A DNA stretch of 57,141 nucleotides. Origin: Clostridia bacterium (GTDB lineage: Bacteria; Bacillota; Clostridia; Christensenellales; Aristaeellaceae). Location of the stretch: the NCBI GenBank assembly GCA_017433405.1, contig JAFRHH010000065.1, forward strand, positions 1-57,141, in the 5' to 3' direction. This document shows, piece by piece, positions 1 through 57,141 of this stretch; within the stretch, counting starts at the first letter, position 1; each line of letters begins with the position of its first letter. The position numbers and the translations under genes were made by a program. Below the pieces are notes generated by a model. That model made no database searches. It saw only the letters and a list, made by a program, of their open reading frames with translations, and had not been told where the DNA came from.

Positions 1-2
1 GA

Positions 3-467
3 AAGTTCAGAACCATGAAGCCCCTGATCGAAACGACGGAGCTTCAGCGGTCCAGTACGGAGAATGATCCGCGGATCACCAAAATTGGCGCCTTTCTCAG
101 GCGTTTTCGGCTGGATGAGGTTCCCCAGTTTTTCAATATTCTGATTGGGGATATGTCCCTGGTCGGTCCCCGGCCGGAAATGATGGCCAATGTCCTCCGC
201 TACAAAATTGAGCTTCCGGCCTTTGTTTACCGGGAAAAAATGAAGGCCGGCCTGACCGGATACGCTCAGATTGAAGGAAGATACAATACCTCGGCGGAAG
301 ATAAGCTGATGCTGGATATGATGTATATTGAAAGCTTCTCCATCTGGCTCGATATCAAGCTGCTGCTCAGAACCTTCACGATTTTTACGAAGACGGATTC
401 AACCCAGGGTTTCAAAGAAACCCCGGTTCGAAGAATAAATCAGGAAGAGGAGAAAAGAACGAAATGA
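3..467 (+). CDS. Bacterial sugar transferase (undecaprenyl-phosphate glycosyl-1-phosphate transferase family), 5' truncated
   Basis: The frame is open to the window edge and begins with KFRTM, a conserved motif of the family, so the true start lies upstream and the ATG at 15 is internal. Visible family motifs are LRRFRLDEVPQF and GDMSLVGPRPE, followed by the GLTGYAQ segment. Members transfer a sugar-1-phosphate from a UDP-sugar to undecaprenyl phosphate at the membrane, the first step of exopolysaccharide, capsule or glycan repeat-unit assembly. The missing N-terminal part would hold the membrane segment(s). The stop overlaps the next start (ATGA), so it shares an operon with the nucleotidyltransferase and galE. 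Sugar specificity cannot be read from this fragment. Confidence 0.93.
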   Translation, partial: KFRTMKPLIETTELQRSSTENDPRITKIGAFLRRFRLDEVPQFFNILIGDMSLVGPRPEMMANVLRYKIELPAFVYREKMKAGLTGYAQIEGRYNTSAEDKLMLDMMYIESFSIWLDIKLLLRTFTIFTKTDSTQGFKETPVRRINQEEEKRTK

Positions 468-1369
468 AAACGACACTGTTGATTATGGCGGCTGGTCTGG
501 GATCAAGATACGGCGGGAATAAGCAGATCGATCGCATCGGCCCGAACGGTGAGATTTTGATGGAATATTCCATCCATGATGCCATTGAAGCCGGCTTTGA
601 TAAGGTGGTTTTTGTCATCCGGAAAAGCATGGACGAAACCTTTCGGGAGATGATCGGCAATAAAATTGCAAAAAAGGTGGAAGTCCATTACGCGTATCAG
701 GAGTACGATACGCTGCCGGACGGCTTTGTGCCGCCTGCTGAAAGGAAAAAGCCCTACGGAACCGTCCACGCGGTGGTTTGCGCAAAATCGCTGATTCAGG
801 AGCCCTTTGCCGTCATTAACGCGGACGACTATTACGGTAAAAGCGCCTTCGTTTCTATGGCCGCTTCCCTCAAACGGCTGCGTGAAGCGGAAAACAGGGC
901 TTCCATGGTAGCCTATTATCTGAAGAATACCATCTCCAAAAACGGCCACGTGACCCGCGGTATCTGCTCGAAGGATGAAAACGGTCATCTTGTGAAGGTG
1001 GTTGAAACCTACAGCATTCTCCCCTTCCCGGATGGTACGATCCGGGACATCCACAATGATCCGAACGGAATTATTCTGGATCCGGACGCCCTGGTATCGA
1101 TGAATCTGTGGGGATTTTCACCGTCCTTCTTCCAGGCCGGCGAGAAGTATCTTTCCGATTTCCTGAAGGATGACAGCCTGGATCCGCTTAAAAAGGAATG
1201 CCTTCTTCCGGCGCTTGTGGATCATCTTATGCATACCGCGGGACTTCAGGTTGAAGTTCTTTCCACGGACGCGGTCTGGTTCGGCGTGACTTACAAGGAA
1301 GATAAGGATTATGTGACGGCTGAATTGAAGAAACTGCACGACAGCGGCGCGTATCCGCCGGCTCTTTAA
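464..1369 (+). CDS. Sugar-phosphate nucleotidyltransferase family protein
   Basis: A 301-residue protein opening with the nucleotide-binding signature AAGLGSRYGGNKQID (residues ~9-23). A later INADDYYG segment matches the metal-binding Asp region of NTP transferases. Family members join a sugar-1-phosphate to an NTP to give a nucleotide sugar. The start ATG overlaps the preceding stop by 4 bp, and galE follows 37 bp downstream, so a role in supplying nucleotide sugars for surface polysaccharide is likely. It does not look like a standard GalU or RmlA, so the substrate is left open. Confidence 0.85.
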   Translation: MKTTLLIMAAGLGSRYGGNKQIDRIGPNGEILMEYSIHDAIEAGFDKVVFVIRKSMDETFREMIGNKIAKKVEVHYAYQEYDTLPDGFVPPAERKKPYGTVHAVVCAKSLIQEPFAVINADDYYGKSAFVSMAASLKRLREAENRASMVAYYLKNTISKNGHVTRGICSKDENGHLVKVVETYSILPFPDGTIRDIHNDPNGIILDPDALVSMNLWGFSPSFFQAGEKYLSDFLKDDSLDPLKKECLLPALVDHLMHTAGLQVEVLSTDAVWFGVTYKEDKDYVTAELKKLHDSGAYPPAL

Positions 1370-1406
1370 TTCCCGCGGGAATGGATCATGGACATTGGAG
1401 GACGGA

Positions 1407-2423
1407 ATGAATATTTTACTGACAGGTGGCGCCGGTTTTATCGGATCCCATACCTGCGTTGAACTGTGTGAGGCCGGGCATCATCCGATCATCGTGGATA
1501 ATTATGTCAACAGCTGTGAAGAAAGCATCCTGCGGGTAGAAAAAATTACCGGCAGGAAAATTCCCCATTATCAGGCGGACGTATCCGACGCTCAGGCCAT
1601 GGACCGGATTTTTTTCGAAAATGAGATCGACTGCGTTGTTCACTTCGCCGGTCTCAAGGCGGTCGGAGAAAGCGTCGAACAGCCGTTGCGCTATTACCGC
1701 AACAATCTCGACACCACGCTGACCCTCTGCGAAGTGATGAAAAAGCACGGCGTTCGGAAAATCGTGTTTTCTTCGTCCGCGACGGTTTACGGCAACCAGC
1801 CCGTCGTTCCCTATCGCGAAGATATGCCTTCCGTTGGGTGTACCAATCCCTATGGATGGACCAAATTTATGATCGAAAAGATCCTGGAAGGCGTCCAGCA
1901 CGCGAATCCTGAATGGAGCGTTGTTCTGCTTCGGTATTTCAATCCGATCGGCGCCCATGAGTCCGGATTGATCGGGGAAGACCCGGCGGGGATTCCCAAT
2001 AATCTGATGCCCTTTATCGCGAAGGTGGCTGTCGGGGAATTAAAAAAGCTGTCGGTTTTCGGAAACGATTATCCGACCCCGGACGGAACCGGCGTCAGGG
2101 ATTATATTCATGTCGTCGATCTGGCGAAAGGCCACGTGAAGGCCTGCGATTACGCGATGGAGCATCCCGGATGTGAGATCATCAACCTGGGAACAGGGCA
2201 CGGCTATTCCGTCCTGGACATCGTCAATACCTTCCAGCGGGTCAATCATGTGGAAATCCCGTATGAGATCGCGCCGCGGCGGCCGGGAGATATCGCCGAA
2301 AACTACGCGGATCCGACGAAGGCGCTTAAGCTGCTCGGATGGCAGGCCGAAAAAAATCTGGAGGATATGTGCCGTGACACCTATCGCTTCCAGACGCGAA
2401 ATCCAAAAGGATATCGTGGCTGA
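1407..2423 (+). CDS. galE: UDP-glucose 4-epimerase
   Basis: A 338-residue extended short-chain dehydrogenase. It begins MNILLTGGAGFIGSH (NAD-binding GxxGxxG). The catalytic Ser lies in SSSATVYG and the Tyr/Lys pair in YGWTK. The C-terminal half has the usual NLGTGHGYSVLD and RPGDIAENYADP segments. It interconverts UDP-glucose and UDP-galactose (or the GlcNAc/GalNAc pair) in the cytoplasm. ATG 1407 is chosen because GGAGG lies 5 nt upstream; an in-frame TTG at 1395 would place the ribosome site inside the gene. It is the last gene of the polysaccharide operon and is followed at once by a terminator. Confidence 0.96.
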   Translation: MNILLTGGAGFIGSHTCVELCEAGHHPIIVDNYVNSCEESILRVEKITGRKIPHYQADVSDAQAMDRIFFENEIDCVVHFAGLKAVGESVEQPLRYYRNNLDTTLTLCEVMKKHGVRKIVFSSSATVYGNQPVVPYREDMPSVGCTNPYGWTKFMIEKILEGVQHANPEWSVVLLRYFNPIGAHESGLIGEDPAGIPNNLMPFIAKVAVGELKKLSVFGNDYPTPDGTGVRDYIHVVDLAKGHVKACDYAMEHPGCEIINLGTGHGYSVLDIVNTFQRVNHVEIPYEIAPRRPGDIAENYADPTKALKLLGWQAEKNLEDMCRDTYRFQTRNPKGYRG

Positions 2424-2424
2424 G

Positions 2425-2463
2425 AAAAAAGGATGGCGGGTTAAGAGCCCCCATCCTTTTTTT
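2425..2463 (+). terminator. Rho-independent terminator after galE
   Basis: AAAAAAGGATGG pairs with CCATCCTTTTTT, with an inner GGG/CCC extension, followed by a T-run. It begins 2 nt after the galE stop. Because both arms carry A/T tracts it can work in both directions, and its right arm overlaps the last codons of the small minus-strand gene. Confidence 0.9.
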
Positions 2464-2647
2464 CTGAAGCTTTATGCCGCATCAGCCATGCGCCGCCGAC
2501 ACAGAAAAGCCCGGCAAAGAAAACGATATTCCCGATGATAGATAACCACGACCCCATCGAGCCGGAGAGATTCAGCCCGACGATAGATACGACCAGCCCG
2601 GCAATCCAGGCCACGCAACCGATGACCATCCACTGTTTCAAGCGCAT
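2441..2647 (-). CDS. Small two-helix membrane protein
   Basis: A 68-residue protein with two hydrophobic stretches (about residues 7-25 and 36-56) and a charged C-terminus (RHKASEKKDGGS). No family is recognised. Support for it being real: an AAAGGA ribosome site before ATG 2647, a good promoter further upstream (2672-2700), and a hydrophobic pattern typical of small integral membrane proteins. Its last codons lie inside the galE terminator stem. It stands alone, divergent from the giant gene at 2779. Confidence 0.7.
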   Translation of the reverse strand: MRLKQWMVIGCVAWIAGLVVSIVGLNLSGSMGSWLSIIGNIVFFAGLFCVGGAWLMRHKASEKKDGGS

Positions 2648-2671
2648 CCGTCCTTTCCCCGCCGCTTTTTT

Positions 2672-2700
2672 ATGATATCACAGGAAACGGATCGAAACAA
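2672..2700 (-). promoter_or_regulatory. Promoter of the small membrane protein gene
   Basis: On the minus strand, TTGTTT (-35), a 17-nt spacer and TATCAT (-10) preceded by TGn. It lies about 25 nt upstream of the start codon at 2647. Confidence 0.6.
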
Positions 2701-2778
2701 GGTTTGCATCCGGAAAGGTTTTTTCCGGGAGAATGTCGAATTATTTCCTGAATGATACGGAAGGAAAGAAGGGTTTCA

Positions 2779-5700
2779 TTGAAAACAAACCTCCTGATGA
2801 TCGGCGATCATTCCGGAAAACTGATCCCGTCCCTGATCAGCGCCGCGGTCCTTCAGGGGGCCGGGAAGCTTTCCGTCCTGGATATTTTCCATCTCAGAAC
2901 GACCGAGGCGCCTCCGTCCTATGAGTCCTTTGCGGAGGATCTGGCCAGCTGCCGCAGGGCGCTGGGGATGGATGCAGCGGCGGCGTATCCGCTTCAATTT
3001 CAGGTTTCCTGTCAGTCGGAATTCATTTCTCTGCCTGAATACCAGGAATTGTGGAAGGACGAGCAGAATCAGTCGCTGCTTTCCGCGCTGAGAGGAACGG
3101 GCGTTCCCTTCTCCTGTGGGACGGATCGGGAAGCTGCCTTCTGGGTCTGCGCGTCTGTGCTTAAAAACGTTTCGGAGAAGCTGCCCCTCTTTTCAGGCTG
3201 GATTGATGAAATAAACAGATCCGCAGAGAGCGATTCGCTCGCCCTGACGCTTCTCTTTGATCCGACGAACGCGCTGGAGGCCGGGATGGCCATGGCCTTT
3301 ATTCGCGGCCTTCGCCATATGGTGAGCGGAAAAGAGCTGTTCCTGACCCTGATCGCGGCGGATCAGACGAACGCATCCCATCCGGAAGAGCGGAACCATT
3401 CCGCGCTGTCATTTCTGCGGCAGCTGAAAGAGTACCATCTTTTCCGGGATGGAAAAACCGACGGGGATGGGGCAGACGCGCTCTGGCTGCTGTCACTTCC
3501 TTCATCCTTTGCCGGTGCTGAAGAAATGGACTCCGCCTGGCTGGCCTTTCCGATCGTTCAGATTCTGCTTCAGTGCGCTTCGGGGGATCCCTCCCTTCAT
3601 CGGGGCGTCTGCCTGTATTCCTTATCCGACGATGTCGCCTGGAACCCCCTGAATCGGAATTCCCTGCCCCTTCGTGCTTTTCTGCGAACAGCTGTCTGGT
3701 TCGTTTCCACCGTTTCCCCCGCCTGCCGCGCTTTATCGGATTCAAACGCCGAAAAAAGAGGGGCGCTCTCGATCCAGCGGGGCGCTCTTGCCCGTTTCCT
3801 TGGAAAAAAGCAGAAAGATCACCCCCAGCTGCTGCTGGACTTTCCATGCTTTCAGCGCTTGCTTTCGGAGCTCCTTCAGCAGCTCATCCGACAGCTTCAT
3901 TCCCTTCCTTCCTCATTGATACCATCGGAAGAAGCGGAAACCCAATGGCGGGATGCCGTCAATGCCTGCGGCCGCGCCGTTACGACTGCCTCCGAATATG
4001 ACGTGCTCAAAGCGGAGGCGGACGAATCCGGGCTGAGCCGGGTGATGCCGGTTCATCGGTCCTCCCTGGAGGACACCGATGAAGAAAAAATGCTGCGGAG
4101 GCTGGATGACCTGGCGGAAAAGCTCGATTCTCAAATCGCCGGTCGAAATGAGTTCTTCCGGATATTGGGAGGGTACAGAAGCTTCCAGGTCATCCAGGAC
4201 TGCCGTGAAAAATGCGCGATCGCGGCGGCTGTTTCCCTTCAAAGGCTGGAAAAGCTGAAAAGCGTCTCTGACTCAGAGCATATTGCTATTCTGGCTGAAG
4301 AGAGACGGCTCAAGAAGCTGCAGGCGGCCATCCGCCGCTGCGAGAAAGACATAAAGGAATTCTGTGAAAAAGGCCTTGACCGCTCGCTTCCGTCAGGAAC
4401 CGGATTTGCCCGTCCATCCGCCGAAGCGGTCTTTCTTGACGCGGATCTGAGAAACCAGCTGCAGGAACGGCTTTCCGGAAATCTCTCCGCGGAAAAAAAC
4501 CTTCGGGATCATTTTTCCGAGCTGATCCCGAAATGTCCCTTCCCGGATGAAAAAACAATGACCCGTAAAATTCTCAAAGCCTATGAATCAGCGGAGCTAA
4601 CAGGCACGATGGATCTTTTCTCCGTCGCCTGGAGGACGATCCGTGAGGAAGAAACACCGCCTGATCCCGGAGCGTTTTCATCCCTTCTTCCCGAAATCTT
4701 TTTGCTTCCCGATCTGCATCCGGAAGAAAAGATTTCAAAGCTGTCCGATCTGATTGCCCTGTTTTCGATACAGTCTGAAACAGAGGCTGATGACAATATC
4801 TCCGGGCTTTTCGCCTATCTCCTCCTGCTTCAGTACCGTCAGTTCGTTTCGGACCGGTTGGCCTTGTCTTTTACCACGCTGGAGGGAAGCCGGTCAAAAC
4901 TGATTGCCGCCTGGCTGGATATTCATTCTGTTCCGGAGGCGTCTGTTGTATCCGTCCGTCAGAAGGATATCTCCCTTCCCTTTGGGATCATCCTGCCTCA
5001 TAAAGGGCTGATTCCCGCAAAGTTCGGGAAAGAGCACGGCTCCTTGATTCCACCGCATCTTCCCTGGTATAACCGGGATACGATGAAGTTTGAGAATCCG
5101 GAAGTTTTCCTGTCCGGGCCTGACAGGCAGATCCTTCAGCAGGCCCTCGGCCTTCTGAAGGGGAAAACGGAGGCGGATTATCCCGCCATGCCGGCAGGCC
5201 CGTTCCCGGAAGCTGAAGACAGGGATCCGCGGCCGATTTCCGGTGAAGCGGCTTTATCATCGGATTTGTCCATTTTTATCCAGTCTGTGTATGGATTATG
5301 GGAGTATAAACAGTTTCACTCCGTGCTGTCTCGGCGTGTCCTTCATTATGAGACCATGTCTGCCGGGAAGGACCCACTTCTGTCGCTCCTGGCCGGTCGA
5401 ACCATCTCCCTCAGCATCCCCGCCGACGCCGGAGACATCGCCTATTATTACTGGAAGGAGATTCCCTTTGTCCGGGAGGATCCCCATACCCTCTTCGCGG
5501 GGATTCAGACGCCCGAGCTGCATTTGATCCGGAAAAACCTTTCCGCGGAATGCAGCCTGCTTGCTGAAAATTCGGATAATTACCGGGACAGGCTGGTTCA
5601 GCATCTGCAAAAGGCCCTGGATCATTCCGGGGATATCTTCCCGGCGGCCCTCTCGGTTGTCAGGAACCTTCTGGATGAAATGAGCAAACCGCTCTCCGGT

Positions 5701-8016
5701 TCGTCCGTTACGCTTTCCTGGCCCTGGGATCCTCACTCCCCGTCCATTCAGGTTATTTTTTCCGAATGTCTCGGAGAGCCTCTGGCTCTCTCGGCGGTTC
5801 ATCCCTTCAGCGATCTCATGATTTCCTTTCCGGCCCGGGGAAGCGATGTCATCGGGGATGCCCTGTTCAAACAAATCTGCAAGGTTGAAAAGCCCCCCGC
5901 CGCAGATCGGAGCGAACCCCAGGAACAGTCGGAAGTTCCGGAAAGAAGCGAAGCTGAAGAGCCGCCAAAGGATCCTCAGACTTTTCAGGAAGCGGAGGAC
6001 GCGGTGCTGCCGCCGATTGACGAAGCCTTTGCCGCAGCCATCTGCCTTATACCCGAAGGGCGAACCCTGGTCCAGCGCCGTTTTCTTTCCTTCCGGAGGA
6101 CAGAGGAGAACGGGATCCAGGCTGTCATGAACCTGGAGGGAGCCTTTTCGCTGCAGCTGATCAGGCTGTATCCGGCCGAAGAAATTCTGAAGGTTTATTC
6201 GGATGAGATTCCAACGGTGGCTGTCTGGCCCTATGTTCCTTTTCAGCCGGAACAGTGGCGCAGCTATGACCTCTATCTGCACCGTTCCGCATTGATCCGG
6301 ATTTCGGTGCTTTCGGAAGACGGAACTGAAAAGGAGGCTCCGGAAACGGATGACCTTCGCTCCGTCATCAGCATGACCGCCTTTCCCCTCTGTCTCCTCT
6401 TCCATATCGGATCAAAAAGCGCCGGAGCGCTTCCAAATCTGCTTCCACGCCCCATTCTTCAGGAGGGCGGCGAAGTCTCCGTCTGCATGGATTTTGGCGC
6501 CTCAGCGACATCGGTGCTCCTGTACGGAAACCATAATGCAAGTCCCTTAAACAACAGCTCTGCCGTCAGAACGCTGCTGATGAATCCTGTTCGCTTTCAG
6601 CGTCTTCTTCAGGATGAATTTATATCCGCTCCATCTTCTTCCCTTTTCTCCTCCATCATACACACCTTTGGGGAAACGCTTGACCCGGATACCGTATCCT
6701 TCCAGGAAGGGAACATCGTCATGAATGCTTCCCTGGCCGATCGGCTGTTGTTCTCCTCTTCCTATGCGGATGGCTCCCTGGCCTGGAACGAGCCGAGGGC
6801 GCTGCCCCTGAAGCTTTTGATCTATCAGAGTATGATGACTTCCGCCCTGGACGCCCGTCTCGGCGGCGCCTCGGGATTATCATGGATCATCGCCCTCCCC
6901 GATGGCATTCCTCCCGCCAGGCGAATGGAATTGGTTTCCCTGTTCCGGTCGATAGCGAAGCAGGTTTCCGAGGCCTCCGGATTCACGAATCCGCCTGAGT
7001 CTCCTCAGCTTTCTTTTGTATCTGACACGAGCGCGGCCACAGCTTTTTTCCGTTCCGTCCGGCCTGATCTTACGCAGGGAGGCTTAATGATCCTGGATCT
7101 CGGCGCCTCCTCCATCGATCTCTCCATCGCCCTCAGAGGAAGATCCTCCGCTGAATTCGGGATTCATCTCCCGACTGGTCATCATTCCTTCCTTTTACCC
7201 ATTCTGCTGAAGAATCCCGATCTGCTGTTCAATAGCTTCAGCTGGATTCAGGATCCGCAGTTTCAGGAGGCTCTCTCTGGCTTTCATGCCCTCCTGGATC
7301 AGGCCAAAAATAATTCAGCTTCCCTGACGAAAGTCATGTTTGCCGCGGACGCTTTTCTGGCAGAGAACAGCGAACTCCTCTCCTTTGCGATCAGCCAGTT
7401 GCTCCTTTCCAGCGAGCCGGATTTTCTCTCAGCCGTTCTTTTGTTTCACTGGTCCTTCCTCCTGATGATGACCGGCATGCTCTATTATTCCATATCCGTC
7501 GACCCGATGCGGAATGATACCCTGTCTCCGGACATGCCCGTTTTTTTGTCAGGCCGGGGATTCACGCTGCTGCACCGGCTCCCGACCCCCATCAGCCAGG
7601 GACTCTGGGCGATTCTCAATATGTTCAGATGTCCCAACGGCGCCGTTCTGCGGCTGGAAACGTCTCCTCAGCCCAAGTTTGAAATCGCGTCGGGCCTTTC
7701 CTTCGCTTCTCAGAAGACGACGGATGACCCCCCGCCGGTTTCTCCCGCTCCTGCCCTTTTGCCCATCCGGCCCGAAACGCTTCTGCCTGAATTTCTTCTT
7801 CGCTTCAGAAATGAATTCCCCGCCGCGGCCAACCGGCTTTTCCCCGCCTTTTTTACCATGGACTATTATCATCCGTTTTCTGATTATGGTGAAAGTGTCC
7901 TGTCCTCATCGATCCTTCCTTTTTCTTCTGAGTTCTTGTCGGAAAACCCGTATCTTCGTCTGTCATCCTGGCCGTCCGTTCTGCTGGATACGATTTATGA
8001 CAGCAGACGGGAATAG
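2779..8016 (+). CDS. Giant protein: putative degenerate tubulin-like N-terminus plus C-terminal actin/Hsp70-like (ASKHA) ATPase
   Basis: About 1,745 residues. TTG 2779 is preferred because GAAGGG sits ~7 nt upstream; ATG 2752, nine codons earlier, has no ribosome site. The C-terminal ~500 residues carry the full ASKHA pattern: phosphate-1 CMDFGASATS (~1236), connect-1 SDTSAATAFF (~1415), phosphate-2 ILDLGASSIDLS (~1438) and adenosine motif FLSGRGF (~1588). The N-terminus (LLMIGDHSGK; FDPTNALEAGMA at ~159) resembles tubulin/FtsZ-like proteins in layout, but the glycine-rich GTP loop is missing; that reading is inference. A charged, coiled-coil-like stretch lies at ~433-540 and a Pro/Glu-rich linker at ~1040-1080. 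No signal peptide or clear membrane segment is seen. An RNA methyltransferase gene follows 31 bp downstream, probably on the same transcript. Function unknown. Confidence 0.85.
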   Translation: MKTNLLMIGDHSGKLIPSLISAAVLQGAGKLSVLDIFHLRTTEAPPSYESFAEDLASCRRALGMDAAAAYPLQFQVSCQSEFISLPEYQELWKDEQNQSLLSALRGTGVPFSCGTDREAAFWVCASVLKNVSEKLPLFSGWIDEINRSAESDSLALTLLFDPTNALEAGMAMAFIRGLRHMVSGKELFLTLIAADQTNASHPEERNHSALSFLRQLKEYHLFRDGKTDGDGADALWLLSLPSSFAGAEEMDSAWLAFPIVQILLQCASGDPSLHRGVCLYSLSDDVAWNPLNRNSLPLRAFLRTAVWFVSTVSPACRALSDSNAEKRGALSIQRGALARFLGKKQKDHPQLLLDFPCFQRLLSELLQQLIRQLHSLPSSLIPSEEAETQWRDAVNACGRAVTTASEYDVLKAEADESGLSRVMPVHRSSLEDTDEEKMLRRLDDLAEKLDSQIAGRNEFFRILGGYRSFQVIQDCREKCAIAAAVSLQRLEKLKSVSDSEHIAILAEERRLKKLQAAIRRCEKDIKEFCEKGLDRSLPSGTGFARPSAEAVFLDADLRNQLQERLSGNLSAEKNLRDHFSELIPKCPFPDEKTMTRKILKAYESAELTGTMDLFSVAWRTIREEETPPDPGAFSSLLPEIFLLPDLHPEEKISKLSDLIALFSIQSETEADDNISGLFAYLLLLQYRQFVSDRLALSFTTLEGSRSKLIAAWLDIHSVPEASVVSVRQKDISLPFGIILPHKGLIPAKFGKEHGSLIPPHLPWYNRDTMKFENPEVFLSGPDRQILQQALGLLKGKTEADYPAMPAGPFPEAEDRDPRPISGEAALSSDLSIFIQSVYGLWEYKQFHSVLSRRVLHYETMSAGKDPLLSLLAGRTISLSIPADAGDIAYYYWKEIPFVREDPHTLFAGIQTPELHLIRKNLSAECSLLAENSDNYRDRLVQHLQKALDHSGDIFPAALSVVRNLLDEMSKPLSGSSVTLSWPWDPHSPSIQVIFSECLGEPLALSAVHPFSDLMISFPARGSDVIGDALFKQICKVEKPPAADRSEPQEQSEVPERSEAEEPPKDPQTFQEAEDAVLPPIDEAFAAAICLIPEGRTLVQRRFLSFRRTEENGIQAVMNLEGAFSLQLIRLYPAEEILKVYSDEIPTVAVWPYVPFQPEQWRSYDLYLHRSALIRISVLSEDGTEKEAPETDDLRSVISMTAFPLCLLFHIGSKSAGALPNLLPRPILQEGGEVSVCMDFGASATSVLLYGNHNASPLNNSSAVRTLLMNPVRFQRLLQDEFISAPSSSLFSSIIHTFGETLDPDTVSFQEGNIVMNASLADRLLFSSSYADGSLAWNEPRALPLKLLIYQSMMTSALDARLGGASGLSWIIALPDGIPPARRMELVSLFRSIAKQVSEASGFTNPPESPQLSFVSDTSAATAFFRSVRPDLTQGGLMILDLGASSIDLSIALRGRSSAEFGIHLPTGHHSFLLPILLKNPDLLFNSFSWIQDPQFQEALSGFHALLDQAKNNSASLTKVMFAADAFLAENSELLSFAISQLLLSSEPDFLSAVLLFHWSFLLMMTGMLYYSISVDPMRNDTLSPDMPVFLSGRGFTLLHRLPTPISQGLWAILNMFRCPNGAVLRLETSPQPKFEIASGLSFASQKTTDDPPPVSPAPALLPIRPETLLPEFLLRFRNEFPAAANRLFPAFFTMDYYHPFSDYGESVLSSSILPFSSEFLSENPYLRLSSWPSVLLDTIYDSRRE

Positions 8017-8047
8017 CTTATCCCATCCGGAAGGAGGCGCGCTTGAG

Positions 8048-8809
8048 ATGGAAATCATCCAATCCCTTCATAATCCGAAAGTGCAGCTCTGGCGTTCCCT
8101 GAAGGACACCAGAGGCCGTAAGGAACACCGGCTGTTTCTGGTTGAAGGCACCCGCTTCGTTCAGGAGGCCCTTCAGTCTTCTTTTCCCATTCAGGCGATC
8201 CTGCTCCGTGAGGATTATGAACCAAAACCGGCTCTGGTCAGCCGCGCCCCCGTATTTCATCTGGCTGATCATGTTTTCCAGGCGGTATGCGATACCAAAA
8301 CCCCCCAGGGAATTGCGGCGATTCTCTCCCCTCAGACGCTCCCTGTCCGCGGAAATGCTGTTCTGGCCCTGGACGGGATTCAGGATCCGGGAAATCTCGG
8401 AACAATGATCCGGACCGCTGACGCGGCAGGTTTTACGGGTGTTTTGATCAGCCCGGAATGCTGTGATCTATTCTCGCCCAAAGCCCTGCGCGCGACGATG
8501 GGAAGCCTGTTTCATATCGGTATTACGATTTCGGACGACTTTCTGACCCTGCTTAATCAGTATAAGCAGAATGGGTTTTCGCTTCTTTCCTCCCAGCTCG
8601 ACGGAACGCCTTTTTTTGAAAGAAGTCAGATCCGTCCGTCATTCATCCTGATCGTTGGCAATGAAGGAAACGGCGTTTCCGAGGCGGTTCGAAAAATCGC
8701 GACCCATCATCTCTGCCTTCCGATGCAGGGGGCCGCGGAATCATTGAACGCCGCCGTCGCGGCCGGCATCATGATGTATGATCTGATGCGCTTTTCTTCA
8801 GCGCAGTGA
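8048..8809 (+). CDS. TrmH/SpoU-family RNA 2'-O-methyltransferase
   Basis: A 253-residue SPOUT-class methyltransferase. The N-terminal ~95 residues form the substrate-binding domain (SLHNPKVQLWRSL, LFLVEGTRFV). The SpoU domain follows with its three motifs: LDGIQDPGNLGTMIRTADA, IVGNEGNGVS and LPMQGAAESLNAAVAAG. It uses S-adenosylmethionine to methylate a ribose of rRNA or tRNA. The open frame extends upstream inside the giant gene, but ATG 8048 has AAGGAGG at 8031-8037 and starts the conserved domain. It ends 6 bp before the convergent RACo-like gene. The exact target nucleotide is not predictable. Confidence 0.93.
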   Translation: MEIIQSLHNPKVQLWRSLKDTRGRKEHRLFLVEGTRFVQEALQSSFPIQAILLREDYEPKPALVSRAPVFHLADHVFQAVCDTKTPQGIAAILSPQTLPVRGNAVLALDGIQDPGNLGTMIRTADAAGFTGVLISPECCDLFSPKALRATMGSLFHIGITISDDFLTLLNQYKQNGFSLLSSQLDGTPFFERSQIRPSFILIVGNEGNGVSEAVRKIATHHLCLPMQGAAESLNAAVAAGIMMYDLMRFSSAQ

Positions 8810-8815
8810 ACATCA

Positions 8816-10279
8816 TCACTCCGAAGAGAAACGCATCCGCTGAATAAAGGCCCGTTCAAACCCCTTCTCTCCCCCCAGGGGAATATGAACCGTATGTTTT
8901 GCCAGATCCCGAATGATTTTCCGGTTTTTCGGAACGCGGAGCTGTGCGGCCCCGCCGAGCGCCGCGTTTCCGAGACTTTTCGTGATGGGAACCAGTGCCC
9001 CGGGCCAAAGCCCGATTCTTTGGGCGGAAAGCAGATTCATCGAGCTGCCGAAGCCGCCGCAGAGATAAGCGGCCTGAATGTCCTCGACAGCCGTGTCGGT
9101 GCACGCCAGGATTCTATCCAGCCCCGCTCGGAAGGCCGCTTTCGCGAGCAGGACGGCATGAATATCCTCCTGCGCAAGGCTGATCCCTTCGCACAGCCGC
9201 ATTTCATGGATCAGCCGGCCATCTGAATCAATGTGACCGAGAAGCAGTCCCGCCGCGACCGCATCGATGACGCCTGAACCGCAAAGGCCAATCGGCTTCC
9301 GGTTGCCGATGGTACTGATCATAAGCCCATTTCCGGTAGGAATCACCCGATCAATCGCGCCCTGAACAGCCATGCATCCCTGACGCAGTCCAACGCCTTC
9401 CAGCGCCGGCCCAAGTGCTGCCGAAGCGGCATACAGGGTACCGTTTTTCCAAAGCGCCATTTCCCCGTTGGTGCCCAGATCGCACAGTATCGCGATCTGA
9501 GACCGCTCAGACATTTCGGAGAAGAGGACGGAGCAGAGGAAGTCGGCGCCCAGAAAGCCATGGACGCAGGGTGGCAGATAGACCTGCTTCTGATCCATGG
9601 TGATGGTTTCGTCAAATAAATGATCGGGTTGAAAGGGAGCGGTCGCGATCGAGAAAGGTTCCCTTCCGGTGAGCAAATACAGCATGGCGGTATTCCCGGT
9701 GATGACCCAGGAATGGATTCTTTCTCCGTAACCGCTTTGGGCGATTAGCTGCTCAAGGGCGTTCCAGATCTGATTTTGCAGAAGCGGTCCCCGCTGGTGA
9801 AGTGCCGCGCTGATTCTGCCGATCACGTCCGTGGCGACGCTCCGCTGCGGGTTAACCGTTCCGGCAGAATAAACAGGATTCGGATCGGCTTCCCCATAGA
9901 GGCTGAGGGCGATTGTGGATGTTCCGATGTCCGCGACAGCCGTCAACGGGGCCTTCCCATCCGGACAGAAAGGCAGACGTGAACTGTCGTTCACAGAGGT
10001 GAGTAGAATCCGGGCGACGGAAGGCTCCTCCAGCCAGATCCGTACATCCCCCGTCAGCCGCGTCCGGCAGGAAAGGCAGCGCCGGGGCCTGGCCCGTGCC
10101 GCTTCTGATAAATCCGCCCCCTCCGCCAGCCACACGGAACAATGTCCGCATACGCCCCTTCCGCCGCATGGGTGTTCCAGGGAAATTCCGTTTTCCGACA
10201 GCAGCTCGGAAACGGTCGGGCTTCCGTGAAAGAAGAGTACGCGACAGCTTTCGCCCAGATAAATCTCAGCCTTCGGCAT
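8816..10279 (-). CDS. RACo-like corrinoid-activation ASKHA ATPase with [2Fe-2S] domain (DUF4445 type)
   Basis: A 487-residue protein. The N-terminal ferredoxin-like domain has PCGGRGVCGHC (Cys 38, 44, 47) and a later CLSC (68, 71). The C-terminal ASKHA ATPase has AVADIGTSTIAL (phosphate-1), LCDLGTNGEMAL (phosphate-2) and YLCGGFGS. Characterised relatives (RACo, RamA) use ATP to reduce the cobalt of corrinoid methyl-transfer proteins. No corrinoid protein or methyltransferase gene is nearby, so the partner is unknown. ATG 10279 starts 5 nt after the stop of the upstream gene. Residues ~94-107, between the two domains, are encoded by a copy of the dispersed repeat (9959-9999), an in-frame insertion in a linker. 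Confidence 0.85.
   Translation of the reverse strand: MPKAEIYLGESCRVLFFHGSPTVSELLSENGISLEHPCGGRGVCGHCSVWLAEGADLSEAARARPRRCLSCRTRLTGDVRIWLEEPSVARILLTSVNDSSRLPFCPDGKAPLTAVADIGTSTIALSLYGEADPNPVYSAGTVNPQRSVATDVIGRISAALHQRGPLLQNQIWNALEQLIAQSGYGERIHSWVITGNTAMLYLLTGREPFSIATAPFQPDHLFDETITMDQKQVYLPPCVHGFLGADFLCSVLFSEMSERSQIAILCDLGTNGEMALWKNGTLYAASAALGPALEGVGLRQGCMAVQGAIDRVIPTGNGLMISTIGNRKPIGLCGSGVIDAVAAGLLLGHIDSDGRLIHEMRLCEGISLAQEDIHAVLLAKAAFRAGLDRILACTDTAVEDIQAAYLCGGFGSSMNLLSAQRIGLWPGALVPITKSLGNAALGGAAQLRVPKNRKIIRDLAKHTVHIPLGGEKGFERAFIQRMRFSSE
9959..9999 (+). repeat. Dispersed palindromic repeat, copy A (inside the RACo-like coding sequence)
   Basis: Reads CATCCGGACAG, then GGCAGACGTGAACTGTCG, then TTCACAGAGG on the plus strand, the same strand sense that the other copies show on the minus strand. 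The hairpin GTGAAC-TGTC-GTTCAC is intact. It is antisense to the host gene and adds about 14 codons in frame. Confidence 0.8.
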
Positions 10280-10284
10280 TCTTC

Positions 10285-11370
10285 TCAGTTCCCTTCTTCC
10301 AAATAGGCCGGGGGCGTGTATTGATCCGACCAGGTGTTCCCACAGATCGTGCATCGATGCAGTGTCCATCCCCAATGGCCGTTTTCGGGCTGGATCACCG
10401 TTTCTTCCATCGTGGGCGTCTCGCATTTTTCCGCCTGTAAGACCTTATCCGTTTTCCGGGTTTCATCCCGCGTAAAACGCGTAAGGTTATCGGACATCTT
10501 CACGGGCTTCGTCAGCTTTTCGCCGATCACTGCCTCGCAATACGCTCTCCTGTCCCTGTTGTCCTCAAAGAAATGAATGATCCCCGTGACGGTGTTGTGC
10601 ATGATCTTCCCGGAGGAGACCTCCTGCCCGCAGTGATAATACATGCCGATCAGGCCCCCGTTATGCACGTAGCCATGGCAGGAGTCATAGCCGGACAGAT
10701 CGACGGCGCAGCCCGACACATTGCCGATGCCGCAGGCCAGAATGCCGCCCATAAACTGTTCGCAGCGCTGCTGGAACTGTCTGTCCTCCAGCGTAAGCTG
10801 CGCCAGGACCGTACACTGTTCAAAGGATCCGTTTCCGTATCCGGCGATGCCTCCCACGCCGGTCATGATCCCGTGGTTGATCAGGCTCACCCGTCCCCGG
10901 ACGGAAACATTGGTCACGGTGCTGTGATCCGCCTTCCCGCATAGGATGGCAGCAAAGCAGTGCGAGTCCGCCTCGATGGAAACATCCGCGCCGGTGATTC
11001 CGAGATTCATCACAGCGGCGTTGTTCATTTCAGAAAAAAAACCCGCGAGCTGAAGCGAATACTCCTTCAGATTGCCGTCCCGGCCCGGCGAGGTTTCGAT
11101 CCCCGGCTGCCTGATCGTCAGATTGTACAGCACATGCCCGCCGCCGACCAGAACGCCTGAAAAGGGGATCGGCAGCCAGTCCTCCCCGGCCAGATCGATG
11201 TCGTTCATCAGCTGATACCGGCCGCCCGGATCCCGCGCGATGGCCCTGAGATCGGATACCGTATAGATCTGATGAACCCCGGAGGAGAGCTCTTCCGCGT
11301 TCGTGGAGGGGATCAGTAAAACAGAAACCAGAAGAACCCAAAGAATGAACAAAATCGATCTGATCTTCAT
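10285..11370 (-). CDS. Secreted GLUG-like repeat protein
   Basis: 361 residues. ATG 11370 starts a clear signal peptide (MKIRSILFILWVLLVSVLL, cleavage after ..STNA) and has a GAGG site 9 nt upstream; earlier in-frame ATGs lack one. After YTVSDLRAIARDPGGRYQL comes NDIDLAGEDWLPI, the typical opening of GLUG-type surface proteins, then Gly/Asn-rich repeats consistent with a right- or left-handed beta-helix. A C-terminal HRCTICGNTW holds one CxxC pair, perhaps half of a metal or disulfide site. The role is unknown; adhesion or surface interaction is the usual guess for such proteins. It precedes the RACo-like gene by 5 bp, a pairing with no obvious logic. Confidence 0.75.
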   Translation of the reverse strand: MKIRSILFILWVLLVSVLLIPSTNAEELSSGVHQIYTVSDLRAIARDPGGRYQLMNDIDLAGEDWLPIPFSGVLVGGGHVLYNLTIRQPGIETSPGRDGNLKEYSLQLAGFFSEMNNAAVMNLGITGADVSIEADSHCFAAILCGKADHSTVTNVSVRGRVSLINHGIMTGVGGIAGYGNGSFEQCTVLAQLTLEDRQFQQRCEQFMGGILACGIGNVSGCAVDLSGYDSCHGYVHNGGLIGMYYHCGQEVSSGKIMHNTVTGIIHFFEDNRDRRAYCEAVIGEKLTKPVKMSDNLTRFTRDETRKTDKVLQAEKCETPTMEETVIQPENGHWGWTLHRCTICGNTWSDQYTPPAYLEEGN

Positions 11371-11430
11371 TGCCTCATGCCTCATCATCATAGGGAACAT
11401 TTCTTTCCTGCCGGGATGGAATTTCCTGTA

Positions 11431-11471
11431 AAAAAAGAGCCTACCCAAACCGCAGAGGTTCGTTTAAGCTC
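11431..11471 (-). terminator. Rho-independent terminator of ssrA
   Basis: On the minus strand, GAGCTTA pairs with TAGGCTC and an inner GAACC with GGTTT, followed by seven T. It begins 7 nt beyond the tmRNA 3' end. Confidence 0.75.
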
Positions 11472-11477
11472 AGTAAG

Positions 11478-11819
11478 TGGAGATGAGGGGAGTTGAACCC
11501 CTGTCCGAAGATCCATTGACAAGGTTTTCTCCGAGCGCAGTCCGTTTTTACATTCCCGAATCATCCGTTAACGGACAAAACAGACCATCCGGTAGCTTCA
11601 TCAATACAAATTCAACCGCAAAGCTTAAGCTGAATTCGTTCCCTGCGAAAATGACGCCGGTATTCTGACCCGCAGGCTGTCAGAGCCGACGCGCAGCATT
11701 AAGCCGCGAAAGCGAAACTGTCGTTGTCAGTTCCTTTTATTTCCCCGTTTTTACGCAGTACAGGGTCTGCGGCTCGCTAACCCGGCCTCCGATATCCCCG
11801 TCGAAACCGGATCATCCCC
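11478..11819 (-). ncRNA. ssrA: Transfer-messenger RNA (tmRNA)
   Basis: Both ends of the tRNA-like domain are recognisable: 5' GGGGATGATCCGGTTTCGAC and a 3' T-arm with GTTCAACTCC. The acceptor stem GGGGAUG/CAUCUCC closes with discriminator A. The encoded sequence continues CTT, so CCA must be added after transcription. The tag frame runs from about 11731 to the TAA at 11699-11701 and encodes (T)DNDSFAFAA. It works with SmpB to release stalled ribosomes and mark the nascent chain for proteolysis; smpB lies 30 bp upstream on the same strand. Confidence 0.96.
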
Positions 11820-11849
11820 ATGATTCGCAAACGCGCTTCAAGGACAAAA

Positions 11850-12323
11850 TCAGTCCCCCTTCTGGCGCGTTCGAAGGGCCCGCTGGATATCTCGATCCGA
11901 GTCCCGTTTGGCCATGGCGTCCCTTTTATCGTGAAGCTGTTTTCCCTTGCAGAGACCAAGCTCCAGCTTCACCCGGCCATCCTTCAGATAAAGCCCGACC
12001 GGAACCAGGGTATACCCCTGCCGCATGACCTGGGCATCCATCTTCCGGATCTCGCTCCGATGAAGCAGCAGCTTTTTGGGGCGCATGGGATCCCGGTTAA
12101 AAATATTGCCCTGCTCATAGGGACTGATATGCATCCCTTCGACCCAGACTTCCCCCTTCAGGATATGTGCCCAGCTTTCCTTCAGGCTCACCTGGCCCTT
12201 CCGGATGCTCTTCACTTCAGTTCCCGAAAGCACCAGACCGCATTCAAACTTCTCTTCCACAAAGTAATCGTGGTACGCCTTGCGGTTCTGCGCGACCGGT
12301 TTAATCCCCTTCTGGCGTGGCAT
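11850..12323 (-). CDS. smpB: SsrA-binding protein SmpB
   Basis: 157 residues, the normal family length. Diagnostic segments are KPVAQNRKAYHDYFVEE at the N-terminus, GLVLSGTEVKSIRKGQVSL, and the basic C-terminal tail ending RDIQRALRTRQKGD. It binds tmRNA and carries it into the A site of stalled ribosomes. ATG 12323 follows GGAGGG; upstream in-frame codons (to 12371) overlap the promoter. It lies directly before ssrA, so both may be made from one transcript. Confidence 0.97.
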   Translation of the reverse strand: MPRQKGIKPVAQNRKAYHDYFVEEKFECGLVLSGTEVKSIRKGQVSLKESWAHILKGEVWVEGMHISPYEQGNIFNRDPMRPKKLLLHRSEIRKMDAQVMRQGYTLVPVGLYLKDGRVKLELGLCKGKQLHDKRDAMAKRDSDRDIQRALRTRQKGD

Positions 12324-12342
12324 AGCGACCCTCCCGCAGGAG

Positions 12343-12371
12343 ATCATACCATAAATCCTTTGCCTTTTCAA
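12343..12371 (-). promoter_or_regulatory. Promoter of smpB (and possibly ssrA)
   Basis: Minus-strand TTGAAA, 17-nt spacer, TATGAT, about 20 nt upstream of the smpB start. The -35 overlaps that of the divergent proA promoter. Confidence 0.8.
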
Positions 12372-12393
12372 TCTTGAATTTGTTTGTTATAAT
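12366..12393 (+). promoter_or_regulatory. Promoter of proA
   Basis: A perfect -10 TATAAT at 12388-12393 with a weak -35 TTTCAA 16 nt upstream. It is 42 nt before the proA start. The -35 is the reverse complement of the smpB -35, so the two divergent promoters share it. Confidence 0.6.
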
Positions 12394-12435
12394 AGCTTTT
12401 GTCCAAATGACTTTCGCAGAGGGGATGAAATCATC

Positions 12436-13740
12436 ATGATTGATCTGCACAGCATGGCCGTTGAGGGCCGGGAAGCCTTCTATCAGCTGTCCGTTTCTTC
12501 TTCCGACAAGCGGAACGCCTTTCTCGCCGCCCTGGCCGATGAACTGCGTTCCTCCGCGGAAGCCGTCTTTGCGGCCAATCAGCAGGATCTCCGGGACGCA
12601 GAGGTGTCAGGCCTGCCCCTTCCGCTGCTGCACCGTCTTCGTTTTGATGAGAGCAAGCTGGAGCAGACTGTCACCGGCCTTGAATCTCTTCAGTCGCTTC
12701 CGGATCCGATCGGAAAAACGACGCTGGCTACCGAGATTGCCAGGGGCCTGAATCTGTACCGGGTCACCTGCCCCATCGGCGTCATCGGCGTCATCTTTGA
12801 GAGTCGGCCCGATGCCCTGGTGCAAATCGCCTCCCTGTGCATGAAAAGCGGAAATGCCGTGCTTTTAAAAGGCGGCTCCGAGGCAGCGAAAACCAATCAG
12901 GCCCTGACGGAATGTATCCGGAAGGCGCTTGTCAGAGCCGGATTCCATCCTCAGACAGTTCAGCTGCTGACCTCCCGGGAGGAGGTCACGGCGATGCTGA
13001 AGGAGGATCAGCTGATCGATCTGATCATTCCCCGGGGAAGCAACGCCTTCGTCCGGTTTATCATGGATCACAGCCGGATACCCGTACTTGGCCACGCGGA
13101 TGGGATTTGTCATGTTTATATCGATGATGCCGCCGATCTTCAGATGGCCGTGGATGTCGCGGTGGACAGCAAAGCCCAGAATGTGTCCGTGTGCAATGCG
13201 ATGGAAACCCTTCTGATCCACGAGAAAATCGCCCCTGCGGTTCTGCGGGCGCTGAAGGAAAAATTCGATGCCTGCGGCGTATCCCTTCGCGGGGATGAAC
13301 AAGTTCGTCGGATCATCTCCTGCGAGCCCGCGACCGATGAGGACTGGTCGAAGGAATATCTCGATTACATGCTGTCCATCCGCGTTGTTTCCTCCCTGGA
13401 GGAAGCCATTGATCATATCAATCATTACGGTTCCCATCATACCGACTGCATCGTGACAAATCATCAGGGTCACGCGGAGGAGTTCCTCCGCAGGGTGGAC
13501 AGCGCCGGTGTCTACTGGAACGTCTCGACGCGGTTTGCGGATGGATTCGTCTATGGCTTCGGCGCCGAAGTTGGTATTTCCACGGGAAAGATTCATGCCC
13601 GGGGTCCGATGGGGCTGGAGGGGCTGACAACCTACAAGTACAAGCTCATCGGGTCAGGCCAGACGATGACTGACGTCAAAAAACATTTGATCAGCTATAC
13701 GCACATCCCGCTGGATCTTCCCCGATCCGACCTGCCGTGA
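12436..13740 (+). CDS. proA: Gamma-glutamyl phosphate reductase
   Basis: 434 residues of the aldehyde dehydrogenase fold. NADPH-binding and substrate segments such as PIGVIGVIFESRPDALVQI are present, as is the catalytic Cys in QNVSVCNAMETLL (Cys ~253). It reduces gamma-glutamyl phosphate to glutamate semialdehyde in proline synthesis. The start follows GAGGGG. proB, the usual partner, is not in the window. The next gene (pseudouridine synthase) begins 15 bp downstream, so they probably share a transcript. Confidence 0.97.
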   Translation: MIDLHSMAVEGREAFYQLSVSSSDKRNAFLAALADELRSSAEAVFAANQQDLRDAEVSGLPLPLLHRLRFDESKLEQTVTGLESLQSLPDPIGKTTLATEIARGLNLYRVTCPIGVIGVIFESRPDALVQIASLCMKSGNAVLLKGGSEAAKTNQALTECIRKALVRAGFHPQTVQLLTSREEVTAMLKEDQLIDLIIPRGSNAFVRFIMDHSRIPVLGHADGICHVYIDDAADLQMAVDVAVDSKAQNVSVCNAMETLLIHEKIAPAVLRALKEKFDACGVSLRGDEQVRRIISCEPATDEDWSKEYLDYMLSIRVVSSLEEAIDHINHYGSHHTDCIVTNHQGHAEEFLRRVDSAGVYWNVSTRFADGFVYGFGAEVGISTGKIHARGPMGLEGLTTYKYKLIGSGQTMTDVKKHLISYTHIPLDLPRSDLP

Positions 13741-13755
13741 AAGGATTTGTAAACC

Positions 13756-14502
13756 ATGATGCGACTTCAGAAATACCTGGCGCTGTGCGGAATCGCCTCC
13801 AGAAGAGCCGCGGAAAAAATGATTGCCGACGGTCTCGTAGCCGTCAACGGGATCACGGTAACGGAGATGGGGGTCCAGGTGGATGAAAGGACGGATCAGA
13901 TCACCGTCGGCGGACAAAAGGCCGAACTGATCGCGGAAAAGCACTATCTGGCTTATTACAAGCCTGTCGGCGAAGTGACAACAGCCCATGATCCGGAGGG
14001 GCGGGCGACCGTGATGAACCGCTTTTCGGATTATCCGGTTCGGATCTATCCGGTTGGCCGGCTGGATTACGACAGCGAAGGGCTTCTGCTTCTGACCAAT
14101 GACGGCGACCTTATGAATCAGCTCCTGCATCCCAGCAGTGAAATCGATAAAACCTACCTGGTGAAGGCTTCCAATGATATCTCGGATCAGGAGATTTACC
14201 GGCTTCGCAATGGCATCCTGATCGACGGAAGAATGACGTCGCCGGCTAAGGTTCGCCTGATCCGAAAGGATCCTTTTTCCACGACCCTGCTGATCTCCAT
14301 TCATGAGGGCAGAAACCGGCAGGTCCGGAAAATGATCGACGGGATCGGGCACCAGGTTGTCAGCCTGAAAAGAGTCGGCTTTGGGCCCCTCCTTTTGGGC
14401 GATCTGCAGCCCGGCTCCTGGCGCCAGCTGACAGACGCCGAGGTGGAGCGCCTGAAACAGGCAGCAAAAAAACGCTTGACAAATTTCCCAAAAACCATAT
14501 AA
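13756..14502 (+). CDS. RsuA/RluB-type pseudouridine synthase
   Basis: 248 residues: an N-terminal S4 RNA-binding domain (MRLQKYLALCGIASRRAAEK) and a catalytic domain with YKPVGEVTT, the catalytic Asp in VGRLDYDSEGLLLLTNDGD (residue ~104), and EGRNRQVRKM. It isomerises a uridine of rRNA to pseudouridine. Closest in look to RluB of Firmicutes. The last ~27 bases of the gene contain the -35 box of the downstream tRNA promoter. Confidence 0.93.
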   Translation: MMRLQKYLALCGIASRRAAEKMIADGLVAVNGITVTEMGVQVDERTDQITVGGQKAELIAEKHYLAYYKPVGEVTTAHDPEGRATVMNRFSDYPVRIYPVGRLDYDSEGLLLLTNDGDLMNQLLHPSSEIDKTYLVKASNDISDQEIYRLRNGILIDGRMTSPAKVRLIRKDPFSTTLLISIHEGRNRQVRKMIDGIGHQVVSLKRVGFGPLLLGDLQPGSWRQLTDAEVERLKQAAKKRLTNFPKTI

Positions 14503-14503
14503 T
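14476..14503 (+). promoter_or_regulatory. Promoter of tRNA-Ser
   Basis: Perfect consensus boxes, TTGACA and TATAAT, with a 16-nt spacer. It overlaps the 3' end of the pseudouridine synthase gene and ends 22 nt before the tRNA. Confidence 0.9.
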
Positions 14504-14525
14504 GAACGGGTAGTCCATTTGGCGT

Positions 14526-14616
14526 GGAGAGTTGGCTGAGTGGTCTAAGGCGCACGACTGGAAATCGTGTGTGGGGTGATACCTCACCTAGGGTTCAAAT
14601 CCCTAACTCTCCGCCA
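14526..14616 (+). tRNA. tRNA-Ser (anticodon GGA)
   Basis: Acceptor stem GGAGAGT/ACTCTCC with encoded GCCA end, D-arm GCTGAGTGGTCTAAGGC, anticodon loop CTGGAAA with GGA at 14560-14562, a long class II variable arm (GTGGGGTGATACCTCAC) and T-arm GGTTCAAATCC. The long variable arm fits serine. Confidence 0.98.
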
Positions 14617-14645
14617 AAAGCGAGGAAACGTTCCTCGCTTTTTTC
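14617..14645 (+). terminator. Rho-independent terminator of tRNA-Ser
   Basis: AAAGCGAGGAA pairs with TTCCTCGCTTT and is followed by a T-run; it starts right after the tRNA CCA. Confidence 0.92.
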
Positions 14646-14664
14646 ATGGTCTGATTTTATCCCC

Positions 14665-14693
14665 TTTATCATTTGGCTGAATAATGATAAAAT
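14665..14693 (+). promoter_or_regulatory. Putative trkA promoter overlapped by a perfect inverted repeat
   Basis: TTTATCATT and AATGATAAA form a perfect 9-bp inverted repeat with a 9-nt spacer (14665-14691). The -10-like TAAAAT (14688-14693) and a weak -35-like TTTATC (14665-14670, 17-nt spacing) lie within it. The position 30 nt before trkA suggests an operator, but no regulator is identified. Confidence 0.5.
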
Positions 14694-14722
14694 AGAGTGA
14701 TTTCATGATCGGAGGTTGCTTC

Positions 14723-16087
14723 ATGCGGATCATCGTTATCGGAGCCGGGAAGGTCGGATATGCCCTGGCGGAGCACTTAATCGATGAGGAACACGACGTC
14801 ACTGTGATTGACCGGAATGAGGACGTGATTTCCCGCTGCTCCTCTTCCCTGGATGTGCTGTGCCTGAAGGGAAACGGCGCGAACGCCAAAATTCTGCTGG
14901 AATCCGGCGTTGAGAAAGCGGATCTCGTCATTGCGGCGACAGAAAACGATGAAACCAACATGCTGGCCTGCCTGATTTCCAAAAGGCTTGGGGCGCCCTA
15001 TACCATCTGCCGGATCCGCGATCCCGAATTCAACGAAAGCCAGATGCTTCTGCAGAATGAGCTGGGCATCGATGTCGCCATCAATCCTGAGCGGGCCACC
15101 GCGTTGGAAATCAGCCGCCTCCTTCGTTATCCCTTTGCCGGAAGCATTGAGTCCTTTGCCAAGGGGCAGGTCGAGATGGTGGAATTCAGAGCCTCCGAAA
15201 AGGATCCCTTCATCGGAATCCCGGTCAAAAAGCTTTCTGAAGATATTCCGTCCATGCCGAAAGTGCTCTACGCGATGGCGGAGCGAAACAATCAGGTCAT
15301 GATTCCGACCGGTGATTTTGTCTTTATGCCAGGGGATCGGGTGTTCGTGTCGGGGGATATGCTGAAGATCACGGAATACTTTCGCTTCCTTGGCCGAAAC
15401 CGACAGAAGGTTCGCAGCGTCATGATTCTGGGTGGAGGCCGTATATCCTACTACCTTTCGAGGTTCATCGTTCCCATGGGAATCCACGTGACCCTGTTTG
15501 AGATGAATCAGGAAAAAGCCAGAGCCCTCAGCGAACTGCTTCCCAAGGTGGATGTGATCTGGGGCGACGGAACGGATGAAGACCTGATTGAAGAACAGGG
15601 GCTTTCGCAGATGGACGCTTTTATCAGCCTGAGCAACCGGGACGAGGAAAATCTGATTTCCGGGCTGCACGCGTCCCGCTGCGGCGTTCCCAAGGTGATT
15701 GTCAAAAACAGCCGGCTGACCCATTTGGATATTCTCAGCGATCTGGGCCTGGATTCCGTCATCAGTCCGCAGTTTATTACCACCTCGACGATTCTCCGAT
15801 ACGTCAGGGCCCGGGGAAACAGATACGGAACCAAGATCGAACGCCTTTACAGGCTGGTGGACGGTAAAGCGGAAGCCATGGAATTTATAGCGGTCAAGGG
15901 GGAACCCTATATCGGCATACCGCTCAAGGATCTTGTCATCAGAAAAGGAACGCTGGTGGCTGTCATCGTCCGCCAGAACAAGGTCATCGTCCCCTTCGGA
16001 AATGATCATATTGAAGCAGGTGATCATGTGGTCATTATTTCCTGCGAATCCGGGGTTTCCGATCTGAACGAGGTAGTTTATCGATGA
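14723..16087 (+). CDS. trkA: Trk potassium uptake system regulatory subunit TrkA
   Basis: 454 residues with two RCK units. The first NAD(H)-binding Rossmann fold starts MRIIVIGAGKVGYALAE and the second VMILGGGRISYYL (~residue 235); each is followed by a TrkA_C domain. It sits on the cytoplasmic face of TrkH and gates it in response to nucleotides. ATG 14723 has GGAGG at 14711-14715; an earlier in-frame ATG at 14705 lacks one. It overlaps trkH by 4 bp. Confidence 0.96.
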   Translation: MRIIVIGAGKVGYALAEHLIDEEHDVTVIDRNEDVISRCSSSLDVLCLKGNGANAKILLESGVEKADLVIAATENDETNMLACLISKRLGAPYTICRIRDPEFNESQMLLQNELGIDVAINPERATALEISRLLRYPFAGSIESFAKGQVEMVEFRASEKDPFIGIPVKKLSEDIPSMPKVLYAMAERNNQVMIPTGDFVFMPGDRVFVSGDMLKITEYFRFLGRNRQKVRSVMILGGGRISYYLSRFIVPMGIHVTLFEMNQEKARALSELLPKVDVIWGDGTDEDLIEEQGLSQMDAFISLSNRDEENLISGLHASRCGVPKVIVKNSRLTHLDILSDLGLDSVISPQFITTSTILRYVRARGNRYGTKIERLYRLVDGKAEAMEFIAVKGEPYIGIPLKDLVIRKGTLVAVIVRQNKVIVPFGNDHIEAGDHVVIISCESGVSDLNEVVYR

Positions 16088-17541
16088 ACAGGAAACTGAT
16101 TATTCGTGTTTTAGGCGCCATCCTCTGCATTGAAGCCATCGCGATGATTCCTGCCCTGGCTGTTTCCTTTGTTCACCGGGACGGGGATTCCATGGCCCTG
16201 GGCGTCAGCGTCCTGCTGGCCGGAATCATCGGCGTATGCCTGTTTTTTGGCGTTAAAACAGATAAAAGTTCTCACCTTCGGCTGAAGGAGGGCTTTATCA
16301 TCGTTGCCCTCGGCTGGTTCCTGCTCAGCCTTTTCGGCGCGCTGCCCTTTATGCTTTCCGGGATTCTTCCCCGCTTTGAAGACGCTTTTTTTGAAGCCGT
16401 CTCCGGTTTTACCACGACCGGGGCCTCCGTCGTGACGGATTTTGACCATTTCCCCCGCGGGGTCATGCTATGGCGGGCGACGACCCACTGGATTGGCGGA
16501 ATGGGCGTTCTTGTGCTGACGCTGGCACTCCTGCCAAAGCTTACGGGAAGAACGGCGCATCTGGTGAAGGCGGAAAGCCCCGGGCCCTCTCTGAGCAAAC
16601 TGGTTCCGAAAACCGGGGAAACAGCCAAAATCCTTTACTCGATCTACGGCGTACTGACCGCGGCGGAATTCATTGCCCTTGTGCTGCTGGGCCTGTCTCC
16701 CTATGATGCCGTCATCCATGCCATGGCGACCGCCGGAACAGGCGGCTTCAGCAACTACGGAGCCAGCATCGCCGCGTTTCAGAGCGTACCAGTCGAAATG
16801 ACCGTCTCCCTGTTTATGTTCCTTTTCGGAATCAATTTCGCGCTCTATTTCAAGTTCATTATGGGAGACCATATCAAAGCCTTCTACAGGGACGAGGAAT
16901 TCAGATGGTACTTTTTCATCGTCGTCCTTTCCGTTGTTTCCATCTCTCTGCTGAACCTCGGGTATTATCACGGAGACTATCTGACATCCCTCCGCTATAC
17001 GGTGTTTACGGTATGCTCCACGATTTCGACCACCGGATTTGTCGTGACGGACTACAGCCTGTGGCCCGTGACAAGTCAGATGATCATCCTGCTGATCATG
17101 TTGATTGGTTCCTGCGCCGGATCCACGGCAGGCGGCATGAAGGTCATACGAATCAGCATGGTTTTTAAAATGAGCCGAAGAACGATCCGGGCCGCGGGGC
17201 ATCCCCAGAAGGTCGAGGTCGTCAGAATTGACAGGAAAGCGGTTGATGAAACCACCCTGTCCCAGGTCGCTCAGTTCGCGCTGATGTATATCGCTGTCTG
17301 GCTTGTTGGCGCCTTTCTCCTTTCCTTTGATGGAAAGTATGACCTCCTGACCCATCTGACGGCTTCCCTGACCTGTGTCAGCAACGTCGGGCCGGGTCTG
17401 GGCGCGGTCGGACCGGTTTATAACTTTGCGGGCTACGGCATCTTCTCGAAGCTGGTTTCTTCCCTGCTGATGCTCTTCGGCCGTCTAGAGCTGCTGCCCA
17501 TGTTTATCATGTTTACCCGTTCCGCCTGGCATCAATATTAA
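16084..17541 (+). CDS. trkH: Trk potassium uptake system membrane subunit TrkH
   Basis: 485 residues with about ten membrane segments arranged as four pore repeats. The filter regions are SGFTTTGASV, ATAGTGGFSNYG, STISTTGFVVTD and CVSNVGPGLG. It is the K+-translocating subunit in the cytoplasmic membrane. The start overlaps the trkA stop (ATGA), so the two are translationally coupled. Confidence 0.96.
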   Translation: MNRKLIIRVLGAILCIEAIAMIPALAVSFVHRDGDSMALGVSVLLAGIIGVCLFFGVKTDKSSHLRLKEGFIIVALGWFLLSLFGALPFMLSGILPRFEDAFFEAVSGFTTTGASVVTDFDHFPRGVMLWRATTHWIGGMGVLVLTLALLPKLTGRTAHLVKAESPGPSLSKLVPKTGETAKILYSIYGVLTAAEFIALVLLGLSPYDAVIHAMATAGTGGFSNYGASIAAFQSVPVEMTVSLFMFLFGINFALYFKFIMGDHIKAFYRDEEFRWYFFIVVLSVVSISLLNLGYYHGDYLTSLRYTVFTVCSTISTTGFVVTDYSLWPVTSQMIILLIMLIGSCAGSTAGGMKVIRISMVFKMSRRTIRAAGHPQKVEVVRIDRKAVDETTLSQVAQFALMYIAVWLVGAFLLSFDGKYDLLTHLTASLTCVSNVGPGLGAVGPVYNFAGYGIFSKLVSSLLMLFGRLELLPMFIMFTRSAWHQY

Positions 17542-17553
17542 TTCTATAAAGAG

Positions 17554-19143
17554 ATGAGCGAAAAAACGATGGAAGGTCAGAGCAAATCAATCGCCAAGGG
17601 AATCTCCGTTCTTGGCGTTACCGGGGTTCTCTGTAAATTTGTCGGCGTGCTTTATTCCATTCCCCTGGCCCGCATCCTGAAACCGGAAGGGCTCGGACTG
17701 TTTCAGACTGTATTTCCCACCTATAATCTGTTCCTGACGATTTCAAGCGCCGGCCTTCCCGTGGCCGTATCCCGTATGGTGGCCCATTATCTGGCCCAAA
17801 AGGACCCAGCCAACGCCCGGAAGACATTCTCCGTTGCCTTAAAGCTTTTAGGATGCATCGGTTTTTTCTTCAGCTTCATCATGCTCCTGTCGAACCAGCT
17901 GCTGACCCGGCTTGTCGGCGTGGAGGAGGCTGCAAAAGGCTTTGTCGCGATCGCTCCCTGCGTGCTGATCGTGTGCATCCTTTCCGCTTTCAGAGGGTAT
18001 ATTCAGGGTCATCAGAACATGCTTCCCACGGCGATTTCCCAGATGATTGAGCAGATCGGCAAGGTGGCGGTCTCTCTTCCCCTGGCGGCCGTCGGAATGA
18101 ACAGAGGCATTGAATACGGCGCCGCGGGAGCGCTTTGGGGCATAACGCTGGTAGAAATCGCGGCGTTGGTCTATATGATTGTTCTGTATGCGGTTCATCG
18201 GAAAAAGCATCCGTTAACGGCTCCTCCCGCGTCTCCCGTTACACAGAGAAGCCTGTCCCGTCAGCTGGTCAAAATATCTGTCCCCATTACGGTCAGCGCC
18301 TGTATTATCCCCCTGTCCCAGTTTATCGATTCCGCTCTGATGGTCAATCGGATGGTGGACGCCGGCCTGAGCCGGGGAACAGCCACCTCCCTGTACGGGA
18401 TTTTCTCCGGAATGGTGATACGGCTGATCAATATTCCGACCGCCCTGGCCCTGGCCATTTCCATGAGCCTGGTGCCGGCTGTTTCCGCGGCCAAGGCCAT
18501 CGGCAGCAGGGAAAACATTATCAGGGAAACCAATACCGGCCTGAGATATGCCGCGCTGATCGGCTTTCCCTGTTCCATTGGCATGAGCATCCTGGCCAAG
18601 CCCATTTTGCAGATTTTTTATACGGGAACGCTGACGCCTGAACGCATGCAGACAGCGGCAGAGCTTTTGCAGATCTCGGCGTTAACGGTATTTCTCTTTA
18701 CCATGGTTCAGGCCAGCAGCAGCATTCTCCAGGGGCTGCATCATCAATCCATTCCCATGTACACCATGATCGCGGGCGTGTCGCTGAAAATCCTCCTGAA
18801 TTATACCCTGATCGGCACCCCCGGCATCGATATACACGGCGGCCCGATTGCCTCGATTGTCTGTTATTCAACCGCCCTGATTCCCAATCTGATTTACTGC
18901 TGTAAATACGCGGAGATCAGATGTCGGTGGATGGACTGGTTTATCAGGCCCGGGCTGGCGGCGCTGGGGATGGGGCTGGCGGTTTATGGACTGAAGGTCA
19001 TCCTGCCCGAAAACTTTCTTTCTACGCTGATCATGATTGCCGTGGGAATCTGCGTCTATCTGGGGCTGGCCTGGATGGATCACGCCGTTGATCGGAATGA
19101 CCTTCAGGGGATCCTTAGCTTCCGCGGCAGGAGGAATTCATGA
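17554..19143 (+). CDS. SpoVB/YabM-like polysaccharide (lipid-linked) flippase of the MOP superfamily
   Basis: 529 residues with about 14 hydrophobic segments and the family opening GISVLGVTGVLCKFVGVLYS. MOP exporters of this type (SpoVB, YabM, MurJ-like) flip lipid-linked cell-wall precursors. Its neighbours are YabN and RqcP (YabO), the same order as yabM-yabN-yabO in Bacillus subtilis, so YabM is the best match. The name SpoVB does not by itself show that the organism sporulates. The start has only a weak ribosome site; an in-frame ATG lies five codons later. It overlaps the next gene by 4 bp. Confidence 0.87.
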   Translation: MSEKTMEGQSKSIAKGISVLGVTGVLCKFVGVLYSIPLARILKPEGLGLFQTVFPTYNLFLTISSAGLPVAVSRMVAHYLAQKDPANARKTFSVALKLLGCIGFFFSFIMLLSNQLLTRLVGVEEAAKGFVAIAPCVLIVCILSAFRGYIQGHQNMLPTAISQMIEQIGKVAVSLPLAAVGMNRGIEYGAAGALWGITLVEIAALVYMIVLYAVHRKKHPLTAPPASPVTQRSLSRQLVKISVPITVSACIIPLSQFIDSALMVNRMVDAGLSRGTATSLYGIFSGMVIRLINIPTALALAISMSLVPAVSAAKAIGSRENIIRETNTGLRYAALIGFPCSIGMSILAKPILQIFYTGTLTPERMQTAAELLQISALTVFLFTMVQASSSILQGLHHQSIPMYTMIAGVSLKILLNYTLIGTPGIDIHGGPIASIVCYSTALIPNLIYCCKYAEIRCRWMDWFIRPGLAALGMGLAVYGLKVILPENFLSTLIMIAVGICVYLGLAWMDHAVDRNDLQGILSFRGRRNS

Positions 19144-20042
19144 AAGAAATCATCATTGTTTCGCTGGGATCCGGAGACCCTGATCTCCTGAACCGCGCGA
19201 CCCAGAACGCGCTCCGGGATGCTTCTCTTCTGTTTCTGAGAACGGAGCGGCATCCCATCATTCACTGGCTCCGCGAAAAAGGCATTCCCTATCAATCATT
19301 TGATTCATTCTATACGGAGATCGATGATTTCGATCAGCTGAACCGGGCCATTGCCGATCATCTGCTGGAGGCCGCGGCATCATCATCCCCGCTCGTGTAT
19401 GCGGTTCCGGATCCGTGTCTTGATCAGAGCGTGACGAGTTTATATCAGAGCAGTCAGTCCGGAAAGCCTCTGCTCCGGATCATCCCCGGCGTCAGTACGC
19501 TGGATCAGATGCTTGGCCTGGTCAGATCCTTTATCGGATCCGGTGATCTGCGGATATCCACTGCCTCCGGCTTTCCCCAGGTGGATTATGATCCCAGTCT
19601 GACGCTGGTGCTGACGGAAATCGACAACGCGCTGATGGCGGGAGAAATCAAGTACTGTCTGAATCCCTGCATGGCGGACGAGGATACGCTTCTTTTCAGT
19701 CCTGACGGGTCGTCGATCGTGACGATTCCCCTCCTGGCGCTGGATCGGCAGAAACATTACGATCACCGTTCCTTTCTGGTTATTCCGGCCCGATCCGCGA
19801 AAAACCGTTCCCGGTTTACCCTCCGGGATCTGACTGATCTGGCCGATTCGCGGCCGGCTGCTGCTCTCCCCGATCCTTCTCATTCCCAGGGGGCGGAAGA
19901 AGCGGACGAAGAGGAAATCCTGTCCGCAAAACTGGCGAATATCATCCTGAAGGCCTCCTTCGCCAGACGCACCGGGGCCTATGATCTGAAGGATCTGATT
20001 TCAAACGCTTATCGCTTACTGGAAGAGAAGCAGCCTGAATGA
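19140..20042 (+). CDS. YabN-like protein: tetrapyrrole-methylase domain without a recognisable MazG domain
   Basis: 300 residues. The first ~220 match the tetrapyrrole (corrin/porphyrin) methylase-like domain found at the N-terminus of YabN: IVSLGSGDPDLLNRATQ, YAVPDPCL and IIPGVSTLDQML. YabN normally continues into a MazG pyrophosphohydrolase. Here only ~80 residues follow (acidic linker, then KLANIILKASFARRTGAYDL), too short for a full MazG pair and lacking its EExxE motif. Position between YabM and RqcP supports the YabN assignment. Its substrate is unknown. Confidence 0.8.
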   Translation: MKEIIIVSLGSGDPDLLNRATQNALRDASLLFLRTERHPIIHWLREKGIPYQSFDSFYTEIDDFDQLNRAIADHLLEAAASSSPLVYAVPDPCLDQSVTSLYQSSQSGKPLLRIIPGVSTLDQMLGLVRSFIGSGDLRISTASGFPQVDYDPSLTLVLTEIDNALMAGEIKYCLNPCMADEDTLLFSPDGSSIVTIPLLALDRQKHYDHRSFLVIPARSAKNRSRFTLRDLTDLADSRPAAALPDPSHSQGAEEADEEEILSAKLANIILKASFARRTGAYDLKDLISNAYRLLEEKQPE

Positions 20043-20091
20043 CGATTTCCGTACCGCTGTGCCGATGCGATCGCTGACAGAATCCGTCTCC
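20041..20091 (+). repeat. Dispersed repeat, half-copy C
   Basis: The stretch GACGATTTCCGTACCG...AATCCGTCTCC aligns along most of its length with the distal half of copies B (24272-24322) and G (57091-57141). The GTGAAC hairpin half is absent. It fills the gap between yabN and rqcP. Confidence 0.6.
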
Positions 20092-20120
20092 AAAAACAAA
20101 CGACAAAGGAGGCATTTATC

Positions 20121-20399
20121 ATGCGGCTGGACAAATTTCTGAAGGTCTCCAGGATTATTAAAAGACGAACGGTAGCCAACGAGGCCTGCGCCGGGGGGCG
20201 CGTAACGCTGAATGACAAGGTGGCCAAACCCTCTGCGGAAATCCATGTTGGGGATATTCTAGCCATTCGTTTTGGGGAGCACATCGGAAAATACAGGATT
20301 CTCGGCGTTCAGGAAACCGTAAAAAAGGAAGCGGCCGATCAGCTTTATGAGGTGCTGTCTGAGGATGCGGAACTGATCCGGGAAAGGAATCTTTCATGA
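20121..20399 (+). CDS. rqcP: RqcP (YabO), S4-domain ribosome quality-control factor
   Basis: 92 residues formed almost wholly by an S4 RNA-binding domain ([20 protein letters not shown], then [20 protein letters not shown]). The family binds stalled 50S subunits with RqcH and helps C-terminal alanine tailing. AAAGGAGG precedes the start. The yabMN context supports YabO rather than Hsp15. It overlaps ispDF by 4 bp. Confidence 0.9.
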
Positions 20400-21568
20400 A
20401 AACATGCCTGATTCTGCTTTCCGCCGGTTCCGGAACCCGGATGGGCCTGAACCGGAATAAGGTCTTTTTTGAGCTGTCCGGGAAAAGCGTTCTCCGGAGA
20501 AGTCTGGAAGCTTTTCGGGATATGGTTCAGGAAATCATCCTGGTTCATCGCCCGGCGGACGAAGCGCTGATCCTCCGGGAAGTGGAAAAAGCCGGTGTAA
20601 CGATACCGGTTCATCTCGTCCACGGCGGTGAAACCAGACAGGACTCCGTTCGAAACGGATTTCGTCATCTTACGTGGCAGGCGGACGACATCATTCTGAT
20701 TCATGACAGCGCGCGCTGTCTCGTCTCCGCTGACCTGGTGCGCCGGATTCTGGAGAAGGCGGGTCAGACAGGCGCGACCATTCCGGGAATTCCGGTTACG
20801 AATACAATTAAAAAAGCGTCACCTGATCAGATCATCTCGACGGTTGACCGTTCCACCCTCTATGAGGCTCAGACGCCGCAGGCTATCCGCGCCGACTGGC
20901 TGGATCGCGCCCTGGTCCGGGCGGAGGCGGATCATTTTCAGGGAACGGATGACGCTTCCCTCCTGGAGCACTGCGGCCTTCCGGTGAGCCTCGTTGAAGG
21001 GGAAAAGCGTAATATCAAGCTGACCAGCAGGGAGGATATACCGATGGCGGAAGCCTTTCTTTCGAATTTGAACCTGCCCCGGATTGGCCACGGTTACGAT
21101 GTGCATCGGTTTGCAGAAAACCGGAAGCTGATCCTATGCGGGGTCGATATTCCCTGTGAAAAAGGCCTGCTGGGCCACAGCGACGCTGATGTGGCGGCCC
21201 ATGCGCTGATGGATGCCCTGCTCGGGGCCGCGGCCCTGGGGGATATTGGACGGCATTTTCCCGACAAGGATCCGGCTTACAAAGGCATCAGCTCCATGAT
21301 TCTGCTGAAAAAAGTCGTTTCCCTGCTGAAGGAAAACGACTTTGAGATCATCAACGCTGATCTGACGATTATCGCGCAGCAGCCCAAACTGTCCCCCTGG
21401 ATCGGGCGCATGGTCGAAACCCTTTCGAAAACCATGGAAATCGATCCGGCATGTCTTAATGTAAAGGCCACCACCACGGAGCGCCTCGGATTTGAAGGCA
21501 GGGAGGAAGGCATTTCTGCCCACGCGGTCTGCCTGATTCGAAAAATCACTCCGTTCGGAAGGAACTGA
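20396..21568 (+). CDS. ispDF: Bifunctional IspD/IspF (MEP cytidylyltransferase and MECDP synthase)
   Basis: 390 residues, two enzymes in one chain. Residues 1-~225 are Isp[17 protein letters not shown] (CTP-binding), HDSARCLV and [14 protein letters not shown]. Residues ~228-390 are Isp[11 protein letters not shown] (metal-binding Asp/His), [27 protein letters not shown] and [14 protein letters not shown]. The two steps are non-consecutive in the non-mevalonate isoprenoid pathway, with IspE acting between them. dxs of the same pathway is at 37381-39261. The 3' end overlaps the convergent gene at 21546 by 23 bp. Confidence 0.97.
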
Positions 21569-22655
21569 GGAAAGCTGAAAAAAACTGACTGTACTGTTCC
21601 CCGATCGCTCGGAGAATGTTCTCGCCGGTGTTTCCGTTGATTTCAAGGAGATGATCTGAATCCGGCGCCGACGCGTCCGTTTCCCGAACCGTCAGATCCA
21701 GCGCATACAGCCTGATCTGATCCGGATTCATGAATTGGGCTGCCCCCCTGATCATTTTTGCGGATCGCTGAATGGATGCTTCCCAGCGCAGGATCGTTTT
21801 GTTCCTTCCGTCGCAAAGCCGTCCGGATAGCCGCTGCACAAGGAGTCCCGAGGATTCGGCCGGCCGCGTAAACGCCTGATGAACTGACAGAATCATATGC
21901 GTGGAGGCGGACTGCGCATACCCCGCTTCCTCCGGGTCCGCGCAGAGGATCACGTCCGTATAAAAGCGATCCTCCGCTTCCTGTTGAACCTGATATCCGA
22001 TATGGTATAAGCGGCCCTGTTCGGAAACGGTGATCACAGATTCCGTTAAGCCGGGCTCCGAACAGTTCAGGGACAGCGTGCCCAGGATCTCACTTTTGCG
22101 GGAAAGCTGAAACGAAAAGGTTTTTCCTTCATCGTAACAGCTGCAGAGAAGCTGCAGGCCCTGATCCTTTAAAAATTCGGCACAGAAAAGATCCACAACA
22201 TTTTTGAAAAGGCCGTCGGGAAAGGAAGCGCTTTTTTCTTTCAGCCATAAAAGGGCGGGAGCTGCTGCGGTAATTACGGTCCGAAGGGAAGCCTTTTCGA
22301 AGGTATCCCCGGAATAGAGGCCACCCTCTTCCCGGGCGTTCATTCCCCCAAACCAGTCCAGCAGGATGGTGGAAATCGTGTCGGGATTGACCGGATGGCG
22401 CATCAGAAAGGGAAGCAGCTTTTCCAGTGTATGAGGAAGCAATGCGCCATCCGTTTTAAAGAGCAGATCCGATTTCGGATGAAGGGAGCCGGACAGCTGA
22501 AGACGGTTCTCCCCCGTCCACAGAGACCAGGTGCTGGGCTGCTCCCGGGAATCAAGTCGATAGAGGCTGATGTCGCAGATCAGCTCGGCGCTGGCCTGTC
22601 TGATCGTCAGTCCGAAAAGCATCGCCAGAAAAAAAGCTCCGATTCTTCTCCTCAT
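21546..22655 (-). CDS. Secreted protein of unknown function
   Basis: 369 residues with a signal peptide ([23 protein letters not shown]). The rest is soluble, with alternating polar/hydrophobic beta-like segments and several cysteines ([27 protein letters not shown]). No family is recognised. It overlaps the upstream secreted gene by 4 bp (ATGA), so the two are coupled and likely work together outside the membrane. No lipobox is seen. Confidence 0.75.
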
Positions 22656-24220
22656 GGCGCTGTCTCCTCAGCCGTCGCGGGGGTGTCCGATGAGGGAACC
22701 TCCTGCGACGGTGCTGCCTCCTCAGTTGTCGCTTGGTTATCCGATAAGATAACCTCCGGCGTGCGCTCGATCTTCTCTCCGGCTATTCGGATGATGGTTT
22801 TGCCCCACAGATCCATCTGTTCAGCGGAAACGGTCGTGATGTCCGTGCTTCTTTCGTGCGGAAGCGGGGTCAGAATCCAGGGCGCGGCGGATTTGAAGGT
22901 GCCGCTTAACCGAAGGTTTTTCTTCCCCTGAAGCCCCTCCATCCATACCTCGAGGGTTGTCGGGCTTTGCTGTGCGTTCTTGCTTGAAAAATGAAAATTA
23001 AAATGCAGCTCGACCGGTTCAAAGGGATCCAGCTTTACGCCCTGAAACTCCTCCCCGCAGAGGGCCTCGTCCTGCGTAATCGCGCAAACGTAATCATAGG
23101 TTTCATGGGTCTTCCCTTCTTCATCGGGCATATCCTCGGTTGTCACATTGCCGGTCAGATGAACGCTCAGGGCGTGGCTTGGAATCTCCGTCCCGCCGTC
23201 CTGCGCGGTCTGAACCCGAAGGCAGGTCAGCGTGTGATCAAAATTCCCAGTCAGCTGAAAGGGTTCCGGCCAGGAAACTCGGATCATTTCCCGGTCGTTT
23301 ACAAGGGAGCAGACCATCGACTGACCTGTGATCTGTTCGATCTGAAGGGAATCATAACCAAACAGGCCGGCAGACAGCGGAAGGCTAAGGCTGCTGGAAC
23401 AGATTTCTCCGGTTTTGATATCACTGGTTCGGGAAAGAACCAGATTCTCGCCGGAAACAAGTCCGGAGGCGATCTCCCGGTAATAGGGAACCAGATCCGG
23501 ATTGAGATAGATGCTCTGCTGCTCCGCCGTCAGTATCGGCTCCAGCAATCCGCGAACAGCCTCGTCCTGAACCAGATCCTCAATCAGATCGGCCAAAAAG
23601 CCCTGGACAGCCTGGAACGGGATGCTGTAGGAAATCTGAAGCATGCTTCGGCCTGATTCATCCGTCAGATATTCCGTGTCCACCGGGAAGAGGGAAAGCC
23701 AAAGCTCGGTCTTCTGCTGATAGGGCGAAAAGGCAGCCTCCCAGTCGCTCGCTTTGCCGCCCTGAAGCGCCTGAATCAGCCGGAGGAGCGCCGAATAGAA
23801 CGGAGGATTGCCATGGCCGGGATGCGCGATGGTCTTGTCCGCCAGGTTTCCCACGCCGGGAATTGCGATCACCGTTCCCGGTAAAAAATCCGAGGCCAGA
23901 TAGGCGGTTCCGTCCTTGATATACAGATCGGTCTTGTTACGCTGCTCTTCCTGATCGTCGGTCTGATAGCAATAGTACAGGGCTTCGGTTCCGTCAGCCA
24001 GCGCCAGACCCCGAAAATCAAAGGTTCCGTTGTTAAGCGCTTTCAAAAAAGGCGCCTCTTCATCCCATCCTTCTTCATGGATCATGAAGGACCCTTTTAA
24101 TCCGCTTCCAATGCTGAGCTGCTTCCGCATTTTCTCGGGCAGGGAGTACTCGGAAAGGGCCGCCCCCCCTCCGACAACCACCAACATCAGGGCCAGCATC
24201 AAAATCAGTAACCTTTTCAT
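22652..24220 (-). CDS. Secreted protein of unknown function with C-terminal tandem repeat
   Basis: 522 residues starting at ATG 24220, with AGAGGAG upstream supplied by repeat copy B. A signal peptide (MKRLLILMLALMLVVVGGG..) is followed by a domain that in pattern (LKGSFMIHEEG, TDLYIKDGTAYLASDF) recalls LolA/LppX-like lipid-binding folds; this is a weak resemblance. The last ~35 residues are two copies of an EV.SD..AT.EE.AP unit, also visible as a DNA-level repeat at 22658-22755. It is coupled by ATGA overlap to the secreted protein downstream. Confidence 0.75.
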   Translation of the reverse strand: MKRLLILMLALMLVVVGGGAALSEYSLPEKMRKQLSIGSGLKGSFMIHEEGWDEEAPFLKALNNGTFDFRGLALADGTEALYYCYQTDDQEEQRNKTDLYIKDGTAYLASDFLPGTVIAIPGVGNLADKTIAHPGHGNPPFYSALLRLIQALQGGKASDWEAAFSPYQQKTELWLSLFPVDTEYLTDESGRSMLQISYSIPFQAVQGFLADLIEDLVQDEAVRGLLEPILTAEQQSIYLNPDLVPYYREIASGLVSGENLVLSRTSDIKTGEICSSSLSLPLSAGLFGYDSLQIEQITGQSMVCSLVNDREMIRVSWPEPFQLTGNFDHTLTCLRVQTAQDGGTEIPSHALSVHLTGNVTTEDMPDEEGKTHETYDYVCAITQDEALCGEEFQGVKLDPFEPVELHFNFHFSSKNAQQSPTTLEVWMEGLQGKKNLRLSGTFKSAAPWILTPLPHERSTDITTVSAEQMDLWGKTIIRIAGEKIERTPEVILSDNQATTEEAAPSQEVPSSDTPATAEETAP

Positions 24221-24229
24221 CTTCTGAAT

Positions 24230-24322
24230 CTCCTCTGTGGACGGCAGTCCACGTCTGCCATTCTGTCCGGACAACGATTCTTAACCGCTTTCGCTGACGT
24301 GATCGCGGACAAAATCTGTCTC
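24230..24322 (-). repeat. Dispersed palindromic repeat, copy B (full length)
   Basis: Minus strand: distal half with TGTCCG...CGGACA closing arms, then GGCAGACGTGGACTGCC and GTCCACAGAGGAG. The hairpin is GTGGAC-TGCC-GTCCAC, a compensated variant of the GTGAAC/GTTCAC form in other copies. It encodes the last ~14 residues and stop of dus and ends in the ribosome site of the gene at 24220. Confidence 0.88.
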
Positions 24323-25282
24323 CGGACCGTCCTCCTCCATGATACGATGAAAGTACTGGCGAAGGAAGGAAAGAACGTCCCCCGGTTCCGTTAAACGATT
24401 AATTCGATTGCGCGTCTGCGCCGCCCCCCGAAGCCCGTGAATATACCAGCCGATATGCTTTCTCATTTCACGGACGGCGATATGAACAGGCTTCGCCGCC
24501 AGCATCCGGCCATAATGATCTTCAATCATGGCTTCCCGCTCCGAAAGTGAAATGGCTGTTTTCTTCCTTCCGGAGCTCAGCTCCTGAAGATCTCTGAATA
24601 TCCATGGGTTACCCATGGCTCCCCGGCCAATCATGATTCCGTCGCAGTACTTTTCTGAAAGCTTTTTCAATGCGTCTTCGGCCGTAAACAGGTCTCCGTT
24701 CCCGATGACCGGAATGCTGACCCTGTCCCGGACCGCCCTGATGCTTTCCCAATCGGCATTCCCCATATATTGCTGGGTTTTTGTCCTTCCATGAATGGTG
24801 ATCTCACGGATTCCGGCTTCCTGGGCCATCAGACCGAATTCAACGGCGCAGAGATGTTCCTGATCCCAGCCGAGCCTCATTTTGACGGAAACCGGAAGGG
24901 ATACGCTCTGAACCGTTTCCTTCATGATTCGCCAGGCCAGGCCGGGCCTTAGCATAAGCCCTGCTCCCTCTCCGGAGGATGCCACCTTATGAGCCGGACA
25001 ACCCATATTAAGATCAATCCCGTCATATTGTCCCGTCTCCGCAAGCCGATGCGCCGCTTCGGCCATAACGGACGGATCCCTGCCGAAGAGCTGAACGATC
25101 AGGCGCCTTTCCCCGGGATGACGAATGAGCAGCTCTCTGGTCGCCCGCTGATTTGGCGCGCACAGATACCCCTGGGCGCTGACCATCTCGGTATAGGTCT
25201 CTTCGCAGCCGGCCTGTGCGCAAATTCCCCGGTAAATCCAATCCGTGACGCCGCACAGCGGAGCGAGTCGAAAGCGCGTCAT
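24281..25282 (-). CDS. tRNA-dihydrouridine synthase
   Basis: 333 residues of the FMN-dependent Dus family. Features are RLAPLCGVTDWIYR, LNMGCPAHKV with the catalytic Cys (~100), KMRLGW, ITIHGRTKTQQYMG and NGDLFTAEDA...GIMIGRGAMGNPW. It reduces specific uridines in tRNA to dihydrouridine with NADPH. The body looks most like DusB. The C-terminal tail (TDFVRDHVSESG) is encoded by repeat copy B. It overlaps the upstream unknown gene by 4 bp. Confidence 0.94.
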   Translation of the reverse strand: MTRFRLAPLCGVTDWIYRGICAQAGCEETYTEMVSAQGYLCAPNQRATRELLIRHPGERRLIVQLFGRDPSVMAEAAHRLAETGQYDGIDLNMGCPAHKVASSGEGAGLMLRPGLAWRIMKETVQSVSLPVSVKMRLGWDQEHLCAVEFGLMAQEAGIREITIHGRTKTQQYMGNADWESIRAVRDRVSIPVIGNGDLFTAEDALKKLSEKYCDGIMIGRGAMGNPWIFRDLQELSSGRKKTAISLSEREAMIEDHYGRMLAAKPVHIAVREMRKHIGWYIHGLRGAAQTRNRINRLTEPGDVLSFLRQYFHRIMEEDGPETDFVRDHVSESG

Positions 25283-26979
25283 GAAGGACTGACCTTCGGA
25301 AACACCGCCAATCGGTTATCCGCCTGATCGTATGGGATCGTATCGGCCAGACTGATTTCTCCGCAGCTTCGGGGAAGCACCGGAATATCACCGGGGGCGT
25401 TGGAAGCGGTCTTCCATCCGGAAACAGGCGCAACAGATATCTGAACCCTTCCCTCCTCCGTGCGGACCGCTTCGCCGGAGGTGCCCAGTTTCCACGCTTT
25501 TCCTGGCTCAAGAACCTGTATCCTGTTATCGGCCCAGTAGGAAATCCCCTGATGATGCGTTTTTTCCAGGCAGACCGTCGGTTGGACCTGCCAGCGAACA
25601 GCGTCCTGATCATGAATCGTTTCGTTGACGCGGAGCATCTTTCCCCGGGCCGCGTTTACGGTCGGAAGCTCCGTCTGATTCATGGTATAAACCGTGTCGC
25701 TGACAGTGATCACGGTTTCTCTGGTTTCATGCATTCCGGAAAAAACGGCAAGGCGAAGATCGGAGGAATCCCGAACCCGGATCTGGGCTCCGTCCTTCTG
25801 TATATTGACCACCATCTTTTTCCCGGGAATCAGATACCGCCCCTGAAGCGGAAACAGAATAAACAGCGTATCCCCCGAAACACAGACCGCATGCCGGTAA
25901 AAAGCGCTGAAAGCCCTCGCGGCTCTGGCCAGCGTATGAATGAGCTTCGTCCGATCTTCCGCCAAATGCGGATCCGGCATGAAGCCCTCCGGCTGATTCA
26001 GCAGCTGAACGGTCCGGACGGGCGCCTTCCGGACGGCCCAGGACAGCCCGTTCATCCCGATTCGGAGCATTTCATCCAGGGGCCACGTTTCATCCGTAAT
26101 CATCACCTGGGTGGCAAAGGCTTCCATCCAGGCTCCGAGCACATCTGTGGAAACGGGATGGGCAGCGGATTTCCCGCAAAGAAAGGGCGCGCCATAGGTT
26201 CCTCCGCAGGGGGCGGCGTCCGTTTTGCTGATTGCCTTCCATCCTTTTTCTCCGGCGGACAGCTCCTGACCGTTTCCGCTGAAAAGCCCGGAAAAAGCCG
26301 CGTATCTCATTCCGTCGGCCAGATATTCTCCATGATTAATCAGGCAGAGGCGCTTTTGATAATCCTGCTCATCAAGGTCCGGGTCCGCCAGGATTTTTTC
26401 CGGTTCGTCGGACAGCACATTGTTCTTCATTCGTCCGTTCGAAGCGAAGGCGAGGAGCACCGTCGCCCAGTCCATCGCGCCGGATCTCAGCCTGGCGCAG
26501 AGGCGAAGGGCGGACTTCGATCCGGTCAGCAGGTAGAAGCGAACCAGAAACTCCATCAGATCGGCCGGCTGAGCGCGAACCGAAATCAGGGAGATAATCT
26601 GCTCCCAGTTCACCTCAATCCATCGGCACCACAGTGACAGCCGCTTGAGCAGCCCCTTGTCCGCCGAATACTCCGCGAGCGCGAGCCCGGCCCGGGCGAC
26701 CTGAAGCTGCCGGTCAAAAGAGCCCGGCAATGATCCATCCTGAACAGGCTCAAGCTCATGGGCAATCAGCGCTGCGACCGGTTCCGCGAGCGGCTTATCC
26801 GTCAGGAGACATGCCAGCTCAAAGGCTCCCTGCCACAGCTCCCGCTCCGTCAGAAACGGATTGATCTGTTCATACAGGCGCTCCAGCCGGGCATCCGAAA
26901 TCCGGACATTCCCATTATTCAGCCGTGATCTGCGCAATCTGATGAGGGGGGATCTTTCCAGAAATACTGTGCGAATCAT
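25279..26979 (-). CDS. Unknown 566-residue protein, helical N-terminus and beta-rich C-terminus
   Basis: No family is firmly recognised. Residues ~20-330 are rich in amphipathic helices (alpha/alpha-barrel-like), with a central CGGTYGAPFLCGKSAAHP segment. Residues ~370-540 look beta-rich (FILFPLQGRYLIPGKKMVV, QITVSDTVYTM-like strands). This build resembles glycoside hydrolases or lyases with a helical barrel plus beta-sandwich (for example GH127-like), but no catalytic motif can be named. No signal peptide. It lies 24 bp after upp and overlaps dus by 4 bp. Frame length and coupling make it a real gene. Confidence 0.75.
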   Translation of the reverse strand: MIRTVFLERSPLIRLRRSRLNNGNVRISDARLERLYEQINPFLTERELWQGAFELACLLTDKPLAEPVAALIAHELEPVQDGSLPGSFDRQLQVARAGLALAEYSADKGLLKRLSLWCRWIEVNWEQIISLISVRAQPADLMEFLVRFYLLTGSKSALRLCARLRSGAMDWATVLLAFASNGRMKNNVLSDEPEKILADPDLDEQDYQKRLCLINHGEYLADGMRYAAFSGLFSGNGQELSAGEKGWKAISKTDAAPCGGTYGAPFLCGKSAAHPVSTDVLGAWMEAFATQVMITDETWPLDEMLRIGMNGLSWAVRKAPVRTVQLLNQPEGFMPDPHLAEDRTKLIHTLARAARAFSAFYRHAVCVSGDTLFILFPLQGRYLIPGKKMVVNIQKDGAQIRVRDSSDLRLAVFSGMHETRETVITVSDTVYTMNQTELPTVNAARGKMLRVNETIHDQDAVRWQVQPTVCLEKTHHQGISYWADNRIQVLEPGKAWKLGTSGEAVRTEEGRVQISVAPVSGWKTASNAPGDIPVLPRSCGEISLADTIPYDQADNRLAVFPKVSPS

Positions 26980-27003
26980 GCTTTAACTCCGTCATCTTCG
27001 GGG

Positions 27004-27746
<743 letters not shown>

Positions 27747-27776
27747 CAGTTATTATATGGAAAGGAAACAGGTTTT

Positions 27777-28763
27777 ATGATGGCTGTCCCTTCTTCATCG
27801 AAGGCTTTTGGACTGATCCCCTGGTACAGCCTGCTGATCGTGATCGGCGCAGGTCTGGCCATCTGGCTGGCCAGCCGTGAGGAGCGAATCGCCGGCCTGC
27901 CCAAGGATACGGTTATCGATCTGTCCTTCTGGGCGATTCCCTTCGGCATTCTGGGGGCCAGGATTTATTATGTCCTCTTTTCCTGGAATCAGTTTCGGGA
28001 TCGTCCCCTTTCCGTCCTGTACATCTGGGAGGGCGGCATCGCCATTTACGGAGCGGTGATCGCGGGGGTTCTGGTGGTATGGCTGTTCAGCCGGGCCCGC
28101 CGTCTTTCTTTTTTCAGGATCTGCGACGTGATTGCTCCGGGGCTCGTTCTGGCTCAGGCCATCGGCCGCTGGGGTAATTATTTCAACATGGAAGCCTTCG
28201 GGGAAATCGTTACCGACCCTGCCCTGCAGTTTTTTCCCTTCGCCGTGCTGATTCAGGAAGGTGGTCGTCCCGTTTGGCATATGGCAGCCTTCTTCTATGA
28301 ATCCCTGTGGAATGTCTGTGTTTTTCTGTTCCTGATCATCGGCAGAAGGCGGCTGTTCCGCCGAACCGGCGATGTCTGGAACTTTTATCTCTTTTTATAC
28401 GCGGCAGGGCGCCTGATCATTGAGGATTTTCGTATGGATTCCCTCTATGCCGCCGGAAGCATCCGCATCAGCCAGCTGCTGGCGCTCCTGCTGAATGGCC
28501 TGATCTGGCACGGATGGTTTCGGCGCCCGGATTCCTGCCGGGGCATGTCAAAAGCCGTCCGGATACTGCTCTGCTGCCTGCATACGGCCTGCCTGATTCC
28601 GGTCCTGGTCTATACGCTGAATATTCCGATTCTTCCGTCCCTTTCCCTCGGAGGCCGGGCTCTTCTCCTGGGTTCCTACAGCCTGGTATCGATTGCGTCC
28701 GCCCTGCTGATCTATGGAAAATCAACTCCCGAGGAGGTCGTCTATGCCGTCCGGAGCCATTAA
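27777..28763 (+). CDS. lgt: Prolipoprotein diacylglyceryl transferase
   Basis: 328 residues, multi-pass membrane protein. The Lgt signature appears as GRWGNYFNMEAFG, and the conserved N-terminal region as GILGARIYYVLFSW. It transfers diacylglycerol from phosphatidylglycerol to the lipobox cysteine of prolipoproteins. The C-terminus is longer than the common ~270-residue form by two extra hydrophobic segments (~250-315). A downstream serine hydrolase gene overlaps by 20 bp. Confidence 0.95.
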   Translation: MMAVPSSSKAFGLIPWYSLLIVIGAGLAIWLASREERIAGLPKDTVIDLSFWAIPFGILGARIYYVLFSWNQFRDRPLSVLYIWEGGIAIYGAVIAGVLVVWLFSRARRLSFFRICDVIAPGLVLAQAIGRWGNYFNMEAFGEIVTDPALQFFPFAVLIQEGGRPVWHMAAFFYESLWNVCVFLFLIIGRRRLFRRTGDVWNFYLFLYAAGRLIIEDFRMDSLYAAGSIRISQLLALLLNGLIWHGWFRRPDSCRGMSKAVRILLCCLHTACLIPVLVYTLNIPILPSLSLGGRALLLGSYSLVSIASALLIYGKSTPEEVVYAVRSH

Positions 28764-29898
28764 AAACCTTCTGTATCGTGCTGCGCTTCCGCTGTCGGTT
28801 CCTCCCCTGAATCGAAACCTGTTTCATCCCGTGGCCGGCCATCCGCTGAACCACAGGAAGGCTTTTATCCGGATCCTTTCCCGGCACCGGGTTCAGGGAT
28901 CGGCCCTCCTTCTGTCAAATCTGCAGTCTGATTCCCAGCTGTTGGCTGACAGCGCTCTTGCCCATTTCAGCCCCGCGGAAGACACCTATTTCCGGGTCGC
29001 CTCCATCACCAAATGGGTAACCGCGCTGGTGGTCATGAGGCTGTGGGATCAGGGACGTCTGGACCTCGATCAGCCCGTGTCGGATTATACTGAAAATAAG
29101 GACCTTCAAACGGCTCTGGCGGATATTACCCTCCGTCATCTTCTTTCCCATACCGCCGGGCTGACGGATCCGTCAGATCTGGAAAAGATGCTGCTGAATA
29201 AAACGCCCCTTCCGGCGGTCGTTTCCCCGAACCGCGCCGGCGCACCCGGTCAGGCCTTTCGGTATTCCAACCTGGGCTATGGGGTCATCGGTTCCCTGCT
29301 GGAATCCGTTACGGGTCTTCCTGTTTCCCGTGTCTTTGATGAAACGCTGTTTAAACCCCTTTCCCTGGAAGGAACCCTGGAGGGCTGCTCCCTGCCGCCG
29401 AAGCGGGTCATGCCGGTCATCCGGCTTTTGCCGAGGCAGCAGGCGGTACGAATCACCTCCCTCGGCTCGAAGCCCCTTGAAAACGCTGATCCTCTGCTTC
29501 ATTACGGTCACACCGCCGGAAGCCTGTACATTACGTCCAGGGCGCTGGCCTCATTGCTGACCGCCTTTATTCAGGAGGATCAAAGGCTGCTTTCCCCGAA
29601 GGCGCGGAGCGAAATGCTCAGGCCTCATGGCTTCTACGGGTCGATATCCCCCACCCTGTCCTACGGTCTCGGCCTCCTGTTCATTCAGGATCCCAACCTG
29701 TCCGAATCCAGAATCATCGGCCACCAGGGATTTGCCTACGGCTGCGCCGACGGAATATTTTATGAGGAAAGCACGGGAAACATGATGATTTCCCTCAACG
29801 GCGGCGGAAGCGAAGCCCGGGCCGGACGCCTGGGACTTCTGAACCGGGACCTGCTGAAGCTTGCTTTCAGAAAGGAGCTGCCATCATGGAACGGGTAG
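28744..29898 (+). CDS. Serine hydrolase of the class C beta-lactamase/penicillin-binding family
   Basis: 384 residues. Catalytic SxxK is SITK in FRVASITKWVTA (~residue 86), YxN is YSN in FRYSNLGYGVIGSLLE, and GHQGFAYG stands in the KTG/HTG position. Members are esterases, D-aminopeptidases or penicillin-interacting proteins. No signal peptide is seen, so location is uncertain. ATG 28744 has GAGGAGG upstream and lies inside the lgt end (20-bp overlap); recX overlaps its 3' end by 13 bp. The tight coupling suggests co-expression rather than shared function. Confidence 0.88.
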   Translation: MPSGAIKNLLYRAALPLSVPPLNRNLFHPVAGHPLNHRKAFIRILSRHRVQGSALLLSNLQSDSQLLADSALAHFSPAEDTYFRVASITKWVTALVVMRLWDQGRLDLDQPVSDYTENKDLQTALADITLRHLLSHTAGLTDPSDLEKMLLNKTPLPAVVSPNRAGAPGQAFRYSNLGYGVIGSLLESVTGLPVSRVFDETLFKPLSLEGTLEGCSLPPKRVMPVIRLLPRQQAVRITSLGSKPLENADPLLHYGHTAGSLYITSRALASLLTAFIQEDQRLLSPKARSEMLRPHGFYGSISPTLSYGLGLLFIQDPNLSESRIIGHQGFAYGCADGIFYEESTGNMMISLNGGGSEARAGRLGLLNRDLLKLAFRKELPSWNG

Positions 29899-30533
29899 CA
29901 TGCATCCGAAAGGTTCGGTCAAAATACAAGGTCACGCTGAGCGACGAAAGCGAGTGGTGGCTGTCCGCCTCGGAAATGAGAAAGCTGGATATCCATGAAG
30001 GCGCCAGCGTTGATCTCCCCTTCTTCCGGGAAAAGCTTCTTGCCAGCCAGACGTCCCGCGGTCTCAAGCTCGCTGTGTCCATGCTGGCCGGAAGGCCCTG
30101 CAGCCGGTCTGAAGTACGAAGAAAGCTGATCGTGAATCACTATTCGGAAGAGGCGGCGGATCGGGTGGTCGCCAGGCTGGAAAAGGAAGGATTCCTTGAT
30201 GACAGGGCCTTCGCGGAGCAATGGCTTCGGTACAGGCTTTCCTGCCGGTACGGGGCAAGAAGAATCGCCCAGGAGCTGAAGATGAAAGGCATTGATCCGG
30301 CGATTCGGGAGGAGGTCATGGAAGGGCTGCAGGAGGAGGATGCGCTCCTTCAGGCCGTTTCCCTGGTCCGCTCCAGGCTTCGCCGCAATACGGAAAAGGC
30401 GAAGGACCGGCGCTTTCGGGATAAAGTCCTGCGTTCCCTGCTTCAAAGAGGCTATGGCTGGGACATCGCAAAAAAAGCCTGGCTTCAGGCCGTCTCCGAG
30501 CTGTCAGAGGACGATTCGCCTGATATCTTTTGA
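29886..30533 (+). CDS. recX: RecX family regulatory protein
   Basis: 215 residues built of three-helix repeats: LLAGRPCSRSEVRRKL-like repeat 1, then EGFLDDRAFAEQWLRYR and YGARRIAQELKMKGI. The family binds RecA filaments and limits recombinase activity. It overlaps the preceding gene by 13 bp. recA is not in the window. Confidence 0.9.
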   Translation: MERVACIRKVRSKYKVTLSDESEWWLSASEMRKLDIHEGASVDLPFFREKLLASQTSRGLKLAVSMLAGRPCSRSEVRRKLIVNHYSEEAADRVVARLEKEGFLDDRAFAEQWLRYRLSCRYGARRIAQELKMKGIDPAIREEVMEGLQEEDALLQAVSLVRSRLRRNTEKAKDRRFRDKVLRSLLQRGYGWDIAKKAWLQAVSELSEDDSPDIF

Positions 30534-30554
30534 ACCGGAGGCCGCTGTCAGGGG

Positions 30555-30609
30555 AAAAAAGGGGCTGTGAAGCTCAGGATTTTTCAATCCTCTGCTTCAC
30601 AGCCCCTTA
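30555..30609 (-). terminator. Terminator of ppdK
   Basis: Long hairpin AAGGGGCTGTGAAGC / GCTTCACAGCCCCTT with an inner AGGAT/ATCCT extension. The T-run is on the minus strand, so it mainly serves ppdK. The rest of the gap (30610-30693) holds nothing recognisable. Confidence 0.82.
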
Positions 30610-30693
30610 CATCATTTATTCCTTGTTCACTTTAGCATCTGCCGAAGGCCAAGCGCTCAGCCTGACGTTCTCAGCGGAGCATCATCAGGCAGA

Positions 30694-33330
30694 TTACTTA
30701 TCCGCGATGGCGGCCTGAGCGGCAGCCAGCCGGGCAATCGGAACCCGGAAGGGCGAGCAGCTCACATAATCCAGCCCGATCCTGTGGCAGAACTCGACGG
30801 AGCTCGGATCACCGCCGTGCTCGCCGCAGATGCCGACATGAAGGTTCTTATTCACGGGACGGCCGAGGGAAATGGCCATCTCCATGAGCTTTCCAACGCC
30901 GGTCTGGTCCAGCTTGGCGAAGGGATCGTTCTCAAAGATCTTGGCATCATAGTAGGAGCCGAGGAACTTTCCGGCGTCATCACGGCTGAAGCCGAAGGTC
31001 ATCTGGGTCAGATCGTTGGTGCCAAAGCAGAAGAAATCCGCTTCCGTCGCGATCTCATCGGCCGTCAGCGCGGCCCGCGGGATCTCGATCATCGTACCCA
31101 CTTCGTATTCGAGCTGAACGTTCGCGGCCTTGATTTCCGCGTCCGCCGTCTCAACGACGATCTTCTTGACGTATTTCAGCTCCTTGACTTCGCAGACCAG
31201 CGGAATCATAATTTCAGGCCGGACCTTCCAGTCGGGATGCGCCTTCTGGACGTTGATGGCGGCCCGAATGACAGCCTTCGTCTGCATCCTGCAGATTTCA
31301 GGATAGGTCACCGCCAGACGGCAGCCCCGGTGTCCCATCATGGGGTTGAACTCATGGAGAGACGCGATCAGGGTCTTGATGGCCTCAACCGTCTTTCCCT
31401 GGGCCTTCGCCAGAGCGGCGATATCCTCCTCCGTCTGGGGAACGAACTCATGCAGCGGCGGATCCAGGAACCGGATGCACACCGGGCAGCCTTCCAGCGC
31501 TTCGTACAGCTTCTCAAAGTCTCCCTGCTGATAGGGCAGGATCTTGTCGAGGGCGGCTTCCCGCTGCTCCGCTGTATCAGCGCAGATCATCTCCCGGAAA
31601 GCGGCAATCCGTTCCGGCTCGAAGAACATATGCTCCGTCCGGCACAGACCGATTCCTTCCGCGCCCAGCTCGCGGGCCTTTTTGGCGTCGGCGGGGGTAT
31701 CCGCGTTGGTCCTCACCCGCAGGCGGCGATACTTGTCAGCCCAAGCCATGATCCTTCCGAATTCGCCGGCGATGGTGGCGTCCACGGTGGGAATAATCCC
31801 GTCATAGATATTGCCGGTGGTTCCGTCGATGGAGATGAAGTCTCCCTCATGATAGGTCTTTCCGCCCAGGGTGAAATGCTTTTCCTCTTCATTCATGGCA
31901 ATGTCACCGCAGCCGGAAACGCAGCACTTACCCATGCCGCGGGCGACAACCGCCGCGTGGCTGGTCATTCCGCCGCGAACCGTCAGGATTCCCTGGGCGC
32001 TCTTCATGCCGGTAATATCCTCGGGAGAGGTTTCCAGACGAACGAGAACAACCTTCTCGCCCCGCTCCGCCCAGGCTTCGGCGTCTTCCGCGGTGAACAC
32101 AATTTTGCCGCAGGCGGCGCCGGGGGAAGCGCCCAGACCCTTCCCAACGGGCTGGGCCTTCTTCAGCGCGGCAGCGTCAAACTGGGGATGCAGCAGGGTA
32201 TCCAGATTGCGCGGGTCGATCATGGCGACCGCTTCTTCCTCGCTGCGCATTCCCTCGTCAACCAGGTCGCAGGCGATTTTCAACGCGGCCTGGGCCGTCC
32301 GCTTTCCGTTTCGGCACTGCAGCATGTACAGCTTTCCGTTTTCAACGGTAAACTCCATATCCTGCATATCCCGGTAATGCTTTTCGAGGATATCGCAGAC
32401 CTTCACAAACTCCTTGTAGGCTTCCGGGAACTGCTCTGCCATCTGAGCGATCGGCATCGGCGTACGCACGCCGGCCACCACGTCTTCGCCCTGGGCGTTC
32501 ACCAGGAACTCGCCCATCAGCTTGTTTTCACCGGTAGCGGGATCCCGGGTAAAGGCCACGCCGGTTCCGGAATTGTTATTGAGGTTTCCGAAAACCATCG
32601 GCATGACGTTGACCGCGGTTCCCCAGCTGTAGGGGATATCGTTATCCCTTCTGTATACGTTGGCCCGCGGGTTGTCCCAGGAACGGAAGACGGCCTTGAT
32701 GGCGCCCATCAGCTGCTCCTTGGGGTCGGACGGGAAATCCTGACCGATCTTTTCCTTATATTCCGCCTTAAAAGCAGCGGCCAGCTCCTTCAGATCATCC
32801 GCCGTCAGATCAACGTCAAAGGTGACGCCTTTGTTGGCCTTCATTTCATCAATCAGCTGCTCGAAGTACTTTTTGCCGACCTCCATAACCACATCAGAAT
32901 ACATCTGGATGAAGCGGCGATAGCTGTCGTAGACGAACCGGGCAAACTTGGGATCGTCATTTCCGGCGATCATGGCCGCCACGACCTCATCGTTCAGACC
33001 CAGGTTCAGAATGGTATCCATCATGCCGGGCATGGAAGCGCGGGCTCCGGAACGAACGGAAACGAGAAGCGGGTTCTTCAGATCCCCAAACTTTTTTCCG
33101 TTAATCTCTTCCATTTTGGAAATATATTCCATGATCTGAGCCTGAATTTCATCATTGATCTGACGGCCGTCTTCATAGTACTGCGTACAGGCTTCAGTCG
33201 AGATGGTAAAGCCCTGAGGAACCGGAAGGCCGATATGCGTCATCTCGGCCAGATTGGCGCCCTTTCCGCCCAGCAGCTCGCGCATCGTCGCATTTCCTTC
33301 ACTGAAGAGGTACAGATATTTTTTGGACAT
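30694..33330 (-). CDS. ppdK: Pyruvate, phosphate dikinase
   Basis: 878 residues, full length. N-terminal ATP-grasp (LLGGKGANLAEMTHIGLPVPQGF), the phosphohistidine domain with catalytic His in GGMTSHAAVVARGMGKCCVSG, and the PEP-binding barrel with GIGLCRTEHMFF and GICGEHGGDP. It interconverts pyruvate, ATP and Pi with PEP, AMP and PPi, the PPi-linked step common in anaerobic Clostridia. ATG 33330 follows GGGGGAGG. Monocistronic, with its own promoter and terminator. Confidence 0.98.
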   Translation of the reverse strand: MSKKYLYLFSEGNATMRELLGGKGANLAEMTHIGLPVPQGFTISTEACTQYYEDGRQINDEIQAQIMEYISKMEEINGKKFGDLKNPLLVSVRSGARASMPGMMDTILNLGLNDEVVAAMIAGNDDPKFARFVYDSYRRFIQMYSDVVMEVGKKYFEQLIDEMKANKGVTFDVDLTADDLKELAAAFKAEYKEKIGQDFPSDPKEQLMGAIKAVFRSWDNPRANVYRRDNDIPYSWGTAVNVMPMVFGNLNNNSGTGVAFTRDPATGENKLMGEFLVNAQGEDVVAGVRTPMPIAQMAEQFPEAYKEFVKVCDILEKHYRDMQDMEFTVENGKLYMLQCRNGKRTAQAALKIACDLVDEGMRSEEEAVAMIDPRNLDTLLHPQFDAAALKKAQPVGKGLGASPGAACGKIVFTAEDAEAWAERGEKVVLVRLETSPEDITGMKSAQGILTVRGGMTSHAAVVARGMGKCCVSGCGDIAMNEEEKHFTLGGKTYHEGDFISIDGTTGNIYDGIIPTVDATIAGEFGRIMAWADKYRRLRVRTNADTPADAKKARELGAEGIGLCRTEHMFFEPERIAAFREMICADTAEQREAALDKILPYQQGDFEKLYEALEGCPVCIRFLDPPLHEFVPQTEEDIAALAKAQGKTVEAIKTLIASLHEFNPMMGHRGCRLAVTYPEICRMQTKAVIRAAINVQKAHPDWKVRPEIMIPLVCEVKELKYVKKIVVETADAEIKAANVQLEYEVGTMIEIPRAALTADEIATEADFFCFGTNDLTQMTFGFSRDDAGKFLGSYYDAKIFENDPFAKLDQTGVGKLMEMAISLGRPVNKNLHVGICGEHGGDPSSVEFCHRIGLDYVSCSPFRVPIARLAAAQAAIADK

Positions 33331-33410
33331 GGACAAATCCTCCCCCGTTTCTTTTCGCTTTCATGAACCGGCCCGGAAAACCCGGACAGCAGCCTGAAGG
33401 CATCCTCAAT

Positions 33411-33439
33411 ATTATATATTCCGCCCCTTTGATTTGCAA
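33411..33439 (-). promoter_or_regulatory. Promoter of ppdK
   Basis: Minus-strand TTGCAA, 17-nt spacer, TATAAT, 80 nt upstream of the start. The leader between contains no structure I can name. Confidence 0.85.
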
Positions 33440-33449
33440 GCTTTTCTTT

Positions 33450-35156
33450 TTATTCTTCTTTCATTTTCCGGGCGCTGTCCAGCAGACTGCAGGCATATTC
33501 GGACGCCTTCTGATCCAGTCCCTCGGCGCCGCTGACAATTCTTGCGATTTCCTGAACCCGCCCATTCGGATCCAGCTCCCTGACGTCGGTTCTGGTCCGG
33601 CTCCCGGCTGTCTGCTTGTATACCAGATACTGGTAGTCCGCGGCGGCGGCAAGCTGCGGAAGATGCGTGACGCAGATGACCTGATGATGTCGGGAAATCA
33701 CAATCATTTTTTTGGCCACCGCCTGGGCCATCAGTCCGCTGATTCCCGTATCGATTTCGTCAAATACCATGGAATCGATTCCCGACGCGCTCGATTCAAG
33801 GGCCTTGACGGCAAGCATGATTCTGCTGAGCTCGCCTCCTGAGGCAATCTGGACCAGGGGCTTTAAAGGCTCTCCCGGGTTCGCGGACATCTGGAATTCG
33901 ATCTGATCATTCCCCAGGGCCGTAGGCATCTGGGGCTTTCCGGTTTCATTCAGCAGAAAGCAGACCTGAAATCGGGTATTGGCCATGCCGAGGTCAGTCA
34001 GTTCCCCCTTCAGCTGAATCTCGAATCTTTCCGCGATCTGATGCCGCGACCGGCTGAGCTTTTCCGCGGTTTTCCGGTATTCAGCCAGCCGTTTCTTGTG
34101 TTCAGCGCCAGCGCTTTTGATCCGCTCGTCAAGCGTTTCCAGGATTTCAAGCTCCTGGCGAAGCTGCTCCTCGGCTTCCGCCGCCGCTTCCAGGCTGCCG
34201 TAGCGCTGTCTGATTTCGCCGAGGGCCGCCAGCCGCTCCTCCATCTCCGCCAGCGTGGCCGGGCTCAAATCCTGATCGTCCAGCAATCTGGAAATCTGGA
34301 AGGTAATGTCTTCTAATTCATAGGCGGCGGCGGTGCATCGATCCGCCAGCCCCTGCAGATCGGCGCTGTCCTCGGCGGCCGTCTGAAGAAGACGTCCGGC
34401 GGATTTCACCTGGTCCAGACATCCGCCGCCGTCCTCGTCCCCGAGAAGCATATCATGCGCATTTCGAAGCAGGGAAGCGTTTTTTTCAAGCTTCTTCTGG
34501 GCTGCAACCTGATCCCGCAGCTCTTTTTCATCCGCCCTGGCCGGGTCAGCCTGTCCAAGTCGCTTCAACCGCTGTTCAATGTCGGCCGTTCGGGCGTCCC
34601 GGGTCTTCTCCATCCGGATCAGCTTCGCGTATTGCCGGTGGGCCACGATAAAGCGGTCATAGTCATCGGATACGGCAGCAAGCAGTTTCTGATGCTCCTG
34701 ATCCCCCATTCTGTCCAGAAAGCCCAGCTGCTGTTCCGGATGCATCAGAAACAGGTGATCATTCTGCCCGTGAATATTCATCAGCAGTTCGGCGATCTCC
34801 CGGAAGACGGAAAGCGAAACCAGGACGCCGTTCATTCTGCAGGCGTTTTTCCCTGTCATGGATATTTCCCGATAAAGAATCACTTCCTGATCTCCCGGAT
34901 CGATCTCTTCCCGGATCATTCTTTCCCGGGCCGGATGGTCCTCGGGCAGATCGAAGGCCGCTTCCACGCAGGCCTTGTCGCTTCCGTGCCGAATCAGGCT
35001 TTTCTCCGCCCTGGCCCCCAGAATCAGATTAACCGCATCGACGACGATGCTTTTTCCCGCCCCGGTTTCACCCGTCAGCACATTCAGCCCCCGGTGAAAA
35101 TCAATATTCAGCTGTTCGATCAGCGCGACATTCTGAATCGACATGGCTTTCAGCAT
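33450..35156 (-). CDS. recN: DNA repair protein RecN
   Basis: 568 residues, SMC-like. Walker A GETGAGKS (~30), long coiled-coil arms (~150-350), ABC signature IASGGELSRIMLAVK and Walker B SMVFDEIDTGISG. It acts early at double-strand breaks. It lies at the end of the dxs-tlyA-nadK-argR-recN order found in many Firmicutes. Confidence 0.97.
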   Translation of the reverse strand: MLKAMSIQNVALIEQLNIDFHRGLNVLTGETGAGKSIVVDAVNLILGARAEKSLIRHGSDKACVEAAFDLPEDHPARERMIREEIDPGDQEVILYREISMTGKNACRMNGVLVSLSVFREIAELLMNIHGQNDHLFLMHPEQQLGFLDRMGDQEHQKLLAAVSDDYDRFIVAHRQYAKLIRMEKTRDARTADIEQRLKRLGQADPARADEKELRDQVAAQKKLEKNASLLRNAHDMLLGDEDGGGCLDQVKSAGRLLQTAAEDSADLQGLADRCTAAAYELEDITFQISRLLDDQDLSPATLAEMEERLAALGEIRQRYGSLEAAAEAEEQLRQELEILETLDERIKSAGAEHKKRLAEYRKTAEKLSRSRHQIAERFEIQLKGELTDLGMANTRFQVCFLLNETGKPQMPTALGNDQIEFQMSANPGEPLKPLVQIASGGELSRIMLAVKALESSASGIDSMVFDEIDTGISGLMAQAVAKKMIVISRHHQVICVTHLPQLAAAADYQYLVYKQTAGSRTRTDVRELDPNGRVQEIARIVSGAEGLDQKASEYACSLLDSARKMKEE

Positions 35157-35199
35157 AACGATCCCTGCCTTTTCTGGATGATGAGTCCCTGCTGTTTCT

Positions 35200-35676
35200 T
35201 CAGGCCACCGGTCCGTCCCGATCCGTGCTGATGGCCAGCGCCTTCAGCTTTTCTGAAACGTCAAAGGCCGCGATATGATCATGCACGACGATGAAAATGG
35301 TATTGTCTCCCGCGATCGTTCCCAGGATTTCCGGCCACTGCATCGTATCGATGGCTTCGGCCGCCACATTGGCCGAGCCACTGAGGGTTTTGACGACAAC
35401 CATCTGGCCCGCGTGGGCCACATCCACCAGGGAATCTCTCAGAATACGGATCAGCCTTTCGCTGACGGCCGGTTCCGGCGCCCTCTGCTTGCCGTACCTG
35501 TATCCGCCGGCGCCCATGGGAACCTTGCTGAGATGAAGCTCCTTGATATCCCGGGAAACCGTCGCCTGCGTTACCCGGTATCCCCGTTTGCGCAGCGCCT
35601 CCGCCAGCTCTTCCTGGGTTTCAATGTTCCTTCGCTCAATCAGCTCAAGGATTTCTTCCTGTCGTCTTGATTTCAT
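35200..35676 (-). CDS. argR: Arginine repressor
   Basis: 158 residues. N-terminal winged helix with ETQEELAEALRKRGYRVTQ and TVSRDIKELHL; C-terminal oligomerisation and arginine-binding domain with GTIAGDNTIFIVV. Represses arginine synthesis and tunes catabolism. ATG 35676 starts the conserved MKSRRQEEILELI; codons upstream overlap nadK. Confidence 0.96.
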   Translation of the reverse strand: MKSRRQEEILELIERRNIETQEELAEALRKRGYRVTQATVSRDIKELHLSKVPMGAGGYRYGKQRAPEPAVSERLIRILRDSLVDVAHAGQMVVVKTLSGSANVAAEAIDTMQWPEILGTIAGDNTIFIVVHDHIAAFDVSEKLKALAISTDRDGPVA

Positions 35677-35693
35677 TGGTTTTCCCCCGCTTT

Positions 35694-36512
35694 TCAGGCC
35701 GTCGTTCCCCACTCGTTCAGCTTTTGACGAATCAGGGAAAAGAACCGGTAAGGATGAATCCTCAGCAGCTTCACTTTGGGGGCGGCGCCGCGGACGATAA
35801 TCTCCTCCCCGGCGTGGAGATCCGCTCTGTTCTGTCCGTCGATCTGCAGAACCCCGGACTGAGGCCGATCCTTCAGAAGCTGCAGGCGAATCTCGGACCG
35901 GGAAGAGATCACGCTGGAGCGATGCTGCAGGCTGTGAGCGCAGATGGGGGTAATGATCATGCAGTCCGTATCCGGCTCCACGATCGGTCCGCCGGCGGAA
36001 AGCGAGTAGCCCGTCGAGCCGGTGGGCGTGGCCACGATAATCCCGTCCGCGGTAAACAGTCCGTATTCCTCCCCGTTCACTGTACAGTTTATCCGGATCA
36101 GCCTGGCGAATCCCCCGCGGGAAACAACGACGTCGTTGAGTGAAAAAGCGCTGAAGCCTCTCTCCGGCAGGTGTGTTTCCAACAGGCTTCTCCGCTCAAT
36201 AACATACTCTCCCCCCAGGATTTTCTCCAGAACCGTCGAAAGCCGCTCAGGCTCTTCCTCCGTCAGAAAGCCCACCGTACCGAGATTGATTCCCATCAGT
36301 GGAATATCCGCCTGTACCGCCATCCCGGCGGCAGTCAGCAGCGTTCCGTCTCCGCCGAAGCTGAGCATCAGATCCGGCGAGCCGCTCTCCGGCGCTCGGC
36401 CGGGAAGCAGCACCTTCACCCCGCGGCCTTCCAGAAAACGCGCAGCCTCCTCCGCGCATCTCCGGGCCTTCTCGTTTTCCCGCAGCCAGTAAAGTTCAAT
36501 GGATTGAAACAT
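35694..36512 (-). CDS. nadK: NAD kinase
   Basis: 272 residues. Motifs are the GGDG loop LSFGGDGTLLTAA, GINLGTVGFL and ATPTGSTGYSLSAGGPI. It phosphorylates NAD to NADP. It sits between tlyA and argR, as in other Firmicutes. Confidence 0.97.
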   Translation of the reverse strand: MFQSIELYWLRENEKARRCAEEAARFLEGRGVKVLLPGRAPESGSPDLMLSFGGDGTLLTAAGMAVQADIPLMGINLGTVGFLTEEEPERLSTVLEKILGGEYVIERRSLLETHLPERGFSAFSLNDVVVSRGGFARLIRINCTVNGEEYGLFTADGIIVATPTGSTGYSLSAGGPIVEPDTDCMIITPICAHSLQHRSSVISSRSEIRLQLLKDRPQSGVLQIDGQNRADLHAGEEIIVRGAAPKVKLLRIHPYRFFSLIRQKLNEWGTTA

Positions 36513-36541
36513 GTTTTTTCCCTCTGCCTGATGGCCGGTCG

Positions 36542-37354
36542 TTACCTTCCAAGCTGCCGGTGCGCCTCCGCGACCGTTCCTTCCAGAGCGTCCTCCCCAA
36601 CCGCCGGGCTTTCGGCGGACGATGGCTTCAGCTCCGTCAGGAACTCAATATTGCCCTCCGGCCCGGTAATAGGCGAAAAATCAACGCCTGTCATTTTCCA
36701 TCCCATGGACGGAATAAAATCGTAAATCTGCCGCAGGACGTCCAGATGAACCGCCGGGTCCCTCACAACGCCCTTCTTCCCCACGTGCTCCCTTCCCGCT
36801 TCGAACTGGGGCTTAATCAGGGAATAGATCACGCCACCCCCGCCGAGAATCCCGGCCAGGGCCGGCAGGATCAGCCGGATCGAGATGAAGCTGACATCCA
36901 TGACTGCCATCTCCGGTTTTTCTTCAAACATTTCAGGCAGAAGATAGCGGGCGTTTGTCCGTTCCATCACGGTGACCTTCGGATGATTCCGCAGCTTCCA
37001 GTCCAGCTGGCCGTAGCCGACATCGACGGCATAAACCCTCCGGGCCCCGCTTTGAATACAGACGTCCGTAAAGCCCCCGGTACTGGCTCCGACATCGAGC
37101 ACCACCCGATCCCTGAAATCCGCGTGAAAAACCTGCCTGGCTTTTTCCAGCTTCAGCGCCCCCCGGCTGACATATCGGGGCGAACTGGCGTGAAGGGATA
37201 ATTCATCCTCCTCCGAGACGGTTTCCGAAGCCTTTTGGACCCGGACCTGATTCAGATAAACCTCGCCCGCCATAATGGCCGCCTGGGCCTTTTCCCTGCT
37301 TTCGGCCAGCCCCCGGGCCACCAGCGCGGTATCAATTCTGCTTTTGGCTGCCAT
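36542..37354 (-). CDS. tlyA: TlyA family rRNA 2'-O-methyltransferase (hemolysin-like)
   Basis: 270 residues. An N-terminal S4 domain (RIDTALVARGLAESREKAQA) precedes an FtsJ-like methyltransferase domain with VLDVGASTGGFTDVCIQSG and YAVDVGYGQLDW. It methylates ribose in rRNA. ATG 37354 is chosen because GAGGAG, provided by repeat copy D, sits 7 nt upstream; a GTG ten codons earlier lies inside the repeat. Confidence 0.94.
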   Translation of the reverse strand: MAAKSRIDTALVARGLAESREKAQAAIMAGEVYLNQVRVQKASETVSEEDELSLHASSPRYVSRGALKLEKARQVFHADFRDRVVLDVGASTGGFTDVCIQSGARRVYAVDVGYGQLDWKLRNHPKVTVMERTNARYLLPEMFEEKPEMAVMDVSFISIRLILPALAGILGGGGVIYSLIKPQFEAGREHVGKKGVVRDPAVHLDVLRQIYDFIPSMGWKMTGVDFSPITGPEGNIEFLTELKPSSAESPAVGEDALEGTVAEAHRQLGR

Positions 37355-37361
37355 GCGACAT

Positions 37362-37402
37362 CTCCTCTGTGAACGGCAGTTCACGTCTGCCTTTCTGTCT
37401 CC
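37362..37402 (-). repeat. Dispersed palindromic repeat, copy D (short form)
   Basis: Minus strand GGAGACAGAAAGGCAGACG followed by TGAACTGCCGTTCACAGAGGAG. The perfect GTGAAC-TGCC-GTTCAC hairpin is kept and the distal half is deleted. It encodes the last codons and TGA stop of dxs (ETERQT-stop) and the ribosome site of tlyA. Confidence 0.88.
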
Positions 37403-39261
37403 TTCAGCGCCTCTACGATTCTTGCCGCGATCTGTTCCGGCTGAAGGCCGGCGTCCCCGAGCAGGCGGTCATGATTCCCATGGGTGATATACCCATCCCC
37501 GACGCCGAGGCAGTGCACGGGAACCATCCTGTTTTTTTCCGCCAGGGCGACGAGCACTGCGGCGCCGAAACCGCCTGCGATCTGGTGCTCCTCCACCGTA
37601 AAAACCGGAATCTCCGGCCTCAGGGAATCGAGGACCCCCGAATCCATCGGCTTCAGGGAGGAACAGCTGTAAACCTGCGCGGAAATCCCGGCGGCCCGGA
37701 GCAGCTCCGCGGCCCTGAGGGACTGACAGACCATGCTCCCGACCGCCAGCACGACCGCGTCCTGTCCCTCCGCGACGCATCTCCATCGACCGGGAGCAAA
37801 AGGATCCGCCGCCTTCCCGATCCGGGTATGGGGGAGATATTTGGAGTACCGGATAACACAGGGCCTGTCATAATTCCGGCTCCATCGAATCATTTCGCAC
37901 AGCTCTTCTGCGTCCGCGGGCGCCAGCACCGTCATTCCCGGCACCGGCAGGGAGGCCGCCAGATCAAGCAGCCCATGATGGGTCTGTCCATCCTCTCCTC
38001 CAATCCCGCTCCGGTCCAGCAGGAAGGTCACCGGAAGGCGTTGCATGGCGATATCGTGAATCATCTGGTCATAGCAGCGCTGAAAAAAGCTGGCGTAGAC
38101 CGCGAAATACGGCTTCATGCCTCCCGCCGCCAGGCCGGCGCACATGGTGGCGGCATGCTCCTCCGCGATTCCGACGTCAATGACCCGGTCGGGATATTCC
38201 TCCGCCAGATGATCCATTCCCGTGCCCAGCTTCATGGCCGCGGTCACCGCGACAATCCGCGGATCCTCCGCGCACATTTCCGCCAGCGTGATCGCCGCCA
38301 GATGCCCGCAGGAGGGGGATTTGGGCAGATCGATCCGTCCTCCCGTTTCGATATAGAAAGGCGGGGTTCCGTGAAATGCTTCCGGCTTTCTTTCGGCCTG
38401 CTTGTATCCGTACCCCTTCTTCGTCAGTACATGGATCACGCAGGGACCGTGATAATTCCGGGCCATCTGAAGGGTTCGCTCCAGAACGGTAATATCATGA
38501 CCGTCTATCGGGCCGAAATACTGGAAGCCGAGGGCCTCAAAAAAACCCACCTCCCATTCCTTCATCACCAGGGATTTCATCATGTTCTTGCCGCCATGGA
38601 TCATGCGGTACAGCGGCCGGCCGACAAGTGGCCACTGGCCCACATGACGCACGCGTTTCTTGGCGTTCTGCCACCCGCCGCTGACCCGCAGCTTGGTCAG
38701 ATAGGAGGACAGGGCACCCACGTTCGGGGCGATGCTCATTTCGTTATCGTTGAGAACCACCATCATCTGGGTCTGCTGCTGGCCGGCATCGTTCAGGGCT
38801 TCATAGCTCATGCCGCCGGTCAGCGCCCCGTCCCCGACGACCGCCACCACCTGATAATCAGCTTCCTGATAATCCCTGGCTCTCGCGAAGCCCAGGGCTG
38901 CGGAAATGGCCGTGCTGGCGTGACCGGTTTCGAAGCAGTCGTATTCGCTTTCGCTTCGTTTGGGAAAACCGGCGATGCCTCCGTATTCCCGGAGGGTTTT
39001 GAAGTCCCGATACCGGCCGGTGATCATTTTATGGACATAGCTCTGGTGGCCGACATCGAAAATGATCTTATCCTTCGGCGCCTGAAAAACGCGATGAAGC
39101 GCCAGGGTAAGCTCCACAACGCCGAGATTGGAAGCCAGATGGCCACCGTTTTTGGAAACCGTCTGAATCAGTTCGTCACGGATTTCACCGGCCAGCCGTT
39201 CCAACTCCTCCGTCGACAAAGGAGCCAGATCCTTCGGCGACTTGATTGTCTCCAATAACAT
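37381..39261 (-). CDS. dxs: 1-deoxy-D-xylulose-5-phosphate synthase
   Basis: 626 residues, thiamine-diphosphate enzyme of the transketolase class. Markers are HLASNLGVVELTLALH, FDVGHQSYVHKMITGR, VGDGALTGGMSYEALNDAG and, later, DVGIAEEHAATMCAGLA. First step of the non-mevalonate isoprenoid pathway (pyruvate plus glyceraldehyde-3-phosphate). Its extreme C-terminus is encoded by repeat copy D. Confidence 0.98.
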   Translation of the reverse strand: MLLETIKSPKDLAPLSTEELERLAGEIRDELIQTVSKNGGHLASNLGVVELTLALHRVFQAPKDKIIFDVGHQSYVHKMITGRYRDFKTLREYGGIAGFPKRSESEYDCFETGHASTAISAALGFARARDYQEADYQVVAVVGDGALTGGMSYEALNDAGQQQTQMMVVLNDNEMSIAPNVGALSSYLTKLRVSGGWQNAKKRVRHVGQWPLVGRPLYRMIHGGKNMMKSLVMKEWEVGFFEALGFQYFGPIDGHDITVLERTLQMARNYHGPCVIHVLTKKGYGYKQAERKPEAFHGTPPFYIETGGRIDLPKSPSCGHLAAITLAEMCAEDPRIVAVTAAMKLGTGMDHLAEEYPDRVIDVGIAEEHAATMCAGLAAGGMKPYFAVYASFFQRCYDQMIHDIAMQRLPVTFLLDRSGIGGEDGQTHHGLLDLAASLPVPGMTVLAPADAEELCEMIRWSRNYDRPCVIRYSKYLPHTRIGKAADPFAPGRWRCVAEGQDAVVLAVGSMVCQSLRAAELLRAAGISAQVYSCSSLKPMDSGVLDSLRPEIPVFTVEEHQIAGGFGAAVLVALAEKNRMVPVHCLGVGDGYITHGNHDRLLGDAGLQPEQIAARIVEALKETERQT

Positions 39262-39297
39262 GCTGTTCTTCCTCGCGCTTCTTTATTCGCTGTCTGA

Positions 39298-40512
39298 TCA
39301 TTTTCTGCCCATTCCCGTTTTTGAGCCCTTGGCACCCTTGGAGCCAAGAACCGCCTGATTCAGAATATCGCTGGAGTAGGCATAGTTGGAAGCGTTCTTT
39401 TCCGCGTGGGCTTTTTCCGCGTAATCCACCAGGCGGTCGATCAGTCGGCTGTATCGAAGTCCTGCGTTTTCCCAGAGATAGAAGCTCAGGCTTCCCGGGA
39501 TCGTGTTGATCTCGGTAATATACAGACTTTCCGATTCCCGGTCATACATATAGTCGATTCTTACGACCCCTTTGCAGTCGAGCATCCGGAAGATCCGTTT
39601 GCTCGTTTCCTGAATGGTATTTTTCAGCTCATCGCCGATGGGGGCCGGAAGGACTCTGTGAAGGCTGGCCATCCCCTTGCTGCCGCCGCCGGACAGATAC
39701 TTCTCGTGGAAATCCAGAAACTGGTCCCCGCTGATGGGCATTTCGATGGGAGAGGCCTCCACCTCATCGTCATAGCCCAGCACGCTGCAGTTGAATTCCA
39801 GCGGATGATTCAGTCCCCTCTCGATCAGGATCCGCCGGTCATATTCCACGGCCAGCTCGAGGCTTTCCCGCAGCTCCTCCGGATTGTCGGCCCGGCTGAC
39901 CCCGATGCTCGAACCCAGATTGGCAGGCTTGACAAAAACGGGATAGCCGAGAGCCTTTCCGATCCTTTCGATTTCTCCTTCCGGATCTCTTTGAAAGGCC
40001 CCCCGGGTCGTCCATTCCCCCTCCAGCACCGGCAGCCCGGCTCCCCGGAAGAACTGTTTCATCAGGATCTTATCCATCCCGATGGCGCTGCCGCCCACGC
40101 CGGTGGAGGAATAGGGAATATTGGCGAGCTCAAGCATTCCCTGAAGCGTTCCGTCCTCTCCGTTCAGCCCGTGCATGACGACGACAAATACATCAATTCT
40201 TGCCACGATGACCGTTTTTTCCCGCTGTATCAGTCCTCCGGTGATCTCGGTGGCGAGAAGCGCCCCCGACCCCGCCGTCATGTCGAGCCTGACCTTCCGA
40301 AGCTCCCGGAGATGCTGCCCAAAATGCTGAAAGGTCTCAATATGCTCCAGCGCCTCCCCGGTATACCAGACCCCGTCCTCGTCAATATAGACCGGAATCG
40401 CGTCATACCGCTCCCGGTCGATATGATGCATCATCTGCACCGCGCTGATGACGGACACCTCCCGTTCGCAGCTTCTGCTGCCGAAAATGATTCCAAGCTG
40501 TTTTTTTTCCAT
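39298..40512 (-). CDS. ddl: D-alanine--D-alanine ligase, with basic C-terminal extension
   Basis: 404 residues. The family pattern is clear: GIIFGSRSCEREVSVISA, VMHGLNGEDGTLQGMLE, ATP-grasp FVKPANLGSSIGVSRA and the metal/substrate end YITEINTIPGSLSFYLWE. It makes D-Ala-D-Ala for peptidoglycan. The last ~30 residues (after YAEKAHAEKN) form a Gly/Ser/Lys-rich tail (GSKGAKGSKTGMGRK) not needed for the fold. murF, whose enzyme uses its product, lies 11 bp upstream. Confidence 0.95.
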   Translation of the reverse strand: MEKKQLGIIFGSRSCEREVSVISAVQMMHHIDRERYDAIPVYIDEDGVWYTGEALEHIETFQHFGQHLRELRKVRLDMTAGSGALLATEITGGLIQREKTVIVARIDVFVVVMHGLNGEDGTLQGMLELANIPYSSTGVGGSAIGMDKILMKQFFRGAGLPVLEGEWTTRGAFQRDPEGEIERIGKALGYPVFVKPANLGSSIGVSRADNPEELRESLELAVEYDRRILIERGLNHPLEFNCSVLGYDDEVEASPIEMPISGDQFLDFHEKYLSGGGSKGMASLHRVLPAPIGDELKNTIQETSKRIFRMLDCKGVVRIDYMYDRESESLYITEINTIPGSLSFYLWENAGLRYSRLIDRLVDYAEKAHAEKNASNYAYSSDILNQAVLGSKGAKGSKTGMGRK

Positions 40513-40523
40513 CGTTTGCCTCT

Positions 40524-42152
40524 CTATTCGTCATAGTTATCCGGAAGATCGTTTTCAAACAGAATCGTATCCTCCGGCCGGGCCTCATCCCGAATCCATT
40601 GCTGCGCCTGCGTCAGGCTGCCGACAACGATGATCCTCTCCGGGCTGAAACCCTTCGCCGTCAGTCCTTCCCGGATGGCCGTGCTGCGCTTTTCCCCAAC
40701 GAGAATCGCCAGATCGCAGCATCCGGCCATTTTTTCCCCGAAAAGCCGGTTCATCTCCGCTTCCCTGGAGCCGAGCTCCACCATGCCGGGGGTCACCACA
40801 ATTCTTCGTCCGGGGAACGCTTTCAGGACATGAAACGCCTGCTCCGCCCCGATGATATTGCTGTTAAAGGCGTCATCGATAACGGTATAGGCGCCGGGGT
40901 TCCGGATCAGCTCCAGCCGGTGCTGGATAGGTCTGAGCTTTTCAATTCCCCTGCGAATCTGGTCATCTCTCAGCCCGAGCTCGTGACATACAGCCGCGCA
41001 CAGCGTGATGTTTTTGATGTTCAGCTGGCCCAGCAGGGCTGTCCGGCAGGGAATGCGCCTTCCCTCAATCACAAGGGTAAAGGTGCTTCCGTCCGGACCG
41101 GCGGCAATCTCCCCGGCCCAGACGTCATCCCGGGAGGCATCGAGGCCCGCCAGGATTTTTTTCTTCTCCGTCCGCCCGTAAAGCTCCCGGCAGATGCCCT
41201 CGTCATCCGCGAAGAAACAGGTTCCGTCGGAAGGAACGGCCTCCATCAGCTCATACTTGGTCCTGGTAATCCGCTCCTGGGTCCGGAAGGTATCCAGATG
41301 CTGCGGCCCGACGGAGGTCAGCAGCCCGATGGTTGGGTGAACCAGCCGGCAAAGCTCGGCGATTTCCCCGGTATGGCGGGCGCCCATCTCCGCGATAAAG
41401 ACGCGGTGCGCCGGCTGAAGATCGTTCCGGATGACCTTGGTCAGCCCCATCGGGGTATTAAAGCTCCCCGGGGTAGCCAGCACATTGTATTTCTCCTTCA
41501 AAAGGCTGGCCAGGATCATTTTGACGCTGGTCTTCCCCCAGCTTCCGGTAATCCCGATTTTAATCAGGTCATCCCGCGCCAGCAGCTTTTTCTGCGCGTC
41601 CCTGAAATACAGCCCTTTGATTCCTGTTTCCACCGGCCAGGCCAGAGCCGCCCCCAGGGCCACCCAGAGGGGCAGCAGCAGCGGGAAAAAGGCAATGATT
41701 CCGAGAGAGAGCCGATACAGCAGGGAATCCGACCCGTCCCGGACCGGCGCCACCGAAAAGGTCAGAACGCACAGCACGAGCAGCATGCCGCAGGCGATGG
41801 CGGCGTACAGGCGCCGGACCCGGGGCGTCATCACCAGCGGCTTTTTATGCTTCATCCGGGCATCCCGCCGGTGAATGATCAGCCCCGCCCCGGTCATCGA
41901 CAGGGCCAGGATCACATCCGCCAGCCACAGGGAGCTGTCCGGAATCGCCAGGGTCAGAGCGATTCCAAGGGCGGCGAAGATGAGATTCAGAATGAGCCCC
42001 GGCAGGATGGCCCGCGGAAAATTCCGGCGCAGGGTGCGAAAATACCCCTGAAACTGATAGCTTTCCAGCTGAAAATAATGAATCAGCCGCCTGGCGGCCA
42101 GAAGGCATCCGGCCGTGATCCCCAGAATCAGCAGCAGAACCCAGAATGACAT
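40524..42152 (-). CDS. murF: Membrane-anchored MurF-like Mur ligase
   Basis: 542 residues. The first ~185 contain about five hydrophobic segments in place of the usual soluble N-terminal UDP-binding domain. The ligase core then follows: GITGSWGKTSVKMILASLL (P-loop, ~198), AEMGARHTGEIAELC, TSVGPQHLDTF, and a C-terminal domain with IDDAFNSNIIGAEQAF and TPGMVELGSREAEMN. By core motifs it is a UDP-MurNAc-tripeptide--D-Ala-D-Ala ligase, and ddl next door makes its substrate. The membrane domain would tether this step to the membrane, near MraY. The alternative, a different Mur-ligase substrate, is not excluded. Confidence 0.85.
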   Translation of the reverse strand: MSFWVLLLILGITAGCLLAARRLIHYFQLESYQFQGYFRTLRRNFPRAILPGLILNLIFAALGIALTLAIPDSSLWLADVILALSMTGAGLIIHRRDARMKHKKPLVMTPRVRRLYAAIACGMLLVLCVLTFSVAPVRDGSDSLLYRLSLGIIAFFPLLLPLWVALGAALAWPVETGIKGLYFRDAQKKLLARDDLIKIGITGSWGKTSVKMILASLLKEKYNVLATPGSFNTPMGLTKVIRNDLQPAHRVFIAEMGARHTGEIAELCRLVHPTIGLLTSVGPQHLDTFRTQERITRTKYELMEAVPSDGTCFFADDEGICRELYGRTEKKKILAGLDASRDDVWAGEIAAGPDGSTFTLVIEGRRIPCRTALLGQLNIKNITLCAAVCHELGLRDDQIRRGIEKLRPIQHRLELIRNPGAYTVIDDAFNSNIIGAEQAFHVLKAFPGRRIVVTPGMVELGSREAEMNRLFGEKMAGCCDLAILVGEKRSTAIREGLTAKGFSPERIIVVGSLTQAQQWIRDEARPEDTILFENDLPDNYDE

Positions 42153-42155
42153 GTT

Positions 42156-42950
42156 TTAATCCTCCGTCAGAAAATGGTGAACGATCGTATTAAACCGCTG
42201 AGGCTGCTCGAGGAAGGCGAAGTGAGTCCCCCCTTCGAGGATGACCAGCCCCGCGTCCGGTATCAGCGATTCCATTTTCTGACCCATCCAAAGCGGCGTC
42301 TCCGTATCGGCATCGCCCCAGATCAGCAGCGTGCTCGCGGCGATCCGGGGGTAAAAGGGTGAAAGATCTTCATTCACAATTTTCACAAAGGTCTTCCGCA
42401 TGTTTTCGTTCAGGGCGAGATAATCCCTGCTCCCGTATTTTTGCCGGAGCTTCTCTTCAAAATGTCCGCCGAGAGCCCGAAGGCCCGGTATTTTTTCCAG
42501 GGCCTGCGCCTTTTTCTTCAGACGCTGGTAGTGCGCTTTCCGGGCGACGGCCTCCGGGGATTCCGGAGCTCGAAGGCCCGCGGCCCCGGTAAAGACCATC
42601 TTCCGGACATAGTCGGGATGGGTGGCGGCAAGGCGCGCCGCCACCCGACATCCGAAGCTGTGACCGACGACGGAGGCCGGGAAGAATTCCGTGCGCGTCA
42701 AAAGCGCTCTCAGCGCTTCCGCGTATTCGCCGACGCCCCAGGGTTCGGGCGGCTCCGGACTCTGCCCGTGCCCCGGAAAGTCGACGGATAAAACCGTAAA
42801 ATCCTTCTCAAGATCCCCGGCCAGAGGCGCCATCGTCCGATGGTCGCATCCCCATCCGTGAAGCAGCAGAACCTTGGGCCCGGCATTTCCCCGGATTTCG
42901 TGCCAGATAAAGGGAGCGTTCTCACTCCGGATGTGATTCTGATCAGTCAT
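42156..42950 (-). CDS. Alpha/beta hydrolase
   Basis: 264 residues with the fold's markers: VLLLHGWGCDHRTMAPLA (oxyanion loop), nucleophile Ser in VVGHSFGCRVAARLAA, Asp in LLIWGDADTETP and His in GGTHFAFLEQP. Cytoplasmic, no signal peptide. Substrate unknown. It overlaps the GNAT gene (ATGA) and precedes murF by 3 bp. Confidence 0.9.
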   Translation of the reverse strand: MTDQNHIRSENAPFIWHEIRGNAGPKVLLLHGWGCDHRTMAPLAGDLEKDFTVLSVDFPGHGQSPEPPEPWGVGEYAEALRALLTRTEFFPASVVGHSFGCRVAARLAATHPDYVRKMVFTGAAGLRAPESPEAVARKAHYQRLKKKAQALEKIPGLRALGGHFEEKLRQKYGSRDYLALNENMRKTFVKIVNEDLSPFYPRIAASTLLIWGDADTETPLWMGQKMESLIPDAGLVILEGGTHFAFLEQPQRFNTIVHHFLTED

Positions 42951-43408
42951 CGTTCTTCCTTCATTTTCCAGATATAACGGCATTTGGCCGGGCTTAACTC
43001 GAAATCCCGCTGCATCTTCTCCGGCACGCTGCATACGCTCTCCATTCTGCACCCGAGGCTCTGGCAGGTTTTACGGCTCGGAAGATTGTCAGGGTCGCAG
43101 GTGATGACCACGGAGCATTTCCCGCTCAGCAGAATTTCCTTTCTCAGAAGCTGACAGGCCCGGGCCGCGTAATGGTGGCCTCTGTACGCCGGATCGACGT
43201 GATAGCCGATATGTCCGAAATAGTAAACCGCCCTGCTTTCCCCGGTTCGATAGCTGATCTGGCCGATCTCCCGCCGCTGATTGTGCAGCGTAATCGACCA
43301 GATCTGCTCATGGCCGAATTCAAGCTCCTTGGCCGGGGGTGAAATATGCAGGGGAATCAGGTCGATCACACCGTCGGAATACTCGGCCCGGAATCGTCTG
43401 AAAATCAC
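42947..43408 (-). CDS. GNAT family N-acetyltransferase
   Basis: 153 residues. GHIGYHVDPAYRGHHYAARA holds the acetyl-CoA-binding V-x-x-x-x-RGxxxA pattern. The GTG at 43408 is preferred, with AGGAAG upstream and 4 nt after the kinase stop; an ATG at 43441 would lie inside the kinase gene. Target unknown, possibly a small amine or protein N-terminus. Confidence 0.85.
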   Translation of the reverse strand: MIFRRFRAEYSDGVIDLIPLHISPPAKELEFGHEQIWSITLHNQRREIGQISYRTGESRAVYYFGHIGYHVDPAYRGHHYAARACQLLRKEILLSGKCSVVITCDPDNLPSRKTCQSLGCRMESVCSVPEKMQRDFELSPAKCRYIWKMKEER

Positions 43409-43412
43409 AGCG

Positions 43413-44339
43413 TCACACTTCCTGCACCCGGACCTGGGCAAGCAGCTTTTCGAAATCGGAAGGAATGATCAGCTGGGTTCCCTCCGTCATCACGCTGGCC
43501 GCTCCGGCCGCGATCCCATATCGGAAAGCCTTCGCCATGTTTCCCTCCCGGTGATATCCGAGAAGCATCCCGCCGATCATCGCATCCCCGGCGCCGACGG
43601 TGGATTTCGTTTCCACCCGCAGGGCCGGCGCAAACAGCGTCTCCCGGCCCGAAACATACATGGCCCCCATGGCCCCCATGGATACGACAGCGTGTTCCAC
43701 CCCCAGGCGCAGGAAGAGGAAGGCCGCGTCCCGAATGGAGCGCAGCGTTCTCAGCTCCATCCCAAGCGTTCTTTCCATTTCCCGCAGATTGGGCTTGATT
43801 AAAAAGGGCTTCGCCGCCCTCGCGCCAAGTTCAAGCTCCTTCCCTTCCGTATCCAGAATGCATTTTTTCCCTTCCAGCGCCTGCATCAGATCCCGGTAGG
43901 TTCCCTCCGGGCAGCCGGGCGGAAGGCTCCCGGTGAGGACGACCATATCGCTTCCGGCGGTTTTCTCCTTCGCCAGCTCCGTAAACCGGCGAAGCGATTC
44001 CCCATCGAGGCGCTCCCCCGGCTCGTTGAGCTCGGTCACCCCTTTTCCGTCCCGGCTGCAGATTTTCATATTGGTCCGAATATATCCGGGAACGGTAATA
44101 AAATGATGGTTCAGCCCCTCCGCGTCCATCATTCTGGACAGCTCCTCGGCATTGTTTTCCCCCATGACGCCGATACACTGCACCTCGAGCCCCAGACGCC
44201 TGGCGACCACAGCGACATTGATCCCTTTTCCTCCCAGATCCACCCGGGCTTCTCCCGTCCGGTTCACCTGGCCGATTTCCAGCGAATCAACCTCCACCGT
44301 CTTGTCAAAGCTGGGGTTTAAGCATATTGTCGTAATCAT
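43413..44339 (-). CDS. 1-phosphofructokinase-family hexose kinase (PfkB)
   Basis: 308 residues of the ribokinase/PfkB fold. It opens ITTICLNPSFDKTVEVDSLE, has DLGGKGINVAVVARRLG, and ends with the catalytic Asp in STVGAGDAMIGGML. FruK and tagatose-6-phosphate kinase share this pattern and cannot be told apart here. No PTS transporter is adjacent; instead it heads an 11-kb cell-wall and isoprenoid operon. Confidence 0.9.
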   Translation of the reverse strand: MITTICLNPSFDKTVEVDSLEIGQVNRTGEARVDLGGKGINVAVVARRLGLEVQCIGVMGENNAEELSRMMDAEGLNHHFITVPGYIRTNMKICSRDGKGVTELNEPGERLDGESLRRFTELAKEKTAGSDMVVLTGSLPPGCPEGTYRDLMQALEGKKCILDTEGKELELGARAAKPFLIKPNLREMERTLGMELRTLRSIRDAAFLFLRLGVEHAVVSMGAMGAMYVSGRETLFAPALRVETKSTVGAGDAMIGGMLLGYHREGNMAKAFRYGIAAGAASVMTEGTQLIIPSDFEKLLAQVRVQEV

Positions 44340-44368
44340 CCTGTTCCTCCCCTGCGCTTCATCATTTT

Positions 44369-44397
44369 ATTATATCATTGAACCTTCTCAATCGCAA
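44369..44397 (-). promoter_or_regulatory. Promoter of the pfkB-to-recN operon
   Basis: Minus-strand TTGCGA, 17-nt spacer, TATAAT, about 30 nt before the kinase start. Confidence 0.82.
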
Positions 44398-44425
44398 GGA
44401 AAGGAAAAAACTCCTTCTGGAAAAC

Positions 44426-44446
44426 GCCTGGAAAAAAGCGCCAGGC
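44426..44446. promoter_or_regulatory. Inverted repeat next to the redox-operon promoter, possible operator
   Basis: GCCTGG and CCAGGC flank a 9-nt AT-rich spacer, 6 nt upstream of the -35 box at 44452. It could be an operator in this divergent region; it has no T-run of terminator type on the plus strand. Confidence 0.35.
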
Positions 44447-44451
44447 AGCCG

Positions 44452-44481
44452 TTGTGTATTTCCCAAATCCTGTGATATACT
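44452..44481 (+). promoter_or_regulatory. Promoter of the FAD-oxidoreductase operon
   Basis: TTGTGT, 18-nt spacer, TATACT with an extended TGn. It is 23 nt before the start codon at 44504. Confidence 0.75.
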
Positions 44482-44503
44482 TGAAAGCCGTAGGAGGGAT
44501 TGC

Positions 44504-45964
44504 ATGAATTACAAAACGGATATACTGATTATCGGCGCCGGAATCTCCGGCTGCAGCCTGGCCCGGGAGCTGAGCCGGTTTAAGGCGGATGTCGCCGTCA
44601 TTGACCGGGGAAACGACCTTGCGGAAGGGGCCACCAAAGCCAACAGCGGCATCGTCCACGCGGGCTACGACGCGAAGCCGGGCTCCAACAAGGCAAGGCT
44701 GAACGTCGCAGGGGCGCAAATGTTTCCGGCCCTCTGCGAGCTGCTGGGGGTCCCCTATCGCCAGGCCGGAGCCCTGGTGATCGCCCTGAACGGGCAGGAT
44801 CGCGCGATGCTGGAAGCACTGCTCGAAAGAGGCCTGAAAAACGGCGTACAGCAATTGTCCATCCTGTCCCGGGAGGAGGCGCTGGCGATGGAGCCCCGGC
44901 TGAATCCGGAGCTTGTCGCCGCCATGTCCGTTCCTACCAGCGGGATCGTCAGCCCCTATGAGCTGGCCTTTGCGATGGCGGATGACGCCGCCATAAACGG
45001 CGTCCGGTTTTTCCTGAACCGGGAAGCCGCCGAGGTTTGCCGCACTGAGGACGGGTTCCGGGTCACCGCCGGGCCGGACGTTTTCGAATGCCGGGTGCTG
45101 GTGAACTGCGCGGGCGCTTCCGCCGCCGCGATTCATAACGATCTGACGGGCGATTCCCTGGAGATGATCCATCGCCGGGGGCAGTATTACCTGCTGGATC
45201 ACGCCGCTTCCGACGTTTTCTCCAGGACGATCTTCCAGTGCCCGTCCGCCATGGGGAAAGGGGTGCTTGTGTCCCCCACGGTTCACGGCAATCTCCTGAT
45301 CGGGCCGACGGCGGAGGATATTCCGGATCCGCTGGATACCGCGACCACCCAGGAAGGGCTGGACAACATCCTTCTGACCGCGAAGAAAACCTGGCCGGAG
45401 CTGAACGTCCGGGCCAATATTACCAATTTCAGCGGTGTCCGCGCTCATCTGGCTGCGGATGATTTCCTGGTCGGCCCCGTGACGGGATGCCCAGGCGCCT
45501 TTGAAGCGGTCGGCATCGAAAGCCCCGGTCTTTCCTCCGCTCCCGCCATCGGCCGGGAGCTGGCCGGGCAGATCGCTGACTATCTCGCGCTTGAGCGGAA
45601 ATCCCGTCTGAATGACTATCCGGTTCCGCCCAAGCCCTTCCGGGAGATGACGGACGAGGAAAAGGCCGAAGCCTGCCGCCGGAATCCCGAATATGGATCC
45701 GTGATCTGCCGCTGCGAAGTGGTGACCGAAGCGGAAGTCCGCGGCGCGATCCGCCGTCCCGTCGGCGCCAGAACCATCGACGGGGTTAAGCGGCGTACGA
45801 GGGCCGGCATGGGCCGGTGCCAGGGCGGGTTCTGCCTGCCCAGAGTGGCGGCCATCCTGGCGGAGGAGCTTCATTGTGATCTCTCAGACATCCGAAAAGA
45901 TGGATCGGACAGTTTCCTCGTCACCGGTCCGTTGGCTGACCCGGAAGAAAGGAAAACAGTATGA
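44504..45964 (+). CDS. GlpA-like FAD-dependent oxidoreductase with C-terminal [2Fe-2S] (BFD-like) domain
   Basis: 486 residues. The FAD-binding dinucleotide fold is DILIIGAGISGCSLARELS, then EGATKANSGIVHAGYD, typical of the glycerol-3-phosphate dehydrogenase/DAO family. The C-terminal ~85 residues carry a BFD-like cluster motif CRCE...GRCQGGFC. ATG 44504 has AGGAGGG. Followed with 4-bp overlap by a second flavoprotein and then a DUF1667 protein, a trio usually annotated as an anaerobic glycerol-3-phosphate dehydrogenase. Substrate is inferred from that context. Confidence 0.9.
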   Translation: MNYKTDILIIGAGISGCSLARELSRFKADVAVIDRGNDLAEGATKANSGIVHAGYDAKPGSNKARLNVAGAQMFPALCELLGVPYRQAGALVIALNGQDRAMLEALLERGLKNGVQQLSILSREEALAMEPRLNPELVAAMSVPTSGIVSPYELAFAMADDAAINGVRFFLNREAAEVCRTEDGFRVTAGPDVFECRVLVNCAGASAAAIHNDLTGDSLEMIHRRGQYYLLDHAASDVFSRTIFQCPSAMGKGVLVSPTVHGNLLIGPTAEDIPDPLDTATTQEGLDNILLTAKKTWPELNVRANITNFSGVRAHLAADDFLVGPVTGCPGAFEAVGIESPGLSSAPAIGRELAGQIADYLALERKSRLNDYPVPPKPFREMTDEEKAEACRRNPEYGSVICRCEVVTEAEVRGAIRRPVGARTIDGVKRRTRAGMGRCQGGFCLPRVAAILAEELHCDLSDIRKDGSDSFLVTGPLADPEERKTV

Positions 45965-47238
45965 TCTTTCAGGATAAAGTTGATTTAATCATCGTCGGCG
46001 CCGGTCCGGCGGGCCTGGCCGCGGCCATCGCCGCCAGGGAATCCGGTGTTTCCTCCCTGCTGGTGCTGGAGCGTGAAAATGAACCCGGCGGAATTCTCCG
46101 GCAGTGTATCCATAACGGTTTCGGGCTTCACCGCTTCAGCGAGGAGCTCACGGGTCCGGAATACGCCTGGCGGGATATCGTCAGGGCCCGGGAGCTGGAT
46201 ATTCCCATTCTCTGCAGCACCACCGTCCTGTCCGTTTCGAAGGACCGGAAGGTCAGCTTTGTTTCCAAAGAAGCCGGTTTCCGCTCGGTGCAGGCCGGCG
46301 CTGTCATCCTCGCCATGGGCTGCCGGGAGCGGCCGCGCGGCTCCCTCTGCACCCCGGGAACGCGGTGCGCGGGCATCTATTCCGCCGGCACCGCGCAGCG
46401 GTTCGTGAACCTGGAGGGCTGGATGCCCGGAAAGCGCGTCGTCATCCTTGGCTCCGGGGACATTGGCCTCATCATGGCGCGAAGGATGAAGCTGCAGGGG
46501 GCGGAGGTGCTTGCCTGCGTCGAAATCATGCCCTATTCCTCCGGTCTGAACCGAAATATCGTCCAGTGCCTGGAGGACTACCGGATTCCCCTGTACCTGG
46601 AGCATACCGTGACCAATATTGTGGGAAGAGACCGTCTGGAGAAGGTCACCATTTCCAGGGTGGATTCAAACCGCCGTCCGATTCCTGGGACGGAGAAGGA
46701 TTTCGACTGTGATACGCTGCTCCTTTCCTGCGGTCTGATTCCGGAAAATGAACTGACCCGCGGCATCGGGGTGGAGCTTTCCGCCGCAACCTCCGGAGCC
46801 GTTGTCACCGAGAAGCTGGAAACCTCCGTTCCCGGTATTTTCGCCTGCGGAAATGTGCTCCACGTCCACGACCTGGTGGATTATGTGTCGGAGGAAAGCT
46901 TTGCCGCCGGTCACGCCGCCGCGGCCTATCTGAAGGCCGGAGCGGCCGCGGCCTCCGCAGCGCCGGAAAACCGGATCCATGTGACCGACGGTCCGGGGGT
47001 TCGCGGAACCGTTCCCCAGCTGATTGATCCCGATCCTGAAGCCGACATCCGCCTGATGTTCCGACCCTCCGGCGTTTTCAGAAACAGTACGGCGGTCGTC
47101 AAAAGCGGCGAAACCATCCTGATGAAAAAAAAGGCCATGATCTTTACGCCCGGTGAAATGGTTTCCCTTTCACTGCCCGCTGCCCGTCTGGCGGACGTGG
47201 TAAACGGTTCGATTGAGCTTTCGATTGAAAGGAATTAA
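45961..47238 (+). CDS. NAD(P)/FAD-dependent oxidoreductase
   Basis: 425 residues of the pyridine-nucleotide-disulfide class. The FAD fold is LIIVGAGPAGLAAAIAARE, the second dinucleotide fold is RVVILGSGDIGLIMARRM, and GIFACGNVLHVHDLVDYV is the C-terminal FAD motif. An early GGILRQCIHNGFG is typical of this subgroup. Start overlaps the previous stop. It probably passes electrons between the GlpA-like subunit and an unknown acceptor. Confidence 0.9.
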   Translation: MIFQDKVDLIIVGAGPAGLAAAIAARESGVSSLLVLERENEPGGILRQCIHNGFGLHRFSEELTGPEYAWRDIVRARELDIPILCSTTVLSVSKDRKVSFVSKEAGFRSVQAGAVILAMGCRERPRGSLCTPGTRCAGIYSAGTAQRFVNLEGWMPGKRVVILGSGDIGLIMARRMKLQGAEVLACVEIMPYSSGLNRNIVQCLEDYRIPLYLEHTVTNIVGRDRLEKVTISRVDSNRRPIPGTEKDFDCDTLLLSCGLIPENELTRGIGVELSAATSGAVVTEKLETSVPGIFACGNVLHVHDLVDYVSEESFAAGHAAAAYLKAGAAAASAAPENRIHVTDGPGVRGTVPQLIDPDPEADIRLMFRPSGVFRNSTAVVKSGETILMKKKAMIFTPGEMVSLSLPAARLADVVNGSIELSIERN

Positions 47239-47242
47239 TGAA

Positions 47243-47599
47243 ATGGAACAGATGGTTACCTGTATTTGCTGCCCGGTGGGCTGCCGGATGACCGTTACGC
47301 TGAACGAATCCGGCGAATTTGTTTCCGTCACCGGAAACACCTGTGCCAGAGGCGCCAATTATGCCCGGCAGGAATGCACCGCGCCGGAAAGGATGATCAC
47401 GGCTGTCATTCCGGTTTCCGGCTCCCCGGTTCCGCTTTCCGTAAAGACGGAAAAGCCGGTCCCCAAGGCCCTGATCTTTGAAATCATGAAAGAGATCCGG
47501 GCGTTGAACGTCCCCCTCCCGGTCTCCATCGGCCAGGTCGTCTGCCCCAATGTTCTGAATACCGGCGTGAACATTATCGCCACCCGCGGCCTCAGCTGA
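47243..47599 (+). CDS. DUF1667 protein (small cysteine-rich redox subunit)
   Basis: 118 residues. Cysteines lie at TCICCPVGCRM, TCARGANYARQEC and VVCPN, an arrangement suited to an iron-sulfur or other metal site. DUF1667 proteins regularly follow GlpA-like and NAD(P)/FAD oxidoreductases, so it is likely the third subunit. ATG 47243 follows AAAGGA and lies 4 nt after the previous stop. Confidence 0.92.
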   Translation: MEQMVTCICCPVGCRMTVTLNESGEFVSVTGNTCARGANYARQECTAPERMITAVIPVSGSPVPLSVKTEKPVPKALIFEIMKEIRALNVPLPVSIGQVVCPNVLNTGVNIIATRGLS

Positions 47600-47600
47600 G

Positions 47601-47655
47601 AGGCGCCCGGTTACGCCGGGCGCAAAGCTGCCCCGGAGCCGGGCGTGCGGCGCCT
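47601..47655. other. GC-rich multi-branch secondary structure after the redox operon
   Basis: Outer arms AGGCGCC (47601-47607) and GGCGCCT (47649-47655) enclose the hairpin GCGCCCGG/CCGGGCGC and a second CCCGG/CCGGG pair. No T-run follows, so it is not a classical terminator. It may slow or stop transcription or protect the 3' end. Confidence 0.5.
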
Positions 47656-47668
47656 TCCATAAAAATTC

Positions 47669-47697
47669 TTGTGGTTTATTCCGGCTTTTGCTATAAT
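47669..47697 (+). promoter_or_regulatory. Promoter of yajC
   Basis: TTGTGG, 17-nt spacer, TATAAT, 35 nt before the start. Confidence 0.82.
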
Positions 47698-47732
47698 GTA
47701 TTTTGTACAACCTGAAAGGAGATTGGTGATCT

Positions 47733-48125
47733 ATGCTCGATAAGCTTCTAGGAATTGCTTCCGCCATCGCGGAAAATACAAACGGGGCTCCGGCCGACGC
47801 CGCGGCGGCGGAAGGTTCCACCCCGACCGCGCTGGTCATGCTGGTTCAGTTCGCCCCGCTGGTGCTTTTGTTCGTTGTTTTCTGGTTCGTTCTGATCCGT
47901 CCACAGCGGAAAAAGGACAAGCAGGTTAAGGAAATGCTGAACAATCTGAAGGCCGGAGACCGGGTCTGCACCATCGGCGGAATCTATGGAACGATTACTG
48001 GTATCAAGGATGACACGGTGACGCTGACCGTCGGCCGGGACAATCTGACCATGGTGGTCGCCCGCTGGGGCATTCGCAGCGTTGAAGAAGTCACCATCGA
48101 GAACGACGCTCAGGAGCTTAACTGA
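47733..48125 (+). CDS. yajC: Preprotein translocase accessory subunit YajC
   Basis: 130 residues. One membrane segment (~36-57, FAPLVLLFVVFWFVLIRPQ) is followed by the basic RPQRKKDKQVKEMLNNLKAGD motif and a small beta domain (TIGGIYGTITGIKDDTVTL). It associates with SecDF at the Sec translocon. AAAGGAGA precedes the start. Single gene with own promoter and terminator; secDF are not in the window. Confidence 0.95.
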   Translation: MLDKLLGIASAIAENTNGAPADAAAAEGSTPTALVMLVQFAPLVLLFVVFWFVLIRPQRKKDKQVKEMLNNLKAGDRVCTIGGIYGTITGIKDDTVTLTVGRDNLTMVVARWGIRSVEEVTIENDAQELN

Positions 48126-48142
48126 TTTTCGCTCTATCGAAG

Positions 48143-48177
48143 AAAAGGCGCAGCCGTTTTCAGGCTGTGCCTTTTTC
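48143..48177. terminator. Bidirectional terminator between yajC and dnaX
   Basis: AAAAGGCGCAGCC pairs with GGCTGTGCCTTTTT. T-runs on both strands serve the convergent yajC and dnaX. Confidence 0.88.
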
Positions 48178-48178
48178 C

Positions 48179-49804
48179 TTACGATTCTTCAACGACCTGA
48201 ACCGGTCCCTCCCCGAAGGTGCTGACGAGGTTCTGAATATATTTCTGATCATTCTGCTCCTCCCGGCTGTCTTTTCCGCCCTCCGGGGGGTCAGTCGCCT
48301 GAAAGGAAACGGGTTTCCCGGTGATCTCCTTCAGCACCTCCGCGATGATTTTCTTCCGGGCCTCCATATTCAGGGATTTCACAAACGCCGAAGCGGCAGG
48401 CCCCGCCTTGGGCGCCCAGAAAAGGGTATCCCCCTCAAACCGGTAAATATGCCCCTGCTTCATGATTCCCGGCAGCCCGGGCTCCTTTCTTTTCAGCACT
48501 TCCAGCAGGGCGGACTCCACGGCCCTGAGATCCGCCGGATCCACGGAAGGCGCGGCGGGAGTCGCCTGAGCGGGGGACTGAGCTGCGGTCGACGAATCCT
48601 TCCGGGCGAAATCGGAGGACTTCTCCGCTTTTTGAACGCCGCCGGCGGCCAGCTCCCCGATTCGCTTTTCCAGCTCAGCTATGCGGTCCATCAGGCTCTG
48701 CGGATCCGCGTCGCCGGTTTTGATCATACATTTGAGCGCGGTATTCTCCAGGGCAAACCGCGGCGAGGAAAAATAACGCAGCTCCGTTTCCAGATTCATG
48801 AAATGTTCCATGATTTTCATCAACCGGGTGACGGTGGCCCCTTCGCTCTGGCGAAGATATTCCCCATAGTCCTCCGGGGTGAGCTCCTGAAGGGAGGCCT
48901 GCGCCTGCTCTCCGCAGGTTTTCGCGATGACGAGCAGCCGGAAATGGCCGGACATTTCCTTTGAGAAAACCGCCGGATCCCGCCCGCTCTGAAACAGCTC
49001 CGAGATCATTGCCAGGGCTTCCCCTGCTTCTCCCTCCAGAAGCGCTCCGGCAAAGCGGAACAGAAAAGAACGGTCGCTGGTTCCGAGAATGGATCGGACC
49101 AGCGGCTCATCGACCTTTTTTCCGGCTCCGAGGCACATGTCCAGGATGCTGAAAGCGTCCCGCATGCCGCCTTCCGCCGCTCTTGCGATCATCATCAGGG
49201 CTCCGGGATCCGCTTCCGCCCCCGCTTTCCGGACAGCCTCGTCCAGCCGATTCTGAATATCGCCGAGGGCCAGCCGGCCGAAGTCAAAGCGCTGGCATCG
49301 GCTCAGAATCGTTTCGGGAAGCTTCTGGGGCTCCGTGGTAGCCAGAATAAAGACAACATAAGCCGGCGGCTCCTCCAGCGTCTTGAGCAGCGCGTTAAAG
49401 GCGGAGGTGGAAAGCATATGGACTTCATCGATAATATAGACCTTATACTTCCCGCTCTGCGGAGGATATTTAACCGTATCCCTCAGATCCCGGATTTCAT
49501 CGACGCCGTTGTTGCTGGCGGCGTCGATTTCAATGATGTCCAGGCTTTCCTCCCGGTCGGCCTGAAGGCAGTGAACACACTCGTTGCAGGGATCCCCATC
49601 CTTCGGGTGCTCGCAGTTGATCGCCTTCGCCAGGATCTTGGCCGTGGAGGTTTTTCCAGTCCCTCTGGATCCGCAGAACAGATAGGCGTGAGCGATCCTG
49701 CCGGAAACAACCTGGTTTTTCAGCGTTGTAATGATAGGTTGCTGTCCGACCATGGCGGAGAACGTCCTGGGACGCCACTGCCGGTAGAGTGCCTGATAAG
49801 CCAA
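48179..49804 (-). CDS. dnaX: DNA polymerase III subunit gamma/tau
   Basis: 541 residues. Family opening YQALYRQWRPRTFSAMVGQ, Walker A GSRGTGKTSTAK, zinc-binding CEHPKDGDPCNECVHC, Walker B region VYIIDEVHMLS, and sensor-1 ATTEPQKLPETILSRCQRF. The C-terminal third is the variable tau part. The start is TTG 49804, with GAGGGG ~11 nt upstream. I see no slippery site of the E. coli type, so one product is expected. Confidence 0.96.
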   Translation of the reverse strand: MAYQALYRQWRPRTFSAMVGQQPIITTLKNQVVSGRIAHAYLFCGSRGTGKTSTAKILAKAINCEHPKDGDPCNECVHCLQADREESLDIIEIDAASNNGVDEIRDLRDTVKYPPQSGKYKVYIIDEVHMLSTSAFNALLKTLEEPPAYVVFILATTEPQKLPETILSRCQRFDFGRLALGDIQNRLDEAVRKAGAEADPGALMMIARAAEGGMRDAFSILDMCLGAGKKVDEPLVRSILGTSDRSFLFRFAGALLEGEAGEALAMISELFQSGRDPAVFSKEMSGHFRLLVIAKTCGEQAQASLQELTPEDYGEYLRQSEGATVTRLMKIMEHFMNLETELRYFSSPRFALENTALKCMIKTGDADPQSLMDRIAELEKRIGELAAGGVQKAEKSSDFARKDSSTAAQSPAQATPAAPSVDPADLRAVESALLEVLKRKEPGLPGIMKQGHIYRFEGDTLFWAPKAGPAASAFVKSLNMEARKKIIAEVLKEITGKPVSFQATDPPEGGKDSREEQNDQKYIQNLVSTFGEGPVQVVEES

Positions 49805-49846
49805 ATCTGTTCAACCCCTCATGTGATCAATGTATAGGGAATCTGC

Positions 49847-50209
49847 CTAATCCGTAACAATCTGATCCAGAAAACCGGACAGCTTCTGCATTCCGATTCC
49901 GCTGACGCTCAGAAGATCCTCCGGAAAATAGAAGGGCCCGTTCTCCTCCCGCTCCAGCACAACGCGCTCCGCCAGCACCGGGCCGATCCCCTGAAGCAGG
50001 GTCAGGCTCTCCGGGGACGCGGAATTGACATTCACCGCCGAGGAATGGCGGGAATCTCCCTGAAAATCCGGTGCCGCGGCGGCGGAAGGAATATTCCGGC
50101 TGTCATAGGAAAAGGGCTTTTCCGGTTGTTTCCAGGCTGTTGTCACAGCCAGGGCCACCAGCAGGACCGCCAGCCCCATCAGAAGAAATCCCCACCGGAA
50201 CCGGGTCAT
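49847..50209 (-). CDS. ComEA-like helix-hairpin-helix protein
   Basis: 120 residues. An N-terminal membrane anchor (GFLLMGLAVLLVALAVTTAW) is followed by a disordered linker and two HhH units: LLQGIGPVLAERVV and LLSVSGIGMQKLSGF. The layout is that of ComEA, the membrane-bound DNA receptor of transformation, but shorter and lacking the SLBB domain. No comEC or other competence gene is nearby, so competence is only suggested. Confidence 0.85.
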   Translation of the reverse strand: MTRFRWGFLLMGLAVLLVALAVTTAWKQPEKPFSYDSRNIPSAAAAPDFQGDSRHSSAVNVNSASPESLTLLQGIGPVLAERVVLEREENGPFYFPEDLLSVSGIGMQKLSGFLDQIVTD

Positions 50210-50213
50210 GCGA

Positions 50214-51620
50214 TCAGACGTCCTTCCTGACTTTCTGTCCCTGCTTGGTATCCTCGAGAATATAGCCCGCCCGCTGGATCCGGTCCCTCAGTTCATCGCT
50301 CTTTTTCCAGTCTTTGCTGGCCCGGGCCTTTTGCCGTTCATCAAGCATCTCCTGAATCTCCGGGGGAATGGATTCCATCTCCTTCGTCATAATTCCCAGT
50401 ACGCCGCAGATGGCCCTGAGCAGCGAAAGGGTTTTCTCCACCGTCTGCCGGGAGGAAGACTCATTCAGGGAGGCGTTGGCGTCTCTGACCAGTTCGAAGA
50501 TGGCCCCCAAGGCGTCCGCCGTGTTCAGATCGTCGTCCATCGCCCCATCAAAGCGGGCTTCATATCCGCCGAGCCGCTCGAGATAAGCGATTTCCGTCTC
50601 GGAAAGCAGCTTTTCTTCGCAGTGGGAAAGGAGAAACTGCAGCTGGTCCCGGGCGGTGTAGAGCCTGTTCAAGCTCGTGCTGGCGCTTTCAATCTGCTCC
50701 CGACTGAAATTGATGGGGCTGCGATAATGAGCGCTGAGCATGAACAGCCGGACGGCCTCCAGATCAAACTCCTTTGAGATATCCCTCACCGTGAAGAAGT
50801 TGTTCAGGCTCTTGCTCATCTTCTGATTGTCCACATTGATGAACCCATTATGCATCCAGTAGTGGACATAGGGATGCCCCGTCGCGCCCTCGCTCTGGGC
50901 AATCTCATTTTCATGATGCGGGAAAAGCAGATCCTTTCCGCCGCAGTGAATATCGAAGGTTTCCCCGAGATACTTCATGCTCATGGCCGAGCATTCGATG
51001 TGCCATCCCGGTCTGCCTTTTCCCCAGGGGCTGTCCCAGGCTGGCTCGCCGGGCTTTTGCGCCTTCCAGAGGGCGAAATCCTCCGCGGCTTCCTTCTCGG
51101 TTTCAACGTTCAGCCTTTCGCTGGCGCCGGCTTCCCGATCCTCTGCGCTTTGCCCGGAAAGCTTTCCATAGCCGGGGAAAGCGCTGACGCGGTAATAAAC
51201 ATCCCCGGAGGGCGCCGCGTAGGCATGGCCGTTATCGATCAGCTTCCGGATCAGGGCGATGATTTCCGGAATGTGCTCCGTGGCCTTGGGATGCACAGTG
51301 GCCGGCCGTATGCCCAGGGCTTTGGCGTCGATATAATACTCGGCGATAAAGCGCTCCGCCAGCTCATGAACCGTGATTCCTTCCTCGTTGGCCCGGCGGA
51401 TCATCTTATCGTCAATATCCGTAAAATTCTGGACAAAGGTCACCTCATAGCCTTCCCGCTCCAGCTGACGCCGGAGTACATCGAAGGTGATGAACGGCCT
51501 GGCGTTGCCGATATGAAAATAATTATAAACCGTCGGCCCGCAGGCATAGATACCGACCTTGCCCTCGTGAACCGGCTGAAAAGTTTCCTTTTTTCTCGTA
51601 AGACTGTTATAAATCTTCAT
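50214..51620 (-). CDS. cysS: Cysteinyl-tRNA synthetase
   Basis: 468 residues, class I synthetase. The HIGH motif is HIGN in ACGPTVYNYFHIGNARPF, KMSKS is present in NQKMSKSLNN, and zinc ligands are the Cys of YACGPTV, IECSAMS and HHENE. It lies 4 bp before the ComEA-like gene and 4 bp after a secreted-protein gene. Confidence 0.98.
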   Translation of the reverse strand: MKIYNSLTRKKETFQPVHEGKVGIYACGPTVYNYFHIGNARPFITFDVLRRQLEREGYEVTFVQNFTDIDDKMIRRANEEGITVHELAERFIAEYYIDAKALGIRPATVHPKATEHIPEIIALIRKLIDNGHAYAAPSGDVYYRVSAFPGYGKLSGQSAEDREAGASERLNVETEKEAAEDFALWKAQKPGEPAWDSPWGKGRPGWHIECSAMSMKYLGETFDIHCGGKDLLFPHHENEIAQSEGATGHPYVHYWMHNGFINVDNQKMSKSLNNFFTVRDISKEFDLEAVRLFMLSAHYRSPINFSREQIESASTSLNRLYTARDQLQFLLSHCEEKLLSETEIAYLERLGGYEARFDGAMDDDLNTADALGAIFELVRDANASLNESSSRQTVEKTLSLLRAICGVLGIMTKEMESIPPEIQEMLDERQKARASKDWKKSDELRDRIQRAGYILEDTKQGQKVRKDV

Positions 51621-51624
51621 AGGA

Positions 51625-52224
51625 TTATGCTCCTTTGGGATTTGGTTTTTTTCTGGCCCTCGAGATCAGCATCCGGAGAATGGCCGCGCACCAGATAACG
51701 CCTCCCGCGATGAGCGTCCAGCGAATGATCTGATCGATATTGAAGGGCACCCGCAGAATTCTGCGGCTTCCGCTCTGACCAATGGCATTGTCCTCGCTGA
51801 AATGGCTGGTTGATCTGAAAAGCTCAGCCTGATCATCCGCGATGCTGAAGGAAATATCCGCGGAAGACACGTAGATTTCCTCCGGAAGCGTCCAGCTTCC
51901 CCGGAAGGAGACCGTATCACCGAGGCCCTCCGTCTGAACGGTCATTTCCGCCGCCTGCTTTCTGACTGTCAGCCTTCTCTCGTTAAAATAGGTAAAGACA
52001 ATCGCACCCTGATCCTGCTGATCCAGATCCGTGGCGATTTCCAGCTTCAGCTTCAGCGATTCCGGACGCGTCTCCGGCAGCGAAACGGTTCCTTCGAAGG
52101 TGGAAACCTTTCCCGGAAGCCAGCTCCATTCCACCGGGCTGATCGTGGCCTCGAAATGACCCGCCGCCAGAGCAGTCCCCCCAAGAAGCGCCAGTATCAG
52201 AAGTATCATCAGACATTTTTTCAT
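51625..52224 (-). CDS. Extracellular beta-rich protein with C-terminal membrane anchor, unknown
   Basis: 199 residues: signal peptide (MKKCLMILLILALLGGTALA), a ~140-residue beta-rich extracytoplasmic domain (FEGTVSLPETRPESLKL, then SFRGSWTLPEEIYVSS), a membrane helix (WTLIAGGVIWCAAILRMLI, ~167-185) and a short basic tail. No family recognised. It starts directly at the stop of the coiled-coil protein upstream, so the two may form a unit across the membrane. Confidence 0.75.
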   Translation of the reverse strand: MKKCLMILLILALLGGTALAAGHFEATISPVEWSWLPGKVSTFEGTVSLPETRPESLKLKLEIATDLDQQDQGAIVFTYFNERRLTVRKQAAEMTVQTEGLGDTVSFRGSWTLPEEIYVSSADISFSIADDQAELFRSTSHFSEDNAIGQSGSRRILRVPFNIDQIIRWTLIAGGVIWCAAILRMLISRARKKPNPKGA

Positions 52225-52848
52225 TTATTCACGCTCCCGTCCGGAACATTCCCCAGTTCCCTGCCCGGATGCTCCGGCACCCGCGTTTTCCCGGAACGGC
52301 TCCATTTTTTCCAAGGAATCCCTGACCTTCTCCGCCATCGTATCAACGTCGGCTTCCTGATGAAACAGCGCTTCGATGGATTCCGCGATGTCCTGAGCAT
52401 GAGGCTCCGCCGGAGCCGATTCCGCGTCCGAAGGATGATCCTGCGCCGCCGGGGCCGCGTCATCCTGCTTTTCGTCAGAGGACTTTTCCGGCGCAGCTTC
52501 GCCCGCGGCCCCTTCGGGGGCGGCGGAAACTTCTTCCTTTTCGTTTTTTGCCGCCTGTGTTTCCGGCGTTTTTCCGGTATACCGTTCCGCCCGCAGATCA
52601 TTCAGCTTTTCATCGATCTGATGAATTTCGATCAGTCTTTTCTGAATCTCCTCCGGGAAGGTTTCCCCCTTCTGCCACAGCACATAGGCCATGGAGCCGA
52701 TGTTGAAAATATTTTCCCTTCTCTGGTTCTGAAGGTTCATTTCCTCGACTTTCAACCGGGTATTTTCCGCGATGCTGGAGGCTGTATTCCCAACGGTCTC
52801 CATTCCTTTGATCCAGATTTTCTTCATCTGGTCTCTGATCCCAGCCAC
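52225..52848 (-). CDS. Cytoplasmic helical protein with Ala/Glu-rich tail, unknown
   Basis: About 207 residues. The first ~95 are helical (METVGNTASSIAENTRLKVE, then ENIFNIGSMAYVLWQKGE); small proteins with this opening are common next to zinc-ribbon or secreted proteins in Clostridia, from memory. Residues ~95-150 are low-complexity Ala/Pro/Glu. GTG 52848 is chosen for AAGGGGG ~9 nt upstream; ATG 52827 is an alternative. The stop TAA abuts the next ATG. Confidence 0.7.
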   Translation of the reverse strand: MAGIRDQMKKIWIKGMETVGNTASSIAENTRLKVEEMNLQNQRRENIFNIGSMAYVLWQKGETFPEEIQKRLIEIHQIDEKLNDLRAERYTGKTPETQAAKNEKEEVSAAPEGAAGEAAPEKSSDEKQDDAAPAAQDHPSDAESAPAEPHAQDIAESIEALFHQEADVDTMAEKVRDSLEKMEPFRENAGAGASGQGTGECSGRERE

Positions 52849-52918
52849 GATCCGCACCCCCTTGCTGTTGGTCTATTATAGCCTTTTTTTATTCCGATGA
52901 CAAGCAATTGATCCGCTG

Positions 52919-52944
52919 AAAAAAGCCGTCCCCGAAAGGACGGC
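52919..52944 (-). terminator. Terminator of the transketolase operon
   Basis: Minus-strand GCCGTCC-TTTCGG-GGACGGC followed by six T, 18 bp beyond the transketolase stop. Confidence 0.9.
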
Positions 52945-52962
52945 GTACAGGGCAACCCGGTT

Positions 52963-53886
52963 TTATTTTCCGATTTTCGCTGCGATGGTCTCCGCGATCT
53001 GAGGACCGGTCAGCCCGTATTCCTTCAGCAGGTCCGCGGGCTTGCCGCTCTGGCCGAAAACATCCTGAATCCCGATCTTCGTGAAGGTCTGAACCCCATG
53101 GCCGATGATGGCGGACGCGACAGCATCCCCCAGGCCGCCGATCACGGAATGTTCTTCGACGGTGAAAACATGCTTGCATTTCGCCGTATATTCCAGGGCG
53201 AGCTGATCGTCAAAGGGCTTGATGGTATGGAAGGAAACCACGGCCGCGTCGATTCCCTTTTCCTTCAGCTTGTCCGCCGCGTCAAGCACATGCTCCAGGA
53301 TAATGCCGCAGGTAAACAGAACGCAGTCTGTTCCGTCCTTGATGACAGTTCCCTTTCCGACGGTAAAGGGACGCGGATCATAGATGGGCGAAGGCAGCCT
53401 CGCGGTCCGGATATAAACGGGCCCTTCAATCTCCGCCGCGGCTTTGACGCACTGGTAAACCTCGTTGGCATCCGAGGGGGCGAAGACCGTCATATTCGGC
53501 AGCACCCGCATCAGGGCGAGATCCTCGATGGCCTGGTGGCTTCCGCCATCCTCTCCCAGGGTGATGCCCGCGTGGCTGAAACCGAACTTGACGTTAAAGT
53601 TCGGATAGCATACGCCGTTCCGGATCTGGTCATAGCATCTTCCGGCGAAAACGGCGAAGGTGGAGCAGAAGGGAATCAGTCCCATGGTGCTCATGCCGGC
53701 GGCGATGTCGACCATATCCGCTTCGGCAATGCCGCAGTCATAAAAGCGGCCGGGATATTCCTTCTTGAAGGCGTTTGTCATCGTAGCGGCTGCCAGATCG
53801 GCATCCAGCACAACAATTTTCTCATTCTCGGCGCCGACCTTCACCAGCGCTTCGCCATAGGCGACACGGATCGCTTTCTTTTCCAT
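52963..53886 (-). CDS. Transketolase, C-terminal subunit
   Basis: 307 residues holding the pyrimidine-binding and C-terminal domains: VVLDADLAAATMTNAF, DCGIAEADMVDIAAGMS, and a C-terminus with HSVIGGLGDAVASAI. With the N-terminal subunit 4 bp upstream it makes a split transketolase of the type common in Clostridia and archaea. Transfers two-carbon units between sugar phosphates. Confidence 0.95.
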   Translation of the reverse strand: MEKKAIRVAYGEALVKVGAENEKIVVLDADLAAATMTNAFKKEYPGRFYDCGIAEADMVDIAAGMSTMGLIPFCSTFAVFAGRCYDQIRNGVCYPNFNVKFGFSHAGITLGEDGGSHQAIEDLALMRVLPNMTVFAPSDANEVYQCVKAAAEIEGPVYIRTARLPSPIYDPRPFTVGKGTVIKDGTDCVLFTCGIILEHVLDAADKLKEKGIDAAVVSFHTIKPFDDQLALEYTAKCKHVFTVEEHSVIGGLGDAVASAIIGHGVQTFTKIGIQDVFGQSGKPADLLKEYGLTGPQIAETIAAKIGK

Positions 53887-53890
53887 GAAC

Positions 53891-54709
53891 TCAATCCTCC
53901 AATTCCTTTAAAGCCTGAGCAGCCTGTTCAGCGTTCGGCGCCTTGCCGTGCCATCCGACCTGACCTTCCATGAAGCTGACGCCCTTCCCCTTCAGTGTGT
54001 TCAGAATGATGTACCGGGGTTTTCCCGCCTTCGGCGGCGTATGCAGGGCATCGAGGACCTGCTGCATATCGTTCCCGTCCGCGACCTCGATGACGTCGTA
54101 CCCAAAGGCTTCCGCCTTCGCGTGGATATCCCCGAGGCTCATGACTTCATCGTTGGTTCCGTCAATCTGCATCCCGTTATGGTCCAGGATCACCGTCAGA
54201 TTGTCGAGATGATAATGCGCCGCCGCCATGCTGGCTTCCCAGACGAGGCCTTCCTGGCTTTCCCCGTCCCCGATGATGGTATAGACGTGGCAGGGATTTC
54301 CGGTATGCCTGGCGCCGAGCGCCATGCCGACAGCGATGGAAATGCCCTGGCCGAGGGAGCCCGTGGACGCGTCGACGCCAGGGCATTTTTTAATGTCCGG
54401 ATGCCCCTGCAGGATTCCATGGAGCTGCCGGAACAGGTCGAACTCCTTCTCGCCAAAATAGCCCCGCTCGCACAGCGTCCCGTAAAGGGCGGGCGCGGCG
54501 TGGCCCTTGGACAGCACAAACCGGTCGCGGTTCGGATTCTTGTCGTCCTTCGGATCGATGTTCTTCATCACGTCGAAATAAAGCGCGACCAGGGCGTCCG
54601 TGCAGGACAGGGAACCGCCGGGATGACCCGCCCCCGCCTTGGATACCATTTTAATAATATTCTGCCTCACGTGGCGCGCATGCAGCTGCAATGCCTGGAT
54701 ATTATCCAA
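53891..54709 (-). CDS. Transketolase, N-terminal subunit
   Basis: 272 residues with the thiamine-diphosphate-binding domain: AGAGHPGGSLSCTDALVALY, RFVLSKGHAAPALYG and IGDGESQEGLVWEAS (Mg/TPP motif). The start is TTG 54709, with AAGGAGGGG 8 nt upstream; no ATG fits. Its promoter overlaps the stop codon of the upstream gene. Confidence 0.95.
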   Translation of the reverse strand: MDNIQALQLHARHVRQNIIKMVSKAGAGHPGGSLSCTDALVALYFDVMKNIDPKDDKNPNRDRFVLSKGHAAPALYGTLCERGYFGEKEFDLFRQLHGILQGHPDIKKCPGVDASTGSLGQGISIAVGMALGARHTGNPCHVYTIIGDGESQEGLVWEASMAAAHYHLDNLTVILDHNGMQIDGTNDEVMSLGDIHAKAEAFGYDVIEVADGNDMQQVLDALHTPPKAGKPRYIILNTLKGKGVSFMEGQVGWHGKAPNAEQAAQALKELED

Positions 54710-54752
54710 TTTTAGACCCCTCCTTCAAATACAGATGTTCCGTCTGTCAGAA

Positions 54753-54781
54753 ATTATATGAAACCGCGCCCTGTCTGTCAA
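54753..54781 (-). promoter_or_regulatory. Promoter of the transketolase operon
   Basis: Minus-strand TTGACA, 17-nt spacer, TATAAT: perfect consensus. The TGA of the -35 is the stop codon of the preceding gene. TGACAGAC occurs as a direct repeat at the -35 and 31 bp downstream. Confidence 0.92.
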
Positions 54782-56037
54782 GCTTGCGGCAGGACGAAAT
54801 CGCCTTTTCCGGCCATGCGTGAAAGCGCCTCCGCCAGGGCGATCCGCCCGTGGGCATAGGTCAGGCTTCCCTGCATATAAACCGTGTAGGGCGGGCGGAT
54901 CGGTCCGTCCGCGCTGAGCTCAATGCTGGCGCCGGCGACAAAGGTTCCCGCCGCCATGACGACCGGGTCCTCGTAGCCAGGCATGGGCCAGGGCTCCGGA
55001 AGGGCCATGCTGTCGATCGGGCTGGCGGTCTGAATCCCCTGGCAGAAGGAAACCAGCCGCTCCGCCGTCCCGAGTCTGACCGCCTGAATGATATCGGCCC
55101 GATCTTCCCGGGAGGAGGGAGACGCTTCCATCCCCAGGTTTTCAAGCACCCGCGCGGTCAGCATGGCGGTTTTCAGCGCCTGGGCCACGGTGTGCGGCGC
55201 CATGAAAAGCCCCTGATAAAAAGGCCGGTAGCTCGCCGCGTAGGAGCCCAGTTCCCGGCCGAGGCCCGGGGCCGTCAGATGGAAGGCGATTCGGTCCACG
55301 GCTTCCGCCAGCCCCACAATATAGCCTCCCGTCGGGGCAAGACCGCCGCCGGGATTCTTAATCAGGGATCCGACGCACAGATCCGCTCCGAAATCCGTCG
55401 GCTCCTTTTCCCGGACGAATTCCCCGTAGCAGTTGTCCACCATCAGCAGAACACCCGGATGCCTTTTGTGAATCATCTCCGCCAGGGCCTCAAAATCCTC
55501 GGGCATCAGGCTTCGCCGCCAGGCGTAGCCCCGGCTGCGCTGGGCGATGACCAGGGTCGTTTCCGGCCGGATCGCCCCTTCGACGGCCTCCACATCGATC
55601 TGGCCCTCCTTCAGCGGTACCTCGCTGTAGCTCACGCCGAATTCCCGGAGGGAGCCGGGAGCCGCCTTCTCTCCGATCCCGATGATCCCCAGCAGCGTAT
55701 CATAGGGAGTTCCCGTTGCGGAAAGGATATGTTCTCCCGGCTTCGTCAGCCCGAAGAGCGTATGGCTCAGGGCCGCGGTCCCGCTGGCGATCTGGGGCCG
55801 CATCAGCGCGGCCTCCGTATGAAAGAGATCGGCATAGATCTTTTCAAGCGTATCCCGGCCGATATCGTCATAGCCGTAGCCAGTGGTGGGAGAAAAATGC
55901 CGGTAGGAAACGCCGTGCTTCCGGAAAAGATCCAGCAGCTGACGGGTCCGGACGATCTCATTCCGGTCGATGGCGGCAAAGGGCTCCCGCAGGGCGTTTT
56001 CCGCCTCCTGAATCAGATTTTCAATGCTGTTGATCAT
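54778..56037 (-). CDS. Aluminium-resistance/methionine gamma-lyase family PLP protein (YnbB-like)
   Basis: 419 residues, fold-type I PLP enzyme. Typical segments are SGTAALSHTLFGLTKPGEHI, VDNCYGEFVREKEP and the PLP-binding Lys in GSLIKNPGGGLAPTGGYIVG. The family is annotated from resistance screens and sequence likeness; the true reaction is uncertain. ATG 56037 starts the conserved MINSIENLI; AGGAGG lies ~15 nt upstream and the repeat pair E/F just beyond. miaA upstream matches the Firmicutes miaA-hfq-ynbB order, without hfq here. Confidence 0.9.
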   Translation of the reverse strand: MINSIENLIQEAENALREPFAAIDRNEIVRTRQLLDLFRKHGVSYRHFSPTTGYGYDDIGRDTLEKIYADLFHTEAALMRPQIASGTAALSHTLFGLTKPGEHILSATGTPYDTLLGIIGIGEKAAPGSLREFGVSYSEVPLKEGQIDVEAVEGAIRPETTLVIAQRSRGYAWRRSLMPEDFEALAEMIHKRHPGVLLMVDNCYGEFVREKEPTDFGADLCVGSLIKNPGGGLAPTGGYIVGLAEAVDRIAFHLTAPGLGRELGSYAASYRPFYQGLFMAPHTVAQALKTAMLTARVLENLGMEASPSSREDRADIIQAVRLGTAERLVSFCQGIQTASPIDSMALPEPWPMPGYEDPVVMAAGTFVAGASIELSADGPIRPPYTVYMQGSLTYAHGRIALAEALSRMAGKGDFVLPQA

Positions 56038-56061
56038 GCCTGTAACCCAAACCTCCTGTTT

Positions 56062-56092
56062 CTCCTCTATGAACGGCAGTCCGCGTCTGCCA
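56062..56092 (-). repeat. Dispersed palindromic repeat, copy E
   Basis: Minus strand GGCAGACGCGGACTGCCG followed by TTCATAGAGGAG. The hairpin is partly decayed (GCGGAC against GTTCAT). Tandem with copy F; it lies between miaA and the PLP gene. Confidence 0.85.
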
Positions 56093-56093
56093 T

Positions 56094-56124
56094 TCTCCTC
56101 CATGAACGGCAGTTCACGTCTGCC
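56094..56124 (-). repeat. Dispersed palindromic repeat, copy F
   Basis: Minus strand GGCAGACGTGAACTGCCG followed by TTCATGGAGGAG; the hairpin GTGAAC-TGCC-GTTCAT is kept with one G-T pair. It begins at the base after the miaA stop. Confidence 0.88.
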
Positions 56125-57039
56125 TCATTCCATAGCTTTCCGAAGATGGCTGGCGATATCCGGATTCTCCGCGTCGAGATAGATCACCGACGGCTCCCTT
56201 CGAAGGAAGGTCATCTGCCTTTTGGCGTAGTGCCTCGTGGCCGTCTGGATCTCCCGAAGCGTTTCCGCTTCCGTGCAGGATCCCCGAAGCAGCGGAATGA
56301 CCTGGCGATACCCGATGGCCTGCATGCTCTGGGCGTCCTCCGGCACGCCTTCCCTCAGGAGTCCCTCGACCTCCTCCGGCAGGCCTCCCCGCATCATCCG
56401 TTCAGTCCGTTCGTTAATCCTCCGATAAAGATGTTCCCGCTGCATCGTCAGGGAAACGACGATCCACCGGTGGGATGAACCGTTTTCACGGGTCTGGGCG
56501 GAAAAGGGAACGCCGGTCTTCTCCGTCACCTCGATCGCCCGGATCACGCGCCGGACATCCCCCTCCGGCAGCCGGGACGCGGTGACCGGATCCAGCGCAC
56601 GCAGCCGGTTCATCAGTGCACGCCTGCCCTCCGGCGTCTCCCCCAGCGCCAGCATTTCCTGCCGCCGGGCCGGATCCGCCTGAAAGCCGCCCATGCTCAG
56701 GCCGTGCATCATCGCGTCCAGGTACAGCCCCGTTCCGCCGACAAAGAGGCAGCCCTTTCCCCGGCGGGCGCAGTCCTGAATCGCCTTCTCCGCCGCCTCG
56801 GCATAGGCTGCGACGGAGAAGGATTCGGATGGTTCCACCAGATCCAGCAGATGATGCGGAACCCTCGCCCGATCCGCCGGCGTCGGTTTGGCTGTCCCGA
56901 TATCCATCCGTCGGTAAATCTGCATGCTGTCCATGCAGAGGATTTCCCACCCGTTTTCTTCCGCCAGGGCCAGGGCCCATTCGGATTTTCCGATTCCGGT
57001 GGGACCTGTCAAAACCCGGCACAGGTTCTGATCAGTCAT
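56125..57039 (-). CDS. miaA: tRNA dimethylallyltransferase
   Basis: 304 residues. P-loop LTGPTGIGKSEWALALAE, then CMDSMQIYRRMDIGTAKP, HHLLDLVEPSESFSVAAY, FVGGTGLYLDAMMHGL and the C-terminal QAIGYRQVIPLL. It transfers a dimethylallyl group to A37 of tRNAs reading UNN codons. ATG 57039 has AGAGGAG from repeat copy G upstream. Confidence 0.97.
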   Translation of the reverse strand: MTDQNLCRVLTGPTGIGKSEWALALAEENGWEILCMDSMQIYRRMDIGTAKPTPADRARVPHHLLDLVEPSESFSVAAYAEAAEKAIQDCARRGKGCLFVGGTGLYLDAMMHGLSMGGFQADPARRQEMLALGETPEGRRALMNRLRALDPVTASRLPEGDVRRVIRAIEVTEKTGVPFSAQTRENGSSHRWIVVSLTMQREHLYRRINERTERMMRGGLPEEVEGLLREGVPEDAQSMQAIGYRQVIPLLRGSCTEAETLREIQTATRHYAKRQMTFLRREPSVIYLDAENPDIASHLRKAME

Positions 57040-57047
57040 CCGTTTAT

Positions 57048-57141
57048 TCTCCTCTGTGAATGGTAATTCACGTCTGCCATTCTGTCCGGATGACGATTTT
57101 GTAGCCGCGTCGCTGACGCGTTCGCGGACAAACTCTGTCTC
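57048..57141 (-). repeat. Dispersed palindromic repeat, copy G (full length, reaches window edge)
   Basis: Minus strand, distal half with TGTCCG...CGGACA arms and inner CGCGTC-AGC-GACGCG, then GGCAGACGTGAATTACC and ATTCACAGAGGAG. The hairpin is GTGAAT-TACC-ATTCAC, a second compensated variant. The upstream gene (off the edge) may end inside it: one frame stays open, another closes at a TGA overlapping the miaA ATG. Confidence 0.88.

Follow-up and report, generated by a model that had tools for sequence, protein, structure and literature searches.

The repeat directly upstream of miaA is quite probably a copy of a non-autonomous, strand-specific mobile element that inserts 3' of a GGAG tetramer, itself ends in GGAG, and thereby regenerates a Shine-Dalgarno sequence (SD). 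It is about 93 nt long and has the layout GGAG/ACAGATTTTG...GTTCACAGAGGAG/, where slashes mark the borders, and ends in GAGGAG. A profile of 20 copies found 162 matches at E ≤ 0.01 in 1,183,811 bp of the 2,533,817-bp genome and none in the same sequence reversed, which excludes chance. The source genome is 89% complete, and the sample consists of 61 sequences, namely 60 stretches of up to 20 kb and the window, i.e. the whole 57,141-nt stretch of DNA analysed. The matches comprise 70 full copies, 77 without the 5' end only, 11 without the 3' end, and four without both. A first genome search with a 102-nt query had given 280 candidates, of which 40 were scored, yielding at least 50 matches. Part of the sample contigs were chosen mostly for earlier element matches, and another part blind. 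The blind stretches and the window hold 42 matches in 398,550 bp (about 267 per genome), and the non-blind stretches 120 in 785,261 bp (about 387 per genome). By extrapolation, we estimate several hundred copies, about 270 to 390 per genome. The original prediction of a dispersed, structured, two-module element of about 93 bp is borne out by these matches and by two hairpins kept in most copies. Neither of the outcomes named against it, few copies or random placement relative to starts and strands, occurred, and the reading of a selfish repeat with a usable ribosome site, which it had offered as one option, fits the data. Three findings go beyond that prediction: GGAG at the 5' border as well, an SD in relatives at several of the empty sites, and similar behaviour of a second, diverged family.

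The window is an entire contig (G000:C41) that ends exactly at the 5' end of the miaA copy. Such contig ends are usual where a repeat breaks an assembly. Of the seven profile matches at E ≤ 0.01 in the window, two are full copies, one is a short form, two form a short tandem pair, one is degenerate, and one is a 5' half (Table 1). The miaA copy reads GAGACAGAG...CCGGACAGAATGGCAGACGTGAATTACCATTCACAGAGGAG, its 3' part being ...GTGAATTACCATTCAC-AGAGGAG, and the gene that follows is miaA, which has an IPPT domain. Stem 2 of the other full copy carries the double change GTGGAC/GTCCAC. The tlyA product, downstream of the short form, has FtsJ and S4 domains. The copies before miaA, the gene starting at 24220, tlyA, and gene 54778-56037 had been described as ending in an SD before a minus-strand start. 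For the tandem pair at about 56.1 kb, a separate AGGAGG lies between the pair and the ATG of gene 54778-56037, which hence need not use the element's SD. The rule does not extend to all seven matches, as one is antisense within a gene and another lacks the 3' half. Short 3' modules of about 31-37 nt also stand alone in tandem at L085:8254-8326 (plus strand), as they do in the window, as if the 3' module could duplicate by itself.

Table 1. Copies of the element and their parts in the 57,141-nt window
Feature	Position	Strand	Context or basis
Full-length copy, 93 nt	57049..57141	-	3' AGAGGAG is the likely SD of miaA; 9 nt to ATG at 57039
Hairpin 1 of miaA copy	57095..57135	-	GATTTTGT-type outer stem, CCGC/GCGG, CGC/GCG; 94-95% of cells paired (60 copies); ssDNA consensus fold, RNA fold
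Hairpin 2 of miaA copy	57056..57071	-	GTGAAT-TACC-ATTCAC, directly 5' of SD; RNA fold
AGAGGAG, SD and 3' terminal GGAG of element	57049..57055	-	Sequence, 3' logo
Full-length copy before gene 22652-24220	24230..24322	-	AGAGGAG 9 nt from ATG at 24220
Short form (3' module), dxs-tlyA junction	37362..37399	-	Contains dxs stop codon and SD ahead of tlyA
Short 3'-module copy, first of tandem pair	56095..56125	-	Profile match
Short 3'-module copy, second of tandem pair	56062..56096	-	24 nt from ATG of gene 54778-56037
Degenerate copy (model 12-93)	9928..10001	+	Antisense within RACo-like gene 8816-10426 (-), codons 141-166; no start nearby
5' half only (model 1-58)	20033..20090	-	No SD end; adjoins plus-strand genes

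We then inspected the borders of the element. In the profile alignment, 80% of 49 non-tandem full copies have a G immediately before GAGACAG. Directly ahead of ACAG, 46 of the 70 full copies have the tetramer GGAG and 55 a tetramer that begins with G, while 24 have no exact GGAG immediately 5'. At the other end, the logo of the profile matches reads GAGGAG, and tandem copies share the junction CACAGAGGAGACAG. As 48 of the 52 copies that span the entire model are 93-95 nt long, the inserted piece would mostly be 90-92 nt with GGAG at its end. Alternatively, the GGAG at both borders may be a fixed 4-bp target that was duplicated. Terminal inverted repeats, the hallmark of a classical MITE, were not seen when 60 full copies were aligned and inspected. 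A CGTC occurs inside the element at the foot of hairpin 1 and is not an end tag, and two of the three frames of the sense consensus are open. The 60 full copies have a mean identity of 81%, with nearest neighbours at 90% (median) and a maximum of 98%, values that suggest an old family with limited recent movement.

The two-hairpin structure, with 24 pairs named by hand, has 93.7% paired cells in the 60 full copies. Six pairs are changed on both sides, a number reached by three of 500 shuffles, and there are nine such cells, reached by none of 500. Slid controls have 24-44% paired cells and similar double changes (3-8 pairs versus 6), so the structure stands out from them by paired-cell share, covariation score, and number of pair types, not by double changes. 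In the hairpin 2 helix, 92% of cells are paired, and exchanges from C-G to U-A and from A-U to G-C occur. Unaided, RNAalifold returned only three pairs from the 60 rows; the covariance model R1, used below for other genomes, is therefore nearly a sequence model, and the structure was counted with the hand-named pairs. The single-stranded DNA fold of the consensus has a z-score of -4.7, with the 5' GGAGAC pairing with GTCATCC, and RNA folds of five copies, three of them from the window, have z-scores of -0.45 to -2.85. The SD lies outside both hairpins. An alternative hairpin, AATGGCAG/CTGCCGTT, was rejected as its covariation was not above that of shuffles. Rfam at the gathering score matched one tmRNA and one tRNA in the window, neither at an element copy, and at E ≤ 1 gave a single sub-threshold match in locus L002, elsewhere in that locus.

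For placement, gene starts were called by frame competition, blind to SDs, giving 908 genes in the sample. This caller misses some genes, e.g. Dus (24281-25282) and, in part, the RACo-like gene; an earlier codon-usage caller was dropped because it called antisense ORFs. The 3' end lies 0-20 nt before a same-strand start in 71 of the 162 copies, with 41 of them in a peak at 8-12 nt, and none of the 162 has its 5' end that close to a start on the opposite strand. When copies were placed at random in non-coding DNA, the mean was 4.6 and the maximum 10 in 60 trials. The 123 copies that have an intact 3' end, lie outside called genes, and are flanked by called genes on both sides include 118 with a co-oriented downstream gene. 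Judged by this placement and orientation, the element can supply the SD on the coding strand, as had been proposed. Non-element GGAGs within 150 nt upstream of genes, counted on both strands, are sense at 0-20 nt in 415 of 986 cases, compared with 66 of 110 element copies. Since GGAG itself is concentrated at SDs, GGAG targeting together with removal of in-gene insertions accounts for much of the pattern. Copies at 51-150 nt upstream are 23 sense and three antisense, versus 234 and 141 for the GGAGs (p 0.006), and those at 21-50 nt are 17 and one, versus 133 and 40 (p 0.13). Selection for working SDs probably accounts for the sense excess over GGAG availability.

Where operons are tight, copies also adjoin the end of the preceding gene, and 18 copies contain the stop codon of the gene upstream. 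Thirteen copies lie inside called genes, all sense, eight of them full and several in the 3'-terminal part of the gene upstream; at least one antisense in-gene copy, the RACo-like case, was missed by the gene caller. Three genes can be read through the copy without a break in the frame: L050:1177-2565, L049:8234-9817 (two copies), and L049:10820-12085. In the first, the insertion lies in an HI0933-like protein, whose match to the Rossmann domain comes as two separate stretches. The in-frame copies, L050:1654-1746 (plus strand) and L049:8969-9061, 8732-8820, and 11366-11400 (minus strand), read as the peptide ETDFVRERSSEA...GRRE..FTEE. The HI0933-like oxidoreductase has one copy and one other protein has two.

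We compared 14 loci with same-genus genomes, namely dxs-tlyA and 13 others against G009, G051, and G003. G051 and G003 have no match to either element model, and G009 has one, on a doubtful contig. Locus names besides tlyA and dxs are our presumptive assignments from the sequences. Four of the 14 loci (dxs-tlyA and those we take to be floA-, par+1-, and ruvB-like) have in relatives a plain GGAG SD at the insertion point, and the 5' flank reaches it. The distances from GGAG to the start in the relative and here are 5 and 7 nt (tlyA), 8 and 8 nt (floA-like), 9 and 10 nt (par+1-like), and 11 and 13 nt (ruvB-like). At the presumed trpE- and znuC-like loci, only the GGAG-to-ATG stretch resembles the relatives. 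The remaining eight comprise two without a match (mutS?- and ahcY-like) and six that are not decisive (serS-, trkA-, metH-, nuoE+1-, purN-, and purH-like). The trkA-like locus fits SD insertion poorly: its 5' border is TGAG, at a distance from the stop that exceeds that of the relatives' SD by 13 nt. At dxs-tlyA, two relatives have the plain SD AAAGGAG where the short copy sits; dxs and tlyA overlap there (ATGA), whereas here dxs enters the short copy and stops at a TGA inside it.

On this basis, the element would insert immediately after a coding-strand GGAG tetramer. If that tetramer belongs to a gene's SD, the original SD would stay upstream, and the element's own GGAG would replace it at about its former distance from the start codon. 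As the element both follows and ends in GGAG, insertion into an SD would rebuild an SD, and with the replacement at about the old spacing translation could continue, so that the insertion would cost little. Alternatively, the repeat may have no target choice and land anywhere in non-coding DNA, with selection keeping mainly those copies whose SD replaces a lost one. The SD letters are indeed better kept beside starts (GGAG in 59 of 70 copies versus 52 of 77 elsewhere, p 0.02, counts from printed fractions), five of the 123 copies have no co-oriented downstream gene, and 77 copies lack only the 5' end versus 15 lacking the 3' end (four of these lack both). However, a randomly placed element is not expected to have a preferred 5' neighbour, and the G preceding 80% of the non-tandem full copies mostly completes GGAG; at several loci, moreover, relatives have an SD where the element sits here. 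We consider placement without target choice unlikely.

A different role for the element would be that of a cis-regulatory RNA, either a thermometer or a protein-binding leader, that gates translation of a regulon via hairpin 2 next to the SD. Such gating by the hairpin had been part of the original prediction. It would agree with the position of a well-paired hairpin directly 5' of the SD and with the about 70 of 908 called genes in the sample that have an element at 0-20 nt before the start; in the RNA fold of the miaA copy, GTCATCCG can also pair with CGGATGAC over the start codon. The measurements point the other way. The mean unpaired probability of GGAG is 0.51 in 59 element-borne SDs, slightly above the 0.43 in 410 ordinary ones (p 0.016). 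Stem pairing is no better kept near starts, with 5.30 of 6 pairs versus 5.48 and 5.51 (p 0.16), and start-codon complementarity of at least 7 nt is no commoner, occurring in 3 of 70 genes versus 32 of 838 other genes. The genes downstream of copies look unrelated on inspection, and many copies keep the 3' module only. An SD outside the stem, SD letters but not a stem that are better kept near starts, and no enrichment of pairing with the start codon together indicate an open SD and argue against gating, which we regard as highly improbable.

Under the preferred reading, a mobile repeat that rebuilds the SD, the element would move as single-stranded DNA by an HUH/Y1-type transposase, as suggested by the absence of terminal inverted repeats, the two hairpins, and the fixed tetramer at both borders. 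The IS200/IS605 layout, with insertion 3' of a fixed short target, sub-terminal hairpins, and no target duplication, agrees with the element in the 5' tetramer (46 of the 70 full copies have GGAG and 55 a first G) and in the hairpins, but the GGAG at both borders may instead be a duplicated 4-bp target. Our search of the genome for a mobiliser found none: a single Y1_Tnp gene was detected, and it is associated with a different palindrome family. Its protein (L031:805-1548, minus strand) matches Pfam Y1_Tnp with 42.8 bits, above the cut-off, and NF047646 (REP-associated tyrosine transposase) with 58.5 bits, under the 80-bit cut-off. One full element copy lies about 150 nt upstream of this gene and none downstream within that stretch. 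The palindrome upstream of it (..GGACGTATCTTCTGTCTT) belongs to a family with the core GGGGACGTATC, which has 24 exact matches in the 1.18-Mb sample. The Y1 gene of G047 has no element copy in its flanks of up to 300 nt. A RAYT as the mobiliser is a doubtful proposition. A search for an autonomous copy with cargo between the two halves covered 14 of the 15 copies without a 3' end, and none was convincing.

Retroposition offers another route, in which a small RNA is copied by a reverse transcriptase, leaving 5' truncation, a fixed 3' end, and sense orientation. The preponderance of copies lacking only the 5' end (77, against 15 without the 3' end) and the strong sense bias are in line with it, and the genome has four reverse-transcriptase matches, two of them beside group II intron RNA. 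Short forms, however, could also arise by loss of internal sequence between ACAGA repeats and by decay in the 5' half, the four reverse-transcriptase loci contain no element match at E ≤ 0.01, and hairpins near both ends suit DNA transposition too. Retroposition is thus quite unlikely. At the loci L302, L303, and L304, two reverse transcriptases are accompanied by group II intron RNA, and there is an additional reverse-transcriptase fragment.

Other palindromes occur near the element and near Y1 genes. The stretch L031 (G000:C5:1-20000) is rich in the element, with 11 matches over its 20 kb (roughly fourfold the mean), and also has many GGGGACGTATC palindromes. A palindrome family resembling GGAACG..GGGGAC.GTCCCC..CGTTCC adjoins several element copies (L036 at about 15360, L083 at about 6720, L060 at about 8940, and L058 at about 3350). 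The Y1 genes of relatives (L114, L115, L119, L122, and L283) have adjoining GGGGACGGTTC-type (GGGGAC-type) palindromes, which resemble the TIR motif GGGGWSAS described in the accessible text of PMC3733652.

Safe harbours of mobile DNA include tRNA genes, terminators, and other repeats. If the proposed reading is true, homing to and rebuilding of the ribosome landing site joins these strategies, with MIRUs using start codons, and a repeat can supply a sizeable share of a genome's SDs. Because many ordinary genes received the same leader end, they would form a natural experiment on leader length and on structure upstream of the SD. The broader claim, to which we give about an even chance, is that of a class of mobile element with the SD tetramer as both target and 3' terminus and start sites as its safe harbour, which would have re-written the SD of roughly one gene in thirteen of this genome and, in two or more other species, have diverged while keeping this habit. 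A literature search found no SD-targeting repeat family; its thin coverage of subscription papers makes it weak evidence of novelty. Neisseria REP2 is a repeat with a ribosome site, and the search for it returned no paper.

The following comparisons refer to the accessible parts of the sources cited. The nearest precedent found appears to be the MIRUs, short and apparently mobile repeats that insert at start codons with little harm to genes (PMC12548453). The element likewise is short, looks mobile, and would insert at a translation start signal with little harm. As described there, MIRUs differ by insertion at the start codon itself and by an internal ORF coupled to the gene, whereas the element follows GGAG, ends in an SD, and has two hairpins; its 3' ends peak 8-12 nt before starts. 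Elements of the REP/RAYT/IS200/IS605 group are palindromic, have high copy numbers and a conserved tetranucleotide, and are suspected of single-strand mobility (PMC8266576), all of which are shared by the element. REPs are described as having GTAG or CGTC tags and lying close to the 3' ends of ORFs (PMC3733652). In contrast, both borders of the element are GGAG-type, its copies end just before starts and not mostly at ORF 3' ends, and the RAYT-like gene of this genome has another palindrome family. Rickettsia palindromic elements (RPE) are reported in frame inside proteins (PMC2229807); in-frame copies occur here too, but sites before starts dominate (71 of 162, versus 13 sense copies in genes). 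The TAACTGA repeats of marine Beggiatoaceae lie just upstream of start codons, mostly in one orientation (PMC4679880). In that account they are 7-nt tandem units with little SD character and SDs are rare beside them, whereas the element carries an SD.

We then looked for the element in other genomes. Model R1 detects it in six of 45 genus genomes, with at least 95 matches in the source genome, 13 in G047, nine in G056, and one each in G009, G043, and G018. Model R2, built from 12 copies of G047, G056, and G043, detects it in five of 45, with at least 93 matches in G000, 20 in G047 (19 places, as one match is a reverse-strand overlap), 13 in G056, and one each in G043 and G009. Across the order, R1 matches two of 297 sampled genomes (the source genome and G018), under stricter filters that lose weak matches. 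An exact 23-mer of the element, searched as an exact string, had no match in IMG/VR. The stems of the G047/G056 form differ from those of the element, and the plan is alike, GGAG/ACATATTTTG...GCAAAATAGTCATCCG...GAGGAG/. Its placement was read at 22 loci, fetched from among the R1 matches (13+9+1+1) and the R2 matches (20+13+1), most of which coincide. The profile gave 27 rows; five reverse-strand palindrome echoes were dropped, and no row came from the G018 locus. Of the 22 forward rows, 21 are followed within 25 nt of the 3' end by the start of an ORF of at least 80 aa. Off the 5' end this is so for 7 of 22, the chance level in this GC-rich DNA (21 versus 9 for all 27 rows). Judged by these predicted ORFs, the homologous but diverged family of G047 and G056, which are two other species of this genus, sits likewise before starts. 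The contig with the single G009 copy is 93.9% identical to G000 over 3,087 bp; that copy may stem from recent transfer or a misbinned contig and hence was not counted as independent. Among the matches listed, the closest named relative by Dxs is a yak jejunum MAG (76% identity). Contig C45 of G009 (L051) and contig C54 of G000 (L044) share 93.9% identity over 3 kb, yet the TlyA proteins of these two genomes are only 73% identical.
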